64,000 bases of DNA from Variovorax paradoxus (GTDB lineage Bacteria; Pseudomonadota; Gammaproteobacteria; Burkholderiales; Burkholderiaceae_C): NCBI RefSeq assembly GCF_022009635.1, contig NZ_CP091716.1:5105501-5169500 (forward strand), given 5' to 3'. The notes under the pieces are model-generated. The model did no database searches. It saw only the letters and a list, made by a program, of their open reading frames with translations, and had not been told where the DNA came from. This document shows positions 1 through 64,000 of this stretch, one piece after another (the first letter of the stretch is position 1; each line of letters begins with the position of its first letter). Position numbers and translations under genes: made by a program.

Positions 1-344
1 TGGCCACGCGGAATGGCCTCGATGCAGCCGCGCCAGATCTCGCCGAGGAAGGCGGCGCTGTTCAGGATGAGTGCCACGCCGGCCGCCACCCACGGGTTGA
101 TGTCCAGCCCCAGCACCGGCGCGCCGAAGAACACCAGGAACAGCTGCAGCAGCAGCGGCGTGCCCTGGAAGATCTGGATGAAGGTGGTCGAGATGCCGCG
201 CGCCCACGTCGATTCCGACGTGCGCATCAGCGCGATGGCCAACCCCAGGATCGCGCCGCCCACGAAGGCGATGGCCGACAGCGCGAGCGTCCACTTGGCC
301 GCTTCGAGGATGAAAAGGAATTCGGGAAAACCGAAGGTACGCAT
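1..344 (-). CDS. Amino-acid ABC transporter permease, cut by window edge
   Basis: Only the N-terminal 114 codons are present; the gene continues past the left edge. The reading begins MRTFGFPEFLFILEAAKW and has two long hydrophobic segments, then the QGTPLLLQLF stretch and the GEIWRGCIEAIPRG stretch typical of HisM/GltJ-type inner-membrane permeases for polar amino acids. It begins 28 bases after the stop of the upstream permease (373-1044), so the two are probably co-transcribed as the two halves of one transmembrane channel. The ATPase and binding protein are presumably outside the window. Substrate cannot be told from the permease alone. Confidence 0.85.
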   Translation of the reverse strand, partial: MRTFGFPEFLFILEAAKWTLALSAIAFVGGAILGLAIALMRTSESTWARGISTTFIQIFQGTPLLLQLFLVFFGAPVLGLDINPWVAAGVALILNSAAFLGEIWRGCIEAIPRG

Positions 345-372
345 GATGTTGTGCTCCGTCCGTCGTCTGGGC

Positions 373-1044
373 TTACCGGCGGTCCGGATAGTTGAGCGTG
401 CGCTTGTAGATCAGCTTGAACATCGCCGAGAAGGCGAGCGCCAGCGCAAGGTAGATGGCGGCAACCACGATGTAGATCTCGAAGCTGCGGAAGGTCTGCG
501 ACTGCAGGTTGGCGGCCACCGAGGTCAGGTCGTCGGCCGAGATGACCGACACCACGGCCGAACTCAGCATCAGCAAAATGAACTGGCTGGTGAGCGCCGG
601 GTAGATGGCCTTGAGCGCCGGCTTGATGATCACGAAGCGGAAGATCTCCCAGGGCTTGAGGTTCAGCGCGCGGCCCGCCTCGATCTGGCCCTTGGGAATC
701 GACTCGATGCCCGCGCGGATGATTTCCGTGGCGTAGGCGCCCAGGTTCACCACCATGGCCACCAGCGCGGCCGTCTGCGGCGACCAGCGCAGGCCGATGG
801 CCGGCAGCGCGAAGAAGAAAAAGAACAGCTGCACGAGGAACGGCGTGTTGCGGATCACCTCGATGTAGGCATTGATGATGAAGCGCAGCCAGCCCGGCCC
901 CGAGGTCTTGCCCCAGGCGCAGAAGATGGCGACCACCAGGCCCAGCACCGTGGCGATGAGCGAGAGCTGGATCGTGATCCACGTGCCCTTGAGCAACAGC
1001 GGCCAGGCGGCGAAGACGGCGTCGAATTGAAACTGGTAGTTCAT
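373..1044 (-). CDS. Amino-acid ABC transporter permease
   Basis: This 223-residue inner-membrane protein is of the HisM/GltK type. It starts MNYQFQFDAVF; an in-frame GTG or TTG start 18 codons earlier is possible but lies in a non-hydrophobic leader. Residues around 20-45 form the first membrane helix, RNTPFLVQLFFFFF follows, and the cytoplasmic EAA loop (IIRAGIESIPKGQIEAGRAL) that docks on the ATPase is clear near the middle. It is first in an operon with the edge-cut permease downstream. A perfect LacI-type palindrome lies 70 bases upstream, so expression is probably substrate controlled. The family is certain; the substrate, an amino acid or opine-like compound, is inferred. Confidence 0.9.
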   Translation of the reverse strand: MNYQFQFDAVFAAWPLLLKGTWITIQLSLIATVLGLVVAIFCAWGKTSGPGWLRFIINAYIEVIRNTPFLVQLFFFFFALPAIGLRWSPQTAALVAMVVNLGAYATEIIRAGIESIPKGQIEAGRALNLKPWEIFRFVIIKPALKAIYPALTSQFILLMLSSAVVSVISADDLTSVAANLQSQTFRSFEIYIVVAAIYLALALAFSAMFKLIYKRTLNYPDRR

Positions 1045-1107
1045 GGTGGGGCGAGCGCAAGAAAGGTCGGGATGTGCGCGTACGAGCCTCGAAAGCAATG
1101 CTTGCAG

Positions 1108-1127
1108 CTTATATGAAACCGGTTTCA
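1108..1127 (-). promoter_or_regulatory. LacI-family operator overlapping a promoter
   Basis: TGAAACCGGTTTCA at 1114-1127 is a perfect 14-base palindrome with the central CG step usual for LacI/GalR-family operators. On the minus strand it is followed directly by TATAAG (1108-1113), a plausible -10 box for the permease operon, so a bound repressor would block RNA polymerase. No convincing -35 was seen. The LacI-type regulator is not in the window. Confidence 0.6.
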
Positions 1128-1169
1128 GAGCAGATTAGGGATTCCCCTAGGTACCCTGCATCAGGGCTC

Positions 1170-2126
1170 TCAGCGGCGGCTGGCCGCGGCAAGCTCCGCG
1201 GCGGACAGAACCACATCGGAACTGCCGCGCAAGCGCTTGACCGCGAGATCGACGAAGGCCCGCACCCGCCGGGGTTGCGAGGCCCGGCTGCCGTAGTAGA
1301 TGTGGAAGCCGATGTGCGAGCTGATGTGCGGAACCAGCAAGGGCACGAGCCGTCCGGCGCGAATGTGGGCGGCGGCGGAAAAGTTGGCCAGTTGCCCGAT
1401 GACGCGGCCCGCCAGGACGGCCTGAAGCTCCATTTCCGCATCGTTGGTCGAGAGCGCCGGAGACATCGGGCGCTGCTCCACTTCGTTGTCGACCATGAGG
1501 TACCACGGTGAAACGCGCCCCGTGGTCGGATGCCGGTACACGCTGCACTGGTGCGATGCGAGGTCCGCGATCGTGGCCGGCGTTCCGTGCCGGGCCAGGT
1601 AGGCCGGCGCGGCGCAGACGATCATCTGCACCGGGAAAAGAGTGCGGCCGATCACGCCCTCGTTCAGCCCGGTGCCGATGCGAAACCCGACGTCGACCCT
1701 GTCCTGCACCCAATCGCCCAGCCTGTCGTCCAGCTGGATGTCGGGCTGAATGCCCGGATAGGCCTGGCAGAACTCGTCGAGCACCGGCATCAGCAAGGCA
1801 GGAAACCCGGTCTTCGGTCCCACGATGCGCAGCGCTCCCGAGACTTCGTCTCTCGCTTCGCGCACAAGGTCGAGCGCGCGATCCAACGCGGCCAGCGCCG
1901 GTTGCGTGTTCTCCAGGAAACGCTGGCCTTCCTCGGTCAATGACAGGCTGCGTGTCGTGCGGTGCAGGAGCCGCACGCCCAGATGCTGTTCCAGCTGCGC
2001 AATCGCCTGGCTGGCCGCTTGCGGGGTGACGCTCTGGGCCAGGGCGGCCTGCCTGATGCTGCCGAGTTCGACCGCCTTGGCAAAAGTGGCGACGGCCTTG
2101 AAGGTATTGATGGCCATGGCTTCCAT
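1170..2126 (-). CDS. LysR-family transcriptional regulator
   Basis: This 318-residue protein begins MEAMAINTFKAVATF; a second ATG three codons on is an alternative start. Residues about 5-65 form the winged helix-turn-helix (SIRQAALAQSVTPQAASQAIAQLEQHLGVRLLHR in two halves), and about 95-300 the LysR substrate-binding domain, of the subgroup that opens GALRIVGPKTGF. It is transcribed away from the cupin-CMD gene at 2255, the usual layout for a LysR protein controlling its divergent neighbour. The ligand is unknown. Confidence 0.9.
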   Translation of the reverse strand: MEAMAINTFKAVATFAKAVELGSIRQAALAQSVTPQAASQAIAQLEQHLGVRLLHRTTRSLSLTEEGQRFLENTQPALAALDRALDLVREARDEVSGALRIVGPKTGFPALLMPVLDEFCQAYPGIQPDIQLDDRLGDWVQDRVDVGFRIGTGLNEGVIGRTLFPVQMIVCAAPAYLARHGTPATIADLASHQCSVYRHPTTGRVSPWYLMVDNEVEQRPMSPALSTNDAEMELQAVLAGRVIGQLANFSAAAHIRAGRLVPLLVPHISSHIGFHIYYGSRASQPRRVRAFVDLAVKRLRGSSDVVLSAAELAAASRR

Positions 2127-2254
2127 GGGTGTGAGAAAGGCCGCCAGTATCAATTTTTTCTTTCAACTGGCGCAAGCCTTGCAGGGCTAGTGCCTTGGCA
2201 ATGCCGTGCCTAGAGTCAGGGCATGCCACCCCATCCATGCCAGGAGACTCCCCG

Positions 2255-3088
2255 ATGAGGCCACTCGCCCTCGCCGCCTTGACCACGCTGATGATGGCCG
2301 ACGCCACCGGCGCGGCCGAACCCGAATCGATGGTCTCGCACGCCGCCTCCCGCGCGGTGCAGTCCGCGCCTGCGCAGAACTTCACCGGAAGCGCCAGGGT
2401 CGACATGCTGTTCACGCCCGGCGGCCCCGATCGTGCGGCTGGCGGCTCGGTGAGCTTCGCTCCCGGCGCGCGCACGAACTGGCACACCCATCCCCTGGGA
2501 CAGACGCTCATCGTGACGGCTGGCGTCGGCCGCGTGCAGCGGGCGGGTGGTCCCGTCGAAGAAATCAGGCCCGGAGATGTCGTGCGCATTCCCGCCAACA
2601 CCCGTCACTGGCACGGCGCTGCGCCCGATTCCGCAATGACCCACATCGCGATCCAGGAGGCGCAGGACGGCAAGACGGTCGATTGGCAGGAAGCCGTCAC
2701 CGACGAGGCATACGGCGCGCTCCCGGCCGGGCAAGCGGCACGGACCACTCTGCAGACTGCGCAACCGCCTCAACCATCGAGGGCCCAGCGCCTGATGGGC
2801 GATGTCGCGCCCAAGCTCGCGCAGCTGACCGATGACGTGCTGTTCGGCGACGTATGGGCGCGGTCGGAGCTGTCGCCGCGGGACCGCAGCCTGGTCACGA
2901 TCAGCGCCCTCATTGCGCTGAACCGACCGGACCAGCTGCGCTCGCACATGGCGCTTGGCATGCAGAACGGGCTCACGGAGACCGAGATCGTCGAGACGCT
3001 GACCCACCTGGCCTTCTACACAGGCTGGCCGAACGCCGTGGCCGCGGTCGGCGTGGCGCGCGAGGTCTTCAAGACGAAGCCCCGCTGA
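2255..3088 (+). CDS. Secreted cupin-carboxymuconolactone decarboxylase-like fusion
   Basis: A 277-residue protein with a signal peptide (residues 1-21, ending TGAA) and two domains. The start is set by AGGAG at 2242-2246. Residues about 45-135 are a cupin with metal ligands visible in NWHTHP (His77, His79) and RHWHG (His118). Residues about 175-275 are a carboxymuconolactone decarboxylase/AhpD-like helical domain (ELSPRDRSLVTISALIAL, HMALGMQNG) without the CXXC redox pair of AhpD. Cupin-CMD fusions are known in proteobacteria with poorly defined function. It precedes a secreted alpha/beta hydrolase by 51 bases and probably forms an operon controlled by the divergent LysR. The enzymatic reaction is not known. 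Confidence 0.85.
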   Translation: MRPLALAALTTLMMADATGAAEPESMVSHAASRAVQSAPAQNFTGSARVDMLFTPGGPDRAAGGSVSFAPGARTNWHTHPLGQTLIVTAGVGRVQRAGGPVEEIRPGDVVRIPANTRHWHGAAPDSAMTHIAIQEAQDGKTVDWQEAVTDEAYGALPAGQAARTTLQTAQPPQPSRAQRLMGDVAPKLAQLTDDVLFGDVWARSELSPRDRSLVTISALIALNRPDQLRSHMALGMQNGLTETEIVETLTHLAFYTGWPNAVAAVGVAREVFKTKPR

Positions 3089-3139
3089 CGCGGGCCTTTC
3101 CGTCACCCATCGATTCGCAACCCCTTCAGGAGCATCTCC

Positions 3140-4210
3140 ATGAACATCAAGACCCTGGGCCTCACCTGCGTCGCCGGTGCCGTCGGCCTCATTTCCAGCG
3201 TGGCCGTGGCCGCCGACTACAAGAAGAACCCTTTCACCCTGGCCTATGACGGCGCCATCACCGAGAACGCCAAAGGCGCGGTGAACATCACGCCAGTCAA
3301 ATACAAGCTCGACGGACTGGACATCGTCGCCAACGTCTACACGCCGGCCAACTATTCGCCGGCCCGGAAGTACCCCGCCATCGTGGTCGCCCACCCGAAC
3401 GGCGGAGTGAAGGAGCAGGTCGCCGGGCTGTACGCGCAGCGGCTTGCCGACCAGGGCTATATCGCCATCGCCGCCGACGCGGCATACCAGGGCGGCAGCG
3501 GCGGACAGCCGCGCTATGTGGACAAGCCGGCCAATCGCGTGGAAGACATTCACGGCATGGCCGACTTCCTGTCGCAGTACGCCGGCGTCGATGCCGCGCG
3601 CATCGGCCTCCTGGGAATATGCGGCGGTGGCGGCTATTCGCTGAAGGCCGCGCAGTCGGACAAGCGTTTCAAGTCCGTCGCCACGCTGAGCATGTTCAAT
3701 TCGGGCAGGGTCCGCCGCAACGGCTACATGGACTCCCAGCTCGATACCGTTCAGGAACGCCTGCGCCAGGCGTCCGATGCCCGCGCCAGACAAGCAGCTG
3801 GCGGCGAAGCGGCTTATGCCAACACCGCAAAGCTCACCGACGAACAGATCGCCAAGCTCCCTTTCGCGCTGTATCGGCAAGGCATGGCGTACTACGGCAA
3901 GACGCACTTCCACCCGAACTCCTCGGGCGCCTTCACCACCAGCAGCCTGCTGGACCTGATGAGCTGGGATGCGACCGACAACATCGACCTGATCGACCAG
4001 CCGCTCCTGATGATGGCCGGCAGCAACGCGGACTCGCTCTACATGTCGCAGGGAGCCATGGCAAAGGCCACCGGCACGAAGGACAAGGAGCTGTTCCTGA
4101 TCGACGGCGCGACGCACATCGAAACGTACTGGAAGCCCGAGTACGTGAACCAGGCGGTGGCCAAGCTGAAGGACTTCTTCGGCCGTACGCTCGTCGCCAG
4201 CGCGGGTTGA
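3140..4210 (+). CDS. Secreted alpha/beta hydrolase with Cys nucleophile
   Basis: This 356-residue protein starts MNIKTLGLT with a clear Sec signal peptide (residues 1-25, VAVAA then DYKK). It has the dienelactone-hydrolase-like/YcjY alpha/beta fold. The nucleophile elbow reads GICGGGG, placing Cys161 where most esterases have Ser. Asp298 (GSNADS) and His326 (GATHIE) fit the other catalytic positions. A Cys-Asp-His triad is known in dienelactone hydrolase, and YcjY relatives also carry it. AGGAG lies at 3128-3132. It follows the cupin-CMD gene, suggesting a joint role in processing a small ester or lactone in the periplasm; the substrate is inferred only. Confidence 0.85.
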   Translation: MNIKTLGLTCVAGAVGLISSVAVAADYKKNPFTLAYDGAITENAKGAVNITPVKYKLDGLDIVANVYTPANYSPARKYPAIVVAHPNGGVKEQVAGLYAQRLADQGYIAIAADAAYQGGSGGQPRYVDKPANRVEDIHGMADFLSQYAGVDAARIGLLGICGGGGYSLKAAQSDKRFKSVATLSMFNSGRVRRNGYMDSQLDTVQERLRQASDARARQAAGGEAAYANTAKLTDEQIAKLPFALYRQGMAYYGKTHFHPNSSGAFTTSSLLDLMSWDATDNIDLIDQPLLMMAGSNADSLYMSQGAMAKATGTKDKELFLIDGATHIETYWKPEYVNQAVAKLKDFFGRTLVASAG

Positions 4211-4223
4211 ACGTCGGCCAGGC

Positions 4224-4760
4224 TCAATCGCCGAATGCGATGTCCGAACTGGCCACCGCGCGTATCGGCACGCCGAAGCTGGTGATGTCCGAGAGCGTGG
4301 CGTTGTGGTGCGCGCGGATCTGCGCGCCGGTGGCATGCGGCTTGTCGTGCGAGGTGTGCGCATCGGCCGCGAGCACCACCTCGTAGCCCAGCGCGGCGGC
4401 GCGGCGCACGGTGGTGTCGACGCAGAACTCCGACGAATAGCCGCACACGACCACGCGCTTCACCGCATGCTCCGACAGCCATGCGTCGAGCGGCGTGCGC
4501 AGGAACGAATCGGGCGTGGTCTTGCGCAGCTTGGCGTCGCGCGAGTCGGTGTCCAGCGCGCCGACGAGCTGCCAGCGCTCGGAGTCGAACACCAGGTCGA
4601 CCGCGTTCTCGTGCTGGATGAACGCCACCGGCACGCCGGCCGCGCGCGCCCTGGCGGTGAGCGCGTTGATGCGCCGCACCACTTCGGCGGCTTCATGGGG
4701 ACGCGGCGGGTCGTCGCAGAGACCGCGCTGCACATCGATGACGAGGGCGGCTGTTTTCAT
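4224..4760 (-). CDS. Isochorismatase-family cysteine hydrolase
   Basis: A 178-residue cytoplasmic protein starting MKTAALVIDVQRGL. The family triad is visible as Asp9 in VIDVQ, Lys80 in LRKTTPDSF, and Cys113 in YSSEFCVDTT. These proteins hydrolyse amides or enol ethers such as nicotinamide, N-carbamoylsarcosine or isochorismate; this sequence does not single one out. It is convergent with the secreted hydrolase (stops 13 bases apart) and lies 22 bases after the stop of the lipase-like gene upstream, so it may share a transcript with that gene. Confidence 0.88.
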   Translation of the reverse strand: MKTAALVIDVQRGLCDDPPRPHEAAEVVRRINALTARARAAGVPVAFIQHENAVDLVFDSERWQLVGALDTDSRDAKLRKTTPDSFLRTPLDAWLSEHAVKRVVVCGYSSEFCVDTTVRRAAALGYEVVLAADAHTSHDKPHATGAQIRAHHNATLSDITSFGVPIRAVASSDIAFGD

Positions 4761-4782
4761 GCAGCCATCGTAGCGGCAGGCC

Positions 4783-6375
4783 TCAGCTCCAGGCGCTCAC
4801 TTCCAGCCGTACTTTCCCGGTGATGCCGGGCGCCGCCGGCGCCGCGCCGAGGCTGGAAAGCGGCACGGTGAAGCGCAGCTTGCCGCTGGCCAGCTGCGTC
4901 GGGTTCATCGGCAGCGAGGCCTGCCCCGCCGTGTCGGTCTGCCAGCCGTACTTGACGTTCCAGTTCTGCGCGGGGTCGTCCGCGGCGGGCGGCGCGAGCT
5001 CGATCACCAGCGTGTCGCGAAACAGCGAGCTGCCCTCGTAGTGGCCGTCGAGCCAGAACTTGTTGTTGACCTGGTAGTCGGGCACGCGCACGCCCAGGGT
5101 CATGGCATAGGCCAGCGTCGGGCGGTCCTGCTTCACGCGGGCCTTGTTGGCCAGGAACACGGTCGACAGGTAGATGGCGCGGCGGTCGGCGGTGGCGGGG
5201 TCGGTCAGTTCCTTGTGGGTGCGGCAGGCCGGCGAGTCTTCTTCCGCCACGCGCCGGCTCAGGTACCAGCGCTTGCCGCGCGGCGCGGCCAGCAGCTCGA
5301 CCTGGTAGAGCGCATCGACGTCGGCGCCAGCGGGCAGGTCGGGCGGCAGGGTCACGCCATCGACGTCGAACCACAAATCGACGCGCACGTCGCCGAACAG
5401 GAAGCGCGTGAGGTTCTGGTAGGCCTCCTCGGAGTTGACGATGCCGAAGAAGCCCGAGTGCGAGCGGTAGGCGAAGGCGGTGGCCACCGGCTGCGTGTTG
5501 CCGGCATCGTCGAGCGACCAGAGCGATGCGTTCTCGATGCGCACCAGCCCATCGCTGCCGTGGCCCGCGAACATGCGCGACAGGCCCTTGGCGGTCTCGT
5601 AGTCGCCGCGGTTGGTGCCGACCATGCAGAAGAAGCGCTCGGCCGGAAAGGCCGAGGCCGGCAGGTAGTCCATGCGGCCGTTGACCGGCGCGGTGGCCAT
5701 GAAGTCGGACATCTTGTCGCGGTTGAAGGTGTTCATCTCGGCCACCGAGAGCCAGGCCGGCACGTTGATGCCGCCCATGTCGATGCCGTTGTGCGGCGTG
5801 GCGTAGGTGAACACCTTGTCGACGCAGGCACGCGCGTCCGCGTCGCCGAGCGCCGGGTTCTGCAGGAAGGCGCGCACCACCAGCCCGCCCATCGAATGCG
5901 CGACGAGGTAGCAGCGGAAATCGTCCGTCGAGTAGCCCGGCCCTTCGCGCAGCACCACGAGATCGCGCACGCGCAGGATGAGCTGGCTCAGGCCCTGCGC
6001 ATAGATCTTGATGTCGCGCGACTGGCCGTCGCCGAGCAGCTCGGAGCCCGCGTCGTAGTAGCGGTAGATGATGAAGGAGGCAGCGGGAATGCCGTCCACG
6101 TCGTTGCCGTTTTCATCGGGCGAGGGCTTCCAGTCGGGGTCGAGGATGTCCAGGCCGTTCTGGTAGACGCTCTGGTACTGGAAGTCGGCCAGCAGCCGCA
6201 CCACCGGCGACTCGAAGACGAACTTCTGCGCCGGCGCTTCCTTCTTGACCGTGGCGCGGTAGACGGTGGAGCCGACGTTGAACCCGCAGAACGGATCGGC
6301 GGCGGTGTCGTCGCGCTCGGCCTCGGTCATGGCATAGCCGCGCACGTAGATGATGGGGTAGCGATTGCTGCTCAT
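4783..6375 (-). CDS. Lipase-like alpha/beta hydrolase, possibly PGAP1/LCAT type
   Basis: A 530-residue protein starting MSSNRYPIIYVRGYAM, a start typical of lipases whose first strand runs into an oxyanion turn. The serine elbow is YLVAHSMGG, with Ser161 as nucleophile, and TYATPHNGID follows about 50 residues later as in LCAT/PGAP1-like lipases. The last 190 or so residues look like a beta-rich C-terminal domain without recognised motifs. No signal peptide or membrane segment is seen, so it should be cytoplasmic unless exported another way. GGCAGG precedes the ATG. An in-frame extension to 6456 has no hydrophobic leader and was not used. Substrate unknown. Confidence 0.8.
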   Translation of the reverse strand: MSSNRYPIIYVRGYAMTEAERDDTAADPFCGFNVGSTVYRATVKKEAPAQKFVFESPVVRLLADFQYQSVYQNGLDILDPDWKPSPDENGNDVDGIPAASFIIYRYYDAGSELLGDGQSRDIKIYAQGLSQLILRVRDLVVLREGPGYSTDDFRCYLVAHSMGGLVVRAFLQNPALGDADARACVDKVFTYATPHNGIDMGGINVPAWLSVAEMNTFNRDKMSDFMATAPVNGRMDYLPASAFPAERFFCMVGTNRGDYETAKGLSRMFAGHGSDGLVRIENASLWSLDDAGNTQPVATAFAYRSHSGFFGIVNSEEAYQNLTRFLFGDVRVDLWFDVDGVTLPPDLPAGADVDALYQVELLAAPRGKRWYLSRRVAEEDSPACRTHKELTDPATADRRAIYLSTVFLANKARVKQDRPTLAYAMTLGVRVPDYQVNNKFWLDGHYEGSSLFRDTLVIELAPPAADDPAQNWNVKYGWQTDTAGQASLPMNPTQLASGKLRFTVPLSSLGAAPAAPGITGKVRLEVSAWS

Positions 6376-6561
6376 GAACCTGCCGCCTAGTCTCTGGTCA
6401 ATGAAGCCTTTCAGTTTGCCGAGGCGTGGCCAGGGGCGCCATATCGCGCATGGCATAGGACTGGGTGCTTTCTGTTAGGGGCACGCTCACGCCGCTGTGG
6501 AAGCTGCATTTGTTGGCGCTCCGCGGAACTTCATGCCGCATGGCACGGCTATTTCGCCGGG

Positions 6562-6616
6562 TTCTTCTCTAGAGTGGATGCCCCTGTCACCCGGCACCCC
6601 ACCAAGGGGAGAAGAA
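6562..6616 (+). other. Possible stem-loop in leader of orphan small gene
   Basis: TTCTTCTC (6562-6569) and GAGAAGAA (6609-6616) are perfect complements, and CCCT (6582-6585) can pair with AGGG (6605-6608) inside. The 416-base gap 6376-6791 otherwise holds no gene I can support. It may be a structured leader for the gene at 6792, or remains of an older repeat. Confidence 0.3.
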
Positions 6617-6632
6617 AGGCGCGACACACCCA

Positions 6633-6655
6633 CCACCCAGATGTTTGAAAGGCTG
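6633..6655 (+). repeat. Copy 1 of a 23-base near-repeat
   Basis: CCACCCAGATGTTT, four bases, then GGCTG. The same layout with one change in the first block is found at 7221-7243. The two copies flank the orphan small gene and the large inverted repeat. An ATG inside this copy opens a 31-codon frame (6641-6736) rich in Arg, without a ribosome binding site. Confidence 0.45.
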
Positions 6656-6791
6656 CTTGCCTCGCGGCAGGTCGTCGGTGCGAAAGCAGCGATGCGGATG
6701 CGAGGTATCAAAAGGCGACGGCCGAGGTGCGACTAACACCCCGACCGTCTGACCAAGTTCGTGCACCAACCTTGGAAGGAACCGCACAAAA

Positions 6792-7115
6792 ATGGCTACC
6801 AAGACTATAGCCCGGCCAACTACGCCGGTAGCTTCCGAAGACAACGCCCAAGACCCGGCGGATCTTCTCGAAAACACCCTCTCTCAACTCGAAGCACTCC
6901 TGTGGCTCTGCCACGGGGAACACATCGACTGGTGCAGTGGTGACGGGCCTCGGCAACTGGACAACGTGTTCTGGCTTGCGGCTGATCTCTCTCGCAAGGC
7001 TGGAGAGTTGTTTCAGATGAGTGAGATCGGGCGGCGCGGGGTGCCGGCTGAACCCCAAACCCCACAGCCGCTGTCATCGTGCACAGGGCGCCGGGTGCTC
7101 CCCGCAGCGAAATAA
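6792..7115 (+). CDS. Orphan small protein, C-terminus supplied by inverted repeat
   Basis: A 107-residue hypothetical protein starting MATKTIARPTTPV, with GGAAGGA at 6774-6780. Residues 25-75 look like a compact helical domain with conserved-looking Trp, Cys and His (LLWLCHGEHIDWCSGDG), followed by a charged helix ending GELFQMSE. I do not recognise the family. The last 13 or so residues (SSCTGRRVLPAAK) are encoded by the left arm of the inverted repeat at 7079-7174, so the natural end may have been near codon 78 and replaced when the repeat arrived. Could be a phage- or island-derived regulator; function unknown. Confidence 0.55.
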   Translation: MATKTIARPTTPVASEDNAQDPADLLENTLSQLEALLWLCHGEHIDWCSGDGPRQLDNVFWLAADLSRKAGELFQMSEIGRRGVPAEPQTPQPLSSCTGRRVLPAAK

Positions 7116-7174
7116 AGGAGGAAGCCGCAGGCCGGGGGACATTCGCGGAGGGGAGTACCCGGCGGCCTGTGCAC
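7079..7174. repeat. Large imperfect inverted repeat (REP/MITE-like)
   Basis: Two 33-base arms, 7079-7111 and 7142-7174, match at 29 of 33 positions when one is reverse-complemented; both outer ends are GTGCAC. The 30-base loop contains ATAAAGGAGGAAGCC. Three CCCGAACA units follow at about 7180-7212. I recall similar palindromes scattered in Variovorax genomes, so this is probably a dispersed non-coding repeat rather than a terminator: it has no T-run. Confidence 0.7.
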
Positions 7175-7220
7175 GCGCCCCGAACAAGCGTCCCGAACAG
7201 ACGCCCCGAACAATCCCCTG

Positions 7221-7243
7221 CCACCCAAATGTTTCTACGGCTG
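7221..7243 (+). repeat. Copy 2 of a 23-base near-repeat
   Basis: CCACCCAAATGTTT, four bases, then GGCTG, matching 6633-6655 at 19 of 23 positions with the same internal spacing. The stretch 7175-7311 between the inverted repeat and the MBL gene holds no supported gene; the ATG in this copy opens only an 11-codon frame. Confidence 0.45.
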
Positions 7244-7311
7244 AAACCATTGAAACCCGCTTAGTGACTAGTCTCGCGCCATCCGACAAACACAATCCAG
7301 AAGGCACTCCT

Positions 7312-8433
7312 ATGGCTGACGACTCAGGCTCGCAAGGCTCCTACCTGCCTCAACTGCTGCGCCGAAGCACCGCGCTCGCGGCGGCCGGCTGCGCTTTCGT
7401 GGCCGGATGCGGCGCCGCCGGCGGTGGCGAAACACGCTACGACAACTCGCCCCAATTCCGCGACGGCGGCTTCCACAACATGGCCAACCCCGACCTGCCC
7501 CAACAGGCCAGCGCATGGCGCATCTGGTCCCGCTTCATCGTCGGCAGCAAAGTCGACAGCGTGCCCGTCGACGCGATTCCGGTGAGAGCACTCGAACGCA
7601 GCGCACTCGACGCCCTCGACACCAGCACCAACCACGTCGTGCGCCTCGGCCATTCTTCGCACCTTCTCAAGCTGCGCGGCAAATACTGGCTCATCGACCC
7701 CGTGTTCAGCGAACGCGTCTCGCCCGTGCAATGGGCCGGCCCGAAGCGCTTTCACCAGCCGCCGATCACGCTCGAGCAACTGCCGCCCATCGAAGGCGTC
7801 ATTCTTTCGCACGACCACTACGACCACCTCGACCTCGCGACCATCCAATACCTCTCGAAGGGCGTGCAGCGCTACTTCGTGCCGCTGGGCGTGCGCGCGC
7901 GGCTGGTGGTCATGGGCGTGCCCGCCGAGCGCGTGACCGAACTCGACTGGTGGCAGGAAAGCGAACACGACGGCGTGAAGATCACCGCCACGCCCGCGCA
8001 GCATTTCTCGGGCCGCACCCTCGGCGACCGCGACCGCACGCTCTGGGCCTCATGGGTGGTGCAAAGCGGCGACCAGCGCATCTTCTACAGCGGCGACTCG
8101 GGCTACTTCCCGGGCTTCAAGCAGATCGGCGAGCGCTTCGGCGGCTTCGACATCGCCCTGATGGAAAACGGCGCCTACGACGCCATGTGGCCCGCCGTGC
8201 ACATGACGCCGGAGCAAAGCGTGCAAGCCTTCGAAGACCTGCGCGGCAAGGTCTTCTTCTCGGTGCACAACAGCACCTTCGACCTGGCCTTCCACACCTG
8301 GCACGACCCGCTGGACCGCATCGCCGACCTCACGGCCGCGAAAAAGATCGAGCTGGCGACGCCGGTGATCGGGGAAGTGGTGACGGTGGGGCAGGCTCGG
8401 ACGAATACGCGGTGGTGGCAAGGGCTGCGGTAG
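7312..8433 (+). CDS. MBL-fold metallohydrolase, probable lipoprotein
   Basis: A 373-residue protein starting MADDSGSQGSYLPQLL. Residues 17-33 look like a signal with twin Arg and a lipobox VAGC, so Cys33 is probably lipidated. The metallo-beta-lactamase motif SHDHYDHLD gives His167, His169, Asp171 and His172 as metal ligands; later ligands appear in TPAQHFSG, YSGDSGYF and SVHNSTF. The order and spacing resemble UlaG/NAPE-phospholipase-D-like hydrolases (COG2220), which cut phosphodiesters or lactones. An in-frame upstream extension to 7021 crosses the inverted repeat and is rejected. The gene stops 51 bases before the sce7726 gene; a functional link is not shown. Confidence 0.85.
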   Translation: MADDSGSQGSYLPQLLRRSTALAAAGCAFVAGCGAAGGGETRYDNSPQFRDGGFHNMANPDLPQQASAWRIWSRFIVGSKVDSVPVDAIPVRALERSALDALDTSTNHVVRLGHSSHLLKLRGKYWLIDPVFSERVSPVQWAGPKRFHQPPITLEQLPPIEGVILSHDHYDHLDLATIQYLSKGVQRYFVPLGVRARLVVMGVPAERVTELDWWQESEHDGVKITATPAQHFSGRTLGDRDRTLWASWVVQSGDQRIFYSGDSGYFPGFKQIGERFGGFDIALMENGAYDAMWPAVHMTPEQSVQAFEDLRGKVFFSVHNSTFDLAFHTWHDPLDRIADLTAAKKIELATPVIGEVVTVGQARTNTRWWQGLR

Positions 8434-8468
8434 CCGCAGTTCATGATCGGACGCTCATCACAATGGCC

Positions 8469-8474
8469 TATAGT
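8469..8474 (+). promoter_or_regulatory. Possible -10 box for sce7726 gene
   Basis: TATAGT ends 10 bases before the ATG at 8485. With no ribosome binding site visible, transcription from here would give a leaderless or nearly leaderless message. No good -35 was found. Confidence 0.3.
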
Positions 8475-8484
8475 TGGCGCCGCC

Positions 8485-9102
8485 ATGGCTGCCAACCCGA
8501 CACGTACACCACCACAGAAAACGCGAGATCGCGACGTGCGTGCGCTGGTACTGAAAACGGTCCTGGCGGACCACGCGAAAGATGCCAACGCGCGCATCGT
8601 CGAAGAACTGGGCCTGGAACACGGCTCCTGCCGTGTCGACATTGCCGTGGTCAATGGCTTTCTGCACGGCTTCGAACTGAAGAGCGACGCGGACAACCTT
8701 CTCCGGCTGCCGAGGCAGGTCGAGGCCTATTCACGCTCGATGGACAGAGCCACGCTCGTCGTCGGTGAGGAGCATCTGGCGACAGCAGAGGCAATGCTGC
8801 CGCTCTGGTGGGGCATCAAGGTTGTCCGCTCAAGCACCCGCGGCAGGCTCAAGCTGGAAACACATCGCCGATTGAGCAACAACCCCGCCCCCTCTCTCTT
8901 TCACATGGCGCATCTGATGTGGCGGATCGAGGTGGAAGAAGTGCTGCGCGCCGGTGGCGCCAACTCAAAGGAATTGAGCGTCAACCGCGCCGGCCTCTAT
9001 CGCCTTTTTGTCGACTCGATGCAACCGAGCGACGTTCGGCGAAGCATCAGGGAAGCGCTGAAGTCCCGTAGAAACTGGCGACATCCCGCACGGCCTTCGT
9101 GA
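8485..9102 (+). CDS. sce7726-family protein, PD-(D/E)XK nuclease-like
   Basis: A 205-residue protein matching the sce7726 family as I know it: an N-terminal helix (RDVRALVLKTVLADH), then VEELGLEHGSCRVDIAVVNG, GFELKSDADNLLRLPRQVEAYS, and LVVGEEHL ahead of a WWG turn. Asp52, Glu64 and Lys66 in VDIAVV...FELK have the spacing of a PD-(D/E)XK nuclease core, which I infer. An earlier in-frame ATG at 8443 is possible. The 3' end overlaps the convergent beta-family gene by 56 bases. In other genomes sce7726 genes sit beside sce7725-type partners that resemble beta proteins, so the two probably form one module. Function is not established; defence against foreign DNA is a hypothesis. Confidence 0.8.
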   Translation: MAANPTRTPPQKTRDRDVRALVLKTVLADHAKDANARIVEELGLEHGSCRVDIAVVNGFLHGFELKSDADNLLRLPRQVEAYSRSMDRATLVVGEEHLATAEAMLPLWWGIKVVRSSTRGRLKLETHRRLSNNPAPSLFHMAHLMWRIEVEEVLRAGGANSKELSVNRAGLYRLFVDSMQPSDVRRSIREALKSRRNWRHPARPS

Positions 9103-10144
9103 TGTGGTGATTCGTCGCGACGGACGGCCACGTGGACGCACCGCCTGTGCCCTCTGCACCCGTTGCGCAGTCATGGATGAAAGCGTCGCCCCATGAGTAC
9201 TGCGGCCCCATGAAGAATGGAGGGACGGCCCCGATGATGTTCTGGCACATCGTCTGGTACTGCGCTCTGCCGTAGCGCTTGACCTGCGCGCCTACGTAGA
9301 TGATCCATTCGTCATCCACCGTGTACTTGATCTTGGCATTGGGGTCGACCATTCGCGGATCGAGCTCTCCGGTGTTCTGGCTCGAAGTCCCGTAGTCCCC
9401 ATAGGTGGGCTTTCTCGCCGATCCGGAAAGCGTTTGAAGCAGTTGCTTGTACGCGAGCCATTCATACCGCGGGGCTCTGCCATACGGGCGGAATTGCGCC
9501 GCGCCAAGAACCACCGGGAATGTCGTGCCAACGACGCTGAGCGTTCGCCACGGCGCGGCGGACAGCGCCAGCAAGCACGCCGACCACATCGACACCTGCA
9601 TCGGGATGGACGTGGCGATTGACGATTCGAGATCGATCACCAGATCGATGAATTGCAGCGGAATACCGAGTGCGGCAATCAATGCGCCCAGCGACGGCTC
9701 GAGCGTGGGGCCGAAATCATCAGCTTCCAGACGAATACAAATGCCTCTTTGCATCCGGCCAGCAACGGCTGAAACTGCTGCAAAATAAGCCGGATGCCGT
9801 TGAAGGCCGATCACCGGTATGGCCGAGCAACCAGCCTGCTCGGTTTGCCAGAAGACATGCTCGATGTGGTGGCGCCCGTCTGAAAGCAGGCTGGCTCCGT
9901 CCAGATAGGGACTGTCGACAAAGCACGGGCGCCCGCCCCATTTGGAGAAAAGCTTGTCTCCAAATTTTGCCAAGTGCTCATCAAGTGACCGCATCGGCGC
10001 TTCGGTCTCGAAATTCCATCCCTCGGTTGGAATTTCAAGAAGAGGTGTCACCCAATTCTTGACCGACTCACTCAGCCGCATCAACGCTTGGTACTCCCCC
10101 ATGCGCCATTTAAGAACGGGAACGTAGTGATTGTGATCGAACAA
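9047..10144 (-). CDS. Beta family protein (T4 beta-like), partner of sce7726
   Basis: A 365-residue protein reading MFDHNHYVPVLKWRMGEYQA from a TTG start. AGGAGA (10150-10155) is ideally placed before that codon. The opening (YVPVLKWRMGEY) and the PLLEIP strand are the signature of the phage T4 beta-protein family, which I believe sce7725 also resembles. Residues about 95-220 alternate strands and helices with QVS and TTFP segments like a TIM-barrel-type repeat; the end carries YGRAQYQTMC and SWGDAFIHDCATG. The gene is visibly less GC-rich than its neighbours, suggesting transfer. Molecular activity of the family is unknown. Confidence 0.82.
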   Translation of the reverse strand: MFDHNHYVPVLKWRMGEYQALMRLSESVKNWVTPLLEIPTEGWNFETEAPMRSLDEHLAKFGDKLFSKWGGRPCFVDSPYLDGASLLSDGRHHIEHVFWQTEQAGCSAIPVIGLQRHPAYFAAVSAVAGRMQRGICIRLEADDFGPTLEPSLGALIAALGIPLQFIDLVIDLESSIATSIPMQVSMWSACLLALSAAPWRTLSVVGTTFPVVLGAAQFRPYGRAPRYEWLAYKQLLQTLSGSARKPTYGDYGTSSQNTGELDPRMVDPNAKIKYTVDDEWIIYVGAQVKRYGRAQYQTMCQNIIGAVPPFFMGPQYSWGDAFIHDCATGAEGTGGASTWPSVATNHHITKAVRDVASFYGTSALP

Positions 10145-10157
10145 TTCTCTCTCCTCT

Positions 10158-10177
10158 ATTCGCCAAAATTAGCGAAT
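10158..10177 (-). promoter_or_regulatory. Inverted repeat upstream of beta-family gene
   Basis: ATTCGC (10158-10163) and GCGAAT (10172-10177) are perfect complements separated by the AT-rich octamer CAAAATTA, just upstream of the ribosome binding site. It could be an operator in the promoter; TAATTT within it on the minus strand could be a -10. The rest of 10178-10311 shows nothing else. Confidence 0.35.
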
Positions 10178-10311
10178 TGATCCTAGAGAAGAATTGCTCT
10201 TGGAAAAAGAAACGAACTCCCGAGAAATGGAAAAACCCCGCTGTCAGCCAATTAGCTCACACAGAAATGCAGGTGCCATTTCAGGTAGGCAGCGAGCGAA
10301 CAACCGTTTGC

Positions 10312-10503
10312 TCAGTCGCCGCGTTCTTTGCGCTCCCGCGCCCTGCGCACCTGCCGGCTCTCGCCGGCCTGCGAAGCGATGCGGTCTTTCTCGCGTTTCT
10401 TGGCGGCCCGCTTCTCGCGCATGCGCTTGCCCAGCACATAGCTGCCGAGGCCGGTGACCACGGCGATGAAGATGCCGATGACGCTGACGTCGATGCCGCC
10501 CAT
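10312..10503 (-). CDS. Small single-span membrane protein coupled to parC
   Basis: A 63-residue protein, [20 protein letters not shown] opening, with one membrane helix (residues about 8-24) and a strongly basic cytoplasmic tail (REKRAAKKREKDR, QVRRARERKERGD). Its ATG overlaps the parC stop as TGATG, so translation is probably coupled. No family recognised. The charged tail could bind nucleic acid or membrane lipids; that is speculation. Confidence 0.65.
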   Translation of the reverse strand: MGGIDVSVIGIFIAVVTGLGSYVLGKRMREKRAAKKREKDRIASQAGESRQVRRARERKERGD

Positions 10504-12908
10504 CACTGCACCCGCACGATGCTCGACGGCTTGAAGCCGAGGTCGGCCGCCTTGCCCTTGCGCGCGCGGCTGCCGCGTGCGTTGTTGAGCGTGCGGATCT
10601 CCAGGGTCTCTTCGCGCTCCTTGGCGCCACGGCCAATGCCTTCGATCTTCACGCTGCGCGTGTAGGCGGCGGCACCGGCCAGGGTGTCCTTGGGCTCGAG
10701 GTCGATCAGCGTCAAGCCGCGGCCGCCCTTGGGCAGGCTCTTGAGTTCGGTGATGTCGAAGGTCAGGATGCGGCCGCCGGTCGAGGCGCAGGCCACGTGC
10801 GTGGCGGCCGGCATCGGCTCTGCGCCGCTCGCGCCGCCGACCAGCGATGGACGGCACAGCTGCTCGCCCTCGCCCACGTCGATGAAGGCCTTGCCGCCGC
10901 GCTGGCGCGACATCATGTTCTCGACGGTGGCGATGAAGCCGTAGCCGCCGGTGTTGGCCAAGAGCACGCTGGCGCCCACCGGACCTGCGAAGAAATGGGT
11001 GACGTGCGTGCCGGCATCCAGCTCGATGAGCGTGGTGACGGGCTGGCCATCGCCGCGCGCGCCGGGCAGCGACGCCACGGGCACGGTGTAGACGCGCACG
11101 CTCTTGTCCTTGGCGCTGCCGAACACGAGCAGCGTGTCGACGCTGCGGCATTCGAAGGCGCCGTACAGCGAGTCGCCGGACTTGAAGCTGTATTCGGGAG
11201 CCGAAGCGCCGTTGCCGCCGTTCGCCGCGGCCGCCTTCTCGCTGGCCCAGCCCTTCTGCGCGCGGACCCAGCCCTTCTGCGACACGATGACGGTGACGGG
11301 CTCGTCGACCACCTTCACTTCGGCCACGGCGCGCTTCTCGGCCTGAATGAGCGTGCGGCGCGGGTCTTCGAAGGTCTTGGCGTCGGCCTCGATTTCCTTC
11401 ACCAGCAGCCGGCGCAGCGCGGCGGGGCTGCCGAGGATGTCTTCGAGCTTCTTCTGCTCGTCGCGCAGGCCCGACAGCTCCTGTTCGATCTTGATGGCTT
11501 CGAGCCGCGCGAGCTGGCGCAGCCGAATTTCAAGGATGTCTTCAGCCTGGCGATCGCTGAGATTGAAGCGCGCGATGAGCGCAGCCTTCGGATCTTCCGC
11601 CGCGCGGATGATCGCGATCACCTCGTCGATGTTCAGCAGCACCAGCTGCCGGCCTTCGAGGATGTGGATGCGGTCCAGCACCTTGTTGAGCCGATGGCGC
11701 GAGCGCTTCTCGACGGTGACTTCGCGGAACGCGATCCACTCGTTGAGCATCTGGCGCAGCGACTTCTGCGTGGGCTTGCCGTCGATGCCGACCATCGTGA
11801 GGTTGATCGGCGACGAAGTCTCGAGCGAGGTCTGCGCGAGCAGCGTGGTGATGAACTCGTCCTGGCTGATGCGCGAGGTCTTGGGTTCGAACACCAGGCG
11901 CACGGCGGCGTCCTTGCTGGACTCGTCGCGCACCACGTCGAGCACCGACAGCATCGCGGCCTTCAGCTGGGTCTGGTCGGCGCTCAGCGCCTTCTTGCCG
12001 GCCTTGACCTTGGGGTTGGTGATTTCCTCGATTTCCTCGAGCACCTTCTGCGTGCTGACGCCCGGCGGCAGTTCATTGACCACCAACTGCCACTGGCCGC
12101 GCGCCAATTCTTCGATCTTCCAGCGCGCGCGCACCTTGAGCGAGCCGCGGCCGGTGCGGTAGGCATCGGCGATGTCGCTCGCGTTGCTGATGATCTGCGC
12201 GCCGCCCGGGTAGTCGGGGCCGGGCACGATGGCGAAGAGTTCTTCTTCGCTGAGCTTGCCGTTCGACTTGATCAGCGCCACGCAGGCATCGGCGATCTCG
12301 CGCAGGTTGTGGCTCGGGATTTCGGTGGCCAGGCCGACCGCGATGCCGCTGGCGCCATTGAGCAGCGTGAACGGCAGCCGCGCGGGCAAGAGGCGCGGCT
12401 CTTCGGTGCTGCCGTCGTAGTTGGGAATGAAGTCGACCGTGCCTTCGTCGATCTCGTCGAGCAACAGGCTGGTGATGCGCGCCAGGCGTGCCTCGGTGTA
12501 GCGCATGGCGGCGGCACCGTCGCCGTCGCGGCTGCCGAAGTTGCCCTGGCCGTCGACCAGCGGATAGCGCTGCGAGAAGTCTTGCGCCATGCGCACCAGC
12601 GCGTCGTACGCGGCCTGGTCGCTGTGCGGGTGGAAGCGGCCGAGCACGTCGCCGACCACGCGCGCGCTCTTCACGGGCTTGGCGCCCACGGTGCCGTTGG
12701 TGCCGCCAAAGCCCAGGCCCATGCGCGACATCGAATACAGGATGCGGCGCTGCACCGGCTTCTGGCCGTCGGACACATCGGGCAGCGCGCGGCCCTTGAC
12801 CACGCTGAGCGCGTATTCGAGGTACGCGGTCTGCGCGTAGTCGGCAAGAGTGAGGGTGGTGTCGCCGTCGGTGGGACCCTGGAGATCGAGCGGTGGTTGG
12901 GAGTCCAT
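10503..12908 (-). CDS. parC: DNA topoisomerase IV subunit A
   Basis: An 801-residue ParC, slightly longer than the E. coli protein (752). The breakage-reunion domain is clear, with the catalytic Tyr137 in [11 protein letters not shown], followed by a coiled coil and a C-terminal beta-pinwheel region. Together with ParE (15522-17519) it decatenates daughter chromosomes. Absence of a GyrA-box (QRRGGKG) in the expected strict form and pairing with parE support ParC over GyrA. At the quinolone contact region the sequence is [11 protein letters not shown], so Ser96, Gln98 and Asp102 stand where E. coli ParC has Gly78, Ser80 and Glu84. The gene lies 66 bases after the kelch gene. Confidence 0.95.
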
Positions 12909-12974
12909 GAAGAAGAGAAAAAGAAAAACGGTTGCGGGCTGCGTGCGTGCTTGCTTGGTTGCTTTGTTGCGCGC

Positions 12975-14096
12975 TCAGCCCAGTGTGAATGCCTCGTGCA
13001 CGGCGGACTGCACGGCGCCGCCGAGCACCGCGCCGCCGCCGGCGACGTAGATCCAGTCGCCGATGACGGCGGCGCCCACGGCGTGGCGCGGCGTGGTCAT
13101 CGGCGCATGGCGTTGCCAGGTGTCGTCCACGGGATCGTAGCTTTCCATCTGGCCGAACACCTTGGCCTGGCGCGGCACGCCGCCCACCAGCACGCCGCCC
13201 TCCCCGCCCATGGCGAAGAAACGGCCCCGGTACACCACGAAGCCGTGGCCCGAACGCGCGGTGGGCATCGGCGAGCGTAGCTCCCAGGTGTCGCGCGCGG
13301 GCAGGTAGACGTGGTGCAGGTCGGTGTTGTATTCGAAGGTGTTGAAGCGCCCGCCGACCACATGGATGCGGCCGTTATGCGCCACGCAGCCGACGTGGTC
13401 GCGCGCGCCGGGCAGCGGCTTGGCAATGGACCAGCGGTCGGCCTTGGGGTCGTAGACCTCGTGCCAGCTCACGCTCGCGCGTTCCGCCGCGGGCTCCGAC
13501 GCACCGCCGATCAGGTGCAGCGCGCCGTCGAGCATCACGGCCGCGGCGGCGCCGCGCGGACGCGGCAGCGGCGCGATGGCGCTCCAGCGGTTGGCCGCGA
13601 TGTCGTAGACATAGGCGTTGGTGTCGGAGCGGCGGTTCTGCTCGACGAAGCCGCCGAGCGCATAGACCCGGCCGCCTTCAGCCGTTACCGCCACGTGGTT
13701 GGCGCCGCGCGGCAGGGGCGCGCCGTCGAGCCAGCGGTCGGCCTTGGGGTCGTAGATGTGGTGGTAGTCGCGGTTGACCTTGCCTTCGCCATAGCCACCG
13801 ACCACATGCATGCGGCCCAGCGCGGCGGTGGCCCAGGCCATTTCGCTGCGCGGTATCGGCAGCGCCGCGCGCGGCTCCCAGCGCCCCTGTGGGCCGGCCG
13901 GCGCCGGGCTGTCGGTGACGCGCTGCGACTCCTGATCCGGCGTCATGTGGTGCGGCACGCCGCCCTGCAGCCGCGCATAGGGCTCGGTCGACGAAGGCAC
14001 CACGGGCAGCGTGTCGTGCGTGGCCGCATGCTGCGCGCGCGCCGCGCCGGCCATCGCGCAGGCAACGGTCGCGAGAACGAAGTTTCGGCGGTGCAT
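12975..14096 (-). CDS. Exported kelch-repeat protein
   Basis: A 373-residue protein starting MHRRNFVLATVACAMAGAA, a signal peptide with twin Arg that could use either Tat or Sec. After it come about six kelch units, seen as repeated GG pairs followed by Y and W (HVVGGYGEG, YALGGFVEQN, HLIGGASEP, HVVGGRFNT, FAMGGEGGV, YVAGGGAVL), predicting a six-bladed beta-propeller. Its ribosome site GGGGGA overlaps the stop of the lytic transglycosylase gene, so the two are coupled. Role unknown; the neighbour suggests a periplasmic or envelope function. A longer in-frame reading through the transglycosylase gene in another frame was rejected. Confidence 0.85.
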   Translation of the reverse strand: MHRRNFVLATVACAMAGAARAQHAATHDTLPVVPSSTEPYARLQGGVPHHMTPDQESQRVTDSPAPAGPQGRWEPRAALPIPRSEMAWATAALGRMHVVGGYGEGKVNRDYHHIYDPKADRWLDGAPLPRGANHVAVTAEGGRVYALGGFVEQNRRSDTNAYVYDIAANRWSAIAPLPRPRGAAAAVMLDGALHLIGGASEPAAERASVSWHEVYDPKADRWSIAKPLPGARDHVGCVAHNGRIHVVGGRFNTFEYNTDLHHVYLPARDTWELRSPMPTARSGHGFVVYRGRFFAMGGEGGVLVGGVPRQAKVFGQMESYDPVDDTWQRHAPMTTPRHAVGAAVIGDWIYVAGGGAVLGGAVQSAVHEAFTLG

Positions 14097-14110
14097 CGTG
14101 GTCTCCCCCA

Positions 14111-15013
14111 TCAGGACAGCGGCGTGCCCGGCGCATCGGCCGCGCCCGTGGGCGTGGCTGGCGGCTCGGGAATGTCGGGCATGGTCGGCATGTTGCGCGG
14201 CGCGTCCGACGGCATGTTGCCGCGGTTGATCGCGCCGCCTTGCGGCACGGTCAGCTCCATGCGGATGCGCCCCGGCGTCCTGCCGCCGCGCACGCTGCCC
14301 GCACCGCCTGTTGCGACGGAGGGCTTCAGGTACGCATAGAGCTGCAGCACGGTCTGCACGTAGTTCTGCGTTTCCTTGTAGTTCGGGATCTTGTTGCCCG
14401 CACGCTGCACCGCGCCCTCGCCCGCGTTGTAGGCGGCGAGGGCCAGCTCGATCTGGCCCGGGAACATGGCGATCAGGTCGCGAAGGTAGCGCGAGCCCGC
14501 GGCTATGTTGATGCGCGGGTCGAACAGTTTCTTCTCGATGGTGGTGCGCTTGTCCGCCGACACGCCGTAGCGCTGCGCGGTGGCGGGCATCAGCTGCATC
14601 AGGCCCATCGCGCCCTTGGGCGAGACGGCCTGCGCGTCGAAGCCCGACTCGGTGGCGACCAGCGCCTGCAGCAGTTCGTAGTCGATGGCGTGCTTGCTCG
14701 ACGCATCGCGCAGCGCGGCCTTGGCGGTCTTGTAGCCGGGCGAGGCCTCGAACATGGCCAGCAGGCTTTGCGAGGCGGCCGGCACCTTGCCGTCGATGCC
14801 GCGCGCACCGCGCCCGAGCGGGGAAATGCCGTTGGCGGTGTCGAAGCTCTGGCCGCCGCGAAAGAAGATCTGGTAGCGCTCGTCGATTTTTTCGGAGGCG
14901 AAGTGCGCGACGCCCTTGCTGTCGATGTAGCCGTAGATGTCGGCCGCGTGCGCGCCCTGCTGCGACAGCACCAGGGCTGCACAAAGCATGAAGGGGCGGA
15001 ACCAGTATTTCAT
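14111..15013 (-). CDS. Lytic transglycosylase with N-terminal DUF4124-like segment
   Basis: A 300-residue exported enzyme: signal peptide 1-23, a short DUF4124-like strand region (ADIYGYIDSKGVAHF), then an SLT domain at about 105-240. Glu122 in VATESGFD is the catalytic acid, followed by AVSPKGAMGLMQLMPATA and YNAGEGAV, the family hallmarks. The last 60 residues are Pro- and Gly-rich. It cleaves peptidoglycan to anhydromuramyl products in the periplasm. It sits between parE and parC, 19 bases after a small membrane protein gene. Confidence 0.92.
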   Translation of the reverse strand: MKYWFRPFMLCAALVLSQQGAHAADIYGYIDSKGVAHFASEKIDERYQIFFRGGQSFDTANGISPLGRGARGIDGKVPAASQSLLAMFEASPGYKTAKAALRDASSKHAIDYELLQALVATESGFDAQAVSPKGAMGLMQLMPATAQRYGVSADKRTTIEKKLFDPRINIAAGSRYLRDLIAMFPGQIELALAAYNAGEGAVQRAGNKIPNYKETQNYVQTVLQLYAYLKPSVATGGAGSVRGGRTPGRIRMELTVPQGGAINRGNMPSDAPRNMPTMPDIPEPPATPTGAADAPGTPLS

Positions 15014-15032
15014 CGCGATGCGGTCCTGGTCT

Positions 15033-15491
15033 TTACAGCCGCCAGCCGTAGCGCTTGCGGCGCTCGGCGTGAACAGAAGCGTCGTCGCTCATGCCGCGCG
15101 CACGCCCGAAGCCCTTCAGGCCGGCCCAGATCAGCATGCCGCCAGCAAACAGGGCAAAGAGAACGACTGGCAACTGCGCGGGCTGGATGCCGTCGACGAG
15201 CATCGACGCGGCAATCAGGAAGGAAATGAACGCGCCCGTCCAGCAGACGAGCCGGCGCATCCAGAACCAACCGGTGGCGACGGCCCGCTCGGCCCGGCTG
15301 GGTTTGGCGCTGCGGCTCGCCGCGTCGTCCCACCAGCCCGACCAGAGGAACACGAACACGAAGAACAGGAACATGCCGGCAAAGAACAGGTCCGGCGGCG
15401 CGATGGCCGGATGGGCGCGCGCCAGCATGGCAATTGCGCCCACGACGCAAGCCCCTGCCAGCGAACCACAAATGATCTTGTGACTGTCCAT
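15033..15491 (-). CDS. Multi-pass inner membrane protein of unknown function
   Basis: A 152-residue protein starting MDSHKIICGSLAGAC with about four hydrophobic segments (residues near 8-24, 36-53, 84-103 and 110-128) and a basic C-terminus (HAERRKRYGWRL). A strand of FFVFVFLWSGWWDD is distinctive. No known domain. It sits 30 bases after parE and 19 bases before the transglycosylase start, so it is in that operon. Confidence 0.75.
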   Translation of the reverse strand: MDSHKIICGSLAGACVVGAIAMLARAHPAIAPPDLFFAGMFLFFVFVFLWSGWWDDAASRSAKPSRAERAVATGWFWMRRLVCWTGAFISFLIAASMLVDGIQPAQLPVVLFALFAGGMLIWAGLKGFGRARGMSDDASVHAERRKRYGWRL

Positions 15492-15521
15492 GCCCTGTCT
15501 TGAGGAATATTCCGGTCGGAA

Positions 15522-17519
<1,998 letters not shown>

Positions 17520-17527
17520 GGGGGCGG

Positions 17528-17533
17528 ATTGTA
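17528..17533 (-). promoter_or_regulatory. Possible -10 box for parE
   Basis: TACAAT on the minus strand, 8 bases upstream of the ATG of parE. No matching -35 could be named with confidence, so this is weak support for a promoter in the 60-base gap after the LysR gene. Confidence 0.25.
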
Positions 17534-17579
17534 GTCAGTGGTCTGGAAATAACTGGATACCCATACAGGAAACGTCCTG

Positions 17580-18467
17580 CTAGGGCTGGAACATGCGAGC
17601 CCCCAGGAAGTCGATGAAGGCCCGCAGCTTGGGCGACGGGCGCCCCGACGGCCACAGCACGCCGACCCCGATGGCGTGGGGGCGCACATGGTCTGCCAGC
17701 ACGCTGCGCAGTTGCCCGGCGGCCAGCGCGTCGCGCACGCAGAAGTCCGGCAGCAAGGCGATGCCGCGCCCGCGCAGCGCGAAGCACAGGCGGGTTTCCA
17801 TGTTGTTGCAGATCATGGAGACCGGCGGCTTGGGTTCGGCGCCGTCGGGGCCGGGCACGAGCGGCCAGACCTCCACCTTGCCGGTGGCCGGGTAGCGGTA
17901 GTGCAGGCAGGCGTGCGCCGCCAGGTCCGCCGGCACCAGGGGCGTGCCGCAGCGCGCGAGGTAGTCGGGCGAGGCCACGAGCAACTGCGAGAACTGGCCC
18001 AGCCGGCGCACCGAGAGCCGCGAATCGGCCAGTTCGCCGGTGCGCAGCACGGCGTCGAAGCCTTCCTCGATGACCTCGACCAGCCGGTCGCTGAAATCGA
18101 GGTCGAGCTCCACATCCGGGTAGTCGCGCATGAAGTCGGCCAGGAGCGGCAGCACCAGCGAGCTGACCAGCGGCAGGCTCACGCGCAGCTTGCCGCGCGG
18201 CGAGCCGGCCGAATGCGACAGCTCCTGCTCGGCGGCCTCGATCTCGGCCAGCACGCGGCGGCTGCGCGCCAGGAACAGCGCGCCCTCGGCGGTGAGCGTG
18301 ATGCTGCGGGTGCTGCGGTGGAACAGCCGCACGCCCAGGCGCTCCTCGAGCCGGGCCACGCGCTTGCCGACGGCCGAGGCGGAAACGCCGAGCGCGCGGC
18401 CGGCGGTGACGAAGCTGCGGGTTTCGGCGACCTGGATGAAGACGGTGAAGCCGCTGAAGCTGTCCAT
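17580..18467 (-). CDS. LysR-family regulator, divergent from an MFS exporter
   Basis: A 295-residue protein starting MDSFSGFTVFIQVAETRSF, with GGAG five bases upstream of that ATG region. The N-terminal winged helix (SFVTAGRALGVSASAVGKRVARLEERLGV) and the effector domain from about residue 90 are typical. It is transcribed away from the MFS gene at 18568, which it probably controls; paired inverted repeats lie between. An extended ATG at 18578 would run into the divergent gene and was rejected. Confidence 0.9.
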   Translation of the reverse strand: MDSFSGFTVFIQVAETRSFVTAGRALGVSASAVGKRVARLEERLGVRLFHRSTRSITLTAEGALFLARSRRVLAEIEAAEQELSHSAGSPRGKLRVSLPLVSSLVLPLLADFMRDYPDVELDLDFSDRLVEVIEEGFDAVLRTGELADSRLSVRRLGQFSQLLVASPDYLARCGTPLVPADLAAHACLHYRYPATGKVEVWPLVPGPDGAEPKPPVSMICNNMETRLCFALRGRGIALLPDFCVRDALAAGQLRSVLADHVRPHAIGVGVLWPSGRPSPKLRAFIDFLGARMFQP

Positions 18468-18492
18468 GAAAAGGCTCCAAAAGACTCGATTA

Positions 18493-18519
18493 CGGACTTT
18501 CATGTCCGCATTGAGCGGA
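18493..18519. promoter_or_regulatory. Two inverted repeats in LysR/MFS intergenic region
   Basis: CGGAC-TTTCAT-GTCCG (18493-18508) and TCCGC-ATTGA-GCGGA (18505-18519) overlap in the 100-base divergent region. Paired dyads of this size are what LysR proteins usually bind for autoregulation and activation. Confidence 0.45.
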
Positions 18520-18567
18520 ACTGTATCCCCCTTTTTCCGCAGTCGGCTTCTTCCTATCGTTGGCCGC

Positions 18568-19779
18568 ATGTCATTCACTCATCCAAATCCCTCTCCTCCC
18601 AGGGCCCGGCTTCCGCTGTCCGGCCTGCTCGCGCTGGCGGCCGCCAGCTTCATCACCATCCTCACGGAGGCCATGCCGGCCGGCCTGCTGCCGCAGATCG
18701 GCGCGAGCCTGGCCGTCACGCCCGCGCTGGTCGGCCAGCTGGTGACCGTCTACGCGCTCGGCTCGCTGGTGGCGGCCATTCCGCTGGTGGCGTTCACGCG
18801 CGGCTGGCGGCGGCGTCCGCTGCTGATGCTGGCCATCGGCGGCTTCGCGATCGTCAACACGGTCACCGCGCTGTCCCACAGCTACCCGCTGACGCTGGCC
18901 GCGCGCTTCTTTGCCGGCGTGTTCGCCGGGCTGCTCTGGGCGCTGGTGGCCGGGCATGCCGGCCGCATGGTGCCGCCCTCGATGCAGGGCCGCGCGATCG
19001 CGGTGGCCATGCTGGGCGCGCCGCTGGCGCTGTCGCTGGGCATTCCGGCGGGCACGCTGCTGGGCACCGGCGTGGGCTGGCGTCCGGCGTTCCTGGTGAT
19101 GTCGGCGCTGTCGGTGCTGCTGCTCGGCTGGGTGCGCTGGCAGGTGCCCGACTTCCCGGGCCAGGAGGCCGGCCGCCGCCAGAGCGTGAAGCGGGTGTTC
19201 CTGCTGCCGGGCGTGCGGCCGGTGCTGGGGGTGATGCTGGCCTTCGTGCTGGCGCACAACATCCTCTACACGTACATCGCGCCGTTCCTGGCGCACGCCG
19301 GGCTGGGCGCGCGGGTCGACCTGGTGCTGCTGGTGTTCGGCACGGCCTCGCTGGCGGGCATCTGGGTCACGGGCGTGCTGATCGACCGCTGGCTGCGCGA
19401 GTTGGTGCTGGCGAGCACGGCGGTCTTCGGGCTGACGGCGCTGCTGCTGGGCACCGCAGCGGGCTCCACGGCGGCGGTATACGTGGGCGTGGCGATCTGG
19501 GGGCTGGCGTACGGCGGCGCGGGCACGCTGTTCCAGACGGCCTCGGCGCAGGCGGCCGGCGAGTCGGCGGACGTGGCGCAGTCGATGGTGGTCACGGTGT
19601 GGAACATCGCCATCGCGGGCGGCGGGCTGCTCGGCGGACTGCTGCTGCAGGGCGGCGGCGCGGGGGCGCTGCCGTGGTCGCTGCTGGTGTTGCTGGTGCC
19701 GGCGCTGTGGCTGACCTGGCGGGCGGGCGCGCACGGCTTTCCGGGGTCGCGCGGTGTCGCCGGTGCGACAGCGCGCTGA
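18568..19779 (+). CDS. MFS transporter, AraJ-like drug or sugar exporter
   Basis: A 403-residue inner-membrane protein starting MSFTHPNPSPPRARL, with twelve predicted membrane helices. The first helix contains TEAMPAGLLP, a variant of the motif shared by AraJ/YdhP and chloramphenicol exporters; GWRRRPLLML is the loop 2-3 motif. It probably uses the proton gradient for export. Start choice rests on the first hydrophobic helix; an upstream frame antisense to the LysR gene was rejected. Likely controlled by the divergent LysR. Confidence 0.88.
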   Translation: MSFTHPNPSPPRARLPLSGLLALAAASFITILTEAMPAGLLPQIGASLAVTPALVGQLVTVYALGSLVAAIPLVAFTRGWRRRPLLMLAIGGFAIVNTVTALSHSYPLTLAARFFAGVFAGLLWALVAGHAGRMVPPSMQGRAIAVAMLGAPLALSLGIPAGTLLGTGVGWRPAFLVMSALSVLLLGWVRWQVPDFPGQEAGRRQSVKRVFLLPGVRPVLGVMLAFVLAHNILYTYIAPFLAHAGLGARVDLVLLVFGTASLAGIWVTGVLIDRWLRELVLASTAVFGLTALLLGTAAGSTAAVYVGVAIWGLAYGGAGTLFQTASAQAAGESADVAQSMVVTVWNIAIAGGGLLGGLLLQGGGAGALPWSLLVLLVPALWLTWRAGAHGFPGSRGVAGATAR

Positions 19780-19835
19780 CGCCCGCGGCTTTGATGCTCG
19801 GGGCGCATTGAAACGGCGCCGATAAATCATCAATG

Positions 19836-19864
19836 GCTTTGGCCGTCGGGGCGCCTGCCAAAGC
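19836..19864. promoter_or_regulatory. Inverted repeat between two MFS genes
   Basis: GCTTTGGC (19836-19843) and GCCAAAGC (19857-19864) are perfect complements with a 13-base loop. There is no T-run, so an operator ahead of the MFS gene at 19892 or a weak transcription barrier are both possible. Confidence 0.35.
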
Positions 19865-19891
19865 AGCCATGTCGCTACATTCGACGCCATC

Positions 19892-21115
19892 ATGCAAACG
19901 CCAGCCCGCACTCTTTCGATCAAGCAAGTCCTCTTCTGCGGGGCGATGATCGTCACGCTCTCCATGGGCATCCGCCACGGCTTCGGCCTCTGGCTGCAGC
20001 CCATCACGCAGGCGCAGGACTGGAACCGCCAGACCTTCTCGTTCGCGCTGGCCATCCAGAACCTCTCGTGGGGCATCTTCGGCGTGTTCGCGGGCATGCT
20101 GGCCGACCGCTTCGGCGCGTTCCGGGTGCTGATCGGCGGCTCGGTGTTCTATGCGCTGGGGCTGTTCGGCATGGCGCATTCGCCGACGCCGCTGCTGTTC
20201 ACGCTGAGCGCTGGCGTGCTGATCGGCGCCGCGCAGGCGGGATCGACCTACGCGGTGATCTACGGCGTGATCGGGCGGCAGATTCCGGCCGAGCGGCGCT
20301 CCTGGGCCATGGGCGTGGCGGCGGCGGCCGGCTCGTTCGGGCAGTTCCTGATGGCGCCCATCGAGGGCCGGCTGATCGGCCACCTGGGCTGGCAGACGGC
20401 GCTGGCCGTGGTGGCGGTGCTGGTGCTGGTCATCATCCCGCTGGCCTTCGGACTGCGCGAGCCGAAGACCGAGGCGCTCGCAGGCCACCGCGACCAGTCG
20501 GTGCTGCAGGCCGTGGGCGAAGCCTTTCGCTACCCCAGCTTCGGGCTGCTGATGGCGGGGTATTTCGTCTGCGGCTTCCAGCTGGCGTTCATCGGCATCC
20601 ACATGCCGACCTACCTGCGCGACAAGAGCCTGCCGGCCGACGTGGCCGGCTATGCGCTGGCGCTGATCGGGCTGTGCAACGTGTTCGGCACCTACACGGT
20701 CGGGCTGCTGGGGCAGACGCTGGCCAAGCGCAAGATCCTGGCGGCGATCTATTTCGCGCGGGCGGTGTCGATCGCGCTGTTTCTGCTGGCGCCGATTTCG
20801 CCGATGAGCGTGTACGTGTTCTCGGCCGCGATGGGCTTCCTGTGGCTGTCCACCGTGCCGGCGACCAACGCCATCGTGGCGGGCATCTTCGGCGTGGCGC
20901 ATCTGTCGATGCTCAGCGGCTTCGTGTTCCTGAGCCACCAGGTCGGCTCGTTCCTGGGCGTTTGGCTGGGCGGCTACCTGTACGACACCACGGGCAGCTA
21001 CGACATCGTCTGGTACATCGCCATCGCGCTGGGCGTGTTCGCGGCACTGATCAACCTGCCGGTGAAGGAAAACGCCATCGCACGGGCGCCCCGGCCCTTG
21101 GGCGCGGCAGGCTGA
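19892..21115 (+). CDS. MFS transporter, oxalate/formate or monocarboxylate-like
   Basis: A 407-residue, twelve-helix inner-membrane protein starting MQTPARTLSIKQVL. The first helix SMGIRHGFGLWLQPI and the following DWNRQTFSFALAIQNL resemble the OFA/monocarboxylate porter branch of the major facilitator family. GMLADRFGAFRV is the loop 2-3 motif. No neighbouring metabolic gene indicates a substrate. Confidence 0.88.
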   Translation: MQTPARTLSIKQVLFCGAMIVTLSMGIRHGFGLWLQPITQAQDWNRQTFSFALAIQNLSWGIFGVFAGMLADRFGAFRVLIGGSVFYALGLFGMAHSPTPLLFTLSAGVLIGAAQAGSTYAVIYGVIGRQIPAERRSWAMGVAAAAGSFGQFLMAPIEGRLIGHLGWQTALAVVAVLVLVIIPLAFGLREPKTEALAGHRDQSVLQAVGEAFRYPSFGLLMAGYFVCGFQLAFIGIHMPTYLRDKSLPADVAGYALALIGLCNVFGTYTVGLLGQTLAKRKILAAIYFARAVSIALFLLAPISPMSVYVFSAAMGFLWLSTVPATNAIVAGIFGVAHLSMLSGFVFLSHQVGSFLGVWLGGYLYDTTGSYDIVWYIAIALGVFAALINLPVKENAIARAPRPLGAAG

Positions 21116-21133
21116 TTGCGTATAAAGAACGCC

Positions 21134-21274
21134 ATGACGCCACGAATGCGCCACCACATCGTCCACGCCGGCTGGCTCGCGGCCGCGATGGTGGTGCTGG
21201 GCGGCGTGTTCGCGATGTACGTGCATCCGGACTTTCTCGTGACGCTGGTGGACCAGATCTGGTCCTGCTTCTGA
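21134..21274 (+). CDS. Small single-span membrane protein
   Basis: A 46-residue frame starting MTPRMRHHIVHAGWL with one hydrophobic helix (residues about 13-30), then HPDFLVTLVDQIWSCF. It begins 18 bases after the MFS stop and ends 25 bases before the methyltransferase. The pattern of a short amphipathic tail ending in WSCF looks like a conserved small protein rather than noise, but I cannot name it. Confidence 0.55.
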   Translation: MTPRMRHHIVHAGWLAAAMVVLGGVFAMYVHPDFLVTLVDQIWSCF

Positions 21275-21299
21275 CTCCCCCTTTCCTCCTCGATCCGCC

Positions 21300-21869
21300 A
21301 TGAAAGATGCAGCCACTGCGCACGGCTCGGGCGCGCCTTCCGAATGGATCGTCCGCTGGTCGCACCTGCTCGCACCAGATGCCAGCGTGCTCGACGTGGC
21401 CTGCGGGTCGGGGCGGCACATGCGCTGGTTCGCGGGGCGCGGACACACGGTGACGGGTGTCGACCGCTCGCCGGAGGCCGTGGCGGCTGCCAGCGCCTTC
21501 GGCCGCGTGGTCGAGGCCGACATCGAATCGGGCCCCTGGCCGTTCGCCGGCCAGGTTTTCGGCGGCGTGGTCGTCACGCACTACCTCTGGCGCCCACGCA
21601 TGGCCGACATCGTGGCCGCGGTGGCGCCGGGCGGCGTGCTGCTGTACGAGACCTTCGCCTCGGGCAACGAGACCGTAGGCAAGCCCTCGCGGCCCGACTT
21701 CCTGCTGCAGCCGGGCGAGCTGCTCGCCGCCTGCGCCGGCCTGCGGGTGGTGGCCTACGAAGACGGTTTCGAGGCCGATCCGGCCCGCTTCGTCCAGCGC
21801 ATTGCCGCCGTCCGGGAGGCCGGAAACGCCCCGGGCCAGCCGCCCCGCCGCCTCCTTAAGGGAAACTGA
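21300..21869 (+). CDS. Class I SAM-dependent methyltransferase
   Basis: A 189-residue cytoplasmic enzyme. VLDVACGSGRHM (residues about 30-41) is motif I binding S-adenosylmethionine, VTGVDRSPEAV motif II with the acidic ribose ligand, and VEADIESGPWPF motif III. The size and pattern are close to TehB/UbiG-like small methyltransferases. The substrate is unknown. It ends 78 bases before dapA. Confidence 0.85.
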   Translation: MKDAATAHGSGAPSEWIVRWSHLLAPDASVLDVACGSGRHMRWFAGRGHTVTGVDRSPEAVAAASAFGRVVEADIESGPWPFAGQVFGGVVVTHYLWRPRMADIVAAVAPGGVLLYETFASGNETVGKPSRPDFLLQPGELLAACAGLRVVAYEDGFEADPARFVQRIAAVREAGNAPGQPPRRLLKGN

Positions 21870-21908
21870 GGGGGCCGGGGGGCGTGTTTCCGCGGGCCCC
21901 GGAGTAAG

Positions 21909-21914
21909 TAGAAT
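21909..21914 (+). promoter_or_regulatory. Possible -10 box for dapA
   Basis: TAGAAT, 33 bases before the TTG start of dapA. No clear -35 was found upstream in the GC-rich stretch, so this is tentative. Confidence 0.25.
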
Positions 21915-21947
21915 CGGCGCTTTCGTCCACCGACAAAGAGATTCCCC

Positions 21948-22838
21948 TTGGAGCAACTGACAGGCAGCATCGTCGCGCTCGTCACGCCGATGCACGACGA
22001 CGGCAGTGTCGATTACCCCGCCCTGCGGCGGCTCATTGACTGGCACATCGAAGAAGGCACCGACTGCCTCGGCGTGGTCGGGACCACCGGCGAATCGCCG
22101 ACGGTCGATGTCGAAGAACACTGCGAAATCATCCGCGTCTCGGTCGAACAGGCCAAGGGCCGCGTTCCCGTGATGGCCGGCTGCGGCGCCAACTCCACCA
22201 AGGAAGCCATCGAGCTCGCCAAGTTCGCCAAGGGCGTGGGCGCGGACTCCCAGCTCCAGGTCGTGCCGTACTACAACAAGCCCACGCAAGAGGGCCAGTA
22301 CCAGCACTTCAAAGCCATCGCCGAGGCCGTGGGCGACCTGCCCATCGTGCTCTACAACGTGCCAGGCCGCACCGTCGCCGATATGGCGCACGACACCGTG
22401 CTGCGCCTGGCGCAGGTGCCCGGCATCATCGGCATCAAGGAAGCCACCGGCAACATCGAGCGGGCCCAGTGGCTCATCCGCGATGTGCCCAAGAACTTCG
22501 CCGTGTATTCCGGCGACGATCCGACCGCCGTTGCGCTCATGCTGTGCGGCGGCCAGGGCAACATCAGCGTCACGGCCAACATCGCGCCGCGCAAGATGCA
22601 CGAGCTGTGCGTGGCCGCGCTGGCTGGCGACGTCAAGCGTGCCATGCAGATCCAGTTCGAACTGATGCCGCTGCACCGCAACCTGTTCGTCGAGCCCAAC
22701 CCGATCCCGCTCAAGTGGGCCATGTCCAGGCTCGGCCTGTGCGGTGGCGCGCTGCGGCTGCCGCTCACCGAACTGGGTGAAGCCAGCCGTCCGGCGGTCG
22801 AGGGTGCCCTGCGCGCCACCGGCCTGCTCAAGAACTGA
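21948..22838 (+). CDS. dapA: 4-Hydroxy-tetrahydrodipicolinate synthase
   Basis: A 296-residue enzyme of lysine and diaminopimelate synthesis that condenses pyruvate with aspartate semialdehyde. The Schiff-base Lys164 lies in [10 protein letters not shown]; Tyr136 (VLYNVPGRT) and the GTTGES loop (Thr46, Thr47) complete the proton relay. Translation begins at TTG ([15 protein letters not shown]) with AAAGAG upstream; no ATG or GTG nearby gives the known N-terminus. It leads the dapA-bamC-MBL set that is common in Burkholderiales. Confidence 0.96.
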
Positions 22839-22987
22839 GCCCCTCCCCGAAAACCCCTTTCCGACCTGCGATCTGCCTTTTCCCTGGCTGCAACAAGGTT
22901 AAGCAACCTTTTGCCCGAACCGTGCTCTGAGATGGCGGGCATAGCGGCCCACAGATAGACCGAACCATTCCAACAAGGAAGACGACG

Positions 22988-24079
22988 TTGAAGAACCTTT
23001 CGCAAATTTCGCGATATGCATTGCTGGCCACCCTGGTTGCCAGCCTCGCCGCCTGCTCCGTCCTCGAGAGCGACAAGATCGACTACAAGAGCGCCGGCAA
23101 GGCCCCGACGCTCGAAGTCCCTCCCGACCTCTCCCAACTCTCGCGCGACAACCGCTACGCCATCCCCGGCGGCGCCGTGACCGCCAACGCCTACCAGGCC
23201 GGCATTGCCAACGCCCCGGGCGTGCCCACCGCGGTGAGCAACATCGGCGACGTCAAGATGGAGCGCTCGGGCACGCAGCGCTGGATCGTCGTCAACCGCA
23301 CGCCCGAACAGCTCTGGGAGCCGGTTCGCGACTTCTGGCAGGAAAGCGGCTTCCTGCTGACCACCGACCAGCGCAACCTGGGCATCATGGAAACCGACTG
23401 GGCCGAGAACCGCGCCAAGCTGCCGCAGGACATCATCCGCGGCACGCTGGGCAAGCTGGTCGACTCGGTCTACTCGACCGGCGAACTCGACCGCTTCCGC
23501 ACCCGCCTGGAACGCACGCCCAACGGCACCGAGATCTTCATCAGCCACCGCGGCATGCAGGAGGTCTACAACAACTCCCGCCAGGACCAGACCGTGTGGC
23601 AGCCCCGCCCGAGCGATCCTGAACTCGAGACCGAATTCCTGCGCCGCCTGATGGTCAAGCTCGGCGTGTCGCAAGAGCAGTCGAAGATCCTGGCCGCCAC
23701 CACGGCACCGGCACGCACCGCCACCATCGCCAAGGTCGGCAACCAGCCGGCCGTGCAGATCAGCGAAGGCTTCGACCGCGCATGGCGCCGCGTCGGCCTG
23801 GCGCTCGACCGCACCGGCTTCACCGTGGAAGACCGCGACCGCAGCGCCGGCCTGTACTTCGTGCGCTACGTGCCGCCGAACCCCGACAAGAAGGAACCCG
23901 GCTTCTTCGGCAAGCTGTTCAGCGGCTCGAGCAAGACCGAGGCACCTCTGAAGTTCCGCATCTCGGTCAAGAGCCAGGGCGAGAGCAGCACGGTCGTGGT
24001 GCTGAACGAAGCAGGCGCGCCCGAAACGTCGGCCAACGCCGACCGCATCGTCAAGGTCATCGCCGACGACCTGAAGTAA
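22988..24079 (+). CDS. bamC: Outer membrane assembly lipoprotein BamC
   Basis: A 363-residue lipoprotein. Signal residues 1-22 end in the lipobox SLAAC with Cys23. The N-terminal stretch KIDYKSAGKAPTLEVPPDLS is the BamC region that binds BamD, and two helix-grip domains follow (about 90-200 and 245-363). It is part of the Bam complex inserting beta-barrel proteins. The start is TTG, the second in a row after dapA. 149 bases separate it from dapA and hold no gene. Confidence 0.93.
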   Translation: MKNLSQISRYALLATLVASLAACSVLESDKIDYKSAGKAPTLEVPPDLSQLSRDNRYAIPGGAVTANAYQAGIANAPGVPTAVSNIGDVKMERSGTQRWIVVNRTPEQLWEPVRDFWQESGFLLTTDQRNLGIMETDWAENRAKLPQDIIRGTLGKLVDSVYSTGELDRFRTRLERTPNGTEIFISHRGMQEVYNNSRQDQTVWQPRPSDPELETEFLRRLMVKLGVSQEQSKILAATTAPARTATIAKVGNQPAVQISEGFDRAWRRVGLALDRTGFTVEDRDRSAGLYFVRYVPPNPDKKEPGFFGKLFSGSSKTEAPLKFRISVKSQGESSTVVVLNEAGAPETSANADRIVKVIADDLK

Positions 24080-24084
24080 CCCGC

Positions 24085-24861
24085 ATGCTCCGCTTCCGAA
24101 GTCTCGGCAGCGGCAGCACGGGCAACGCCGCGCTGGTCGAAGCGACCAGCGGCGGCCGCACCTCCCGCATGTTGGTCGACTGCGGCTTCGGCCTCAAGCA
24201 GCTCGACCTGCGGCTGGCCCGCGCAGGCCTTGCCGCCAGCGACATCCATGCGGTCTTCGTCACGCACGAGCACGGAGATCACATCGGCTGCGCCCATTCC
24301 CTCTCGCGACGCAACCGCATTCCCGTGTGGATGAGCGAAGGCACGTGGCTCGCCACCGGTGGGCGCGATTTCGAGGGCCTGCTGAACATCGCGCGCGACG
24401 ACGCCGAGTTCGCGGTCGGCGACATCGGCGTGCAGCCCTTCACCGTTCCGCACGATGCGCGCGAGCCGCTGCAATTGCGTTGCACCGACGGCAATCGCAC
24501 GCTCGGCGTGCTGACAGATCTAGGCCACGCCACGGCGCATGTGCTCTCGCGGCTGAGCGGCGTGCACGCGCTGCTGCTGGAGTTCAACCACGACAGCGAC
24601 CTGCTGGCCGGCTCGGCCTATCCGGCCTTTCTCAAGCACCGTGTCGGCGGCAACTACGGACACCTGTCGAACACCGCCGCCGCGGACATCGCGCGCGCTG
24701 TGCTGCACGGCGGCCTGCGCCATGTGGTTGCGGCACACCTGAGCGAACAGAACAACCGGCCCGAGATCGTGCGCCGTCTGATGGCCGAAGCGCTCGGCGG
24801 CGATGAAGCCGAGATGCTCACCGCCAGCGCTGCCGAGGGCTCGCCCTGGCTCGACGTGTGA
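24085..24861 (+). CDS. MBL-fold metallohydrolase, YycJ/WalJ-like
   Basis: A 258-residue cytoplasmic protein starting MLRFRSLGSGSTGNAALVE, the opening typical of the YycJ/WalJ family. FVTHEHGDHIG gives the HXHXDH metal site, and DLGHAT, LEFNHDSD and HLSEQNN supply later ligands. Family members are putative 5' exonuclease-like hydrolases; activity here is inferred. It begins five bases after bamC and ends ahead of a strong terminator. Confidence 0.9.
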   Translation: MLRFRSLGSGSTGNAALVEATSGGRTSRMLVDCGFGLKQLDLRLARAGLAASDIHAVFVTHEHGDHIGCAHSLSRRNRIPVWMSEGTWLATGGRDFEGLLNIARDDAEFAVGDIGVQPFTVPHDAREPLQLRCTDGNRTLGVLTDLGHATAHVLSRLSGVHALLLEFNHDSDLLAGSAYPAFLKHRVGGNYGHLSNTAAADIARAVLHGGLRHVVAAHLSEQNNRPEIVRRLMAEALGGDEAEMLTASAAEGSPWLDV

Positions 24862-24904
24862 GACCCGGCGCGGCCTTCCTCACTCTCTCCTAATTCTCCT
24901 AATG

Positions 24905-24929
24905 AAAAACCGCCGTGAGGCGGTTTTTT
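24905..24929. terminator. Rho-independent terminator, bidirectional
   Basis: AAAAACCGCC, loop GTGA, GGCGGTTTTTT. The A-run before and T-run after let it work in both directions, between the MBL gene and the convergent lipoprotein gene. Confidence 0.9.
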
Positions 24930-24952
24930 CATGGCGATGGCAGCGGCCTTGC

Positions 24953-25258
24953 TTACTGCTGCTTCGGTGCGTCGCTGTTGTTCTTCTTCGCAGCCTTGGT
25001 GGCTGCGTCGGTCGATGACGAGTCTGCGGGAGCCGGCGTCATTGCCGATGACGAGCTGCTCGCATCGGGCGTGGCAGGGGCAGGAGTCGCGGGAGTCGCG
25101 TCGGAAGACGGTGCGGGCGCAGGAGCGGGCGCGGGTTCGGTCACGGGCGCAGGAGGCGGCGTCACGACTGCCGGCGCTGCATCCTCCTTCTTTCCGCAGG
25201 CGACGAGCGCGGCAGCGGCGATGAGCGAGGCAATCAGGACGGACGATGACTTCTTCAT
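24953..25258 (-). CDS. Low-complexity lipoprotein
   Basis: A 101-residue protein starting MKKSSSVLIASL with AGGAG seven bases upstream. Lipobox LVAC places the lipidated Cys at 21. The mature part is almost entirely Ala, Pro, Ser and Thr, with KKEDAAP at its start and a lysine-rich end, so it is disordered. No domain recognised. A longer in-frame start at 25438 would bury the signal peptide and was rejected. Confidence 0.8.
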   Translation of the reverse strand: MKKSSSVLIASLIAAAALVACGKKEDAAPAVVTPPPAPVTEPAPAPAPAPSSDATPATPAPATPDASSSSSAMTPAPADSSSTDAATKAAKKNNSDAPKQQ

Positions 25259-25352
25259 GGAATCTCCTTTGGCAATGAAGGTCTGGAACGAAAAAATTCT
25301 AGACCTGCATACCCTCACGAATATGTCTCGCGGCCGCATTCGCGGCATTGGC

Positions 25353-25853
25353 TTACAAGCCCAATGTCGATGCGGGAAACGCGGGCCGCGCGATGCGCCA
25401 GCATTCGTCGATGGACTCGCGCAGCGCGCGGCGCGCACGTGCGTCGGTGCCGCTCACGCCGCGGCTGCGCTCGGGGTCGATGCGATGCACGAACCATGTG
25501 GGCGTCCAGATGGCGCTGGGCACCTCGGAGCCCGCGGCCTTGCCGGTCGCTCGGCATTCGATGATGTGATCCCACATGCGGCGCCACGGCACGAAGCGCG
25601 CGTGGCCGCGTTCGAGAATGTCGAAGCGCTGCGCGAGCATCACGAAGCGGCGTCCGCTGCCTGACCATGCCTGCAACGCCTCGATGCTCGCGCGTTCGCC
25701 GAGCGGCCAGTCGGCAAAGTCGGGGTCGCTGAAGACGATCTCTTTCCAGCCCTCGCGCGCAGCGGCGGCCAGTGCCGTGCGCAGGATCGCATCGAAGGCC
25801 TCGCGGCCATCGAAGCGCCCTTCGCTCAGCGCTTGCGCGGCGTCGTCGTTCAT
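25353..25853 (-). CDS. Conserved hypothetical protein after RoxA-like gene
   Basis: A 166-residue protein starting MNDDAAQALSEGRFDG. It contains EIVFSDPDFADWPLGE, RRFVMLAQRFDIL and FVPWRRMWDHIIECR, with the alternation of strand and helix of a phospholipase-D-like or Rossmann-like half-domain, but no catalytic motif. Its ATG overlaps the upstream stop by four bases, so it is co-translated with the oxygenase gene. Function unknown. Confidence 0.75.
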   Translation of the reverse strand: MNDDAAQALSEGRFDGREAFDAILRTALAAAAREGWKEIVFSDPDFADWPLGERASIEALQAWSGSGRRFVMLAQRFDILERGHARFVPWRRMWDHIIECRATGKAAGSEVPSAIWTPTWFVHRIDPERSRGVSGTDARARRALRESIDECWRIARPAFPASTLGL

Positions 25854-26992
25854 TGGGCGTGCAGCCAGCCTGCCTCGCACCACTCGCCGAGCAGCGAGAG
25901 CGCTCCTTCGCTGGCACGGCCCAGTTCGCGCGGGCCGAGCGCGCGCTGGTCGGCCAGGCGGCGCATGAGCGTGGCGTCGGCCCCGCCTGCGCGGAAACTC
26001 TCGCCGTTGATGTAGATGTGCCGCGTGTCGTAGAGCATGCGCGTGCGGCGGTCGAGCGCCACGCGCTGCATGGCGTCGGGCATCTCGCCGCCTTCGTCGA
26101 ACCACACGTTGGCCTTGGGCTCGGTGAGCGACTCGCCGAGCGCGCGGTCGACGGCGTCCGCATCGCGCAGCGCGGCTTCCACGGCCTTTCGCGCGAAGCC
26201 CTGCAGCGCTGCGGGCATCTGCGCGGGCGCATCGACGGCAGGTTGCGTCGGGTCGCGGTAGCGCGCCAGCTCGGCGGGGCCGGCGTCTTCAAGGTCTTCC
26301 GAGTAGGCCTGCGCCATGCGCGCGAGCAGGTCGGCGCCCAGCTCGCCCAATGCGGACGAACGCAGGCCGATCGAGCAGGTCATGCAGTCGTCGCCCACGG
26401 CCACGCCGTCGTGGGCATAGCGCGGCGGCAGATACAGCATGTCGCCGGGCTCGAGCACGAAGGTCTGCTCGGGTTCGAAGTTCTCCAGTATCTTGAGCGG
26501 CACGCCGGGCTGCAGCCGCAGGTCGCTCTGCTTGCCGATGGACCAACGGCGCCGGCCCTGTGCCTGCAGCAGGAACACGTCGTAGCTGTCGAAATGCGCG
26601 CCCACGCCGCCGGTGTCGCTCGCGTAGCTGATCATCAGGTCGTCGAGCCGGGCATCGGGCAGAAAACGAAACTGCCGCAACAGTTCGTGCACGCCCTCGT
26701 GGTGCAGGTCGACGCCCTGCACCAGCAGCGTCCATGCCGGCTGCTTGAGCGGCGGCAGGGCACGGCGCGGCAGCGGGCCGTGCTTGAGCGACCAGCCGGC
26801 CTTGCCATGCCGGATCAGGCGGGACTCGACTTCTTCCTGTTCGGCCAGCGCGAACAACGCATTGCGCTCGATCGGTGGCACCATGGCGGGAATGGCCTGG
26901 CGAACCAGCAAAGGCTTTTTCTGCCAGTACCGCCGCATGAACTGCGCGGCGCTCAGGCCGCCGAGCAACGGCAGCGGTTGATTAATCTCCAT
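25850..26992 (-). CDS. JmjC/cupin 2-oxoglutarate oxygenase, RoxA-like
   Basis: A 380-residue protein from ATG at 26992 (MEINQPLPLLGG); an upstream in-frame TTG at 27007 would add five residues. FMRRYWQKKPLLVRQA is the usual N-terminal signature of YcfD/RoxA. Iron ligands are His133 and Asp135 in GAHFDSYD and His194 in PPRYAHDG. The family hydroxylates an arginine of ribosomal protein L16 in E. coli; that substrate is inferred here. The start is 14 bases from the divergent SlyD-like start, so the promoters must overlap coding sequence. Confidence 0.87.
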   Translation of the reverse strand: MEINQPLPLLGGLSAAQFMRRYWQKKPLLVRQAIPAMVPPIERNALFALAEQEEVESRLIRHGKAGWSLKHGPLPRRALPPLKQPAWTLLVQGVDLHHEGVHELLRQFRFLPDARLDDLMISYASDTGGVGAHFDSYDVFLLQAQGRRRWSIGKQSDLRLQPGVPLKILENFEPEQTFVLEPGDMLYLPPRYAHDGVAVGDDCMTCSIGLRSSALGELGADLLARMAQAYSEDLEDAGPAELARYRDPTQPAVDAPAQMPAALQGFARKAVEAALRDADAVDRALGESLTEPKANVWFDEGGEMPDAMQRVALDRRTRMLYDTRHIYINGESFRAGGADATLMRRLADQRALGPRELGRASEGALSLLGEWCEAGWLHAQ

Positions 26993-27006
26993 GGGAGAAT
27001 TCTGCA

Positions 27007-27531
27007 ATGGAAATCTCTGAACAATGCGTGGTCGGCTTGACCTGGACGATGAAAGACACGCTCGGCGACGTGCTGGACGTGCTCGACGAGCCGGTGGAAT
27101 TCATGGTGGGCGGCGACGATCTCTTCGAGGTGATCGAAGCGGCCCTGCAAGGCCATGAGCCCGGCGCCCGGGTGCAGTTGCAGATCGAACCCGAACAGGG
27201 CTTCGGCGACTTCAACGACCAGCTGCTCTTCCTGGAGCCCCGCTCGCTGTTCCCCGAAGGCACGGAAGAAGGCATGACCTTCGACGGCTCGGCGCTTCCC
27301 AAGGGCGTGAACGGCGACATCCCGAAGGACACGATCTACACGGTGGCCGAGATTTATCCCGACCATCTGGTGCTTGACGGCAACCATCCGCTGGCCGGCA
27401 TCGCCATACGGCTCGACATCACGGTGCGCTCGGTGCGCGAGGCAACGGAAGAAGAAGTCGGCCGCGGCACCGCGGGCACTGGCTTCTTCAAGGTCGCGCC
27501 GATGGCGCCGGGCAACGAAACGCTGCACTGA
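27007..27531 (+). CDS. FKBP-type peptidyl-prolyl isomerase, SlyD-like
   Basis: A 174-residue cytoplasmic isomerase/chaperone starting MEISEQCVVGLTWTM, with GGGAGA eight bases upstream. The FKBP half-domain EPVEFMVGGDDLFEVIEAAL, the flap insert, and VLDGNHPLAG are SlyD hallmarks. The His/Cys-rich metal-binding tail of E. coli SlyD is absent. It is followed by a strong terminator. Confidence 0.92.
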   Translation: MEISEQCVVGLTWTMKDTLGDVLDVLDEPVEFMVGGDDLFEVIEAALQGHEPGARVQLQIEPEQGFGDFNDQLLFLEPRSLFPEGTEEGMTFDGSALPKGVNGDIPKDTIYTVAEIYPDHLVLDGNHPLAGIAIRLDITVRSVREATEEEVGRGTAGTGFFKVAPMAPGNETLH

Positions 27532-27552
27532 AGGCCGCAGGCACCACCCATG

Positions 27553-27580
27553 AAAAAGCCGGGCATTGCCCGGCTTTTTT
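27553..27580. terminator. Rho-independent terminator
   Basis: AAAAAGCCGGGC, three-base loop, GCCCGGCTTTTTT: a 12-base stem with A- and T-runs. It closes the SlyD-like gene and the convergent glycine-zipper gene. Confidence 0.92.
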
Positions 27581-27607
27581 CATGCCCCGATGGGTCGGGG
27601 GAAGTGG

Positions 27608-28108
27608 TTACATGCGCGAGATCTGGCCGTTGTCGATGCGCACGCGGTCGCCGATGCGCAGATCGCCGGGGCTCTGCACGTCGAACGCCCGGTAGGCGCC
27701 GCGATCGGTCTGCACCGACACGCGATAGGTCTCGTAGGCACGGGGACCGTTCTGCTGGGCCTCGATGCTGTTGCCCAGCAGGGCGCCGCCCACGATGCCG
27801 AGTGCGGTGGCGGCGGCGCGGCCATTGCCGCGTCCGAACTGGTTGCCCACCACGCCGCCGATGACGCCGCCGGCTACAGCACCGCCGCCGGTGGTGCCGG
27901 TGCCAGCCGTTTCGCTGCGCAGCACCTCGATGTTGGCCACATGGCCGTATTCGACGTAGGACGCTTCACGGTACTGAATGGCCTGCGGAGGCGCCTGGTA
28001 CGGATAGCGCGAGGTCTGGTAAACCGGCGCCGGGGCCACGCATGCCGTGAGCGTGGCCAGTGCCAGCACGGAAGCGGTGACGGAAACAAAGCGCGTTGAG
28101 ATCTTCAT
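27608..28108 (-). CDS. Glycine-zipper outer-membrane lipoprotein, SlyB-like
   Basis: A 166-residue protein starting MKISTRFVSVTASV. The signal ends in TAC with Cys23 as lipid site. Residues about 75-115 form a 2TM glycine zipper (GGGAVAGGVIGGVVGNQ, then ALGIVGGALLGNS), and the C-terminus is a small beta domain. It resembles SlyB/17-kDa surface antigen proteins that sit in the outer membrane. GGAG lies upstream of the ATG. The 183-base gap to dut holds nothing I can name. Confidence 0.88.
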   Translation of the reverse strand: MKISTRFVSVTASVLALATLTACVAPAPVYQTSRYPYQAPPQAIQYREASYVEYGHVANIEVLRSETAGTGTTGGGAVAGGVIGGVVGNQFGRGNGRAAATALGIVGGALLGNSIEAQQNGPRAYETYRVSVQTDRGAYRAFDVQSPGDLRIGDRVRIDNGQISRM

Positions 28109-28291
28109 GTTGGAGGCTCCTCGGAATGAAACGGCATGTGGATGATGAATCCGCATACCCTGCGTGTGCCTGACTAACGCCGCAGCATTCGCCGCGATGA
28201 CGCAATTCACACACTGAAACCTTCGAGACCTTCCAGCCCGCGCGGTTCCGTTCTTTACCGCTCGGAAACTCAGGCGATCTTCAGGATTCGC

Positions 28292-28738
28292 TCAATGTTT
28301 GCCGGTAGAGCCGTAGCCGCCCTCGCCGCGTTGCGTGGGTGCAAATTCTGTGACCACCCGAAACTGCGCCTGCACCACGGGCACGATCACCAGTTGCGCG
28401 AGACGCTCCATCGGGTTCAGCACGAAGGGCGTGTCGCTGCGGTTCCAGGCGCTGATCTTGAGCTCGCCCTGGTAGTCGCTGTCGATCAGGCCGACGAGGT
28501 TGCCCAGCACGATGCCGTGCTTGTGGCCCAGGCCCGAGCGCGGAAGGATCAGCGCCGCATAGGCCGGGTCGGCCAAGTGGATCGCGATGCCGGTGCCCAC
28601 CAGCTGCCAGCCGTTGGGCTCCAGCGTGATGGGGGCATCGAGGCACGCCCGCAGGTCGAGGCCGGCGCTGCCGGGAGTGGCATACGCGGGCAATTGATCC
28701 ACCATGCGCGGATCGAGGATACGGACGTCGACTTTCAC
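28292..28738 (-). CDS. dut: dUTP diphosphatase
   Basis: A 148-residue trimeric enzyme converting dUTP to dUMP. Motifs run in order: GSAGLDLRA (1), [12 protein letters not shown] (2), [11 protein letters not shown] (3, catalytic Asp), [11 protein letters not shown] (4), and [10 protein letters not shown] at the flexible C-terminus (5). The start is GTG at 28738 ([10 protein letters not shown]), two bases after the upstream stop; a longer frame runs through the upstream gene. It lies in the coaBC-dut cluster seen in many proteobacteria. Confidence 0.95.
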
Positions 28739-28740
28739 TT

Positions 28741-29216
28741 TTAATTGCTGCCTTGCTTCTGTTGCTGTTCTCTTTGCTTGCGGTTCGCCTCTTCCAGCAG
28801 CAGCTGCCACTTGGCGACACCGGGGGTGAACTTCACGCCCTTCAATTTCTTGCCGAACCACAGGGCCAAGCCCAGCAGGAGCACGAGCACGCCAAAAGGC
28901 ACGCCCGACGCCCACAGGACGAGGAACACCAGCGCGCCGACAGCGCCCATCACCTTGAGCACCTTGGGGTCGAACGCTCCGGGCTGGGCCTTGGGCACTT
29001 CACCGTTGGGGAGTGGCTGCTGTTGCTGTTGTTGCTGCCGCTGCATGGCCGCCGTGACAGGGCCCTGCTGGCCGGGCGGTTGCGTCATGCCGACATCGAG
29101 CCCCGGCTCGCCTTCCTTCGCCGCGCGCCTGGGCAGCGCGGCCTGCGCCGACAGCCGCTCGACATAGCGTGCGAAGTCACCGTTGGGCGGCGTGTTCCAT
29201 TGGGGATTCAGGTTCA

Positions 29217-29217
<1 letters not shown>
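28741..29217 (-). CDS. Membrane protein with polyglutamine tract, between coaBC and dut
   Basis: A 158-residue protein starting [19 protein letters not shown] soluble N-terminal part leads to a run of seven or more Gln residues near 70, then two membrane helices (about 97-130) and the tail [18 protein letters not shown]. Its ATG overlaps the coaBC stop (TGATG), and its TAA is two bases from the dut start. I do not recognise a domain. Confidence 0.75.
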
Positions 29218-33873
<4,656 letters not shown>

Positions 33874-33892
33874 CGCACCGGACGCCCCGCGC

Positions 33893-34171
33893 ATGCGCGC
33901 CCGCTTCGTTCCACCGATCATCCTGCTGCTTCTGCTGGGCGTCCTGCAGTGGCAGCTGTGGAACGGGCGCGGCAGCGTGCGCGACGTGGCGCAGCTGCGG
34001 ACCAAGCTGGCCGACCAGAAGGAAGCCAACGCCAAGGCCGCGCTGAACAACGAGCGCCTGACCTCGGAGGTCAACGACCTCAAGGACGGCCTCGAAATGG
34101 TCGAGGAACGCGCGCGGGCGGAACTCGGCATGGTCAAGCCGAACGAAGTGTTCGTACAAATCGCGCACTAG
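33893..34171 (+). CDS. ftsB: Cell division protein FtsB
   Basis: A 92-residue bitopic division protein: a short basic N-terminus, membrane helix at about 5-22 (VPPIILLLLLGVLQWQLW), and a coiled coil from about 30 to 75, then AELGMVKPNEVFV. It bridges FtsL and FtsQ in the divisome. It begins 19 bases after eno, the arrangement usual in beta- and gammaproteobacteria. Confidence 0.92.
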   Translation: MRARFVPPIILLLLLGVLQWQLWNGRGSVRDVAQLRTKLADQKEANAKAALNNERLTSEVNDLKDGLEMVEERARAELGMVKPNEVFVQIAH

Positions 34172-34176
34172 GATGA

Positions 34177-34298
34177 CCCCCAGTCTTCGCGCACTTCGTG
34201 TCGCTTCGCCAACCCCCTTCCAGGGGGCGGCACCGGCGGCCCGGCAAAGCCGGTTCCGCGGTGTCCCACGAACAGACCGCGTCGGTGCCCGCTGGGGG
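34177..34298. repeat. Dispersed palindromic intergenic repeat
   Basis: A 122-base block opening CCCCCAG (34177-34183) and closing CTGGGGG (34292-34298). Inside are CCCCC-TTCCA-GGGGG and CCGGC-AAA-GCCGG hairpins and the phrase CGCACTTCGTGTCGC, which I recall from many intergenic copies in Comamonadaceae. It separates ftsB from pnuC and reaches to within six bases of the probable pnuC start. Confidence 0.7.
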
Positions 34299-34303
34299 CG
34301 AAT

Positions 34304-34927
34304 CTGATTCTTGAGCTTCTCTCGGCCCCTGCTTTCTTGCTCTGGGGCTCACCCGTCAGTTGGCTCGAACTCGTCGCAGCCGTGCTGGCGCTTGCCATGG
34401 TCGGCTGCAACATGCGCGAGATTCACTGGGGATGGCCGCTGGCCATCGTCAGTTCGCTGCTCTACATGGCGGTCTTCGCGAAGGCGCGCATCTACGGCGA
34501 CGCCTCGCTCCAGGTCTTCTTCGCTTTCGTCGCCCTGTGGGGCTGGACCCAGTGGCTGCGCGGCCACCGGGCCGACGGTAGCGCCCTGCATGTCAGCCGG
34601 CTTTCGCCGCGCGGCATTGCACTCACGCTGGCGGCCTGCGCATTGGCCTGGCCGGCCATCGCCCTCTTCCTGCGCCGCTTCACCGACACCGACGTGCCCT
34701 GGTGGGACGGCTTCGCCACGGGGCTGAGTCTGGTCGGGCAATTTCTGCTCGGCCGCAAGTTCATCGAGAACTGGCTGATCTGGCTGGCGGTGAATGTGGT
34801 CAGCGTGGGCCTGTTCATCCACAAGGGCCTGTGGCTCACGGTCGGGCTGTATGCGGTGTTCGCCGCGCTCAGCGTGGCCGGCTACCTGGCATGGCGGCAA
34901 CGCCTGCCGCAGGCGGCACGCGCATGA
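34304..34927 (+). CDS. pnuC: Nicotinamide riboside transporter PnuC
   Basis: An inner-membrane transporter of about 207 residues with seven helices. WGSPVSWLELVAAVLALAMVGCNMREI, in two halves, and WPLAIVSSLLYMAVF near the start and NWLIWLAVNVVSVGLF near the end are PnuC motifs. The first codon is uncertain: the family usually begins ILELLSAPAF, and that stretch is encoded here from CTG at 34304 with GGGGGCG just upstream; the next usable codon is TTG at 34337, which would drop it. It overlaps the NadR-like kinase gene (ATGA), so uptake and phosphorylation of nicotinamide riboside are coupled. Confidence 0.85.
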   Translation: MILELLSAPAFLLWGSPVSWLELVAAVLALAMVGCNMREIHWGWPLAIVSSLLYMAVFAKARIYGDASLQVFFAFVALWGWTQWLRGHRADGSALHVSRLSPRGIALTLAACALAWPAIALFLRRFTDTDVPWWDGFATGLSLVGQFLLGRKFIENWLIWLAVNVVSVGLFIHKGLWLTVGLYAVFAALSVAGYLAWRQRLPQAARA

Positions 34928-35595
34928 CGCCCACACTGCCGACCGGCTGCGTCATTGCGCTGCTGGGCGCCGAAAGCACCGGCAAGACCGAGCTGGCGCG
35001 CGCCATCGCGCAGCGCCTGCAGGACCGCGGCACGCCGGTGACGCTCGTGGGCGAATACCTGCGCGAATGGTGCGAGCGCGAAGGCCGCACGCCGCGCCCC
35101 GCCGAGCAGCAGGCCATCGCCGACGAGCAGACCCGCCGCATCGGCGTCGCCGCCGCGTCGGGCGTGGTGGTGGCCGACACCACCGCGCTCATGACGGCGG
35201 TCTACAGCGAGCAGCTTTTCGCAGACACCTCGCTCTACGAAGGCGCCCTGGCCGCGCAGCGGCGCTATGCGATCACGCTGCTCACGGCGCTCGACCTGCC
35301 CTGGGTGGCCGACGAGATGCGCGACGGCCCGCATGCGCAGCAGCCGACCGACGCGCTGGTGCGCGCCGCGCTCGTCGGCGCGAAGCTCTCGTTCGCCGTG
35401 GTGCATGGCAGCGGCGGCGAACGGCTCGCCAATGCCTGGAACGCGATCAACTCGATCGCCGGCAGCGAAGGCCGCACCCGTGCGCGTGGCCGTCTCGAAG
35501 CGAAGCCCGCCTCGTGGTCATGGCCTTGCGAGAAATGCTCCGACCCGGAATGCGAACATAAGCTCTTCAGCGACCTGATTTCGCGCCGCGAGTAA
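34924..35595 (+). CDS. NadR-like nicotinamide riboside kinase/ATPase
   Basis: A 223-residue cytoplasmic protein starting MTPTLPTGCVIALLGAES. Walker A is GAESTGKT (15-22), as in the ribosylnicotinamide kinase domain of NadR; GEYLREWCEREGR and VVADTTALMTAVYSE follow that family. The neighbour pnuC supplies the substrate. The tail has Cys202, Cys205, Cys210 and His212 (PCEKCSDPECEH), a possible zinc knuckle that I do not know from NadR. No adenylyltransferase or repressor domain is present. Confidence 0.85.
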   Translation: MTPTLPTGCVIALLGAESTGKTELARAIAQRLQDRGTPVTLVGEYLREWCEREGRTPRPAEQQAIADEQTRRIGVAAASGVVVADTTALMTAVYSEQLFADTSLYEGALAAQRRYAITLLTALDLPWVADEMRDGPHAQQPTDALVRAALVGAKLSFAVVHGSGGERLANAWNAINSIAGSEGRTRARGRLEAKPASWSWPCEKCSDPECEHKLFSDLISRRE

Positions 35596-35631
35596 GCCGG
35601 CGGCGCGCACATCCCCTTCACCGGAGACCCG

Positions 35632-36603
35632 ATGCCCCTTTCGACAGCCGCGCGCCTCGCCAATCCCGCAGTCATCTCTACCCTTACCGCCCTGCTGCTG
35701 ACCGCCGGCCACGCCGCCGCGGCACCCGTCGCGGCCACCGTGGAAAACGGCACCACGACCACCGCCTGCGCCGAGGAAGACAACGTCTCCCTCACCCTGC
35801 GCGGCGACGGCATCCGCCACATGCGCATCGAGGCGCTGCAGCCCGACTACCTCGACAAGATCGGCAACGACGTGACCGCGCCCGACTTCTCGGGCTGCAA
35901 CTTCGACGGCGGCGCCCACCCCACCGACCCCGCGCACCGTTTCAAGAAACGCACCGTGGTGCTGCTCGACAACGCCGAATGGCGCATCGTCGGCATGACG
36001 CTGCCGAGCTTCTGGCGTCCGCAGAGCGTGCCGGTGAGCGTGGGCAAGCGCAAGGACAAGGGCTTCCATCTGCTGCAGGTGTTCAAGAAAGAGAACGGCA
36101 AGGCGCTCGAGGCCATCGTGCTCTATCCGTCGGACGGCTACTGGCGGCTCAAGCCGCTGCCGGACCCGCGCTTCGGCGACGGCGTGTATGGCTCGTCCTT
36201 CCTGCTCGGGCCCGTCGAGGCGGCCGCGCGGCCGGTGGTGAGCATCGCGTCGATCCACGTCGATCCGAAACCGCTGGCGATCCGCGTGCGCTTCGCGAAT
36301 GGCGGCAGCGCGGTGGCGCGCGTCGACGAAATCAGCCGCGCGCGCACCGCGCTCGACGTCACGCTGTCGAAGCCGACCGTGAATGCGCAGCCCTTCGCGG
36401 TGCTGCGATCGATGTACGTGACGCCGGACAACGCCGACGTGAGCGAGGTGCGTTGGCAGGCTTCGCCGCAGGCCGCGCAGCAGGTGCTGCCGCTGCCCGA
36501 AGTGAAGAGCCTGCAGGCCACCCAGGTGCGCTTCGGCCGCAGCCTGCCGTCCAAGCACAACACGAGCGCGCCGGACATCTCGTTCGGCGGCTTCGAGGAC
36601 TGA
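35632..36603 (+). CDS. Secreted protein of unknown function
   Basis: A 323-residue protein with a signal peptide (about 1-30, ending HAAAA). The mature part looks beta-rich. Cys residues occur at TTTACAEE and FSGCNFDG and could form a disulfide. LPSFWRPQSVPVSVGKRKDKGFH and DGYWRLKPLPDPRFGDGVYGSSF, each in pieces, are the most distinctive stretches. I do not recognise the family. The ATG follows CCGGAGACCCG with GGAG well placed. Confidence 0.75.
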   Translation: MPLSTAARLANPAVISTLTALLLTAGHAAAAPVAATVENGTTTTACAEEDNVSLTLRGDGIRHMRIEALQPDYLDKIGNDVTAPDFSGCNFDGGAHPTDPAHRFKKRTVVLLDNAEWRIVGMTLPSFWRPQSVPVSVGKRKDKGFHLLQVFKKENGKALEAIVLYPSDGYWRLKPLPDPRFGDGVYGSSFLLGPVEAAARPVVSIASIHVDPKPLAIRVRFANGGSAVARVDEISRARTALDVTLSKPTVNAQPFAVLRSMYVTPDNADVSEVRWQASPQAAQQVLPLPEVKSLQATQVRFGRSLPSKHNTSAPDISFGGFED

Positions 36604-36618
36604 GCCTCGGGCGCGTCG

Positions 36619-37596
36619 CTATTCGATGCCCAGGTCGGCGATGAAGCGCTCGCGCCGCTCGAGCGCCTTCAGCGCCTTCTTGCCCAGGTCGGTCGCGACC
36701 AGGTTCAGCAGGCCTTCGCAGAAGATGACGTAGGCGCCCATCGAATTGCTGAAGAAGGCGCTGCCGTGGGGCACGAAGAAGGAATGCTTCGCGAAGGCCG
36801 CGAGCGGTGACGCGCGGTGGTCGGTGATGGCGACGACGACCATGCCGGCCTTGGCCGCGGCGGCCGCCGTTTCGGCGATGCTGCGCGTGTAGGGCTCCAC
36901 GCTCGTCACGACCACCAGGTCGCCGGGCTGCAACTGGGCCAGGCCTTCGGCCACGCCCAGCCCATGCGGATCGAGCAAGGCCACGTCGCCGCGCACCATG
37001 GCCAGCCCATAGGCCAGGAAGCTCGCCAGCGCGCTGAACTGCCGCAGGCCGTGCACGCGAACCCGCGGTGCCGTGGCCAGCAGCCGGGCCGCCTGCTGCA
37101 GTTCGTCGGCCGAGAGCTGCGCGAGGAAGCCTTCGGTGTTGGCGATCGAGTCCTTGGCGATCTGCACCATGGTGTCGATCTCGGGGCGCTGCCCGGTGCC
37201 GTCCTGCGGAGTGCTGCGCTCCGAAGCATGCGCGACCAGCCGGCCGGCCTGCTCGCTGTAGAAATGACGGTGCCGCGAAGCCAGTCCGTCGCGGAACACC
37301 GTCTGGAACTCGACGAAGCCGGCATAGCCGAGGCGGGTCGCCAGGCGGGTCAGCGTCGACGCATTGACACCCAGCGACTCGGCCAGCTCGGTGATGGTGC
37401 GCACCGCGACCTCTTCGGGCCGCTCGACCAGGCGCGCCAGCACGCTGTGCGCCTTGCTGCCCATCGAGATCAGCGCATCGCCCCGCCCCAGGCGCATCGT
37501 GAGCGCCCGCAGCGCCTCGACGGTGCGAGGCGGCGAAGCACCGTCGGCCTCGATCTCAGGCGGGTTGGGCACGCTGGTTTGGTTCGATGCTTGCAT
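36619..37596 (-). CDS. MurR/RpiR-family transcriptional regulator
   Basis: A 325-residue regulator. The RpiR helix-turn-helix lies near 60-100 (RTITELAESLGVNASTLTRLATRLGY), and the SIS sugar-isomerase-like domain at about 160-290 (HGLRQFSALASFLAYGL, VVVTSVEPYTRSIAETA). It overlaps the upstream C45 gene by 41 bases and is the last gene of the ABC operon. It probably represses that operon through the dyads at 40800-40836. SIS domains here may bind a substrate other than a sugar phosphate. Confidence 0.9.
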   Translation of the reverse strand: MQASNQTSVPNPPEIEADGASPPRTVEALRALTMRLGRGDALISMGSKAHSVLARLVERPEEVAVRTITELAESLGVNASTLTRLATRLGYAGFVEFQTVFRDGLASRHRHFYSEQAGRLVAHASERSTPQDGTGQRPEIDTMVQIAKDSIANTEGFLAQLSADELQQAARLLATAPRVRVHGLRQFSALASFLAYGLAMVRGDVALLDPHGLGVAEGLAQLQPGDLVVVTSVEPYTRSIAETAAAAAKAGMVVVAITDHRASPLAAFAKHSFFVPHGSAFFSNSMGAYVIFCEGLLNLVATDLGKKALKALERRERFIADLGIE

Positions 37597-38602
37597 GGCC
37601 GTCGATCATATGGAATCGCGGCGGCTGCAAGGGGTGCTCGTACACCTGCCATTCGACGCGCGCGGGGCCGATGCGGATGTCCGCGGTGGCCATCGTGTTC
37701 TCGCCGTCGCTGTCGGCCGGGTCGGCGCGCAGGATGGGGAACGACGCGTCGCCGCTGTCGGCCAGCAGATGCAGCGGATCGTCGCCCACGGCGAGCAGCG
37801 CATCGCCGCGTTGCTGCCGATGCCGCGATGAACCGGTGACGATCTGCGGCAGATCGCCCAGCGCCGGATGCAGCGCGTGGTTGGCATGCAGCCGCCGTCC
37901 CGCGATCTCGACGACCGAAAGGGCCTCGGAGCTGAACTCCACGCCGAGCAACTCGGGCGACGCCCGGTGCGCCACGGTGAGATGGAAGCCGCCCGCACGC
38001 TCGCCGGATGCCAGCAGTTCGCGCACCTCCTGCAGGCTGCCCGCCTCCAGCAGCGCACGCGTGAGAACCATCCGCGGAACGCCGGGCCGCACGTTCAGGC
38101 ATCGCAGGTTGTTCACCGTCATGGCAAGGCCGCGCTCGGTCACCGCGAAGGTATGGCCCGGCAGCGATCCCGGATAGACGAAGGAAGCGAAAGACGCACC
38201 GCCCTCCACCGCGCACGCCGCGATCGCGCACCGCCCGGCGAAGGCCGGGTCGCCGTCTTCGTTGTGGGTGATGCGGCGCTGCACGCCCGCCTGCTGCACC
38301 GTGGTGCACCCGTCCGGCGCCATGGCCCACAGGTCGCCGCGGCAGTTCCACAGGAACACGTCTTCGAACGGCAGTTCCAGTCCGGCCGCAAGGCCCTGCA
38401 ACTCGCTCCAGATGCGCGGAAAGCGCGCGCGCACCAGCGCGGCCATGGCCTCGGCGGCCGGCGTGCCGCGATGGCGCATCACCGTCGCCCAGGCTGGCGA
38501 AGTGCGCGCGTAGTCCTGCATGGCGGCGGCGCCGAAGCGGCCGAGCGCCTGTCCCGTCTCGAAGGGCGATCCCTTGGCCTCGAGGTAATTCAATGTCGGC
38601 AT
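37556..38602 (-). CDS. C45-family N-terminal-nucleophile amidohydrolase
   Basis: A 348-residue protein resembling acyl-CoA:6-aminopenicillanate acyltransferase and related linear-amide hydrolases. Autocleavage would expose Cys99 in APDGCTTV, followed by RITHNEDGDP and the region TERGLAMTVNNLR. GGAG precedes the ATG, one base after the ATPase stop, so it is co-translated with an amino-acid transporter. This suggests import then deacylation of an N-acyl amino acid or peptide, which is inference. Confidence 0.85.
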   Translation of the reverse strand: MPTLNYLEAKGSPFETGQALGRFGAAAMQDYARTSPAWATVMRHRGTPAAEAMAALVRARFPRIWSELQGLAAGLELPFEDVFLWNCRGDLWAMAPDGCTTVQQAGVQRRITHNEDGDPAFAGRCAIAACAVEGGASFASFVYPGSLPGHTFAVTERGLAMTVNNLRCLNVRPGVPRMVLTRALLEAGSLQEVRELLASGERAGGFHLTVAHRASPELLGVEFSSEALSVVEIAGRRLHANHALHPALGDLPQIVTGSSRHRQQRGDALLAVGDDPLHLLADSGDASFPILRADPADSDGENTMATADIRIGPARVEWQVYEHPLQPPRFHMIDGHASIEPNQRAQPA

Positions 38603-38603
38603 G

Positions 38604-39332
38604 TCACTCCACGTGCTGAAGAAAATCGCGCAGGCGCTGGTTCGGCGGGTTGTCCAGCAACTCCGCCGGCGGCCCGTCGACCGTGATGTGGCCGTGCTCC
38701 ATGAAGATCAGCCGCGTGCCGACCTTGCGGGCGAACTGCATCTCGTGCGTCACGACGACCATCGTCATGCCCTCCTCCGCCAGCGACTGCATGACGCGCA
38801 GCACCTCCTGGCGAAGTTCGGGGTCGAGCGCGGAGGTCGGCTCGTCGAACAGCATCAGCTTGGGCTTGACGGCCAGCGCGCGGGCGATGGCGACACGCTG
38901 CTGCTGTCCGCCGGAGAGTTCGCTCGGGTGATGGTGCATGCGCCCGGCAAGGCCCACCTTGGCGAGCAGTTCGGTCGCCTGTGCCTGCGCCTGCGACCTG
39001 GAGGCGCCGCGCACCTGCCGCGGCCCGAAGGCGACGTTCTCCAGCGCCGTCATCTGCGGAAACAGGTTGAACTGCTGGAACACCATGCCCGCTTCCTGGC
39101 GGATCTCGCGCACCACGGCGTTGCCGCCGCGCACGCTCAGGCCGCCCACAAGCAGGTCGCCGCCGTCGATCTGCTCGAGCGCGTTGATGCAGCGCAGGAG
39201 CGTCGACTTGCCCGAGCCCGAGGGACCGATCAGCACGACGACCTCGCCATGGCGGATCTGCAGGTTCACTCGGTCGAGCACCGTGTTGGCGCCGAAGCGC
39301 TTTTCCACATTCTTGAATTCGACGATGTTCAC
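38604..39332 (-). CDS. Amino-acid ABC transporter ATP-binding protein
   Basis: A 242-residue GlnQ/HisP-type ATPase from a GTG start ([13 protein letters not shown]) that overlaps the permease stop by four bases. Walker A GPSGSGKS (36-43), Q-loop Gln87, signature LSGGQQ (139-144) and Walker B LMLFDEP with Asp163 and Glu164 are all intact. It drives import through the permease at 39329-39985. Confidence 0.95.
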
Positions 39333-39985
39333 AGGATGCGCATCCTTTTCTCGACGGTTCTCAGGGCCAGCGTCAGCACGCCGATCAGCATGAGATAGAT
39401 CACCGCGACCGCGGTCCATATCTCGATGGCCCTGAAGTTGGCCGCCATGATTTCCTGCCCCTGGCGGGTGAGCTCGCCGACACCGATGACGATGAAGAGC
39501 GAGGTGTCCTTCAGGCTCACGATGAATTGATTGCCCAGCGCCGGCGTCATGCGCCGGAACGCGACCGGCCCGACGACGAAGGCCAGCACGCGCCAGCGCG
39601 GCAGGCCCATCGCCAGCCCCGCCTCGCTCAGCCCCTTCGGCACCGAAAGAAAGGCGCCGCGGACGATTTCCGCGATGTAGGCGCCCGAGTTGATGACGAT
39701 GGAGGCGATGGCCGCCGTCATCGGGTCCACGCGCACGCCCAGCAGGCCGGGCAATGCGAAGTAGATGAACATGACCTGCACCACGATGGGCGTGCCGCGC
39801 ACGAGCCCCACGTAGGCGAAGCCCAGGCCGCCGACGAGGCGGTTGCCATAGGCGCGCATCAGGCCGAACAGCACGCCGAGCAGCGTGCCGCCCAGCAGCC
39901 CCGCCACGGTGATGAGCACCGTGAGGCGGGCGCCCTTCGCCAATGCCGGCAACGCGCCGGCGATCACTGACCAGTCGAAATCCAT
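39329..39985 (-). CDS. Amino-acid ABC transporter permease
   Basis: A 218-residue HisM/GlnP-type permease starting MDFDWSVIAGALPAL. It has about five membrane helices, RGTPIVVQVMFIYF, and the EAA loop IVRGAFLSVPKGLSEAGLAM. Only one permease gene occurs here, so it probably forms a homodimer. It starts 22 bases after the binding-protein stop. Confidence 0.93.
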   Translation of the reverse strand: MDFDWSVIAGALPALAKGARLTVLITVAGLLGGTLLGVLFGLMRAYGNRLVGGLGFAYVGLVRGTPIVVQVMFIYFALPGLLGVRVDPMTAAIASIVINSGAYIAEIVRGAFLSVPKGLSEAGLAMGLPRWRVLAFVVGPVAFRRMTPALGNQFIVSLKDTSLFIVIGVGELTRQGQEIMAANFRAIEIWTAVAVIYLMLIGVLTLALRTVEKRMRIL

Positions 39986-40007
39986 GAATGGCTCCGCGAT
40001 GGTCCGC

Positions 40008-40757
40008 TCAGGGCTTCGGCGGCTCGGTCTTGAACCACTTGCGGTAGATGGCGGCGTAGCGGCCGTCGGCCTTGATCTTCGCCAGCGCGCCGTTCACCTG
40101 CACCACCAGGGGGCTGCCCTTGGGGAAGCCGATGCCGTACTGCTGCGCCATCATCTGCGGGCCGACTGCCCGGGCCTTGCCCGCCCCGGCGGTCGCGATG
40201 TAGTAGAGGACGTTGGGCGTGTCGTGCATGGCGGCATCGACGCGGCCGGTCATCAGTTCGAGATAGGCGTTGTCGATGTTCGGGAACTGGCGCAGCTCGG
40301 TGCCCGCGAAGTTGGCCTTGGCGTAGTCGGCGGCGGAGGTGCCCGTCTTGATGGCCAGCGTCTTGCCCTTCAAATCCGCCACGCCGGCGATCTTGCTGGC
40401 CGTGGGCACCATGAGGATGAATCCGCTGTCGTAATAGCCGTCGGAGAAGTCGATGACCTTCTTGCGCTCTTCCTTGATGGTGATGCCGGCCAGCGCCACG
40501 TCGACGTTCTTCGTCTGCAGCGCGGGCAGGATGCCGTTGAAGTCCATCGGCTGCAGCTTGTAGTCGAGCTTGAGCTCCTTGGCGACTGCGTCCCACAGGT
40601 CGATGTCGAAGCCCACGTACTTGTCGCCTTCCTTGAATTCGAAGGGAACGAAAGCGGTGTCGACAGCGACGAGCAGGGGGCCGGCCGCCGTGGCGGGGGC
40701 GATGGCCGAGGTGGCGACAGCCGCGGCCGCGAGCAGTCGGAGAACGAGTTTCTTCAT
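40008..40757 (-). CDS. Amino-acid ABC transporter periplasmic binding protein
   Basis: A 249-residue protein starting [17 protein letters not shown] with a signal peptide ending near residue 25. The SBP family-3 fold is clear: [22 protein letters not shown], in halves, [19 protein letters not shown], and [19 protein letters not shown] precedes the ATG. It binds a polar amino acid or derivative and heads the operon ABC-C45-RpiR. Confidence 0.93.
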
Positions 40758-40780
40758 GACAATCCTTCCGGAGTAAGAGC

Positions 40781-40849
40781 TCACCGAATTGGTGCAATTG
40801 AATTTGCAGAAAAACAAATTCCGCAAATCCATTTGCATAATGTGTGCCA
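40781..40849 (-). promoter_or_regulatory. Candidate sigma-54 promoter and operator dyads of the ABC-C45-RpiR operon
   Basis: On the minus strand TGGCACACATTATGCA (40849 to 40834) matches the sigma-54 -24/-12 consensus with one change. Overlapping or downstream lie GCAAAT-CC-ATTTGC (40823-40836) and GAATTTG-N8-CAAATTC (40800-40821), both perfect dyads, well placed for the RpiR repressor. GCACCAATTCGGTGA (40795 to 40781) is NtrC-like (GCAC-N7-GTGA). All are pattern matches only. Confidence 0.45.
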
Positions 40850-40938
40850 TGTCATGCCGCGGGGCAAGCTCGGGTTTGCCCAGGGGGTGCCCTGCCGCGA
40901 TGGCGAGGGCAAGAAAAACGGGGGGAAGGGAGAAGGCG

Positions 40939-40987
40939 GCCGCACTGGTCGGTGCGGCGAAGCGAGGGAGGCGAGCGACGGCTCGCC
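40939..40987. repeat. Two GC-rich hairpins after hslO
   Basis: GCCGCAC-TGGTCG-GTGCGGC (40939-40958) and GGCGAGC-GACG-GCTCGCC (40970-40987). They lie just past the hslO stop without T-runs; they could slow transcription or be remains of a dispersed repeat. The rest of 40850-40938 holds nothing I can name. Confidence 0.4.
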
Positions 40988-40993
40988 GCGTGC

Positions 40994-41992
40994 CTACTGG
41001 ACTACCGGCGTGCCGGGAATCTGGTCCGTCGGCGGCCTGAAGATCTGCGCGGTGTCGACCGCGTCGAAGCGGTACTGCTTGCCGCAGAAGTCGCAGCCCA
41101 CCTCGATGTCGCCGCGCTCGGCAAGGATGCTCTCGGCCTCTTCCACGCCCAGCCCGCGAATCATCTGCGCCACGCGTTCGCGCCCGCAGGTGCAGGCGAA
41201 GTGCGGGCCCAGCAGGCCGGCCTGGGGCTCGAAGCGCAGCAGCTTTTCTTCCCAGAACAGGCGGCGAAGGATGGTCTCGATGTCGAGCGTGAGCAGCTCG
41301 TCGCGCGTCAGGCTCGACGCGAGGATCGAGATGCGGTTGTAGTCCTCGTTGCGGCCGATCTGGTCTTCGTTGGCCTGGTCGTGGTCCTTGCTGGAGGTGC
41401 CCTCGAGGTTGCCCTCGCCCTTCACGGGCAGGCGCTGGATCAGCAGGCCCGCGGCCACCTTGTCGTCGGCCGCGAGCACCAGGGTGGTGTCGAGCTGCTC
41501 GCTCTGCAGCATGTAGTGCTGCAGCACGTCGCTGAGCTTGCCGAGCTTCTCGCCGTTGTCGTCGAACAACGGCACCACGCCCTGGTAGGGCGTCGTGCCC
41601 GGCAGCTTGTCCTTGGGGTCGAGCGTGATGGCGCAGCGGCCCTTGTTGTTCACGTTGACCATGTCGGGCAGCCGCGCGTCGGCCGGCAGCTCGCCAATCA
41701 CCTTGGCGGTGGCGCGCAGGCTCAGGTCGGGCTTCGCCTCGGCCACGGCCACCTTGACCGGGCCGTCGCCGAATATCTGCAGGATCAACGCGCCGTTGAA
41801 CTTGATGTTGGCCTGCATCAGCGTGGCCGCCGCCGTCATTTCGCCGAGCAGTTCGGCCACGGGCGGCGGGTAGGCGCCGGTGGCGGTATTGGAGGCGCGC
41901 CGCGCAAGGATCTCCTGCCACGCATCTGTCAGGCGCACGATCATGCCGCGCACCGGCAGGCCATCGAACAGGAATTTGTGCAGCTCGCTCAA
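40994..41992 (-). CDS. hslO: Redox-regulated chaperone Hsp33
   Basis: A 332-residue chaperone that unfolds and binds clients under oxidative stress. The zinc switch has Cys267 and Cys269 (FACTCG) and Cys300 and Cys303 (GCDFCG), a CXC-X30-CXXC spacing as in the family. It reads [15 protein letters not shown] from TTG at 41992; no ATG gives this start. It follows the gamma carbonic anhydrase by 37 bases. Confidence 0.93.
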
Positions 41993-42029
41993 AACGTTTT
42001 CTTTCTCTGTGTGCCTGCGACCGAACCGG

Positions 42030-42554
42030 TCAGGCGATCTTCTTGAGGCCCTTCGCGAAGCGATGGGCGTTTTCCACATAGTGCTCGGCGCTCTGGCGCA
42101 GCCGGGCGGCGGCCGCGTCGTCGAGCGTGCGCACCACCTTGGCCGGCGAGCCGATGATGAGCGAGTTGTCGGGAAACTCCTTGCCCTCGGTCACGACGCT
42201 GCCGGCGCCAACGATCGAATTGCGGCCGATCTTCGCGTTATTCAAGACCACGGCCTGGATGCCGATCAGCGAGTTGTCGCCGATGGTGCAGCCGTGCAGC
42301 ATCACCTGGTGGCCCACGGTGACGTTGTCGCCGATGGTCAGCGGGCAGCCGATGTCGGCATGCAGCACCGACAGGTCCTGGACGTTGCTGTTGCGTCCGA
42401 TGGTCAGCGTTTCGGTGTCGCCGCGCAGCACGGCGCCGAACCATACGCTCGCGTTGTCGGCCAGCTTGACGTTGCCCATGACCTGCGCGCTGTCGGCCAC
42501 CCATGTGCCTTCGCCGAGGGTCGGTGCAATGCCGTCCAATTCATAAATCGCCAT
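42030..42554 (-). CDS. Gamma carbonic anhydrase-like hexapeptide protein
   Basis: A 174-residue left-handed beta-helix protein starting [16 protein letters not shown]. The zinc ligands His65 (VLHADIG), His82 and His87 (GHQVMLHGC) match the gamma class, as in YrdA/PaaY. Repeats of the IGDNS and IGRNS kind are visible. It is divergent from the DUF455 gene by 37 bases and probably shares a transcript with hslO. Confidence 0.92.
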
Positions 42555-42591
42555 CGTGGTTGTCTCCGGGGGCAAAACTAGAATTGTAGGG

Positions 42592-43404
42592 ATGCACCCC
42601 CGATTGAGCGCGCTGGCCGCGCTTCGCCTGACCGATCCCGAACAGAAGGTGGCTGCAACGCGCGCCATCTCTTTGCACGGCGCTACCGATTCCATAGCAA
42701 CCGACCCGATCCGCACGCCCGGCGACGACACCGGCGTGCCCGGCCGCCCCGACAGGCCCGTGCGCGTGGCCGCCACCGCCGTGCAAAAGCGTTCGCCGTT
42801 CACGCCCGAGGGCCGGGCCGCGCTGATTCATTCGATCTGCCACATCGAGTTCAATGCCATCAATCTCGCGCTCGACGCCGTGTGGCGCTACGACGGCATG
42901 CCCGAGGCCTACTACCGCGACTGGCTGCGCGTGGCCGACGAAGAAGCGCTGCACTTCACGCTGCTGCACACGCACCTGCAAGGCATGGGATACCGCTACG
43001 GCGACTTCCCCGGCCATGACGGCCTCTGGAACATGTGCGAGAAGACCAAGGACGACGTGCTCGGCCGCATGGCACTGGTGCCGCGCACGCTGGAGGCGCG
43101 CGGGCTCGACGCCACGCCGCTGATCCAGGCCAAGCTCAAGCGCGTGAACACGCCCGATGCGCTGGGCGCGGTCGAAATCCTGGACATCATCCTGCGCGAC
43201 GAGGTGGGCCACGTGGCCATCGGCAACCACTGGTACCGCTGGCTGTGCGAGCGCGCCGGCATCGACCCCGAAGCCACCTACCCGGCACTGGTCGCGCGCT
43301 ACGACGCGCCGCGCCACAAGCCGCCCTTCAATCTCGAGGCGCGCAGCCGGGCCGGCTTCAGCCCCGAAGAACTGCGCGCGCTGACCGACTCCCGCCCCGA
43401 ATGA
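42592..43404 (+). CDS. DUF455 ferritin-like protein
   Basis: A 270-residue protein starting [16 protein letters not shown]. The ferritin-like di-metal helices are seen as [29 protein letters not shown] and [14 protein letters not shown], with Glu and His in E-X6-Y-like and EXXH positions. DUF455 proteins resemble MiaE-type diiron hydroxylases; activity here is unknown. Its stop overlaps the pentapeptide-repeat gene as ATGA. Confidence 0.88.
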
Positions 43405-44087
43405 CCCGACTGATTTCCGACCAGACCTGGTCACGCCCCGACCTCCTGGCCTGCCTGCAGGAGCGCAGGGATTCCGAGCCGCTGCATTTCGAGCGCTGCG
43501 ATTTCGACGGAGCCGACCTGTCGCGGCTCGACCTGCGCAGCGTGCAGTTCACGCTCTGCAACTTCGCCGAGGCCTCGTTCGACCGCGCCCTGCTCTCCGA
43601 CACCCGCTGGGCCGGATGCCGTGCGCGCCAGGCCGACTTTGGCCTGGCCGACCTGACGAACGCACGCTTCCAGGACTGCGACCTCAACAACACCCAGTGG
43701 GCGCGCGCCAAGATGGCGTCGGCCTTCTTCAGCGGCGTGAAGCTCACCGGCGCGCACTTCGGCGAAGTGTCGGCGCTGGGCATCGGTTTCAAGGATTCGC
43801 TGCTGGTCGACGCGCACCTGCGCGGCATGTCGTTCCGCAAGCAGACGCTGGAGCAACTCGACTTTTCCGAAGCCGATCTTTCGGGCTGCGATTTCCGCGA
43901 AGCGGTGTTCGAAGGCGGCAGCCTGCGCAACGCGCACCTGAAGCTCGCGCGCTTCGAAGGCGCGGACCTGCGCGAGGTCGATCTCGGCGGACTGCGGCTC
44001 GCGAACGCGGCGCAGTTCAAGGGCGCCACCATCTCGCACCGGCAGGCCGCCTCGCTGGTCGAGGAACTGGGCCTGCGGGTGGTTTGA
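43401..44087 (+). CDS. Pentapeptide-repeat protein, Qnr-like
   Basis: A 228-residue right-handed beta-helix protein. Repeats of the A(D/N)LXX kind run almost from residue 30 to the end (CDFDGADLSRLDL, ADFGLADLTNARF, LDFSEADLSGCDF). Size, the segment SALGIGFKDSLL...LRGMSF, and the C-terminal helix QAASLVEELGLRVV closely follow Qnr proteins, whose recalled counterparts are SALGIEIRH and QASLLMERLG. Qnr/MfpA proteins mimic DNA on type II topoisomerases and protect them from quinolones. That activity is inferred. It is translationally coupled to DUF455. Confidence 0.82.
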   Translation: MTRLISDQTWSRPDLLACLQERRDSEPLHFERCDFDGADLSRLDLRSVQFTLCNFAEASFDRALLSDTRWAGCRARQADFGLADLTNARFQDCDLNNTQWARAKMASAFFSGVKLTGAHFGEVSALGIGFKDSLLVDAHLRGMSFRKQTLEQLDFSEADLSGCDFREAVFEGGSLRNAHLKLARFEGADLREVDLGGLRLANAAQFKGATISHRQAASLVEELGLRVV

Positions 44088-44096
44088 AACCCCGAC

Positions 44097-44576
44097 TCAG
44101 GCCGCCGCGGGCCTGGCGTGCACCACCAGCTTCGGCGTGAAGTGCTGGAGCACCTCGCCGCGCTGATTGAGCGTCTGGCAGCGCATCGTGACCATCGCGC
44201 GGCCGGGCTTGGAGCGCGAGGGCACGATGTCGATCACCTCGCCCACCACGTGCAGCACGTCGCCGGGCCGCGTGGGCTGGGGCCACTGCAGCTCGCCGCC
44301 CGAGCCGATGATGCCGTCGGCCAGCGGAATGCCGCTTTCGACCAGCAGCTTCATGGTGAGCGCCGCCGTGTGCCAGCCGCTCGCGGCCAGTCCGCCGAAG
44401 AAGGTCTTCTTCGCGGCCTCTTCGTCGGTGTGAAATGGCTGCGGGTCGAACTGCCGCGCGAAGGCCTGGATCTGCGCCACGTCCAGCGCATGCTCGCTGC
44501 TTCGGAAGCGGTCGCCGACGGACAGGTCTTCGAGGTACAGCTTGGGCCTGGCGCCGGCTTCAGGGGTTGCCGTCAT
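44097..44576 (-). CDS. MaoC-family hydratase
   Basis: A 159-residue hot-dog fold protein starting MTATPEAGARPKLYLED, with AGGAGA before the ATG. FDPQPFHTDEEAA carries the catalytic Asp and His of R-specific enoyl hydratases, followed by GGLAASGWHTAALTM. It likely hydrates an enoyl-CoA and is co-directional with the thiolase 38 bases upstream. It is convergent with the pentapeptide gene. Confidence 0.9.
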   Translation of the reverse strand: MTATPEAGARPKLYLEDLSVGDRFRSSEHALDVAQIQAFARQFDPQPFHTDEEAAKKTFFGGLAASGWHTAALTMKLLVESGIPLADGIIGSGGELQWPQPTRPGDVLHVVGEVIDIVPSRSKPGRAMVTMRCQTLNQRGEVLQHFTPKLVVHARPAAA

Positions 44577-44614
44577 CGGATCTCCTTGGAATTCTTGCCC
44601 GCATTCTCGGGCGT

Positions 44615-45748
44615 TCAGACGCGCTCGAGGATGGTCGCGATGCCCTGCCCGCCGCCGATGCATTGCGTGGCCAGCGCATAGCGCCCCTTCTCACGCGCCA
44701 GCAGCGACGCGGCCTTGCCGGTGATGCGCGCGCCGGTCGCGCCCAGCGGATGGCCGATGGCAAGGCCGCCGCCGTCGAGGTTGATCTTCGCCGGGTCCAG
44801 GCCCAGGTCGCGGATGCAGGCCAGCGCCTGCGAGGAGAAGGCTTCGTTGATCTCGATCACGTCAAGGTCGGCCACGCTCAGGCCGGCGCGCGCCAGCGCC
44901 TTGCGGGTCGCGGGGATCGGGCCGATGCCCATGATGGCCGGGTCGACGCCCACGGTCGCGAACGAGCGGATGCGCGCCAGCGCCTGCAGGCCGTGCTGCG
45001 CGGCAAACGCATCGCTGGTGACGAGCACCACGGCCGCGCCGTCGGTCAGCGGCGACGAGGTGCCGGCGGTCACCACGCCGTCGGGGCGGAACGCAGGCTT
45101 GAGATTCGCCAGCGCCTCGGCGGAGGTGCTCGGGCGGATGCAGCCATCGGCGTCGACGATGTCGCCCGAGGCGAGCCGCACCGGCACGATCTCGCCGGCC
45201 AGCCGGCCTTCGGCACGCGCGGCGGCCGCCTTGCGGTGCGATTCCACGGCAAAGGCTTCCTGGTCGGCGCGGCTCACGTTCCAGCGTCGAGCCACGTTCT
45301 CGGCCGTCTCGCCCATCGAGATGTAGGCGTCGGTGTTGGCCAGCAGCTCGGGGCTGGGCGAGAAGTTGAAGCCGCCCTGCGGCACCGCTGTCATCGATTC
45401 GACGCCCACGCACAGGAAAGCGTCGCCCATGCCCGCCTCGATCTGCGCGGCGGCAATGTGCACCGCCTGCATCGACGAGCCGCAGAAGCGGTTCACCGTC
45501 ATGCCGCCCACCTCGTGCGGCAGGCCGGCCAGCAGCCCGACGATGCGCGCGAGATTGTTGCCCTGCGAGGCCTCGGGGTAGGCACAGCCCAGGATGATGT
45601 CTTCGAGCAGCGCGGGATCGAGGTCGGTGCGCTGCAGCAGGCCCTTCACCACGCCGGCAGTCAGCGTGTCGGGGCGCACGTCGGCCAGTGCGCCTTTCTT
45701 CGCGAAGTGGAAGGGAGAACGGGCATAGGCGGAAATTACTGCTTTCAT
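44615..45748 (-). CDS. Thiolase (acetyl-CoA C-acyltransferase)
   Basis: A 377-residue thiolase starting MKAVISAYARSPFHF with GGAG upstream. The catalytic residues are Cys89 (NRFCGSSMQ), His333 (GLAIGHPLGATG) and Cys363 (CIGGGQG). With the MaoC-like hydratase it suits beta-oxidation or a related acyl-CoA pathway. A dyad CTACC-N8-GGTAG lies 20 bases upstream and is also found at the TetR gene, so that regulator probably controls it. Confidence 0.93.
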   Translation of the reverse strand: MKAVISAYARSPFHFAKKGALADVRPDTLTAGVVKGLLQRTDLDPALLEDIILGCAYPEASQGNNLARIVGLLAGLPHEVGGMTVNRFCGSSMQAVHIAAAQIEAGMGDAFLCVGVESMTAVPQGGFNFSPSPELLANTDAYISMGETAENVARRWNVSRADQEAFAVESHRKAAAARAEGRLAGEIVPVRLASGDIVDADGCIRPSTSAEALANLKPAFRPDGVVTAGTSSPLTDGAAVVLVTSDAFAAQHGLQALARIRSFATVGVDPAIMGIGPIPATRKALARAGLSVADLDVIEINEAFSSQALACIRDLGLDPAKINLDGGGLAIGHPLGATGARITGKAASLLAREKGRYALATQCIGGGQGIATILERV

Positions 45749-45766
45749 GAGTGGCTCCAGCAAATA

Positions 45767-45786
45767 CCTACCATCCAATCGGTAGG
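45767..45786 (-). promoter_or_regulatory. TetR operator upstream of thiolase
   Basis: CCTACC-ATCCAATC-GGTAGG, perfect 6-base arms. The core CTACC-N8-GGTAG recurs exactly in spacing at 46429-46446. Confidence 0.65.
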
Positions 45787-45840
45787 CTACGAGGTCAAAA
45801 AAATAGACACGCCAAGGCGTGCCTGCGTCAGGCCAGGCGG

Positions 45841-46428
45841 TCAGCCGGGCAATGAACTCCTGAGTTGCGCGATGGCTTCGTCGAACTCGTCCACGCGCCC
45901 GGTCATGCGCGCCGACAGCAGCGCGCCCTGGCAGGCCGAGAACACATAGGCGGCCAGCGAAGCGACCGACGCCCCCTTCTTGCGCGCCGGCATCAGCGCG
46001 CCCAGCACGCCCGTGAGCCACGTCACCTGGGTGCTGCGCAGTTCGCGCACCGCCTCGCGCAGTTCGTCGTTGATGACGTCCCAGCCCGGCGCCAGCGCAC
46101 CCGCCGGGCAAATGCCGGAGCCGGCTTTCAGCGTGTTGCGGTACATGCGGAAATACGATTCGAGCGCGTCTTTCGGCTCGCGCTCGCGGGCGGCGTCCCA
46201 GTCCTTGAAGCTCTGGGTCGCGGCGCGAATCACCGCGATGCCCAATGCTTCCTTGCTCGGAAAGTGGTGATAGAGGCTGGCCTTGCGCACGCCGACCGCG
46301 TCCGCCACGTCCTGGAAGCTGAAGCCCAGGTAGGAGCGGGTTTCGATGAAGCCGCGCGCCACCGCGAGGATCTGCTCGCGGGTGCTGCCGGTGGCGAGGG
46401 CGGAGGCGGCTGCTGTGGCGCTGGTCAT
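45841..46428 (-). CDS. TetR-family repressor of the thiolase-MaoC genes
   Basis: A 195-residue regulator starting MTSATAAASALATGS. The helix-turn-helix is FSFQDVADAVGVRKASLYHHFPSKEAL (in two pieces), and the rest is the helical ligand domain with GICPAGALAPGW. A matching operator covers its own promoter, indicating self-repression. The ligand is perhaps an acyl-CoA, inferred from the target. Confidence 0.9.
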   Translation of the reverse strand: MTSATAAASALATGSTREQILAVARGFIETRSYLGFSFQDVADAVGVRKASLYHHFPSKEALGIAVIRAATQSFKDWDAAREREPKDALESYFRMYRNTLKAGSGICPAGALAPGWDVINDELREAVRELRSTQVTWLTGVLGALMPARKKGASVASLAAYVFSACQGALLSARMTGRVDEFDEAIAQLRSSLPG

Positions 46429-46463
46429 CTACCTACTATAAGGTAGGGAAAATCGAACCACAA
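46429..46463 (-). promoter_or_regulatory. TetR operator inside a leaderless-type promoter
   Basis: CTACC-N8-GGTAG (46429-46446) contains TATAGT on the minus strand (46440 to 46435), with TTGTGG 17 bases before it (46463 to 46458). The expected start of transcription falls on or next to the ATG at 46428, so the message would be leaderless. Confidence 0.55.
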
Positions 46464-46503
46464 GCGCTGGTGTCTTCCAGGCGTCAGGCGGTTCCGGGAA
46501 GGC

Positions 46504-47496
46504 TCAGTCGGCCTTGATGTTCGCCGCCTTGACGATGCGCCCGTTGCTCTCGAACTCGCTGGCGATTTCCTTCGCGAAGGCTGCCGAGGTGCCGCCGGTC
46601 GGCACGTTGTCGGTGGCCGTGAGCTTGGCGCGCAGCTCGGGGCTGGCCAGCGCCTTGTTGATCTCGGCGTTGTACCGTGCGACCAGCGCAGCCGGCGTGG
46701 CGGCCGGCGCGAACACGCCGAAGAGCGAGTTGATGTTGGCCGCCTTGTAGCCCAGCTCGCCCAGCGTGGGCACCTGCGGCAGGCTGTCGAGCCGGGCCGG
46801 CGCACCCACCGCCAGCGGACGCAGCTTGCCCGACTGGATGTGCGACGACAGGGTCGGGCTCGCGTTGGTCGACAGCACCTCGAACTGTCCGCCGATCGCG
46901 TCATTGAGCTGCTGGCCGCCGCCCTTGTACGGCACGTGCGTGATGTCCACGCCCGCCGCCGCATGCAGCTGCTCCAGCACGATGTGGCCCAGCGACGCCG
47001 GGCCGGAAGTGGCCCAGCGCACCGCGCCCGGATGCGCCTTGGCATCGTCGATCAGCGCCTTGAAGTCCTTGGCCTTGCTCGCCGGCGTGGCGATCAGCAG
47101 CACCGGCGAATACATCACGCTGGCCACGGGCGCCACGTCCTTCAGCGGATCGAAGGGCAGCTTGCCCAGGTGCGGGCTCAGCACCAGCGGGCTGATGGCC
47201 GAGAAGCCCAGCGTCGCGCCGTCGGGCGCGGCCTTGGCCACCGCGTCCATGCCGATGGCGCCGCTCGCGCCGGCCCGGTTGTCCACGATCACCGTGATGC
47301 CCATCTGCGCCGCGAGGCGGTCGCCCAGCGCCCGCGCGACCACGTCGCTGACGCCGCCCGCCGGATAGGCGACGATGAGCCGCACGGTCTTGGGCACGGC
47401 CTGCGCGTAGGCGCCGGAAGCGGCGCAGAGCGCGGCGGCGGCGAGGAGTCGGGTCGCCGTGCGGCGCGATGGCTTCGAGGAAGCGAGGAAATTCAT
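46504..47496 (-). CDS. Bug/TctC-family periplasmic binding protein 1
   Basis: A 330-residue protein with a signal peptide (residues 1-31, ending SGAYA). The Bug fold shows as VRLIVAYPAGGVSDVVAR, VIVDNRAGASGAIG, and THVPYKGGGQQLND. These proteins bind small carboxylates, often for TctAB-type transporters or as sensors; neither tctA nor tctB lies nearby. One of three in this region, oriented alike. Confidence 0.92.
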   Translation of the reverse strand: MNFLASSKPSRRTATRLLAAAALCAASGAYAQAVPKTVRLIVAYPAGGVSDVVARALGDRLAAQMGITVIVDNRAGASGAIGMDAVAKAAPDGATLGFSAISPLVLSPHLGKLPFDPLKDVAPVASVMYSPVLLIATPASKAKDFKALIDDAKAHPGAVRWATSGPASLGHIVLEQLHAAAGVDITHVPYKGGGQQLNDAIGGQFEVLSTNASPTLSSHIQSGKLRPLAVGAPARLDSLPQVPTLGELGYKAANINSLFGVFAPAATPAALVARYNAEINKALASPELRAKLTATDNVPTGGTSAAFAKEIASEFESNGRIVKAANIKAD

Positions 47497-47530
47497 GGTG
47501 TCTGTGGATCGGGTCGTCTGCGTGATTGCG

Positions 47531-48502
47531 TCAGTCCAGCTGCAGCTTGCGCTCCTTGATCAGCCTGGACCACTTCTCATTGTCCGCCTTCACGAAGGCC
47601 GCGAACTCGACCGGGCCGAGCGAATGCACCTCGGCGCCCGCCGCGGCGAACTTGGCCTTGATGTCCGGTTGCGCCAGCGCCCGGGCCAGCTCGCCCGACA
47701 GCCGGTCGACCACGTCCTTGGGCATGTTCGCTGGCCCCACCAGACCCTGGAAGCCGACCGACTCCATGCCCGCCAGCCCCAGCTCCTTCACCGTCGGCAC
47801 GTCGGGCAACTGCGGGTCGCGCGCCGGGCCGGTCACGGCCAGCGCCTTGAGCTTGCCGCCCTTGACCTGCGGCAGCAGCACGCTGCCCGCGTCGATGAGG
47901 ATCTGCGTCTGCCCGCCGATCAGGTCCTGCACCGCCGGCGCGCTGCCCTTGTACGGCACGTGCGTCATGTCGAGCCCCGTCACCTGGTTCATCAGCTCGC
48001 CGTTCAGGTGCGTCGAGGTGCCGTTGCCGCCCGAGGCAAAGTTGACCTTGCCCGGCTGCCCCTTGGCCCACGAGACGAACTCCTTGAGGTTCTTCGCCGG
48101 ATGGTCGGGCCGGGTCACCGCGATATAGCTGCCCTGGCTGATCTGCCCGATGTAGGTGAACTGCCTGATCGGGTCATACGGCGGCTTGCTCTGCAGATAG
48201 GGCGCGATGGCGAACGGCCCGGTGTTGGCCAGCAGCAGCGTGTAGCCGTCGGCAGGCTGGCGCGTGAGTTCGGTGGCCGCGATCATGCCGCTCGCGCCGG
48301 GCTTGTAGTCGACCACCAGCTGCTGCTTGAGCGCCTCCTGCAGCGGCACCTGCACCGTGCGTGCGGCAAAGTCGATGCCGCCGCCGGGCGGGTAGCCGAC
48401 GATCAGGCGAATGGGTTTGGCCGTCGGAAAGCCCTGCGCGAATGCGGCGGTGCCAACGGCCAGCAGCGCGGCCGCGACCAGGGTGGTCGTCGTCTTCTTC
48501 AT
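47531..48502 (-). CDS. Bug/TctC-family periplasmic binding protein 2
   Basis: A 323-residue protein starting MKKTTTTLVAAALLAVG, signal cleaved near residue 22. Motifs IRLIVGYPPGGGIDFAAR, VDYKPGASGMIA and THVPYKGSAPAVQ are intact. It is 34 bases upstream of Bug protein 1, so the pair is probably one operon, an arrangement that might let two ligands be sensed. Confidence 0.92.
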   Translation of the reverse strand: MKKTTTTLVAAALLAVGTAAFAQGFPTAKPIRLIVGYPPGGGIDFAARTVQVPLQEALKQQLVVDYKPGASGMIAATELTRQPADGYTLLLANTGPFAIAPYLQSKPPYDPIRQFTYIGQISQGSYIAVTRPDHPAKNLKEFVSWAKGQPGKVNFASGGNGTSTHLNGELMNQVTGLDMTHVPYKGSAPAVQDLIGGQTQILIDAGSVLLPQVKGGKLKALAVTGPARDPQLPDVPTVKELGLAGMESVGFQGLVGPANMPKDVVDRLSGELARALAQPDIKAKFAAAGAEVHSLGPVEFAAFVKADNEKWSRLIKERKLQLD

Positions 48503-48543
48503 GGATCTCGTCTCCTCGTTTTTCTGGAAAAAACCGCGCGCCC

Positions 48544-49455
48544 TCAGCCGCGCGGGTGGTGCTTCGCGTGAAGCTGCTTCAGGCGCTCGCGCGCCACGTG
48601 CGTGTAGATGGTGGTGGTGGAGATGTCCGCATGCCCCAGCAGCAACTGCACCGCGCGCAGATCGACCCCGTGGTTCAGCAGGTGCGTGGCGAAGGCATGG
48701 CGCAGCGTGTGCGGCGACAGCGGCACGTGGATGCCCGCCGCGGTCGCGTGCTTCTTCACGATGATCCAGAACATCACGCGTGTCATGCCCGCGCCGCGCG
48801 CGGTCACGAACAGGTCGGGCGTCTGCTGGCCGTCAAGAATCGCGGGGCGCGATTCCTCCAGGTAGCGCTCGATCCAGCGCCGCGCCTCGCCGCCGAAGGG
48901 CACCAGCCGCTCCTTGCTGCCCTTGCCCAGCACGCGCAGCACGCCGTCGTTCAGGCTCATGTCGATGGCCTTGAGCGCCACCAGCTCGCTCACGCGCAGG
49001 CCGCTCGCGTACATCAGTTCCAGCATCGCGCGGTCGCGCAGGCCCAGCGGCGATTCGACATCGGGCGCGGCCAGCAGGTCGTCCACCTGCTTCTCCGACA
49101 GCGTCTTGATGGCGCGCGGCATCTGGCGCGCGGGCATGAGCCGGATGCTCGGGTCGGCCGCGATGCGCCGCTCGCGCAGCGCCCAGCGGTAGTAGCGCTT
49201 GAACACCGTGAGCCGGCGGTTGGCCGACGTCGCCTTGCCCCTGTTGCTGAGCCGCGCGCCCATGTAGGCCTGCAGGTCGGTCTCTTTCGCGGTGCCGAGC
49301 GTGGCGCCGCCGCTGTGCTCGCCCAGCCACTGGGCGAACAGCGCGAGATCGCGGCGGTAGGCGGCCAGCGTGTTCTTCGACAACCCGTCCTCGAGCCAGA
49401 GGGCGTCGATGAAGTCGTCGATGTCGGGTGTGGGTGCGGCGGCGGCCTCGGTCAT
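48544..49455 (-). CDS. xerD: Site-specific tyrosine recombinase XerD
   Basis: A 303-residue recombinase resolving chromosome dimers at dif with XerC. The catalytic set is Arg154 (SGLRVSEL), His249 and Arg252 (SPHTLRHAF), His275 (LLGHADIST) and Tyr284 (TTIYTH). The SAM-like N-terminal domain begins DIDDFIDALWLEDGLSKNTL. Its position between Bug genes does not suggest an integrated element; length and motifs match housekeeping XerD. Confidence 0.95.
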   Translation of the reverse strand: MTEAAAAPTPDIDDFIDALWLEDGLSKNTLAAYRRDLALFAQWLGEHSGGATLGTAKETDLQAYMGARLSNRGKATSANRRLTVFKRYYRWALRERRIAADPSIRLMPARQMPRAIKTLSEKQVDDLLAAPDVESPLGLRDRAMLELMYASGLRVSELVALKAIDMSLNDGVLRVLGKGSKERLVPFGGEARRWIERYLEESRPAILDGQQTPDLFVTARGAGMTRVMFWIIVKKHATAAGIHVPLSPHTLRHAFATHLLNHGVDLRAVQLLLGHADISTTTIYTHVARERLKQLHAKHHPRG

Positions 49456-49479
49456 GCGATGCAAGATAGCAAAAAAGAA

Positions 49480-49506
49480 AAAGCCGCCCGGGGCGCGGGC
49501 GGCTTT
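49480..49506 (-). terminator. Rho-independent terminator of Bug gene 3
   Basis: AAAGCCGCCC and GGGCGGCTTT form a 10-base stem; on the minus strand the stem is followed by a T-rich run. It separates Bug gene 3 from xerD. Confidence 0.85.
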
Positions 49507-49529
49507 CGTCGAAAGAAAGAAAACCCGGC

Positions 49530-50504
49530 TCAGTCGAGCTTGAGGTTCTGCTTCTTCACCACTTCCTTGTAGACCTCGTACTCGGCCTTGATCTGCGCGG
49601 CGAACTGCTCGGGTGTGTTGGCCACGATCAGCGAGCCCGTGTCCTCGATGCGCTTGCGCACCGCCGGCTCTTCCACCGACTTCTTCACGCCGGCGCTGAT
49701 CTTCTCGACCACTTCCTTCGGCAGGCCCTTGGGGCCGAGGATGCCGTAATAGGCCATGCGGTTCACCGGCTCCAGGCCCACTTCCTTGAAGGTCGGCACG
49801 TTGGGCAGCGCGGCCAGGCGCTGGGGCGCCGACACCACGATCGGGATCAGCCGACCGCTGGTGATGAAGGGCATGGCCGAGGGAATGTTGTCGAACATGA
49901 TCGGCACCTGGCCGGCCACCACGTCGTTCAGCGCCGGGCCCGCGCCGCGGTACGGGATGTGCGTGACGAAGGTGTTGGTCAGGCTCTTGTACAGCTCCAT
50001 CAGCAGGTGGCCGATGCCGCCCGTGCCCGACGAGGCGTACGAATACTTGCCCGGGTTCTTCTTCAGCTCGGCCACGAACTCGGCGTAGTTCTTGGCCGGG
50101 AAGCTCGGGTTCACCGCGATGATGTTCGGCGTGGCCGCGATGTTGATGATCGGCGTGAAGTCGTTGATCGGGTCGTACGGCGTCTTCGGGTTGATGGCCG
50201 GGTTGGCCGCCGTGCTCGACACCGTGGCGATGCCGAGCTTGTAGCCGTCGGGCGTGGCGCGAGCCGTTTCGGCCGCGCCCACGATGCCGCCGCCACCCGC
50301 ACGGTTGACCACCACCACCGGCTGGCCCAGCACCTTGCCCAGCGGGTCGGAGATCACGCGCGCCACGATGTCGGTCGTGCCGCCCGGTGCGAAGGGCACG
50401 CTCAGCTCGACGGGCTTGCTGGGGTATCCCTGCGCAAAGCTCGGGCCCGCTACCGCGACCAGCGCGGCGGCGCCCACCAGAGCGCTCCATTGACGACGTT
50501 GCAT
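49530..50504 (-). CDS. Bug/TctC-family periplasmic binding protein 3
   Basis: A 324-residue protein starting MQRRQWSALVGAAAL with a signal peptide ending PSFAQ. VELSVPFAPGGTTDIVAR and THIPYRGAGPALND are the family loops around the ligand. AAGGAG precedes the ATG. It is closed by a terminator and divergent from the AEC transporter gene. Confidence 0.92.
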   Translation of the reverse strand: MQRRQWSALVGAAALVAVAGPSFAQGYPSKPVELSVPFAPGGTTDIVARVISDPLGKVLGQPVVVVNRAGGGGIVGAAETARATPDGYKLGIATVSSTAANPAINPKTPYDPINDFTPIINIAATPNIIAVNPSFPAKNYAEFVAELKKNPGKYSYASSGTGGIGHLLMELYKSLTNTFVTHIPYRGAGPALNDVVAGQVPIMFDNIPSAMPFITSGRLIPIVVSAPQRLAALPNVPTFKEVGLEPVNRMAYYGILGPKGLPKEVVEKISAGVKKSVEEPAVRKRIEDTGSLIVANTPEQFAAQIKAEYEVYKEVVKKQNLKLD

Positions 50505-50621
50505 CGAAAACTCCTTGACTTGACTTTGATGTCGAAAAAACGAAAGCCCGGATGCTAGCGGCTCACGGGCCGCATCCGTGCTGTGGATTACCCATGGTCC
50601 GTCCGGTTTATCCTCGACGCG

Positions 50622-51527
50622 GTGAACTATGCGCAGCTGCTCTTCCCCGACTTTTCCCTCATCGCCATCGGCTGGCTCCTGTGCCGCTACACCGCCCTCG
50701 ACCGCCGCGTGTGGGACCAGGTCGAGAGCCTGGTTTACTACTTTCTTTTTCCAGTGCTGCTGTTCCACTCGATCGTGCGCAGCCCGCTGGACTTCGGTGC
50801 CACGTCGAACCTGCTGATCGCGGGCCTGTGCATCGGCGCGGTCGGCATCGCGCTGGCCTACGCCCTGCCCTTCGTGCCCGGCATCGGCTCGCACATCGAC
50901 CGCCGCGACCACGCGGCCAGCGCCCAGGTCGCGTTCCGCTTCAACTCCTTCATCTGCCTCGCATTGGCCGAGCGGCTCGCGGGCTCCGAAGGCCTGCTGC
51001 TCATTGCCGTGCTGATCGGCGTGTGCGTGCCGATCTTCAACATCGCGGCCGTGTGGCCGATGACGCGGCATGCGCAGACCGGCTTCGTGCAGCAACTGGT
51101 GCGCAACCCGCTGATCGTCGCGACGGTGGCCGGGCTGCTGGCCAATGTGCTGGGACTCACCGTGCCGAACTGGGCCACGCCGACGCTCACGCGCATCGGC
51201 GCCGCATCGCTTGCGCTGGGCCTGCTGGCCGCGGGCGCGGGCATGAAGTTCTCCACGCTGGGCACCGGCAAGATGCTGGCGGTGTCGATACTGGCCATAC
51301 GGCACTTGATCCTGCCGCTGGTCGCCTGGGGCCTCGCGCTGGCGTTGCGGCTCGATGCGATGCAGGCTTCGGTGCTGATGGCTTTTTCTGCCGTGCCCAC
51401 CGCGTCCAGCGCGTATGTGCTGGCTGCGCGGATGGGCTACAACGGACCTTATGTGGCGGGGCTGGTGACGCTGTCGACCTTGCTCGGGGTGCTGAGCCTG
51501 CCGTTCGCGCTTGCGCTGCCGCGATAG
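50622..51527 (+). CDS. AEC-family transporter (auxin efflux carrier-like)
   Basis: A ten-helix inner-membrane protein of about 301 residues. NYAQLLFPDFSLIAIGWLLCRYTAL, in pieces, is the usual start of these proteins, so I chose GTG at 50622; GTG at 50583 is an in-frame alternative. The region FRFNSFICLALAERL is conserved in malonate/malate-type permeases of this family. It may export or import a dicarboxylate, not resolvable here. Confidence 0.85.
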   Translation: MNYAQLLFPDFSLIAIGWLLCRYTALDRRVWDQVESLVYYFLFPVLLFHSIVRSPLDFGATSNLLIAGLCIGAVGIALAYALPFVPGIGSHIDRRDHAASAQVAFRFNSFICLALAERLAGSEGLLLIAVLIGVCVPIFNIAAVWPMTRHAQTGFVQQLVRNPLIVATVAGLLANVLGLTVPNWATPTLTRIGAASLALGLLAAGAGMKFSTLGTGKMLAVSILAIRHLILPLVAWGLALALRLDAMQASVLMAFSAVPTASSAYVLAARMGYNGPYVAGLVTLSTLLGVLSLPFALALPR

Positions 51528-51540
51528 CGTCCCTTCGAGG

Positions 51541-52995
51541 TCAGGCGTTGGGACGCCAGTTGCCGTGAAAGCCGAACGGCACGCGGTGCGGCAGCCGCGC
51601 GACGGCGACAGGCGCGGCGCCCAGATCGCAGGCATCGAGCACAAGCAGGTCGCTGCGTTTCTCGCGCTCGCGCCAGGCCACGGCCAGCAGCCAGCCGTCG
51701 CCTTCGGCGGCATCCGCCGAGCGCGGCACGAACACCGGTTCCGACATCACGTCGCCGGCCGGCAGCGTGTGGATGCTGCGCTCGCCCGTGTCGAAGTCGA
51801 AGCGCGCCAGACTGTCGAACAGAACGCTTTCGGCATCGCCGCGTGCGCGTGCCGTCGCGTGGCATGTGTAGAAGCCATACCTGTTGCGGCGGCCCGCATG
51901 GCGCTCGTCGATGCGCGGGAACTCGGCCACGAGGTCGTCGAGATACTCGCGCCGGAACCCGGTGCCCGGGCTGGCCAGATCGAAAGTCCACCGGCACAGG
52001 CGCGCCGCCATCGCATGCGGGTCGCCCGGCCGGCCCTCCGAATCGGGCAGGCCCGGCGCGGTGTCCGACTGCATCACGAAGGCGACGATGGAGTCGCCGT
52101 CGTCCCAGGCGTTCATGACGTGGAACACATGGCAGGCGTCGGCCTCGAACCAGCGCATCGAGCCGGCGTCGGCGCCCCGGCGCATCACGCCGACATGCGT
52201 GCGCTTGTCCGCGTCCCATGCGAGCAGCGGCTTGCCGCGCATCGCGCGCTCGACGCTGGTCGTGAGCGGCATGACGGGGAAAAGCACGTGCCCGCGCGTC
52301 ACCATGAAGTCGTGCGCCATGCTGGCGTAAGGCGCGGTGAACGACTGGAGCTCAGTGATTTCGCACGCGCTGTCCATCACGCCGTAGAGCATGCCGGGCG
52401 TGCCCGGGCCTTCGGGCGAATAGGCGAAGAAGTGCAGCTCGCCGGTTTCGGGGTCGATCTTGGGGTGCGCGGTGCAGCGTGCCGTCAGGCGCTCGCCGAA
52501 GCTCTGGTGCCCCTTCGAGGCCAGCGTGAGCGCATCCAGCTCGAAGGGCTGGTGCGACTCCTCGAGCGCGAACAGCCGGCCGCCGTGCCACAGCATGCTG
52601 GTGTTGGCCGTGCCGCTGTTTCGGCCCAGGGCGGCGGGGTCGCTGGTCGCGGGGTTGCCGAAAGATCCGAACAGCGCACGCCCGGCCTCGTTCTCGAGCT
52701 GCCACTTCGGCGTGCGGGCCCAACGGTTGCTGTACGAGACCTTGCCGCCATCGACATGGAACGCATGCACCATGCCGTCGCCGGAAAACCAGTGGTAGTT
52801 GTCGTCGCGCGGCGCGTACTGCGGGCTCGGGCCGACGCGGTAGAGCGTGCCCGACAGTTCGGGCGGGATCGCGCCGACGACGTCGAGCGCCGCGATGTCG
52901 TGCTCCTGCGTCAGCGCCGCGTAGTTGCCGCTGAAGAAATAGGCGTTGCCGGCCTGCGTTGCTGCGGCCGATGTTGTTGTCGTTGCTGCGGTCAC
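51541..52995 (-). CDS. Carotenoid oxygenase-family protein
   Basis: A 484-residue seven-bladed propeller enzyme from a GTG start with AAGGA upstream. The four iron-ligating His are His177 (CTAHPKID), His228 (MAHDFMV), His292 (CHVFHV) and His477 (GFHGNW). Such enzymes cleave carotenoids, stilbenes such as resveratrol, or lignin-derived isoeugenol. No carotenoid genes lie nearby, so a phenylpropanoid substrate is at least as likely. A MerR-like regulator is 21 bases upstream. Confidence 0.92.
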   Translation of the reverse strand: MTAATTTTSAAATQAGNAYFFSGNYAALTQEHDIAALDVVGAIPPELSGTLYRVGPSPQYAPRDDNYHWFSGDGMVHAFHVDGGKVSYSNRWARTPKWQLENEAGRALFGSFGNPATSDPAALGRNSGTANTSMLWHGGRLFALEESHQPFELDALTLASKGHQSFGERLTARCTAHPKIDPETGELHFFAYSPEGPGTPGMLYGVMDSACEITELQSFTAPYASMAHDFMVTRGHVLFPVMPLTTSVERAMRGKPLLAWDADKRTHVGVMRRGADAGSMRWFEADACHVFHVMNAWDDGDSIVAFVMQSDTAPGLPDSEGRPGDPHAMAARLCRWTFDLASPGTGFRREYLDDLVAEFPRIDERHAGRRNRYGFYTCHATARARGDAESVLFDSLARFDFDTGERSIHTLPAGDVMSEPVFVPRSADAAEGDGWLLAVAWREREKRSDLLVLDACDLGAAPVAVARLPHRVPFGFHGNWRPNA

Positions 52996-53016
52996 TGTGT
53001 CCTTGGGGTCGTTCGT

Positions 53017-54060
53017 TCAATGGGAAAGGGGTGTGGCGAGCTGCGCGATGGCGCGCTCGACATAGGCCGCGAGCGGCGCGTCGATGCCCGAGCCGGTGCG
53101 CAATGCGGGGTCGGTGCTGAACGCGTGTTGCAGCTTCGACTGCAGCGCGGCGTCGCCGCCGGCCTTCGCGAGCGACAGCGCCCGCCAGCGCGTCGCCAAA
53201 GCGCGCATCGCCGGCGCTTCGGGCGCGGCGCGCTGCAGCATCTGCTCGCGCACTTCGGCGATGAGCGGGGGCCATGCGTCGGTCTGCTCGACGTAATGCC
53301 TTGCGAGCAACGCCATCTCTTCTGCGCTGCAATAAGGCGCGTAGAGCTGCAGCCGCGCCCAGGCCATCGCATGCGAGATGAACTTCATGCCCGCCCGGTC
53401 GACGCCGGTCAGTGAATGCAACGCCGGCTCGTTCCAGTGCATGGTGTAGAGCTTGATGAGCAGGGCTTCGTCGCCGCCGGCCTCTTCGAGCAGCAGTTCG
53501 ATCCAGCGCCGCGCCAGGATTTGCGCCTCGGTGCTTTCAGGCGACGCGCCGGAAGCGACCAGTGCGTGGAGGGTGGACGTCAGCGCCGCCCGCTCGGGCG
53601 CGACCGCTTCGGCCAACCCGTCGCGCCCGGCATTGAGCCTGCCGAGTTCGTCGTCGCTGAAATACTTGCCGCCCGCGACCATGCTTTCGAGCGCCACGAG
53701 CCAGTCGTCGATGGCGGGTTCCTGGCTGGCCTGCAGTTGCCCCTGCAAGGCCAGCAAGTGCGAGCGCAGCGCCGAGGCTCGTGCGATCTCGCGCTCGAGC
53801 TGCGACACCTGTTGCGCAACGATTTCCGACAGCCCGCCGCTCGCGTTGTCGCCCAGCAGTCCATGGACTTCCGCCAGCGACAGATCGAGCCGCCGCAGCG
53901 CCTGGATGCGGTAGAGCCGCGCGACGTCCTTGCGGTCGTAGAGGCGGTAGCCGCCGCTCGATCTTTCGGACGGCACCAGCAGGCCGATATCGTCATAGTG
54001 ACGCAGTGCGCGCACGGTCAGCCCGGTGCGCCGGGCGAGTTCGCCGATCTTCAGAAACAT
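53017..54060 (-). CDS. MerR-family regulator with long helical effector domain
   Basis: A 347-residue protein starting MFLKIGELARRTGLTVRALRHYD. The MerR winged helix occupies 1-70 and a coiled coil about 75-110. The remainder is helical and holds two related halves (RRWIELLLEEAGGDEALLIKL and TRWRALSLAKAGGDAALQSKL), like a duplicated TipAS-type domain that binds hydrophobic ligands. It precedes the carotenoid oxygenase gene and may control it. Confidence 0.88.
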   Translation of the reverse strand: MFLKIGELARRTGLTVRALRHYDDIGLLVPSERSSGGYRLYDRKDVARLYRIQALRRLDLSLAEVHGLLGDNASGGLSEIVAQQVSQLEREIARASALRSHLLALQGQLQASQEPAIDDWLVALESMVAGGKYFSDDELGRLNAGRDGLAEAVAPERAALTSTLHALVASGASPESTEAQILARRWIELLLEEAGGDEALLIKLYTMHWNEPALHSLTGVDRAGMKFISHAMAWARLQLYAPYCSAEEMALLARHYVEQTDAWPPLIAEVREQMLQRAAPEAPAMRALATRWRALSLAKAGGDAALQSKLQHAFSTDPALRTGSGIDAPLAAYVERAIAQLATPLSH

Positions 54061-54163
54061 GCCTTCCCTCTCCAAGTTGAAGGCATCGTAGACCGTGCCG
54101 CAACGAGAGGGTCAAGCGCAAATTCGAAGAAAAACGGGGTGCCTTTTCACACCCCTCGCGGCG

Positions 54164-54916
54164 TCAGGAACGCTGCAATATCGCCGGCACGGCCGACGCC
54201 AGCATCGCCACGCCCGAAGCGGTCAGCAGGCTCAGCACCAGCTTGCGGAACGCCGCCTCGCTGATGCCCACATAGAGCCGAGCCCCCAGCAACACCGGCA
54301 CCGCGACGGCCAGCGCCACCACCCCCAGCAGTGGAACGGTGGAGCGCTCGATGCTGCCGCTCGCCAGGTGGATGGCGAACGCCACCGCCAGCATCGACAG
54401 GTTGAAGTTCTGGATCACCGCGCGTTGCGTGTCGCGCTGGAATCCGCGTAAGGTGCACCAGAGCGTGGGAATGGTCCCCGAGAAGCCGCCGATGCCGGCC
54501 ATCACGCCACCGATGGTGCCGGCCACCCCGTCGGCCACGCGCCCTCCGAACGACACCTTCGGCAGGTGCTGCGACATCAGCATGGCCGGGCACCACAGCA
54601 CCAGCAGCACGCCCAGGCAGAGCTTGAAGACGACAAGATCGAGATGAGGCAGCAGCCAGACGCCGAACGGCACCCCGACCAGCCCGCCGATCACGAAGGG
54701 CCAGAGCACGCGCTTGTCGAAGGCGCGGCGCACCGTGAGCGCCGCGATCACCTGCCCGGTGAGGGCGCCAAACAGCGCAAGCAGCGCGGCCAGCTGCGGC
54801 TCCAGGGTCCAGGCCCACACCGACATGGCCACCAGGCCGAACGCAAAGCCGGACAGGCCCTGCACGAAACCCGCCAGCACTGCGCCGGCGATCACTGACA
54901 CATACAAGGCTTGCAT
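54164..54916 (-). CDS. TauE/SafE-family (TSUP) membrane transporter
   Basis: A 250-residue inner-membrane protein with about seven or eight helices starting MQALYVSVIAGAVLAGFVQG. The two TSUP repeats show at GFVQGLSGFAFGLV and GGVMAGIGGFSGTIP. The family exports sulfite, sulfoacetate or other small anions; substrate unknown. Confidence 0.88.
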   Translation of the reverse strand: MQALYVSVIAGAVLAGFVQGLSGFAFGLVAMSVWAWTLEPQLAALLALFGALTGQVIAALTVRRAFDKRVLWPFVIGGLVGVPFGVWLLPHLDLVVFKLCLGVLLVLWCPAMLMSQHLPKVSFGGRVADGVAGTIGGVMAGIGGFSGTIPTLWCTLRGFQRDTQRAVIQNFNLSMLAVAFAIHLASGSIERSTVPLLGVVALAVAVPVLLGARLYVGISEAAFRKLVLSLLTASGVAMLASAVPAILQRS

Positions 54917-54956
54917 GCGGCCGATGATATCGGCCGTCGTTCAAGCAGGCAGGGGC

Positions 54957-56210
54957 TCAGGCGGAAGCCGGCACCAGCGCCGTGCGGCGCACCCGGCGCA
55001 CGTTGAACGCGCTGGCAATCAGCACGCCCTGCACCAGCGCCAGCCCGACGATGACGCTCGTGTACTGCCCATGGTCCATCAGCCGGCCGAACACCAGCGG
55101 CGCCACGGCCTGCCCGATGTCCAGGCCCGCGTACACCACACCGTAGACGCGGCCGGTGGCGTTGGGCGGGGTCGACTTCTTCACCAGCAAATCGCGCGAG
55201 GGACCGGCTACGCCGGAGACGAAACCCATCATGCCGAACAGCACCGGCACCACGATCGGCGGGAAGCTCGCGAAGGCCAGCACCAGCGCCAGCGCCGCGG
55301 CCACGCCGAAGCCCGCGCCCACGATGCGCTCGCAGCGCGACGGGTCCGAAGCCAGGAAGCCGCCCACCACCATGCCGGCCGCGCTGGCCACCATGTAGAC
55401 CGTGAGGCACACCGCCACCAGCGCCACCGGCACCGCGTGCAGATGGCCCGCGGCCACCGGCGCGAAGGTCTGCACCACGCTGATCACGGCGGCATAGAAG
55501 AAGAAGAAACCGAAGCACATCCACACCGCGGGAATGCGCAGGAAGTCGAACTCGCCGCCGGCGGGCGCGGATTCGCCCTGCCCGGTGGCCTTGTGCACCG
55601 CCGCCGCGTCGAGCGACAGCACGCTGCGGTAGACCCACAGCACCAGCAGCACCACGATGGCCACGGCGCCAGCCGACGCCAGCGCCACGCGCCACGAATA
55701 CGCCATGGCGATCGGCACCACGAAGGCCGGGGCCAGCGCCCAGCCCAGGCTGCCGGTGATGCCGTGCACGCTGTAGGCATGGCCCAGCCGCGTGGGCGCG
55801 ACCTTGCGGTTGAACAGCGTGTAGTCGACCGGGTGGAACACGCCGTTGCCGATGCCGCCGATCACCGCGCACACCAGCAGCATCCAGTAGCTCTGCGCCG
55901 TCGCATAGCCGAAGGCCGCGAGCCCCAGTCCGCCCAGCCCGACGAACAGCACCGGGCGCGGGCCCAGCTTGTCGACGATGAAGCCCGAGGCCGCCTGCAC
56001 GATGCACGAGACCACGAAGAACACCGTGAGCACCGCGCCCAGCTCGACGTAGCTCACGTTGAACGCGTCCTTCAGCCAGGGGAACAGCGGCGCCAGGATG
56101 AGCTGGCTGAAATGGCTGACCGCATGGGCCAGGCCGACCAGCCCGATCAGCTTGGCGTCGGTGCGCAAGGTGGTGGCGGGTGGAACGGCGGCGGAAGATG
56201 AAGAGGACAT
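54957..56210 (-). CDS. MFS transporter, fosmidomycin-resistance-like
   Basis: A 417-residue twelve-helix protein starting MSSSSSAAVPPATTLR. LAHAVSHFSQLILAPLFPWL, then DAFNVSYVELGAV, and the FHPVDYTLF motif in helix 4 place it near Fsr. It is divergent from an AraC-type regulator, with a perfect dyad between them. Role as exporter is inferred. Confidence 0.87.
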   Translation of the reverse strand: MSSSSSAAVPPATTLRTDAKLIGLVGLAHAVSHFSQLILAPLFPWLKDAFNVSYVELGAVLTVFFVVSCIVQAASGFIVDKLGPRPVLFVGLGGLGLAAFGYATAQSYWMLLVCAVIGGIGNGVFHPVDYTLFNRKVAPTRLGHAYSVHGITGSLGWALAPAFVVPIAMAYSWRVALASAGAVAIVVLLVLWVYRSVLSLDAAAVHKATGQGESAPAGGEFDFLRIPAVWMCFGFFFFYAAVISVVQTFAPVAAGHLHAVPVALVAVCLTVYMVASAAGMVVGGFLASDPSRCERIVGAGFGVAAALALVLAFASFPPIVVPVLFGMMGFVSGVAGPSRDLLVKKSTPPNATGRVYGVVYAGLDIGQAVAPLVFGRLMDHGQYTSVIVGLALVQGVLIASAFNVRRVRRTALVPASA

Positions 56211-56279
56211 GGATTGCTACAAAAAACCGGGGCGGGCTCCGATCCTATGCGGCGGGGACGCGGCAGAATGGCGATACAG

Positions 56280-56294
56280 CGACAACATTTGTCG
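56280..56294. promoter_or_regulatory. Perfect dyad between MFS and AraC genes
   Basis: CGACAA-CAT-TTGTCG, a 15-base palindrome five bases before the AraC ATG. It is likely an operator for the AraC protein acting on the divergent MFS gene and itself. Confidence 0.55.
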
Positions 56295-56299
56295 AAACC

Positions 56300-57172
56300 A
56301 TGCCAAGCGCCGCCTCCCCCGCTGCCTCTTCTTCTTTCGCGACTGCTCCCGCCACAGCGCCGGCCAACAGCGTCGGTCCGCTCACGCCGCACCTCTACGC
56401 CCCCGACGCGGTGCGACCGCTGCGCGCCAAGGAACATTTCCTGAGCGCCGACACGCTGGTCGAGCTGCACGAGCATCCGTGGCCGCAGCTCACCTTCTCC
56501 ACGCGCGGCGTGATCCGCCTGAGCACGCAGGACGGCAGCTACATCGTGCCGCCCTCGCGCGCGCTCTGGGTGCCGGCCAACATGCCGCACAGCATCACGC
56601 TGATCGAGGACGCGGAGCTGCGCACCGTGTACCTGCATGCCTGGATCGCTCCCACCTGGGAAAAGTGCGAAGTGCTGGAGATCAGCCCGCTGCTGCGCGC
56701 GCTGATGCTCGCGCTCGACACCACGCCCGACGGCCTGCCGCCGGCCGATCCGCACGCGCCGCAGCGCGAACGCATGATCGCGCCGCTGCTGGTCGACGAG
56801 GTCGAGCGTGCCACCCAGATCCGCATCGACGTGCCGCTGCCCGCGGACAAGCGCCTGCGCCAGCTCTGCGAGGTGCTGCTGCGCAACCCGGCCGACCGCG
56901 CCACGCTGGCCGAGCGCGCCGCCACCATCGGCGCCAGCGAGCGCACGGTGGCGCGCCTGTTCCGCGACCAGCTCGGCATGAGCTGGCAGCAATGGCGCCA
57001 GCAGGCCGTGATGGCCCATGCCCTGCCGCTGCTGGCGCGCGGCATGGCCGTGAGCCAAGTGGCGGCCGCCAGCGGCTATGCCACCGACAGCGCGTTCTGC
57101 GCCATGTTCAAGGCGGCGACCGGCCGCTCGCCGACCTCGTTCCAGCACCGCAAGCGCGCCGCGGCCACCTGA
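56300..57172 (+). CDS. AraC-family regulator with cupin domain
   Basis: A 290-residue regulator starting MPSAASPAASSSF. An N-terminal cupin (VELHEHPWPQLTFSTRGVIRL, in halves; WVPANMPHSI) is followed by two helix-turn-helix units (LAERAATIGASERTVARLFRDQ; VSQVAAASGYATDSAFCAMFK). It belongs with the divergent MFS gene. Ligand unknown. Confidence 0.9.
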   Translation: MPSAASPAASSSFATAPATAPANSVGPLTPHLYAPDAVRPLRAKEHFLSADTLVELHEHPWPQLTFSTRGVIRLSTQDGSYIVPPSRALWVPANMPHSITLIEDAELRTVYLHAWIAPTWEKCEVLEISPLLRALMLALDTTPDGLPPADPHAPQRERMIAPLLVDEVERATQIRIDVPLPADKRLRQLCEVLLRNPADRATLAERAATIGASERTVARLFRDQLGMSWQQWRQQAVMAHALPLLARGMAVSQVAAASGYATDSAFCAMFKAATGRSPTSFQHRKRAAAT

Positions 57173-57230
57173 GCCGGCGGGGCATCGCGGGGCGGGTCAC
57201 CCCGCTCTGGCAAGATCGGCGACCGACACC

Positions 57231-57965
57231 ATGCACTCACCGATCCCCCTGCAGCTGGCGCCCGAAACCCGGACGCCGACCTGGACCGCCGACATCTGGC
57301 TGCGCGTGCGTCGCCATTTCCTGCTGAAGGCGGTCGGCACCACGGCCTTCACCTGGCTGTTCTTCATCGGCTACTTCCACCTGCTTCGCAACCCGTCGTT
57401 CCCGGTCACGGTGATGCCGCTGACGCCGCTGGACCACCTCATTCCATTCCAGCCCTATGCGCTGGGCGCCTACCTGTCGCTGTGGTTCTATGTCGGCATC
57501 GCGCCGGGGCTGCAGCTCACCTTCCGCGAGCTGGTGGTGTACGGGCTGTGGATCGGCGGGCTGTGCATCACAGGGCTGGGGCTCTTCTACTTCTGGCCGA
57601 CGCAGATTCCGCCGCTGTCCATCGACGTGACCGGCTTCCCCGGGTTTGCGATGCTCCAGGGCGTGGACGCCGCGGGCAACGCCTGCCCTTCGATGCACGT
57701 GGCGGTGGCCATCTTCACCGCCATTCGCATCGAGCATGTGTTGCGCGAAACCCGCACACCGGCCCTGTGGCGCCTGCTGAACTGGGCCTGGTTCGCGGCC
57801 ATTGCCTATTCGACGCTGGCCGTCAAGCAGCACGTGGTGCTCGACGTGGCGGCGGGCGCCCTGCTGGGCGTGGCGTTCGCCCTGCCTTCGCTGTACTGGC
57901 GGCCGGGGAAGCGTTTCCGAGGGGATTCCCCTCACGTGGGAGCGGATATCATTGGTCATCACTGA
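57231..57965 (+). CDS. PAP2-superfamily membrane phosphatase/transferase
   Basis: A 244-residue inner-membrane protein starting MHSPIPLQLAPETRT with about six helices. Motif C2 is ACPSMHVA (His156) and C3 is AVKQHVVLDVAAG (His201, Asp205). The C1 motif KXXXXXXRP is not seen, as in the inositolphosphorylceramide/sphingomyelin-synthase-like branch. It could dephosphorylate or transfer a lipid head group. An ACP gene follows after 97 bases. Confidence 0.85.
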   Translation: MHSPIPLQLAPETRTPTWTADIWLRVRRHFLLKAVGTTAFTWLFFIGYFHLLRNPSFPVTVMPLTPLDHLIPFQPYALGAYLSLWFYVGIAPGLQLTFRELVVYGLWIGGLCITGLGLFYFWPTQIPPLSIDVTGFPGFAMLQGVDAAGNACPSMHVAVAIFTAIRIEHVLRETRTPALWRLLNWAWFAAIAYSTLAVKQHVVLDVAAGALLGVAFALPSLYWRPGKRFRGDSPHVGADIIGHH

Positions 57966-58062
57966 CCACAACAGCCCGAATTGAGGAAGGGATCGATCCA
58001 ATGGCATGCCCTCCACGGGTGGCAATCGATCAGCGGCAGCACATGACGACAGGCATCGCACG

Positions 58063-58305
58063 ATGAGTTCGCTGAAGGAATTGCAGGACCTGATCCACGA
58101 GAAGTACGGCATCGAACCGTCGAAGCTCGACCCCCACGCCTCGATGCGGGAAACCGGCGGACTCGATTCGCTGGCGCTCGCCGAATTCCTGTTCGCCATC
58201 GAAGACCACTTCGGCATCACCATGCCCGACGAGGACGCGAACATCGACACCCTGGCCGACCTCGCGGTGCTGGTCGACAAGGTCCGGGCAGCGAAGGCAG
58301 CGTGA
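58063..58305 (+). CDS. Acyl carrier protein
   Basis: An 80-residue acidic helical protein starting MSSLKELQDLIHEKYG. The phosphopantetheine site is Ser36 in GGLDSLALAEF. It differs from housekeeping AcpP and is paired by a four-base overlap with the ketoacyl synthase, so it probably serves a dedicated lipid or polyketide step. Confidence 0.9.
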   Translation: MSSLKELQDLIHEKYGIEPSKLDPHASMRETGGLDSLALAEFLFAIEDHFGITMPDEDANIDTLADLAVLVDKVRAAKAA

Positions 58306-59510
58306 ACCACGAGGTCGCCGTCACAGGTCTGGGCGTCGTGGCGCCGCACGGCGACTCGCCGGGCGCGCTGTTCGAGGCCCTGCTGCAGGGCCGCTCGGCC
58401 ATCCAGCCCGTCTTTCCCGAACTGCCCAAGCCGGCCGCCGCGGCCACCGTTGCCTTCGACGAGACGCGCTGGTTCACCAAGCTGCAGCTCGCGGGCGTCG
58501 ACCGCGTGAGCCAGCTGGCCGTGGCCGCCGCCGACCTAGCCATGCGCGACGCGGGCTTGGCCGCGGGCGATGCCGACCCCGAACGCATCGGCGTCTTCGC
58601 GGGTTGCGGCATGGGCGGCGCGGCGGCGCTCGAAGCTGCCTACCGCGGCAACGGCCGCGTGTCGCCGCTCACCATTCCGGCCTTCATGCCCAATGCGCCG
58701 GCCGCCCACGTGGCCATGCGCCAGGGGGTGCAGGGCCCGGTGCTCACCTACTCGGTCGCCTGCGCTTCGTCGGCTGCCGCCATTGCCGAGGCGGCCAAGG
58801 CGGTGCAGCGCGGCGAGGTCGACATCGCCATTGCCGGCGGCAGCGAAGCGCTGATCGTGCCGGGCGTGGTGCTGGCCTGGCAGGCGATGCAGACGCTGGC
58901 CACCTTCCAGCCCGGCGAAGCGGCCGGCGCGGTGCGACCTTTCGCCACCGACCGCAGCGGCTTCGTGCTGGGCGAAGGCGCGGCCTTTTTGATTCTCGAA
59001 TCCGCCGAGCGCGCCCGCGCCCGGGGTGCCCGCAGCTACGCCACGCTGGCCGGCTGGGGCCTGAGCAGCGACGCCACCCACCTCACCAAGCCCGACGCTC
59101 CCGGTCAGGCCCGCGCGCTGCGCGCCGCGCTGCGGCAGGCCGGCCTGCAGCCGCGCGACGTGGGCTATTGCAATGCCCACGGCACGGCCACGCGCATCGG
59201 CGACGTGGTCGAGCGCAACGCACTGGCCGACGTGTGGGGCGGCGACCTCGACACCCTGCGCGTGAGTTCGACCAAGGCGCTGCACGGCCACATGCTGGGC
59301 GCGGCGGGCGCGCTCGAAGCGCTCATTACAGTGCTGGCATTGCACGAGCGGCAGTTGCCACCCAATGCGAACTGCGCGGAAATCGACCCGGCCTGCAGCC
59401 TGAACCTGGTGCAGCCGGAGGACACGGCGGCACCCTCGCTCGAGGCGGCCGTCAGCAATTCCTTCGCCTTCGGCGGCACCAATTCCGTGCTGCTGTTCCG
59501 CCGAGCCTAG
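58302..59510 (+). CDS. Beta-ketoacyl-ACP synthase, KAS II-like
   Basis: A 402-residue condensing enzyme from a GTG start (NHEVAVTGLGVVAPHG) overlapping the ACP stop. The catalytic triad is Cys154 (SVACASS), His293 (NAHGTAT) and His328 (KALHGHMLGA), with Lys325. Only one KAS is present, not the KAS/chain-length-factor pair of aromatic polyketides. With PAP2 and ACP it forms a compact cassette. Its stop shares the palindrome CTAG with the convergent LysR stop. Confidence 0.92.
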   Translation: MNHEVAVTGLGVVAPHGDSPGALFEALLQGRSAIQPVFPELPKPAAAATVAFDETRWFTKLQLAGVDRVSQLAVAAADLAMRDAGLAAGDADPERIGVFAGCGMGGAAALEAAYRGNGRVSPLTIPAFMPNAPAAHVAMRQGVQGPVLTYSVACASSAAAIAEAAKAVQRGEVDIAIAGGSEALIVPGVVLAWQAMQTLATFQPGEAAGAVRPFATDRSGFVLGEGAAFLILESAERARARGARSYATLAGWGLSSDATHLTKPDAPGQARALRAALRQAGLQPRDVGYCNAHGTATRIGDVVERNALADVWGGDLDTLRVSSTKALHGHMLGAAGALEALITVLALHERQLPPNANCAEIDPACSLNLVQPEDTAAPSLEAAVSNSFAFGGTNSVLLFRRA

Positions 59511-60394
59511 GCCGCGGCCGCAAGAAGCCATTCGACGAAGGCGCCGACCAGCGCGTCGTCGGTACGGCTGGGCGCCACGAACACGCTGTAGCCCCGGCTC
59601 GACGGCACCCGCTCCGGGCAGGCCAGCACCAGTTCGCCCGAGCGCAGTTCGCGCTCGATGAAGTACTCCGGCACCAGCCCCACGCCCAGGTCGGCGCGCA
59701 CCGCCGCGACCAGCGACGAGAACAGGTCGAAACGGTGCCCCGCCACCAGGTTTTCGGGCGCACGCGCATTCGCCGCATGCCCGAACCATTCTTCCCAGGC
59801 CCCCATGCGGGTGCGCAGGTGCAGCAGCGGCGCGGCGCGGAAATCGCCGCGCGCCATCGCCGCCCGGCCTTTCGCCTTTGGCGAGCACACCACCACGCAC
59901 GGCTCGCCCATGAGCGGCAGCGCGTTGGCGCCTGGCCACACCGCGTCGTCGTACTGCACGCCGACGTCGAAGGGCAGGTCCTCCATGTAGAGATGCGTCG
60001 GAAACACCTGAAGGTGCAGGCTGCAGCCCGGATGCTGCGCGATGAACTCGGGCAGCCGCGGCGTGAGCCAGCCTTCGGCCAGCACCGGCACCGCGCCCAC
60101 CAGCAGGCGCAGGCCGTCGGTGCGCTGCGCCATCGCCTCCAACGTGTGGTTCTGCAGCCGCAGCAGGTCGCCGGAAATCTGGCCGTGGTAGCGCCGCCCC
60201 GGCTCGGTCAGTTCGGTGCCGCGCGCGGTGCGCTGCACCAGCCGCACGCCGATCTGCGACTCCAGCAGCCGCAGCTGCTGGCTCACCGCGCTGTGGGTGA
60301 GGCACAGCTCCTCGGCGGCCTTGCCCACGCCGTGATGGCGGGCCACCGCATCGAAGATCAGCAGCGCGCGGGTGCTGGGAATGTGGCGGCGCAT
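59507..60394 (-). CDS. LysR-family regulator, GcvA-like
   Basis: A 295-residue regulator starting MRRHIPSTRALLIFDAVARH, the usual start of GcvA-type LysR proteins. The helix-turn-helix HGVGKAAEELCLTHSAVSQQ and the effector domain follow. It is convergent with the KAS gene and divergent from the M20 peptidase gene 140 bases away, which it may control. Confidence 0.9.
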   Translation of the reverse strand: MRRHIPSTRALLIFDAVARHHGVGKAAEELCLTHSAVSQQLRLLESQIGVRLVQRTARGTELTEPGRRYHGQISGDLLRLQNHTLEAMAQRTDGLRLLVGAVPVLAEGWLTPRLPEFIAQHPGCSLHLQVFPTHLYMEDLPFDVGVQYDDAVWPGANALPLMGEPCVVVCSPKAKGRAAMARGDFRAAPLLHLRTRMGAWEEWFGHAANARAPENLVAGHRFDLFSSLVAAVRADLGVGLVPEYFIERELRSGELVLACPERVPSSRGYSVFVAPSRTDDALVGAFVEWLLAAAA

Positions 60395-60534
60395 GGGGCT
60401 TTCGTTAGAAAAACTGACAACGTGGAAGATTAAACCAGAGCACGCGCCTAGCACAGCCGCAAGAATCGCTGACGACGCCGCGTCGGCGGCGCCGCTTCTT
60501 CCATCGGTTTTTCTTTCAAGGACAGTCCCGCACC

Positions 60535-61890
60535 ATGCCTCGCCCTGTGTCTCTTCGCCTCGCCCCGCTCGTCCTCGCCCTGGCGTCCGCCGCCGCCGGC
60601 CTCGCGCATGCCCAGACCGGCTCGGTCGCGGCCACGCCCGCGCAGGTACGGCCCGAAGTCGACAAGGCCTACACGCAGCTGATGGCGTCGCCGCAGATCC
60701 AGAAGCTGCTCGACGCGGTGAAGGCCGACCATGCGCGCTCGGTGGAAGACCTGAAGATGCTCACCGAGATCGAAGCGCCTCCGTTCAAGGAGCAGAAGCG
60801 CGCCGAGGCTTTCCTCGCGCGCATGAAGGCAGTCGGCCTCACGGACGCGAAGATCGACGCCGAAGGCAACGTGGTCGGCCTGCGCAAGGGCACGGGCAAC
60901 GGGCCGAAGCTGCTGATCTCGGCCCACCTCGACACCGTGTTCCCCGCCGGCACCGACGTGAAGGTGAAGGAGCGCGACGGCAAGCTCTACGCCCCCGGCA
61001 TCTCCGACGACACGCGCGGCTTGTCGGTACTGCTGTCGTGGCTCAAGGTGCTGAACGACAACAAGATCCAGACCGTGGGCGACCTGCTCATCGTGGGCAA
61101 CGTCGGCGAGGAAGAGCTGGGCAACCTGCGCGGCATGAAAGCCATCTTCCGAGACAACCTCGACATCGACGGCATGGTCGGCCTCGAGCCCGCGCCCGAG
61201 GGCACGGTGCTGATGCTCGGCACCGGCAGCCACCGCTACGAAGTGACCTTCAAGGGCCCGGGCGGCCACAGCTTCGGCGCGTTCGGGCAGGTGCCCAGCG
61301 CCATCCACGGCATGGGCCGCGCCATCGCCAAGATCGCCGACATCCGCACGCCGAGCTTCCCGAAGACGACGTTCACCGTGGGCACGGTGGGCGGCGGTAC
61401 TTCGGTCAACACCATCGCGCCCGACGCGCGCATGGCGGTCGACATCCGCTCCGACGAAATGGCGCCGCTGCTGGAGACCGAGAAGAAGATCCTCACGGCC
61501 ATCGACGAGGCCGTGGTCGAGGAGAACAAGCGCTGGAACGTGAACACGCTGAGCGTGAGCACCAAGCTCATCGGCGACCGCCCGGGCGGCCGCACGCAGT
61601 CGGACACGGTGATCGTCGAGGCGGCCACGCGCTCGAACGCGGCCTTCGGCCACAAGACGCTGCTGACCGGCGCGAGCACCGACGCGAACGTGCCGATGTC
61701 GCTGGGCATCCCGGCCATCATCATCGGCGGCGGCGGCAAGACGGGCGGCTTCCACGCGCTTTCCGAGTGGATCGACGTGACCGACGGCTGGAAGGGCGCG
61801 CAGAACTCGCTGGTGACGGTGCTGGGGCTGGTCGGCGTGCAGGGCACGAGCACCCCGCTGCTCGAAAAGCGCCCGCCCCGCGCGAAGTAA
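60535..61890 (+). CDS. Secreted M20-family metallopeptidase
   Basis: A 451-residue exported enzyme with a signal peptide ending AHAQ (about residue 27). Metal and catalytic residues: His131 and Asp133 (SAHLDTVF), Asp158 (GISDDTRG), Glu192 and Glu193 (VGEEEL). The dimerisation domain includes GPGGHSFGAFG. It is PepT/DapE-like, cutting a peptide or acyl amino acid in the periplasm. Confidence 0.9.
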   Translation: MPRPVSLRLAPLVLALASAAAGLAHAQTGSVAATPAQVRPEVDKAYTQLMASPQIQKLLDAVKADHARSVEDLKMLTEIEAPPFKEQKRAEAFLARMKAVGLTDAKIDAEGNVVGLRKGTGNGPKLLISAHLDTVFPAGTDVKVKERDGKLYAPGISDDTRGLSVLLSWLKVLNDNKIQTVGDLLIVGNVGEEELGNLRGMKAIFRDNLDIDGMVGLEPAPEGTVLMLGTGSHRYEVTFKGPGGHSFGAFGQVPSAIHGMGRAIAKIADIRTPSFPKTTFTVGTVGGGTSVNTIAPDARMAVDIRSDEMAPLLETEKKILTAIDEAVVEENKRWNVNTLSVSTKLIGDRPGGRTQSDTVIVEAATRSNAAFGHKTLLTGASTDANVPMSLGIPAIIIGGGGKTGGFHALSEWIDVTDGWKGAQNSLVTVLGLVGVQGTSTPLLEKRPPRAK

Positions 61891-61902
61891 AACGGGCGCG
61901 TG

Positions 61903-61921
61903 CCAGGGGCCTCGCCCCTGG
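61903..61921 (+). terminator. Hairpin after M20 gene, no T-run
   Basis: CCAGGGGC-CTC-GCCCCTGG, a perfect 8-base stem 12 bases after the M20 stop. Without a T-run it is at best a weak terminator. Confidence 0.4.
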
Positions 61922-61977
61922 GAGTCTCCGGTATGCTGATGGCCGCTTTCCATCACGCTTACCGACAGGAGGACACC

Positions 61978-62430
61978 ATGCACGCCCGTTCCACCCTCAT
62001 CGCCCTGGCACTGCTCGCGGCAGGAGCCTCGGCGCAAGCCAACAACCTGCTCGACCAGTTGAAGGAAAAGGCCGGCGAGGCCGCCAGCGCCAACACGCAA
62101 GGCGGCACCGGCGGGTCGGCACTCGGCGACCTGGGCAGCAACCTGGGCTTCAAGATGCCCGCCATCGGCTCCAGCACCATCGGCAACGCGGCCGGGGTGC
62201 TGCAGTACTGCGTCAAGAACAACTACCTGGGCGGCGACGCGGCTTCGGTGAAAGACAAGCTGCTCGCCAAGATCACCGGCCAGAAGCCCCAGGAGACCGG
62301 CTTCGCCAACGGCGCGAAGGGCCTGCTCAAGGGCGGCGACGGCCAGACGCTGAACTTCAAGGTGCTGTCGTCCAAGCTCAAGACCAAGGCCTGCGACTAC
62401 GTCTTGAAGAACGCGACTTCGCTGATCTAG
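61978..62430 (+). CDS. DUF2501 secreted protein, YjjA-like
   Basis: A 150-residue protein starting MHARSTLIALALLAAG with AGGAGG upstream and a signal cleaved near SAQA. NNLLDQLKEKAGEAAS, LGFKMPAIGSSTIGNAAGVLQYC and KNNYLGGDAASVKDKLL (each family-like) identify DUF2501. Two Cys residues may bond. Function unknown. Confidence 0.9.
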   Translation: MHARSTLIALALLAAGASAQANNLLDQLKEKAGEAASANTQGGTGGSALGDLGSNLGFKMPAIGSSTIGNAAGVLQYCVKNNYLGGDAASVKDKLLAKITGQKPQETGFANGAKGLLKGGDGQTLNFKVLSSKLKTKACDYVLKNATSLI

Positions 62431-62515
62431 GCGCGCCCCCATGCTTCACGCAGCAGCGTAAGCTTCTCCGCGCCCGCGCGGCATCCAGCTCCGTCGCGGG
62501 CGTCATCCGTCATTC

Positions 62516-64000
62516 ATGAATCCGGCCACCACTTCCCCCTCCCTGCGCCAGCGCCTTTCGCGCTGGGTTCCCTGCCTTGCCTGGCCCCGTCCCTCCGCCG
62601 CGCTGCTGCGCAACGAGGCGATGGCCGGCATCACCGTCGCGCTGATGGTCATCCCGCAAGGCGTGGCGTATGCCGCGCTGGCCGGCATGCCGCTGGTGAC
62701 GGGCGTGTACGCGGCGCTGTTCCCGGCGCTGATCGCGGTGATGTTCAGTTCGTCCCAGCGGCTGTCGGTCGGGCCCACGGCGCTCACCAGTTTGCTGGTG
62801 GGTGCCTCGCTCGCACCGCTGGCGGTGGCGGGCAGCGCCGAGTGGGTAGCGATGGCGGTGTGGCTCACGCTGATGTCGGGCACGATCCAGATCGTGCTGG
62901 GCGCGGGGCGCTTCGGCTGGCTGCTGCGGCTGGTCAATTCGCCGGTGCTGATCGGCTTCACGCAGGGCGCGGCGGTGCTGATCGCCATCTCGCAGCTGCC
63001 GGCGCTGCTGGGCTTCACCGGCCGCACCATTCCGCAGGTGCTGCACGGCGGCCCGCTGCCCGACCTGGTGGCCATCGCCTTCGGGCTCGGCAGCATCGCG
63101 GTGCTGTGGCTGGGCAAGCGCATGCTGCCGCGCTTTCCGACCACGATGGCGCTGGTGGCCGGCGCGGCCGCCATCAGCTGGGCGATCGACTACGCGCTGC
63201 GCGGCGGCGCGGTGGTCGGCAGCCTGCCTTCGGGCCTGCCCTCTTTCTACTGGCCCGGCCTGCTGCCGATGAGCACGCTCGGCGCGCTGGTGCTGCCGGC
63301 GCTGATGATCACGCTGGTGAGCTTTCTGGAAACCGCATCGAGCGCCAAGGTCGACAACGCGCGCGCCGGCACGCTCTGGAACGAAAACCAGGATCTGATC
63401 GGCCAGGGCCTGGCCAAGCTGGCTTCGGGCTTCTCGGGCGCGTTCCCGACCAGCTCGTCGTTCTCGCGCTCGGCCATCACGCTCTATGCGGGCGCGCAGA
63501 CCGGCTGGGCCACGCTGTTCAGCGTCGTGGTGGTGGCGGGCGCGCTGCTGTGGCTGATGCCGCTGCTGTACCACGTGCCGCAGGCGGTGCTGGCGGCGGT
63601 GGTGGTCACGGCCATCCTGGGGCTGGTGAAGCCGGCGAGCTTCACCGCGCTGTGGCGCATCTCGCGCATCGAGGCGGGCATTGCCTTCGGCACCTTCGTG
63701 CTGACCATCGCGACCGCGCCCAGCATCTACTGGGGCGTGCTCGGCGGGCTGCTGGCGGCCCTGGCGCACTACATGTACCGGCATCTGCATCCGCGCATCA
63801 TCGAAGTGGGCCTGCACCCCGACGGCAGCCTGCGCGACCGCAACCTCTGGAAGCTGCCGCCGTTGGCGCCCCAGCTCTATGCGCTGCGCATGGATGCCGA
63901 GCTCGACTTCGCCTCGGCCTCCACGCTCGAGCGCGCGCTCACCGTGGCGCTGGCCGAACGGCCCGGGCTCACCGACGTGTGCCTGTTCGCGCAGCCGATC
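62516..64000 (+). CDS. SulP-family anion transporter, cut by window edge
   Basis: The first 495 codons of a SulP protein, with no stop before the right edge. It starts MNPATTSPSLRQRLSRW. About 11 or 12 helices follow, with AGITVALMVIPQGVAYAALAG (in two pieces), SVGPTALTS, and GQGLAKLASGFSGAFPTSSSFSRSA (SulP signature, in pieces). The cytoplasmic STAS domain begins around residue 455 (YALRMDAELDFASAST). It imports sulfate or another anion. Confidence 0.92.
   Translation, partial: MNPATTSPSLRQRLSRWVPCLAWPRPSAALLRNEAMAGITVALMVIPQGVAYAALAGMPLVTGVYAALFPALIAVMFSSSQRLSVGPTALTSLLVGASLAPLAVAGSAEWVAMAVWLTLMSGTIQIVLGAGRFGWLLRLVNSPVLIGFTQGAAVLIAISQLPALLGFTGRTIPQVLHGGPLPDLVAIAFGLGSIAVLWLGKRMLPRFPTTMALVAGAAAISWAIDYALRGGAVVGSLPSGLPSFYWPGLLPMSTLGALVLPALMITLVSFLETASSAKVDNARAGTLWNENQDLIGQGLAKLASGFSGAFPTSSSFSRSAITLYAGAQTGWATLFSVVVVAGALLWLMPLLYHVPQAVLAAVVVTAILGLVKPASFTALWRISRIEAGIAFGTFVLTIATAPSIYWGVLGGLLAALAHYMYRHLHPRIIEVGLHPDGSLRDRNLWKLPPLAPQLYALRMDAELDFASASTLERALTVALAERPGLTDVCLFAQPI

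Follow-up and report, generated by a model that had tools for sequence, protein, structure and literature searches.

In the genome of Variovorax paradoxus, a convergent gene pair encoding a small protein of the sce7726 family and a protein of the Beta family corresponds to the beta/cII part of the gop-beta-cII system of satellite phage P4. We give about an even chance to the reading that this pair, a gop-less core of that system, is a mobile two-gene antiphage module in which a nuclease effector is placed under the control of a TIM-barrel Beta protein. The window analyzed here is a stretch of 64,000 nucleotides (C1:5105501-5169500) of a 7.95-Mb genome. With this analysis, two families named just by a locus tag or a phage gene letter gain a fold prediction and a role that can be tested, and one core joins two defense systems that have been reported separately. 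Among the literature matches listed, in which subscription journals are thinly covered, no paper describes a system made of the bare pair or links PD-lambda-2 to sce7726. Three aspects are absent from these matches: a core that gop-beta-cII has in common with PD-lambda-2, the TIM barrel of Beta, and a coding overlap of fixed register.

Gene organization and family assignment

The sce7726-family gene, a homolog of P4 cII, occupies positions 8485..9102 on the forward strand (205 aa), and the Beta gene occupies positions 9047..10144 on the reverse strand (365 aa, TTG start), so that both 3' ends lie in an antiparallel coding overlap of 56 bp (9047..9102), as an earlier note on this DNA had described. 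An alternative in-frame ATG at 8443 would extend the sce7726 protein to 219 aa; its nearest database protein has 205 aa. The AGGAGA motif, a ribosome-binding-type site read from the sequence 5' of the Beta TTG (10150..10155, reverse strand), and the dyad ATTCGC-N8-GCGAAT further upstream (10158..10177, reverse strand, single copy in the window) are both present as that note had stated, and the dyad may act as an operator or a 5'-leader hairpin. A similar dyad was recognized by eye in the relative L160, where one C-G pair is changed to T-A and one outer pair is weakened, and where Beta starts with ATG in place of the TTG of the window. Around the pair, no sigma-70-type promoters or intrinsic terminators were found (0.5 and 2.1 expected from shuffles). 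Outside the overlap, Beta has a GC content of 58.4% and sce7726 one of 61.4%, compared with 67.5% for the window, in agreement with the earlier remark that Beta is less GC-rich than its surroundings.

Family profiles place both proteins clearly. The sce7726 protein scores 145.7 bits against NCBIfam NF033832 (cut-off 70) and 83.3 bits against the PADLOC cll profile (PDLC02989), and Beta scores 281.5 bits against PF14350 (cut-off 27). In PADLOC, the window Beta matches PD-Lambda-2_C best (177 bits) and the P4-type beta profile at 42 bits. Database relatives of sce7726 carry PF26915, for which the window protein gave no match in the local Pfam copy. The best named relatives of both proteins belong to Variovorax, and a single-protein scan of genome contigs returned Variovorax sp. 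SG517 as the sole relative. Against the PADLOC profiles, the P4 proteins themselves reach 231.7 bits for gop, 621.5 for beta, and 375.9 for cll; P4 cII exceeds the sce7726 family cut-off (151 vs 70 bits), and P4 beta belongs to PF14350, as does the window Beta. The kinship to phage T4 proposed previously for Beta was therefore rejected, since profiles and locus comparison both give the P4 beta family. In the accessible parts of four papers, sce7726 is named just as an annotation, and one of these lists it in a table row together with "beta family protein"; the "beta protein" of PMC11514479, as far as the accessible part of that paper describes it, is unrelated.

Predicted folds and conserved residues

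Fold matches identify the sce7726 model as a PD-(D/E)XK nuclease core, with D52 in strand 49-56 and E64 and K66 in strand 60-66. The three residues, already singled out in the earlier note as Asp52, Glu64, and Lys66 of a PD-(D/E)XK-like protein, form a D...ExK catalytic-type motif (codons within 8638..8682, forward strand) that is invariant in 49/49 aligned sequences; the structure check suggested there thus returned the expected fold. Judging from the model, the protein is most likely a small PD-(D/E)XK nuclease whose C-terminal domain is helical, and it would be expected to possess nuclease activity. Sequence searches against solved structures gave no useful match: sce7726 had two at E about 0.9, and Beta had none.

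The Beta model is a TIM barrel, (beta/alpha)8, with a pLDDT of 94.0, in which the conserved residues D77, R138, D171, and R226 lie at or near the C-terminal ends of the model strands. This arrangement is compatible with Beta being an enzyme for the synthesis or breakdown of a small molecule, e.g., a nucleotide signal, with the nuclease acting as an independent arm or being activated by that molecule. Ligand-bound Can2 and Cdn1 are among the VIA neighbors of sce7726, which also speaks for such a role; we consider this role unlikely overall. In the preferred reading, sce7726 (cII) would be the effector nuclease and Beta a TIM-barrel sensor or licensing subunit whose conserved pocket would read an infection cue; Beta would control the nuclease, which would then attack phage DNA, or that of the host in abortive infection. 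Elsewhere, the same Beta pairs with other effectors, namely the M78-peptidase toxin-antitoxin operon of PD-lambda-2 and gop in P4.

Relationship to known defense systems

According to the accessible part of PMC9122126, gop-beta-cII confers protection on E. coli from lambda and P1 (Rousset 2022), P4 gop is toxic without beta (Ghisotti 1990, cited therein), and P4 does not depend on gop, beta, or cII, which are termed non-essential. The window pair shares with this system the homologous Beta and cII/sce7726 proteins, the convergent tail-to-tail order, and carriage by mobile elements; in P4, gop and beta lie on one strand and cII is convergent to them. The profile scores and the convergent cII of P4 thus identify the window pair as the beta/cII part of gop-beta-cII, and the earlier designation of an undescribed system no longer holds, all the more as Beta is also kin to PD-lambda-2C. 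The two loci nevertheless differ: the window lacks gop, protein identity is just 20-21%, and P4 has a 27-bp gap with an annotated putative terminator in place of the 56-bp overlap of the window, where no terminator-like site is found. No gop gene lies upstream of the window beta: when ORFs of at least 60 aa were searched by phmmer for P4 gop at E up to 1, P4 was the only match among the loci then collected, which included the window locus L001. A gop profile run over the whole genome gave one match elsewhere at E 0.08, a limit at which 5/14 control genomes also match.

PD-lambda-2 provides the second point of comparison. As stated in the accessible part of PMC9519451, its third component is related to a P4 phage antitoxin and is unneeded to neutralize the toxin, yet is needed for defense against lambda-vir (Vassallo 2022). 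The window Beta corresponds to this component C by its best PADLOC score, whereas no operon of A (HigB-like) and B (HTH and M78 peptidase) is seen at the window pair: no M78 gene lies upstream of Beta, and the PD-Lambda-2_B profile matches nothing across the genome at E 0.1. Among other loci, L038 carries a PD-lambda-2 that lacks sce7726, with A and B recognized by PADLOC and Beta by PF14350, and L172 contains a full PD-lambda-2 (A 142.6, B 515, and C 262.6 bits) followed by a convergent sce7726 that overlaps component C by 56 bp. This combination in L172 indicates a core common to gop-beta-cII, PD-lambda-2, and the bare pair. Both gop-beta-cII and PD-lambda-2C are reported in defense, and the antiphage role suggested in the earlier note is plausible. 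Beta would act as a sensor in direct contact with sce7726, and the bare pair may itself confer defense.

A close counterpart of the window pair is found in the Rac-SA53 prophage of E. coli, where the genes, annotated "beta" and "CII phage-like protein", form a bare convergent pair with a 41-bp overlap; it differs from the window in being prophage-borne, and identity is 26% (Beta) and 40% (sce7726). This pair is present in 93/5426 genomes, all 94 places being chromosomal. The size of a two-gene cassette suits direct dissection, and the Rac-SA53 pair is the handiest test object. The sce7725/sce7726 operons (NF033831, NF033832) likewise give sce7726 a fixed neighbor, in this case sce7725 (L041-L043, with the NCBIfam scan made on L041 only), and they differ from the window in their co-directional order, in the greater length of their sce7726, and in the presence of a third gene. 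In L041:5049-7926, this third gene encodes about 350 aa with paired cysteines near the start, and the same order is seen in L042 and L043. A distant relationship of sce7725 to Beta was considered and set aside, as the hhalign match (E 0.027, probability 1.8%) is confined to an N-terminal motif and is not significant; sce7725 gave no match to the sce7726 profile.

Co-occurrence and genomic partners of Beta

Searches covered partly overlapping sets of genomes from the phylum (398), genus (61), class (369), and order (399). In the 398 genomes across the phylum, Beta was found in 13 and sce7726 over the cut-off in 14 (19 at E 0.001), with both in 11. With the own genome left out, 10 genomes carry both families vs 0.39 expected (p 8e-16, kinship ignored), which bears out the earlier proposal that related partners travel together; the other pairs of the phylum sample are all convergent (10/10).

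Each of the 30 intact genomic Beta loci examined is accompanied by sce7726 and/or an M78 (ImmA/IrrE) peptidase gene, with Beta never alone. A convergent sce7726 is the only such partner in seven, a convergent sce7726 is combined with an M78 gene directly upstream of Beta in 10, an M78 gene occurs without sce7726 within 1.5 kb in eight, and a co-directional sce7726 is present in five, so that 17/22 Beta loci with sce7726 are convergent. The count excludes three fragments from 33 Beta rows (L180 at a contig end and two pieces in L181), and the survey also omitted the fragments G375:C60, G375:C34:125-586, and G905:C4, as well as the sub-cut-off G921. The M78 assignments rest on profiles built from ten of the same proteins; as an outside check, Pfam M78 exceeds its cut-off in 8/9 proteins, the exception being L034 (21.0 vs 22 bits), which reaches 156 bits against PD-Lambda-2_B. 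Among pairs from phages and viral contigs, fetched via sce7726 or Beta, M78 appeared as one weak match in 28 rows. The viral set comprised 80 loci, with 80/111 confirmed loci kept and L044, L055, and L056 lacking Beta.

Beta and sce7726 co-diverge. On the Beta tree, from which L062 was omitted because its Beta is cut by a contig end, changes of architecture number 9 vs 21.4 in shuffles. P4 beta falls in an eight-row branch (100/99) whose other seven members all have an M78 gene, and P4 may thus have lost the peptidase, on a midpoint-rooted tree.

The partnership could also be that of a toxin and its antitoxin, with sce7726 as a toxic nuclease bound by Beta and with infection destroying or diverting Beta, so that the freed nuclease kills the cell. 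The close pairing and co-divergence of the two proteins fit this scheme, and the toxicity of P4 gop without beta, as described in the accessible text, implies that beta can act as an antitoxin. On the other hand, PD-lambda-2C, according to the part of that study cited above, is dispensable for neutralization while required for defense, sce7726 is missing within 1.5 kb of Beta at eight of the 30 genomic loci, and it would be unusual for an antitoxin to be a TIM barrel of 365 residues with conserved polar positions. We regard the toxin-antitoxin scheme as possible but rather unlikely; the PD-lambda-2 result of others, together with the exchange of partners seen here, favors Beta as a sensor or licensing subunit over a plain antitoxin.

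Several additional genes were observed near M78-Beta operons. In L030, L031, L035, L039, and L176, a probable membrane protein with hydrophobic segments is encoded directly before the operon, in a position resembling that of gop in P4. Those of L030, L031, L035, and L039 gave no phmmer match with gop at E up to 1 and resemble it solely in their hydrophobic segments. The region L176:5596-9163 is a tandem of two M78-Beta units. In some PD-lambda-2-like operons, the first gene encodes a DUF6932 protein in place of HigB; it lies at L029:3395-3871 (Pfam, scanned in L029 only), and L173 and L177 have ORFs with a similar start.

Convergent overlap and its register

Most defense modules are co-directional operons, and a convergent coding overlap conserved so deeply is unusual among them. 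Representative sce7726-Beta pairs are convergent in 39/39 cases and overlap in 35/39, by a median of 41 bp. These pairs were obtained by reducing 97 loci to 43 representatives at 90% identity, with the own genome excluded (L001-L004 and L008) and four representatives lacking Beta (L041-L043 of the sce7725 type and L055 at a contig end). The short loci L010-L027 were also left out: L010-L022 repeat places of L028-L043, and L023, L024 (weak sce7726, no Beta), and L025-L027 count as losses. The 39/39 figure thus covers neither the co-directional pair of the own genome nor the four other co-directional loci. In an enlarged convergent set, 39/44 pairs overlap, 32/39 in the same reading-frame phase; the pairs without overlap are P4, L082, L179, L030, and L031.

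The register of the overlap is also conserved. In the window, the first bases of the sce7726 Trp198 codon and the Beta His347 codon are 30 bp apart (9076..9106), and exactly this distance recurs in 23/39 scored pairs (five of the 44 convergent pairs have no aligned Trp/Phe/Tyr or His). The 30-bp set spans proteobacterial chromosomes, the E. coli Rac-SA53 prophage, and a Mycolicibacterium phage, with identities ranging from 20 to 77% for Beta and from 29 to 85% for sce7726. Where Beta identity is under 60%, the distance is 30 bp in 17/35 pairs, and the other values lie between 12 and 326 bp. A shared ancestry and a low number of indels in doubly coding DNA suffice to explain this register, which indicates that the genes have been joined and overlapping for a long time and says nothing of regulation. 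Relative to L160, which together with L009 represents one locus at the same insertion site as the window, both genes are under purifying selection (dN/dS 0.13 and 0.09). The fraction of changed synonymous sites is 0.15 and 0.29 within the overlap, figures resting on just 13-14 sites, vs 0.65 and 0.72 outside it, as predicted from dual coding.

Antisense control via the overlap, as raised in the earlier note, is possible: the conserved overlap adds some weight to it, whereas the existence of a co-directional clade of five loci shows that the overlap is not indispensable. The convergent but non-overlapping P4, L082, L179, L030, and L031 likewise speak against an essential role. A broader scheme, which we advance tentatively and hold to be somewhat improbable, combines Beta as the common infection sensor of one defense superfamily with exchangeable effectors, namely the convergent sce7726 nuclease, M78-peptidase/toxin operons, and gop, and with the overlap as a regulatory part acting through antisense RNA. 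Read-through from either gene would then yield antisense RNA to the other, and nuclease and sensor would be kept in balance until infection. Such antisense balancing becomes testable with the conserved overlap.

Insertion site and a second pair in the genome

The window pair lies in an inserted segment with approximate limits 8435..10315 that contains just the two genes and is absent in five same-genus relatives. The flanks are 11-50 bp apart in these relatives (L167-L171), compared with about 1.88 kb in the window; a sixth stretch, L166, was dropped because just one flank aligned. This empty site indicates that the pair arrived as a two-gene insertion. Since many homologs reside in prophages, phages, and satellites, the pair might serve the mobile element itself, through recombination, DNA processing, or superinfection control, rather than general defense. 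The bare two-gene nature of the window cassette argues against such a role, as do the dispensability of gop, beta, and cII for P4 and the defense by kin systems, both taken from the accessible parts of the two studies cited above; we therefore consider a mobile-element role very doubtful and retain the antiphage module as the preferred reading.

A second sce7726-Beta pair occurs in the same genome (L008:8700-12581, C1 about 2.4747-2.4786 Mb) in the co-directional order, sce7726 then Beta. The same order is found in L161, L163, L164, and L165, from three other genomes of the genus, and the five co-directional loci form one clade (100/100). The co-directional pairs are divergent from a peptidase-like gene and a gene of 208 aa, with an HTH gene in between (called in L161 and L164). 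In L161, the only locus for which this block was scanned for families, the peptidase-like gene scores 20.7 bits against Pfam M48 (just over the cut-off) and 18.6 against M78 (under it), and 28.7 and 26.9 bits against the PADLOC profiles capP and PD-Lambda-2_B, respectively.

Another insertion, of about 750 bp, is seen at positions 6465-7214 of the window, just upstream of a gene labeled by eye as metallo-beta-lactamase-like; it is absent from L009/L160, L167, and L168, which have about 4 to 20 bp there instead.
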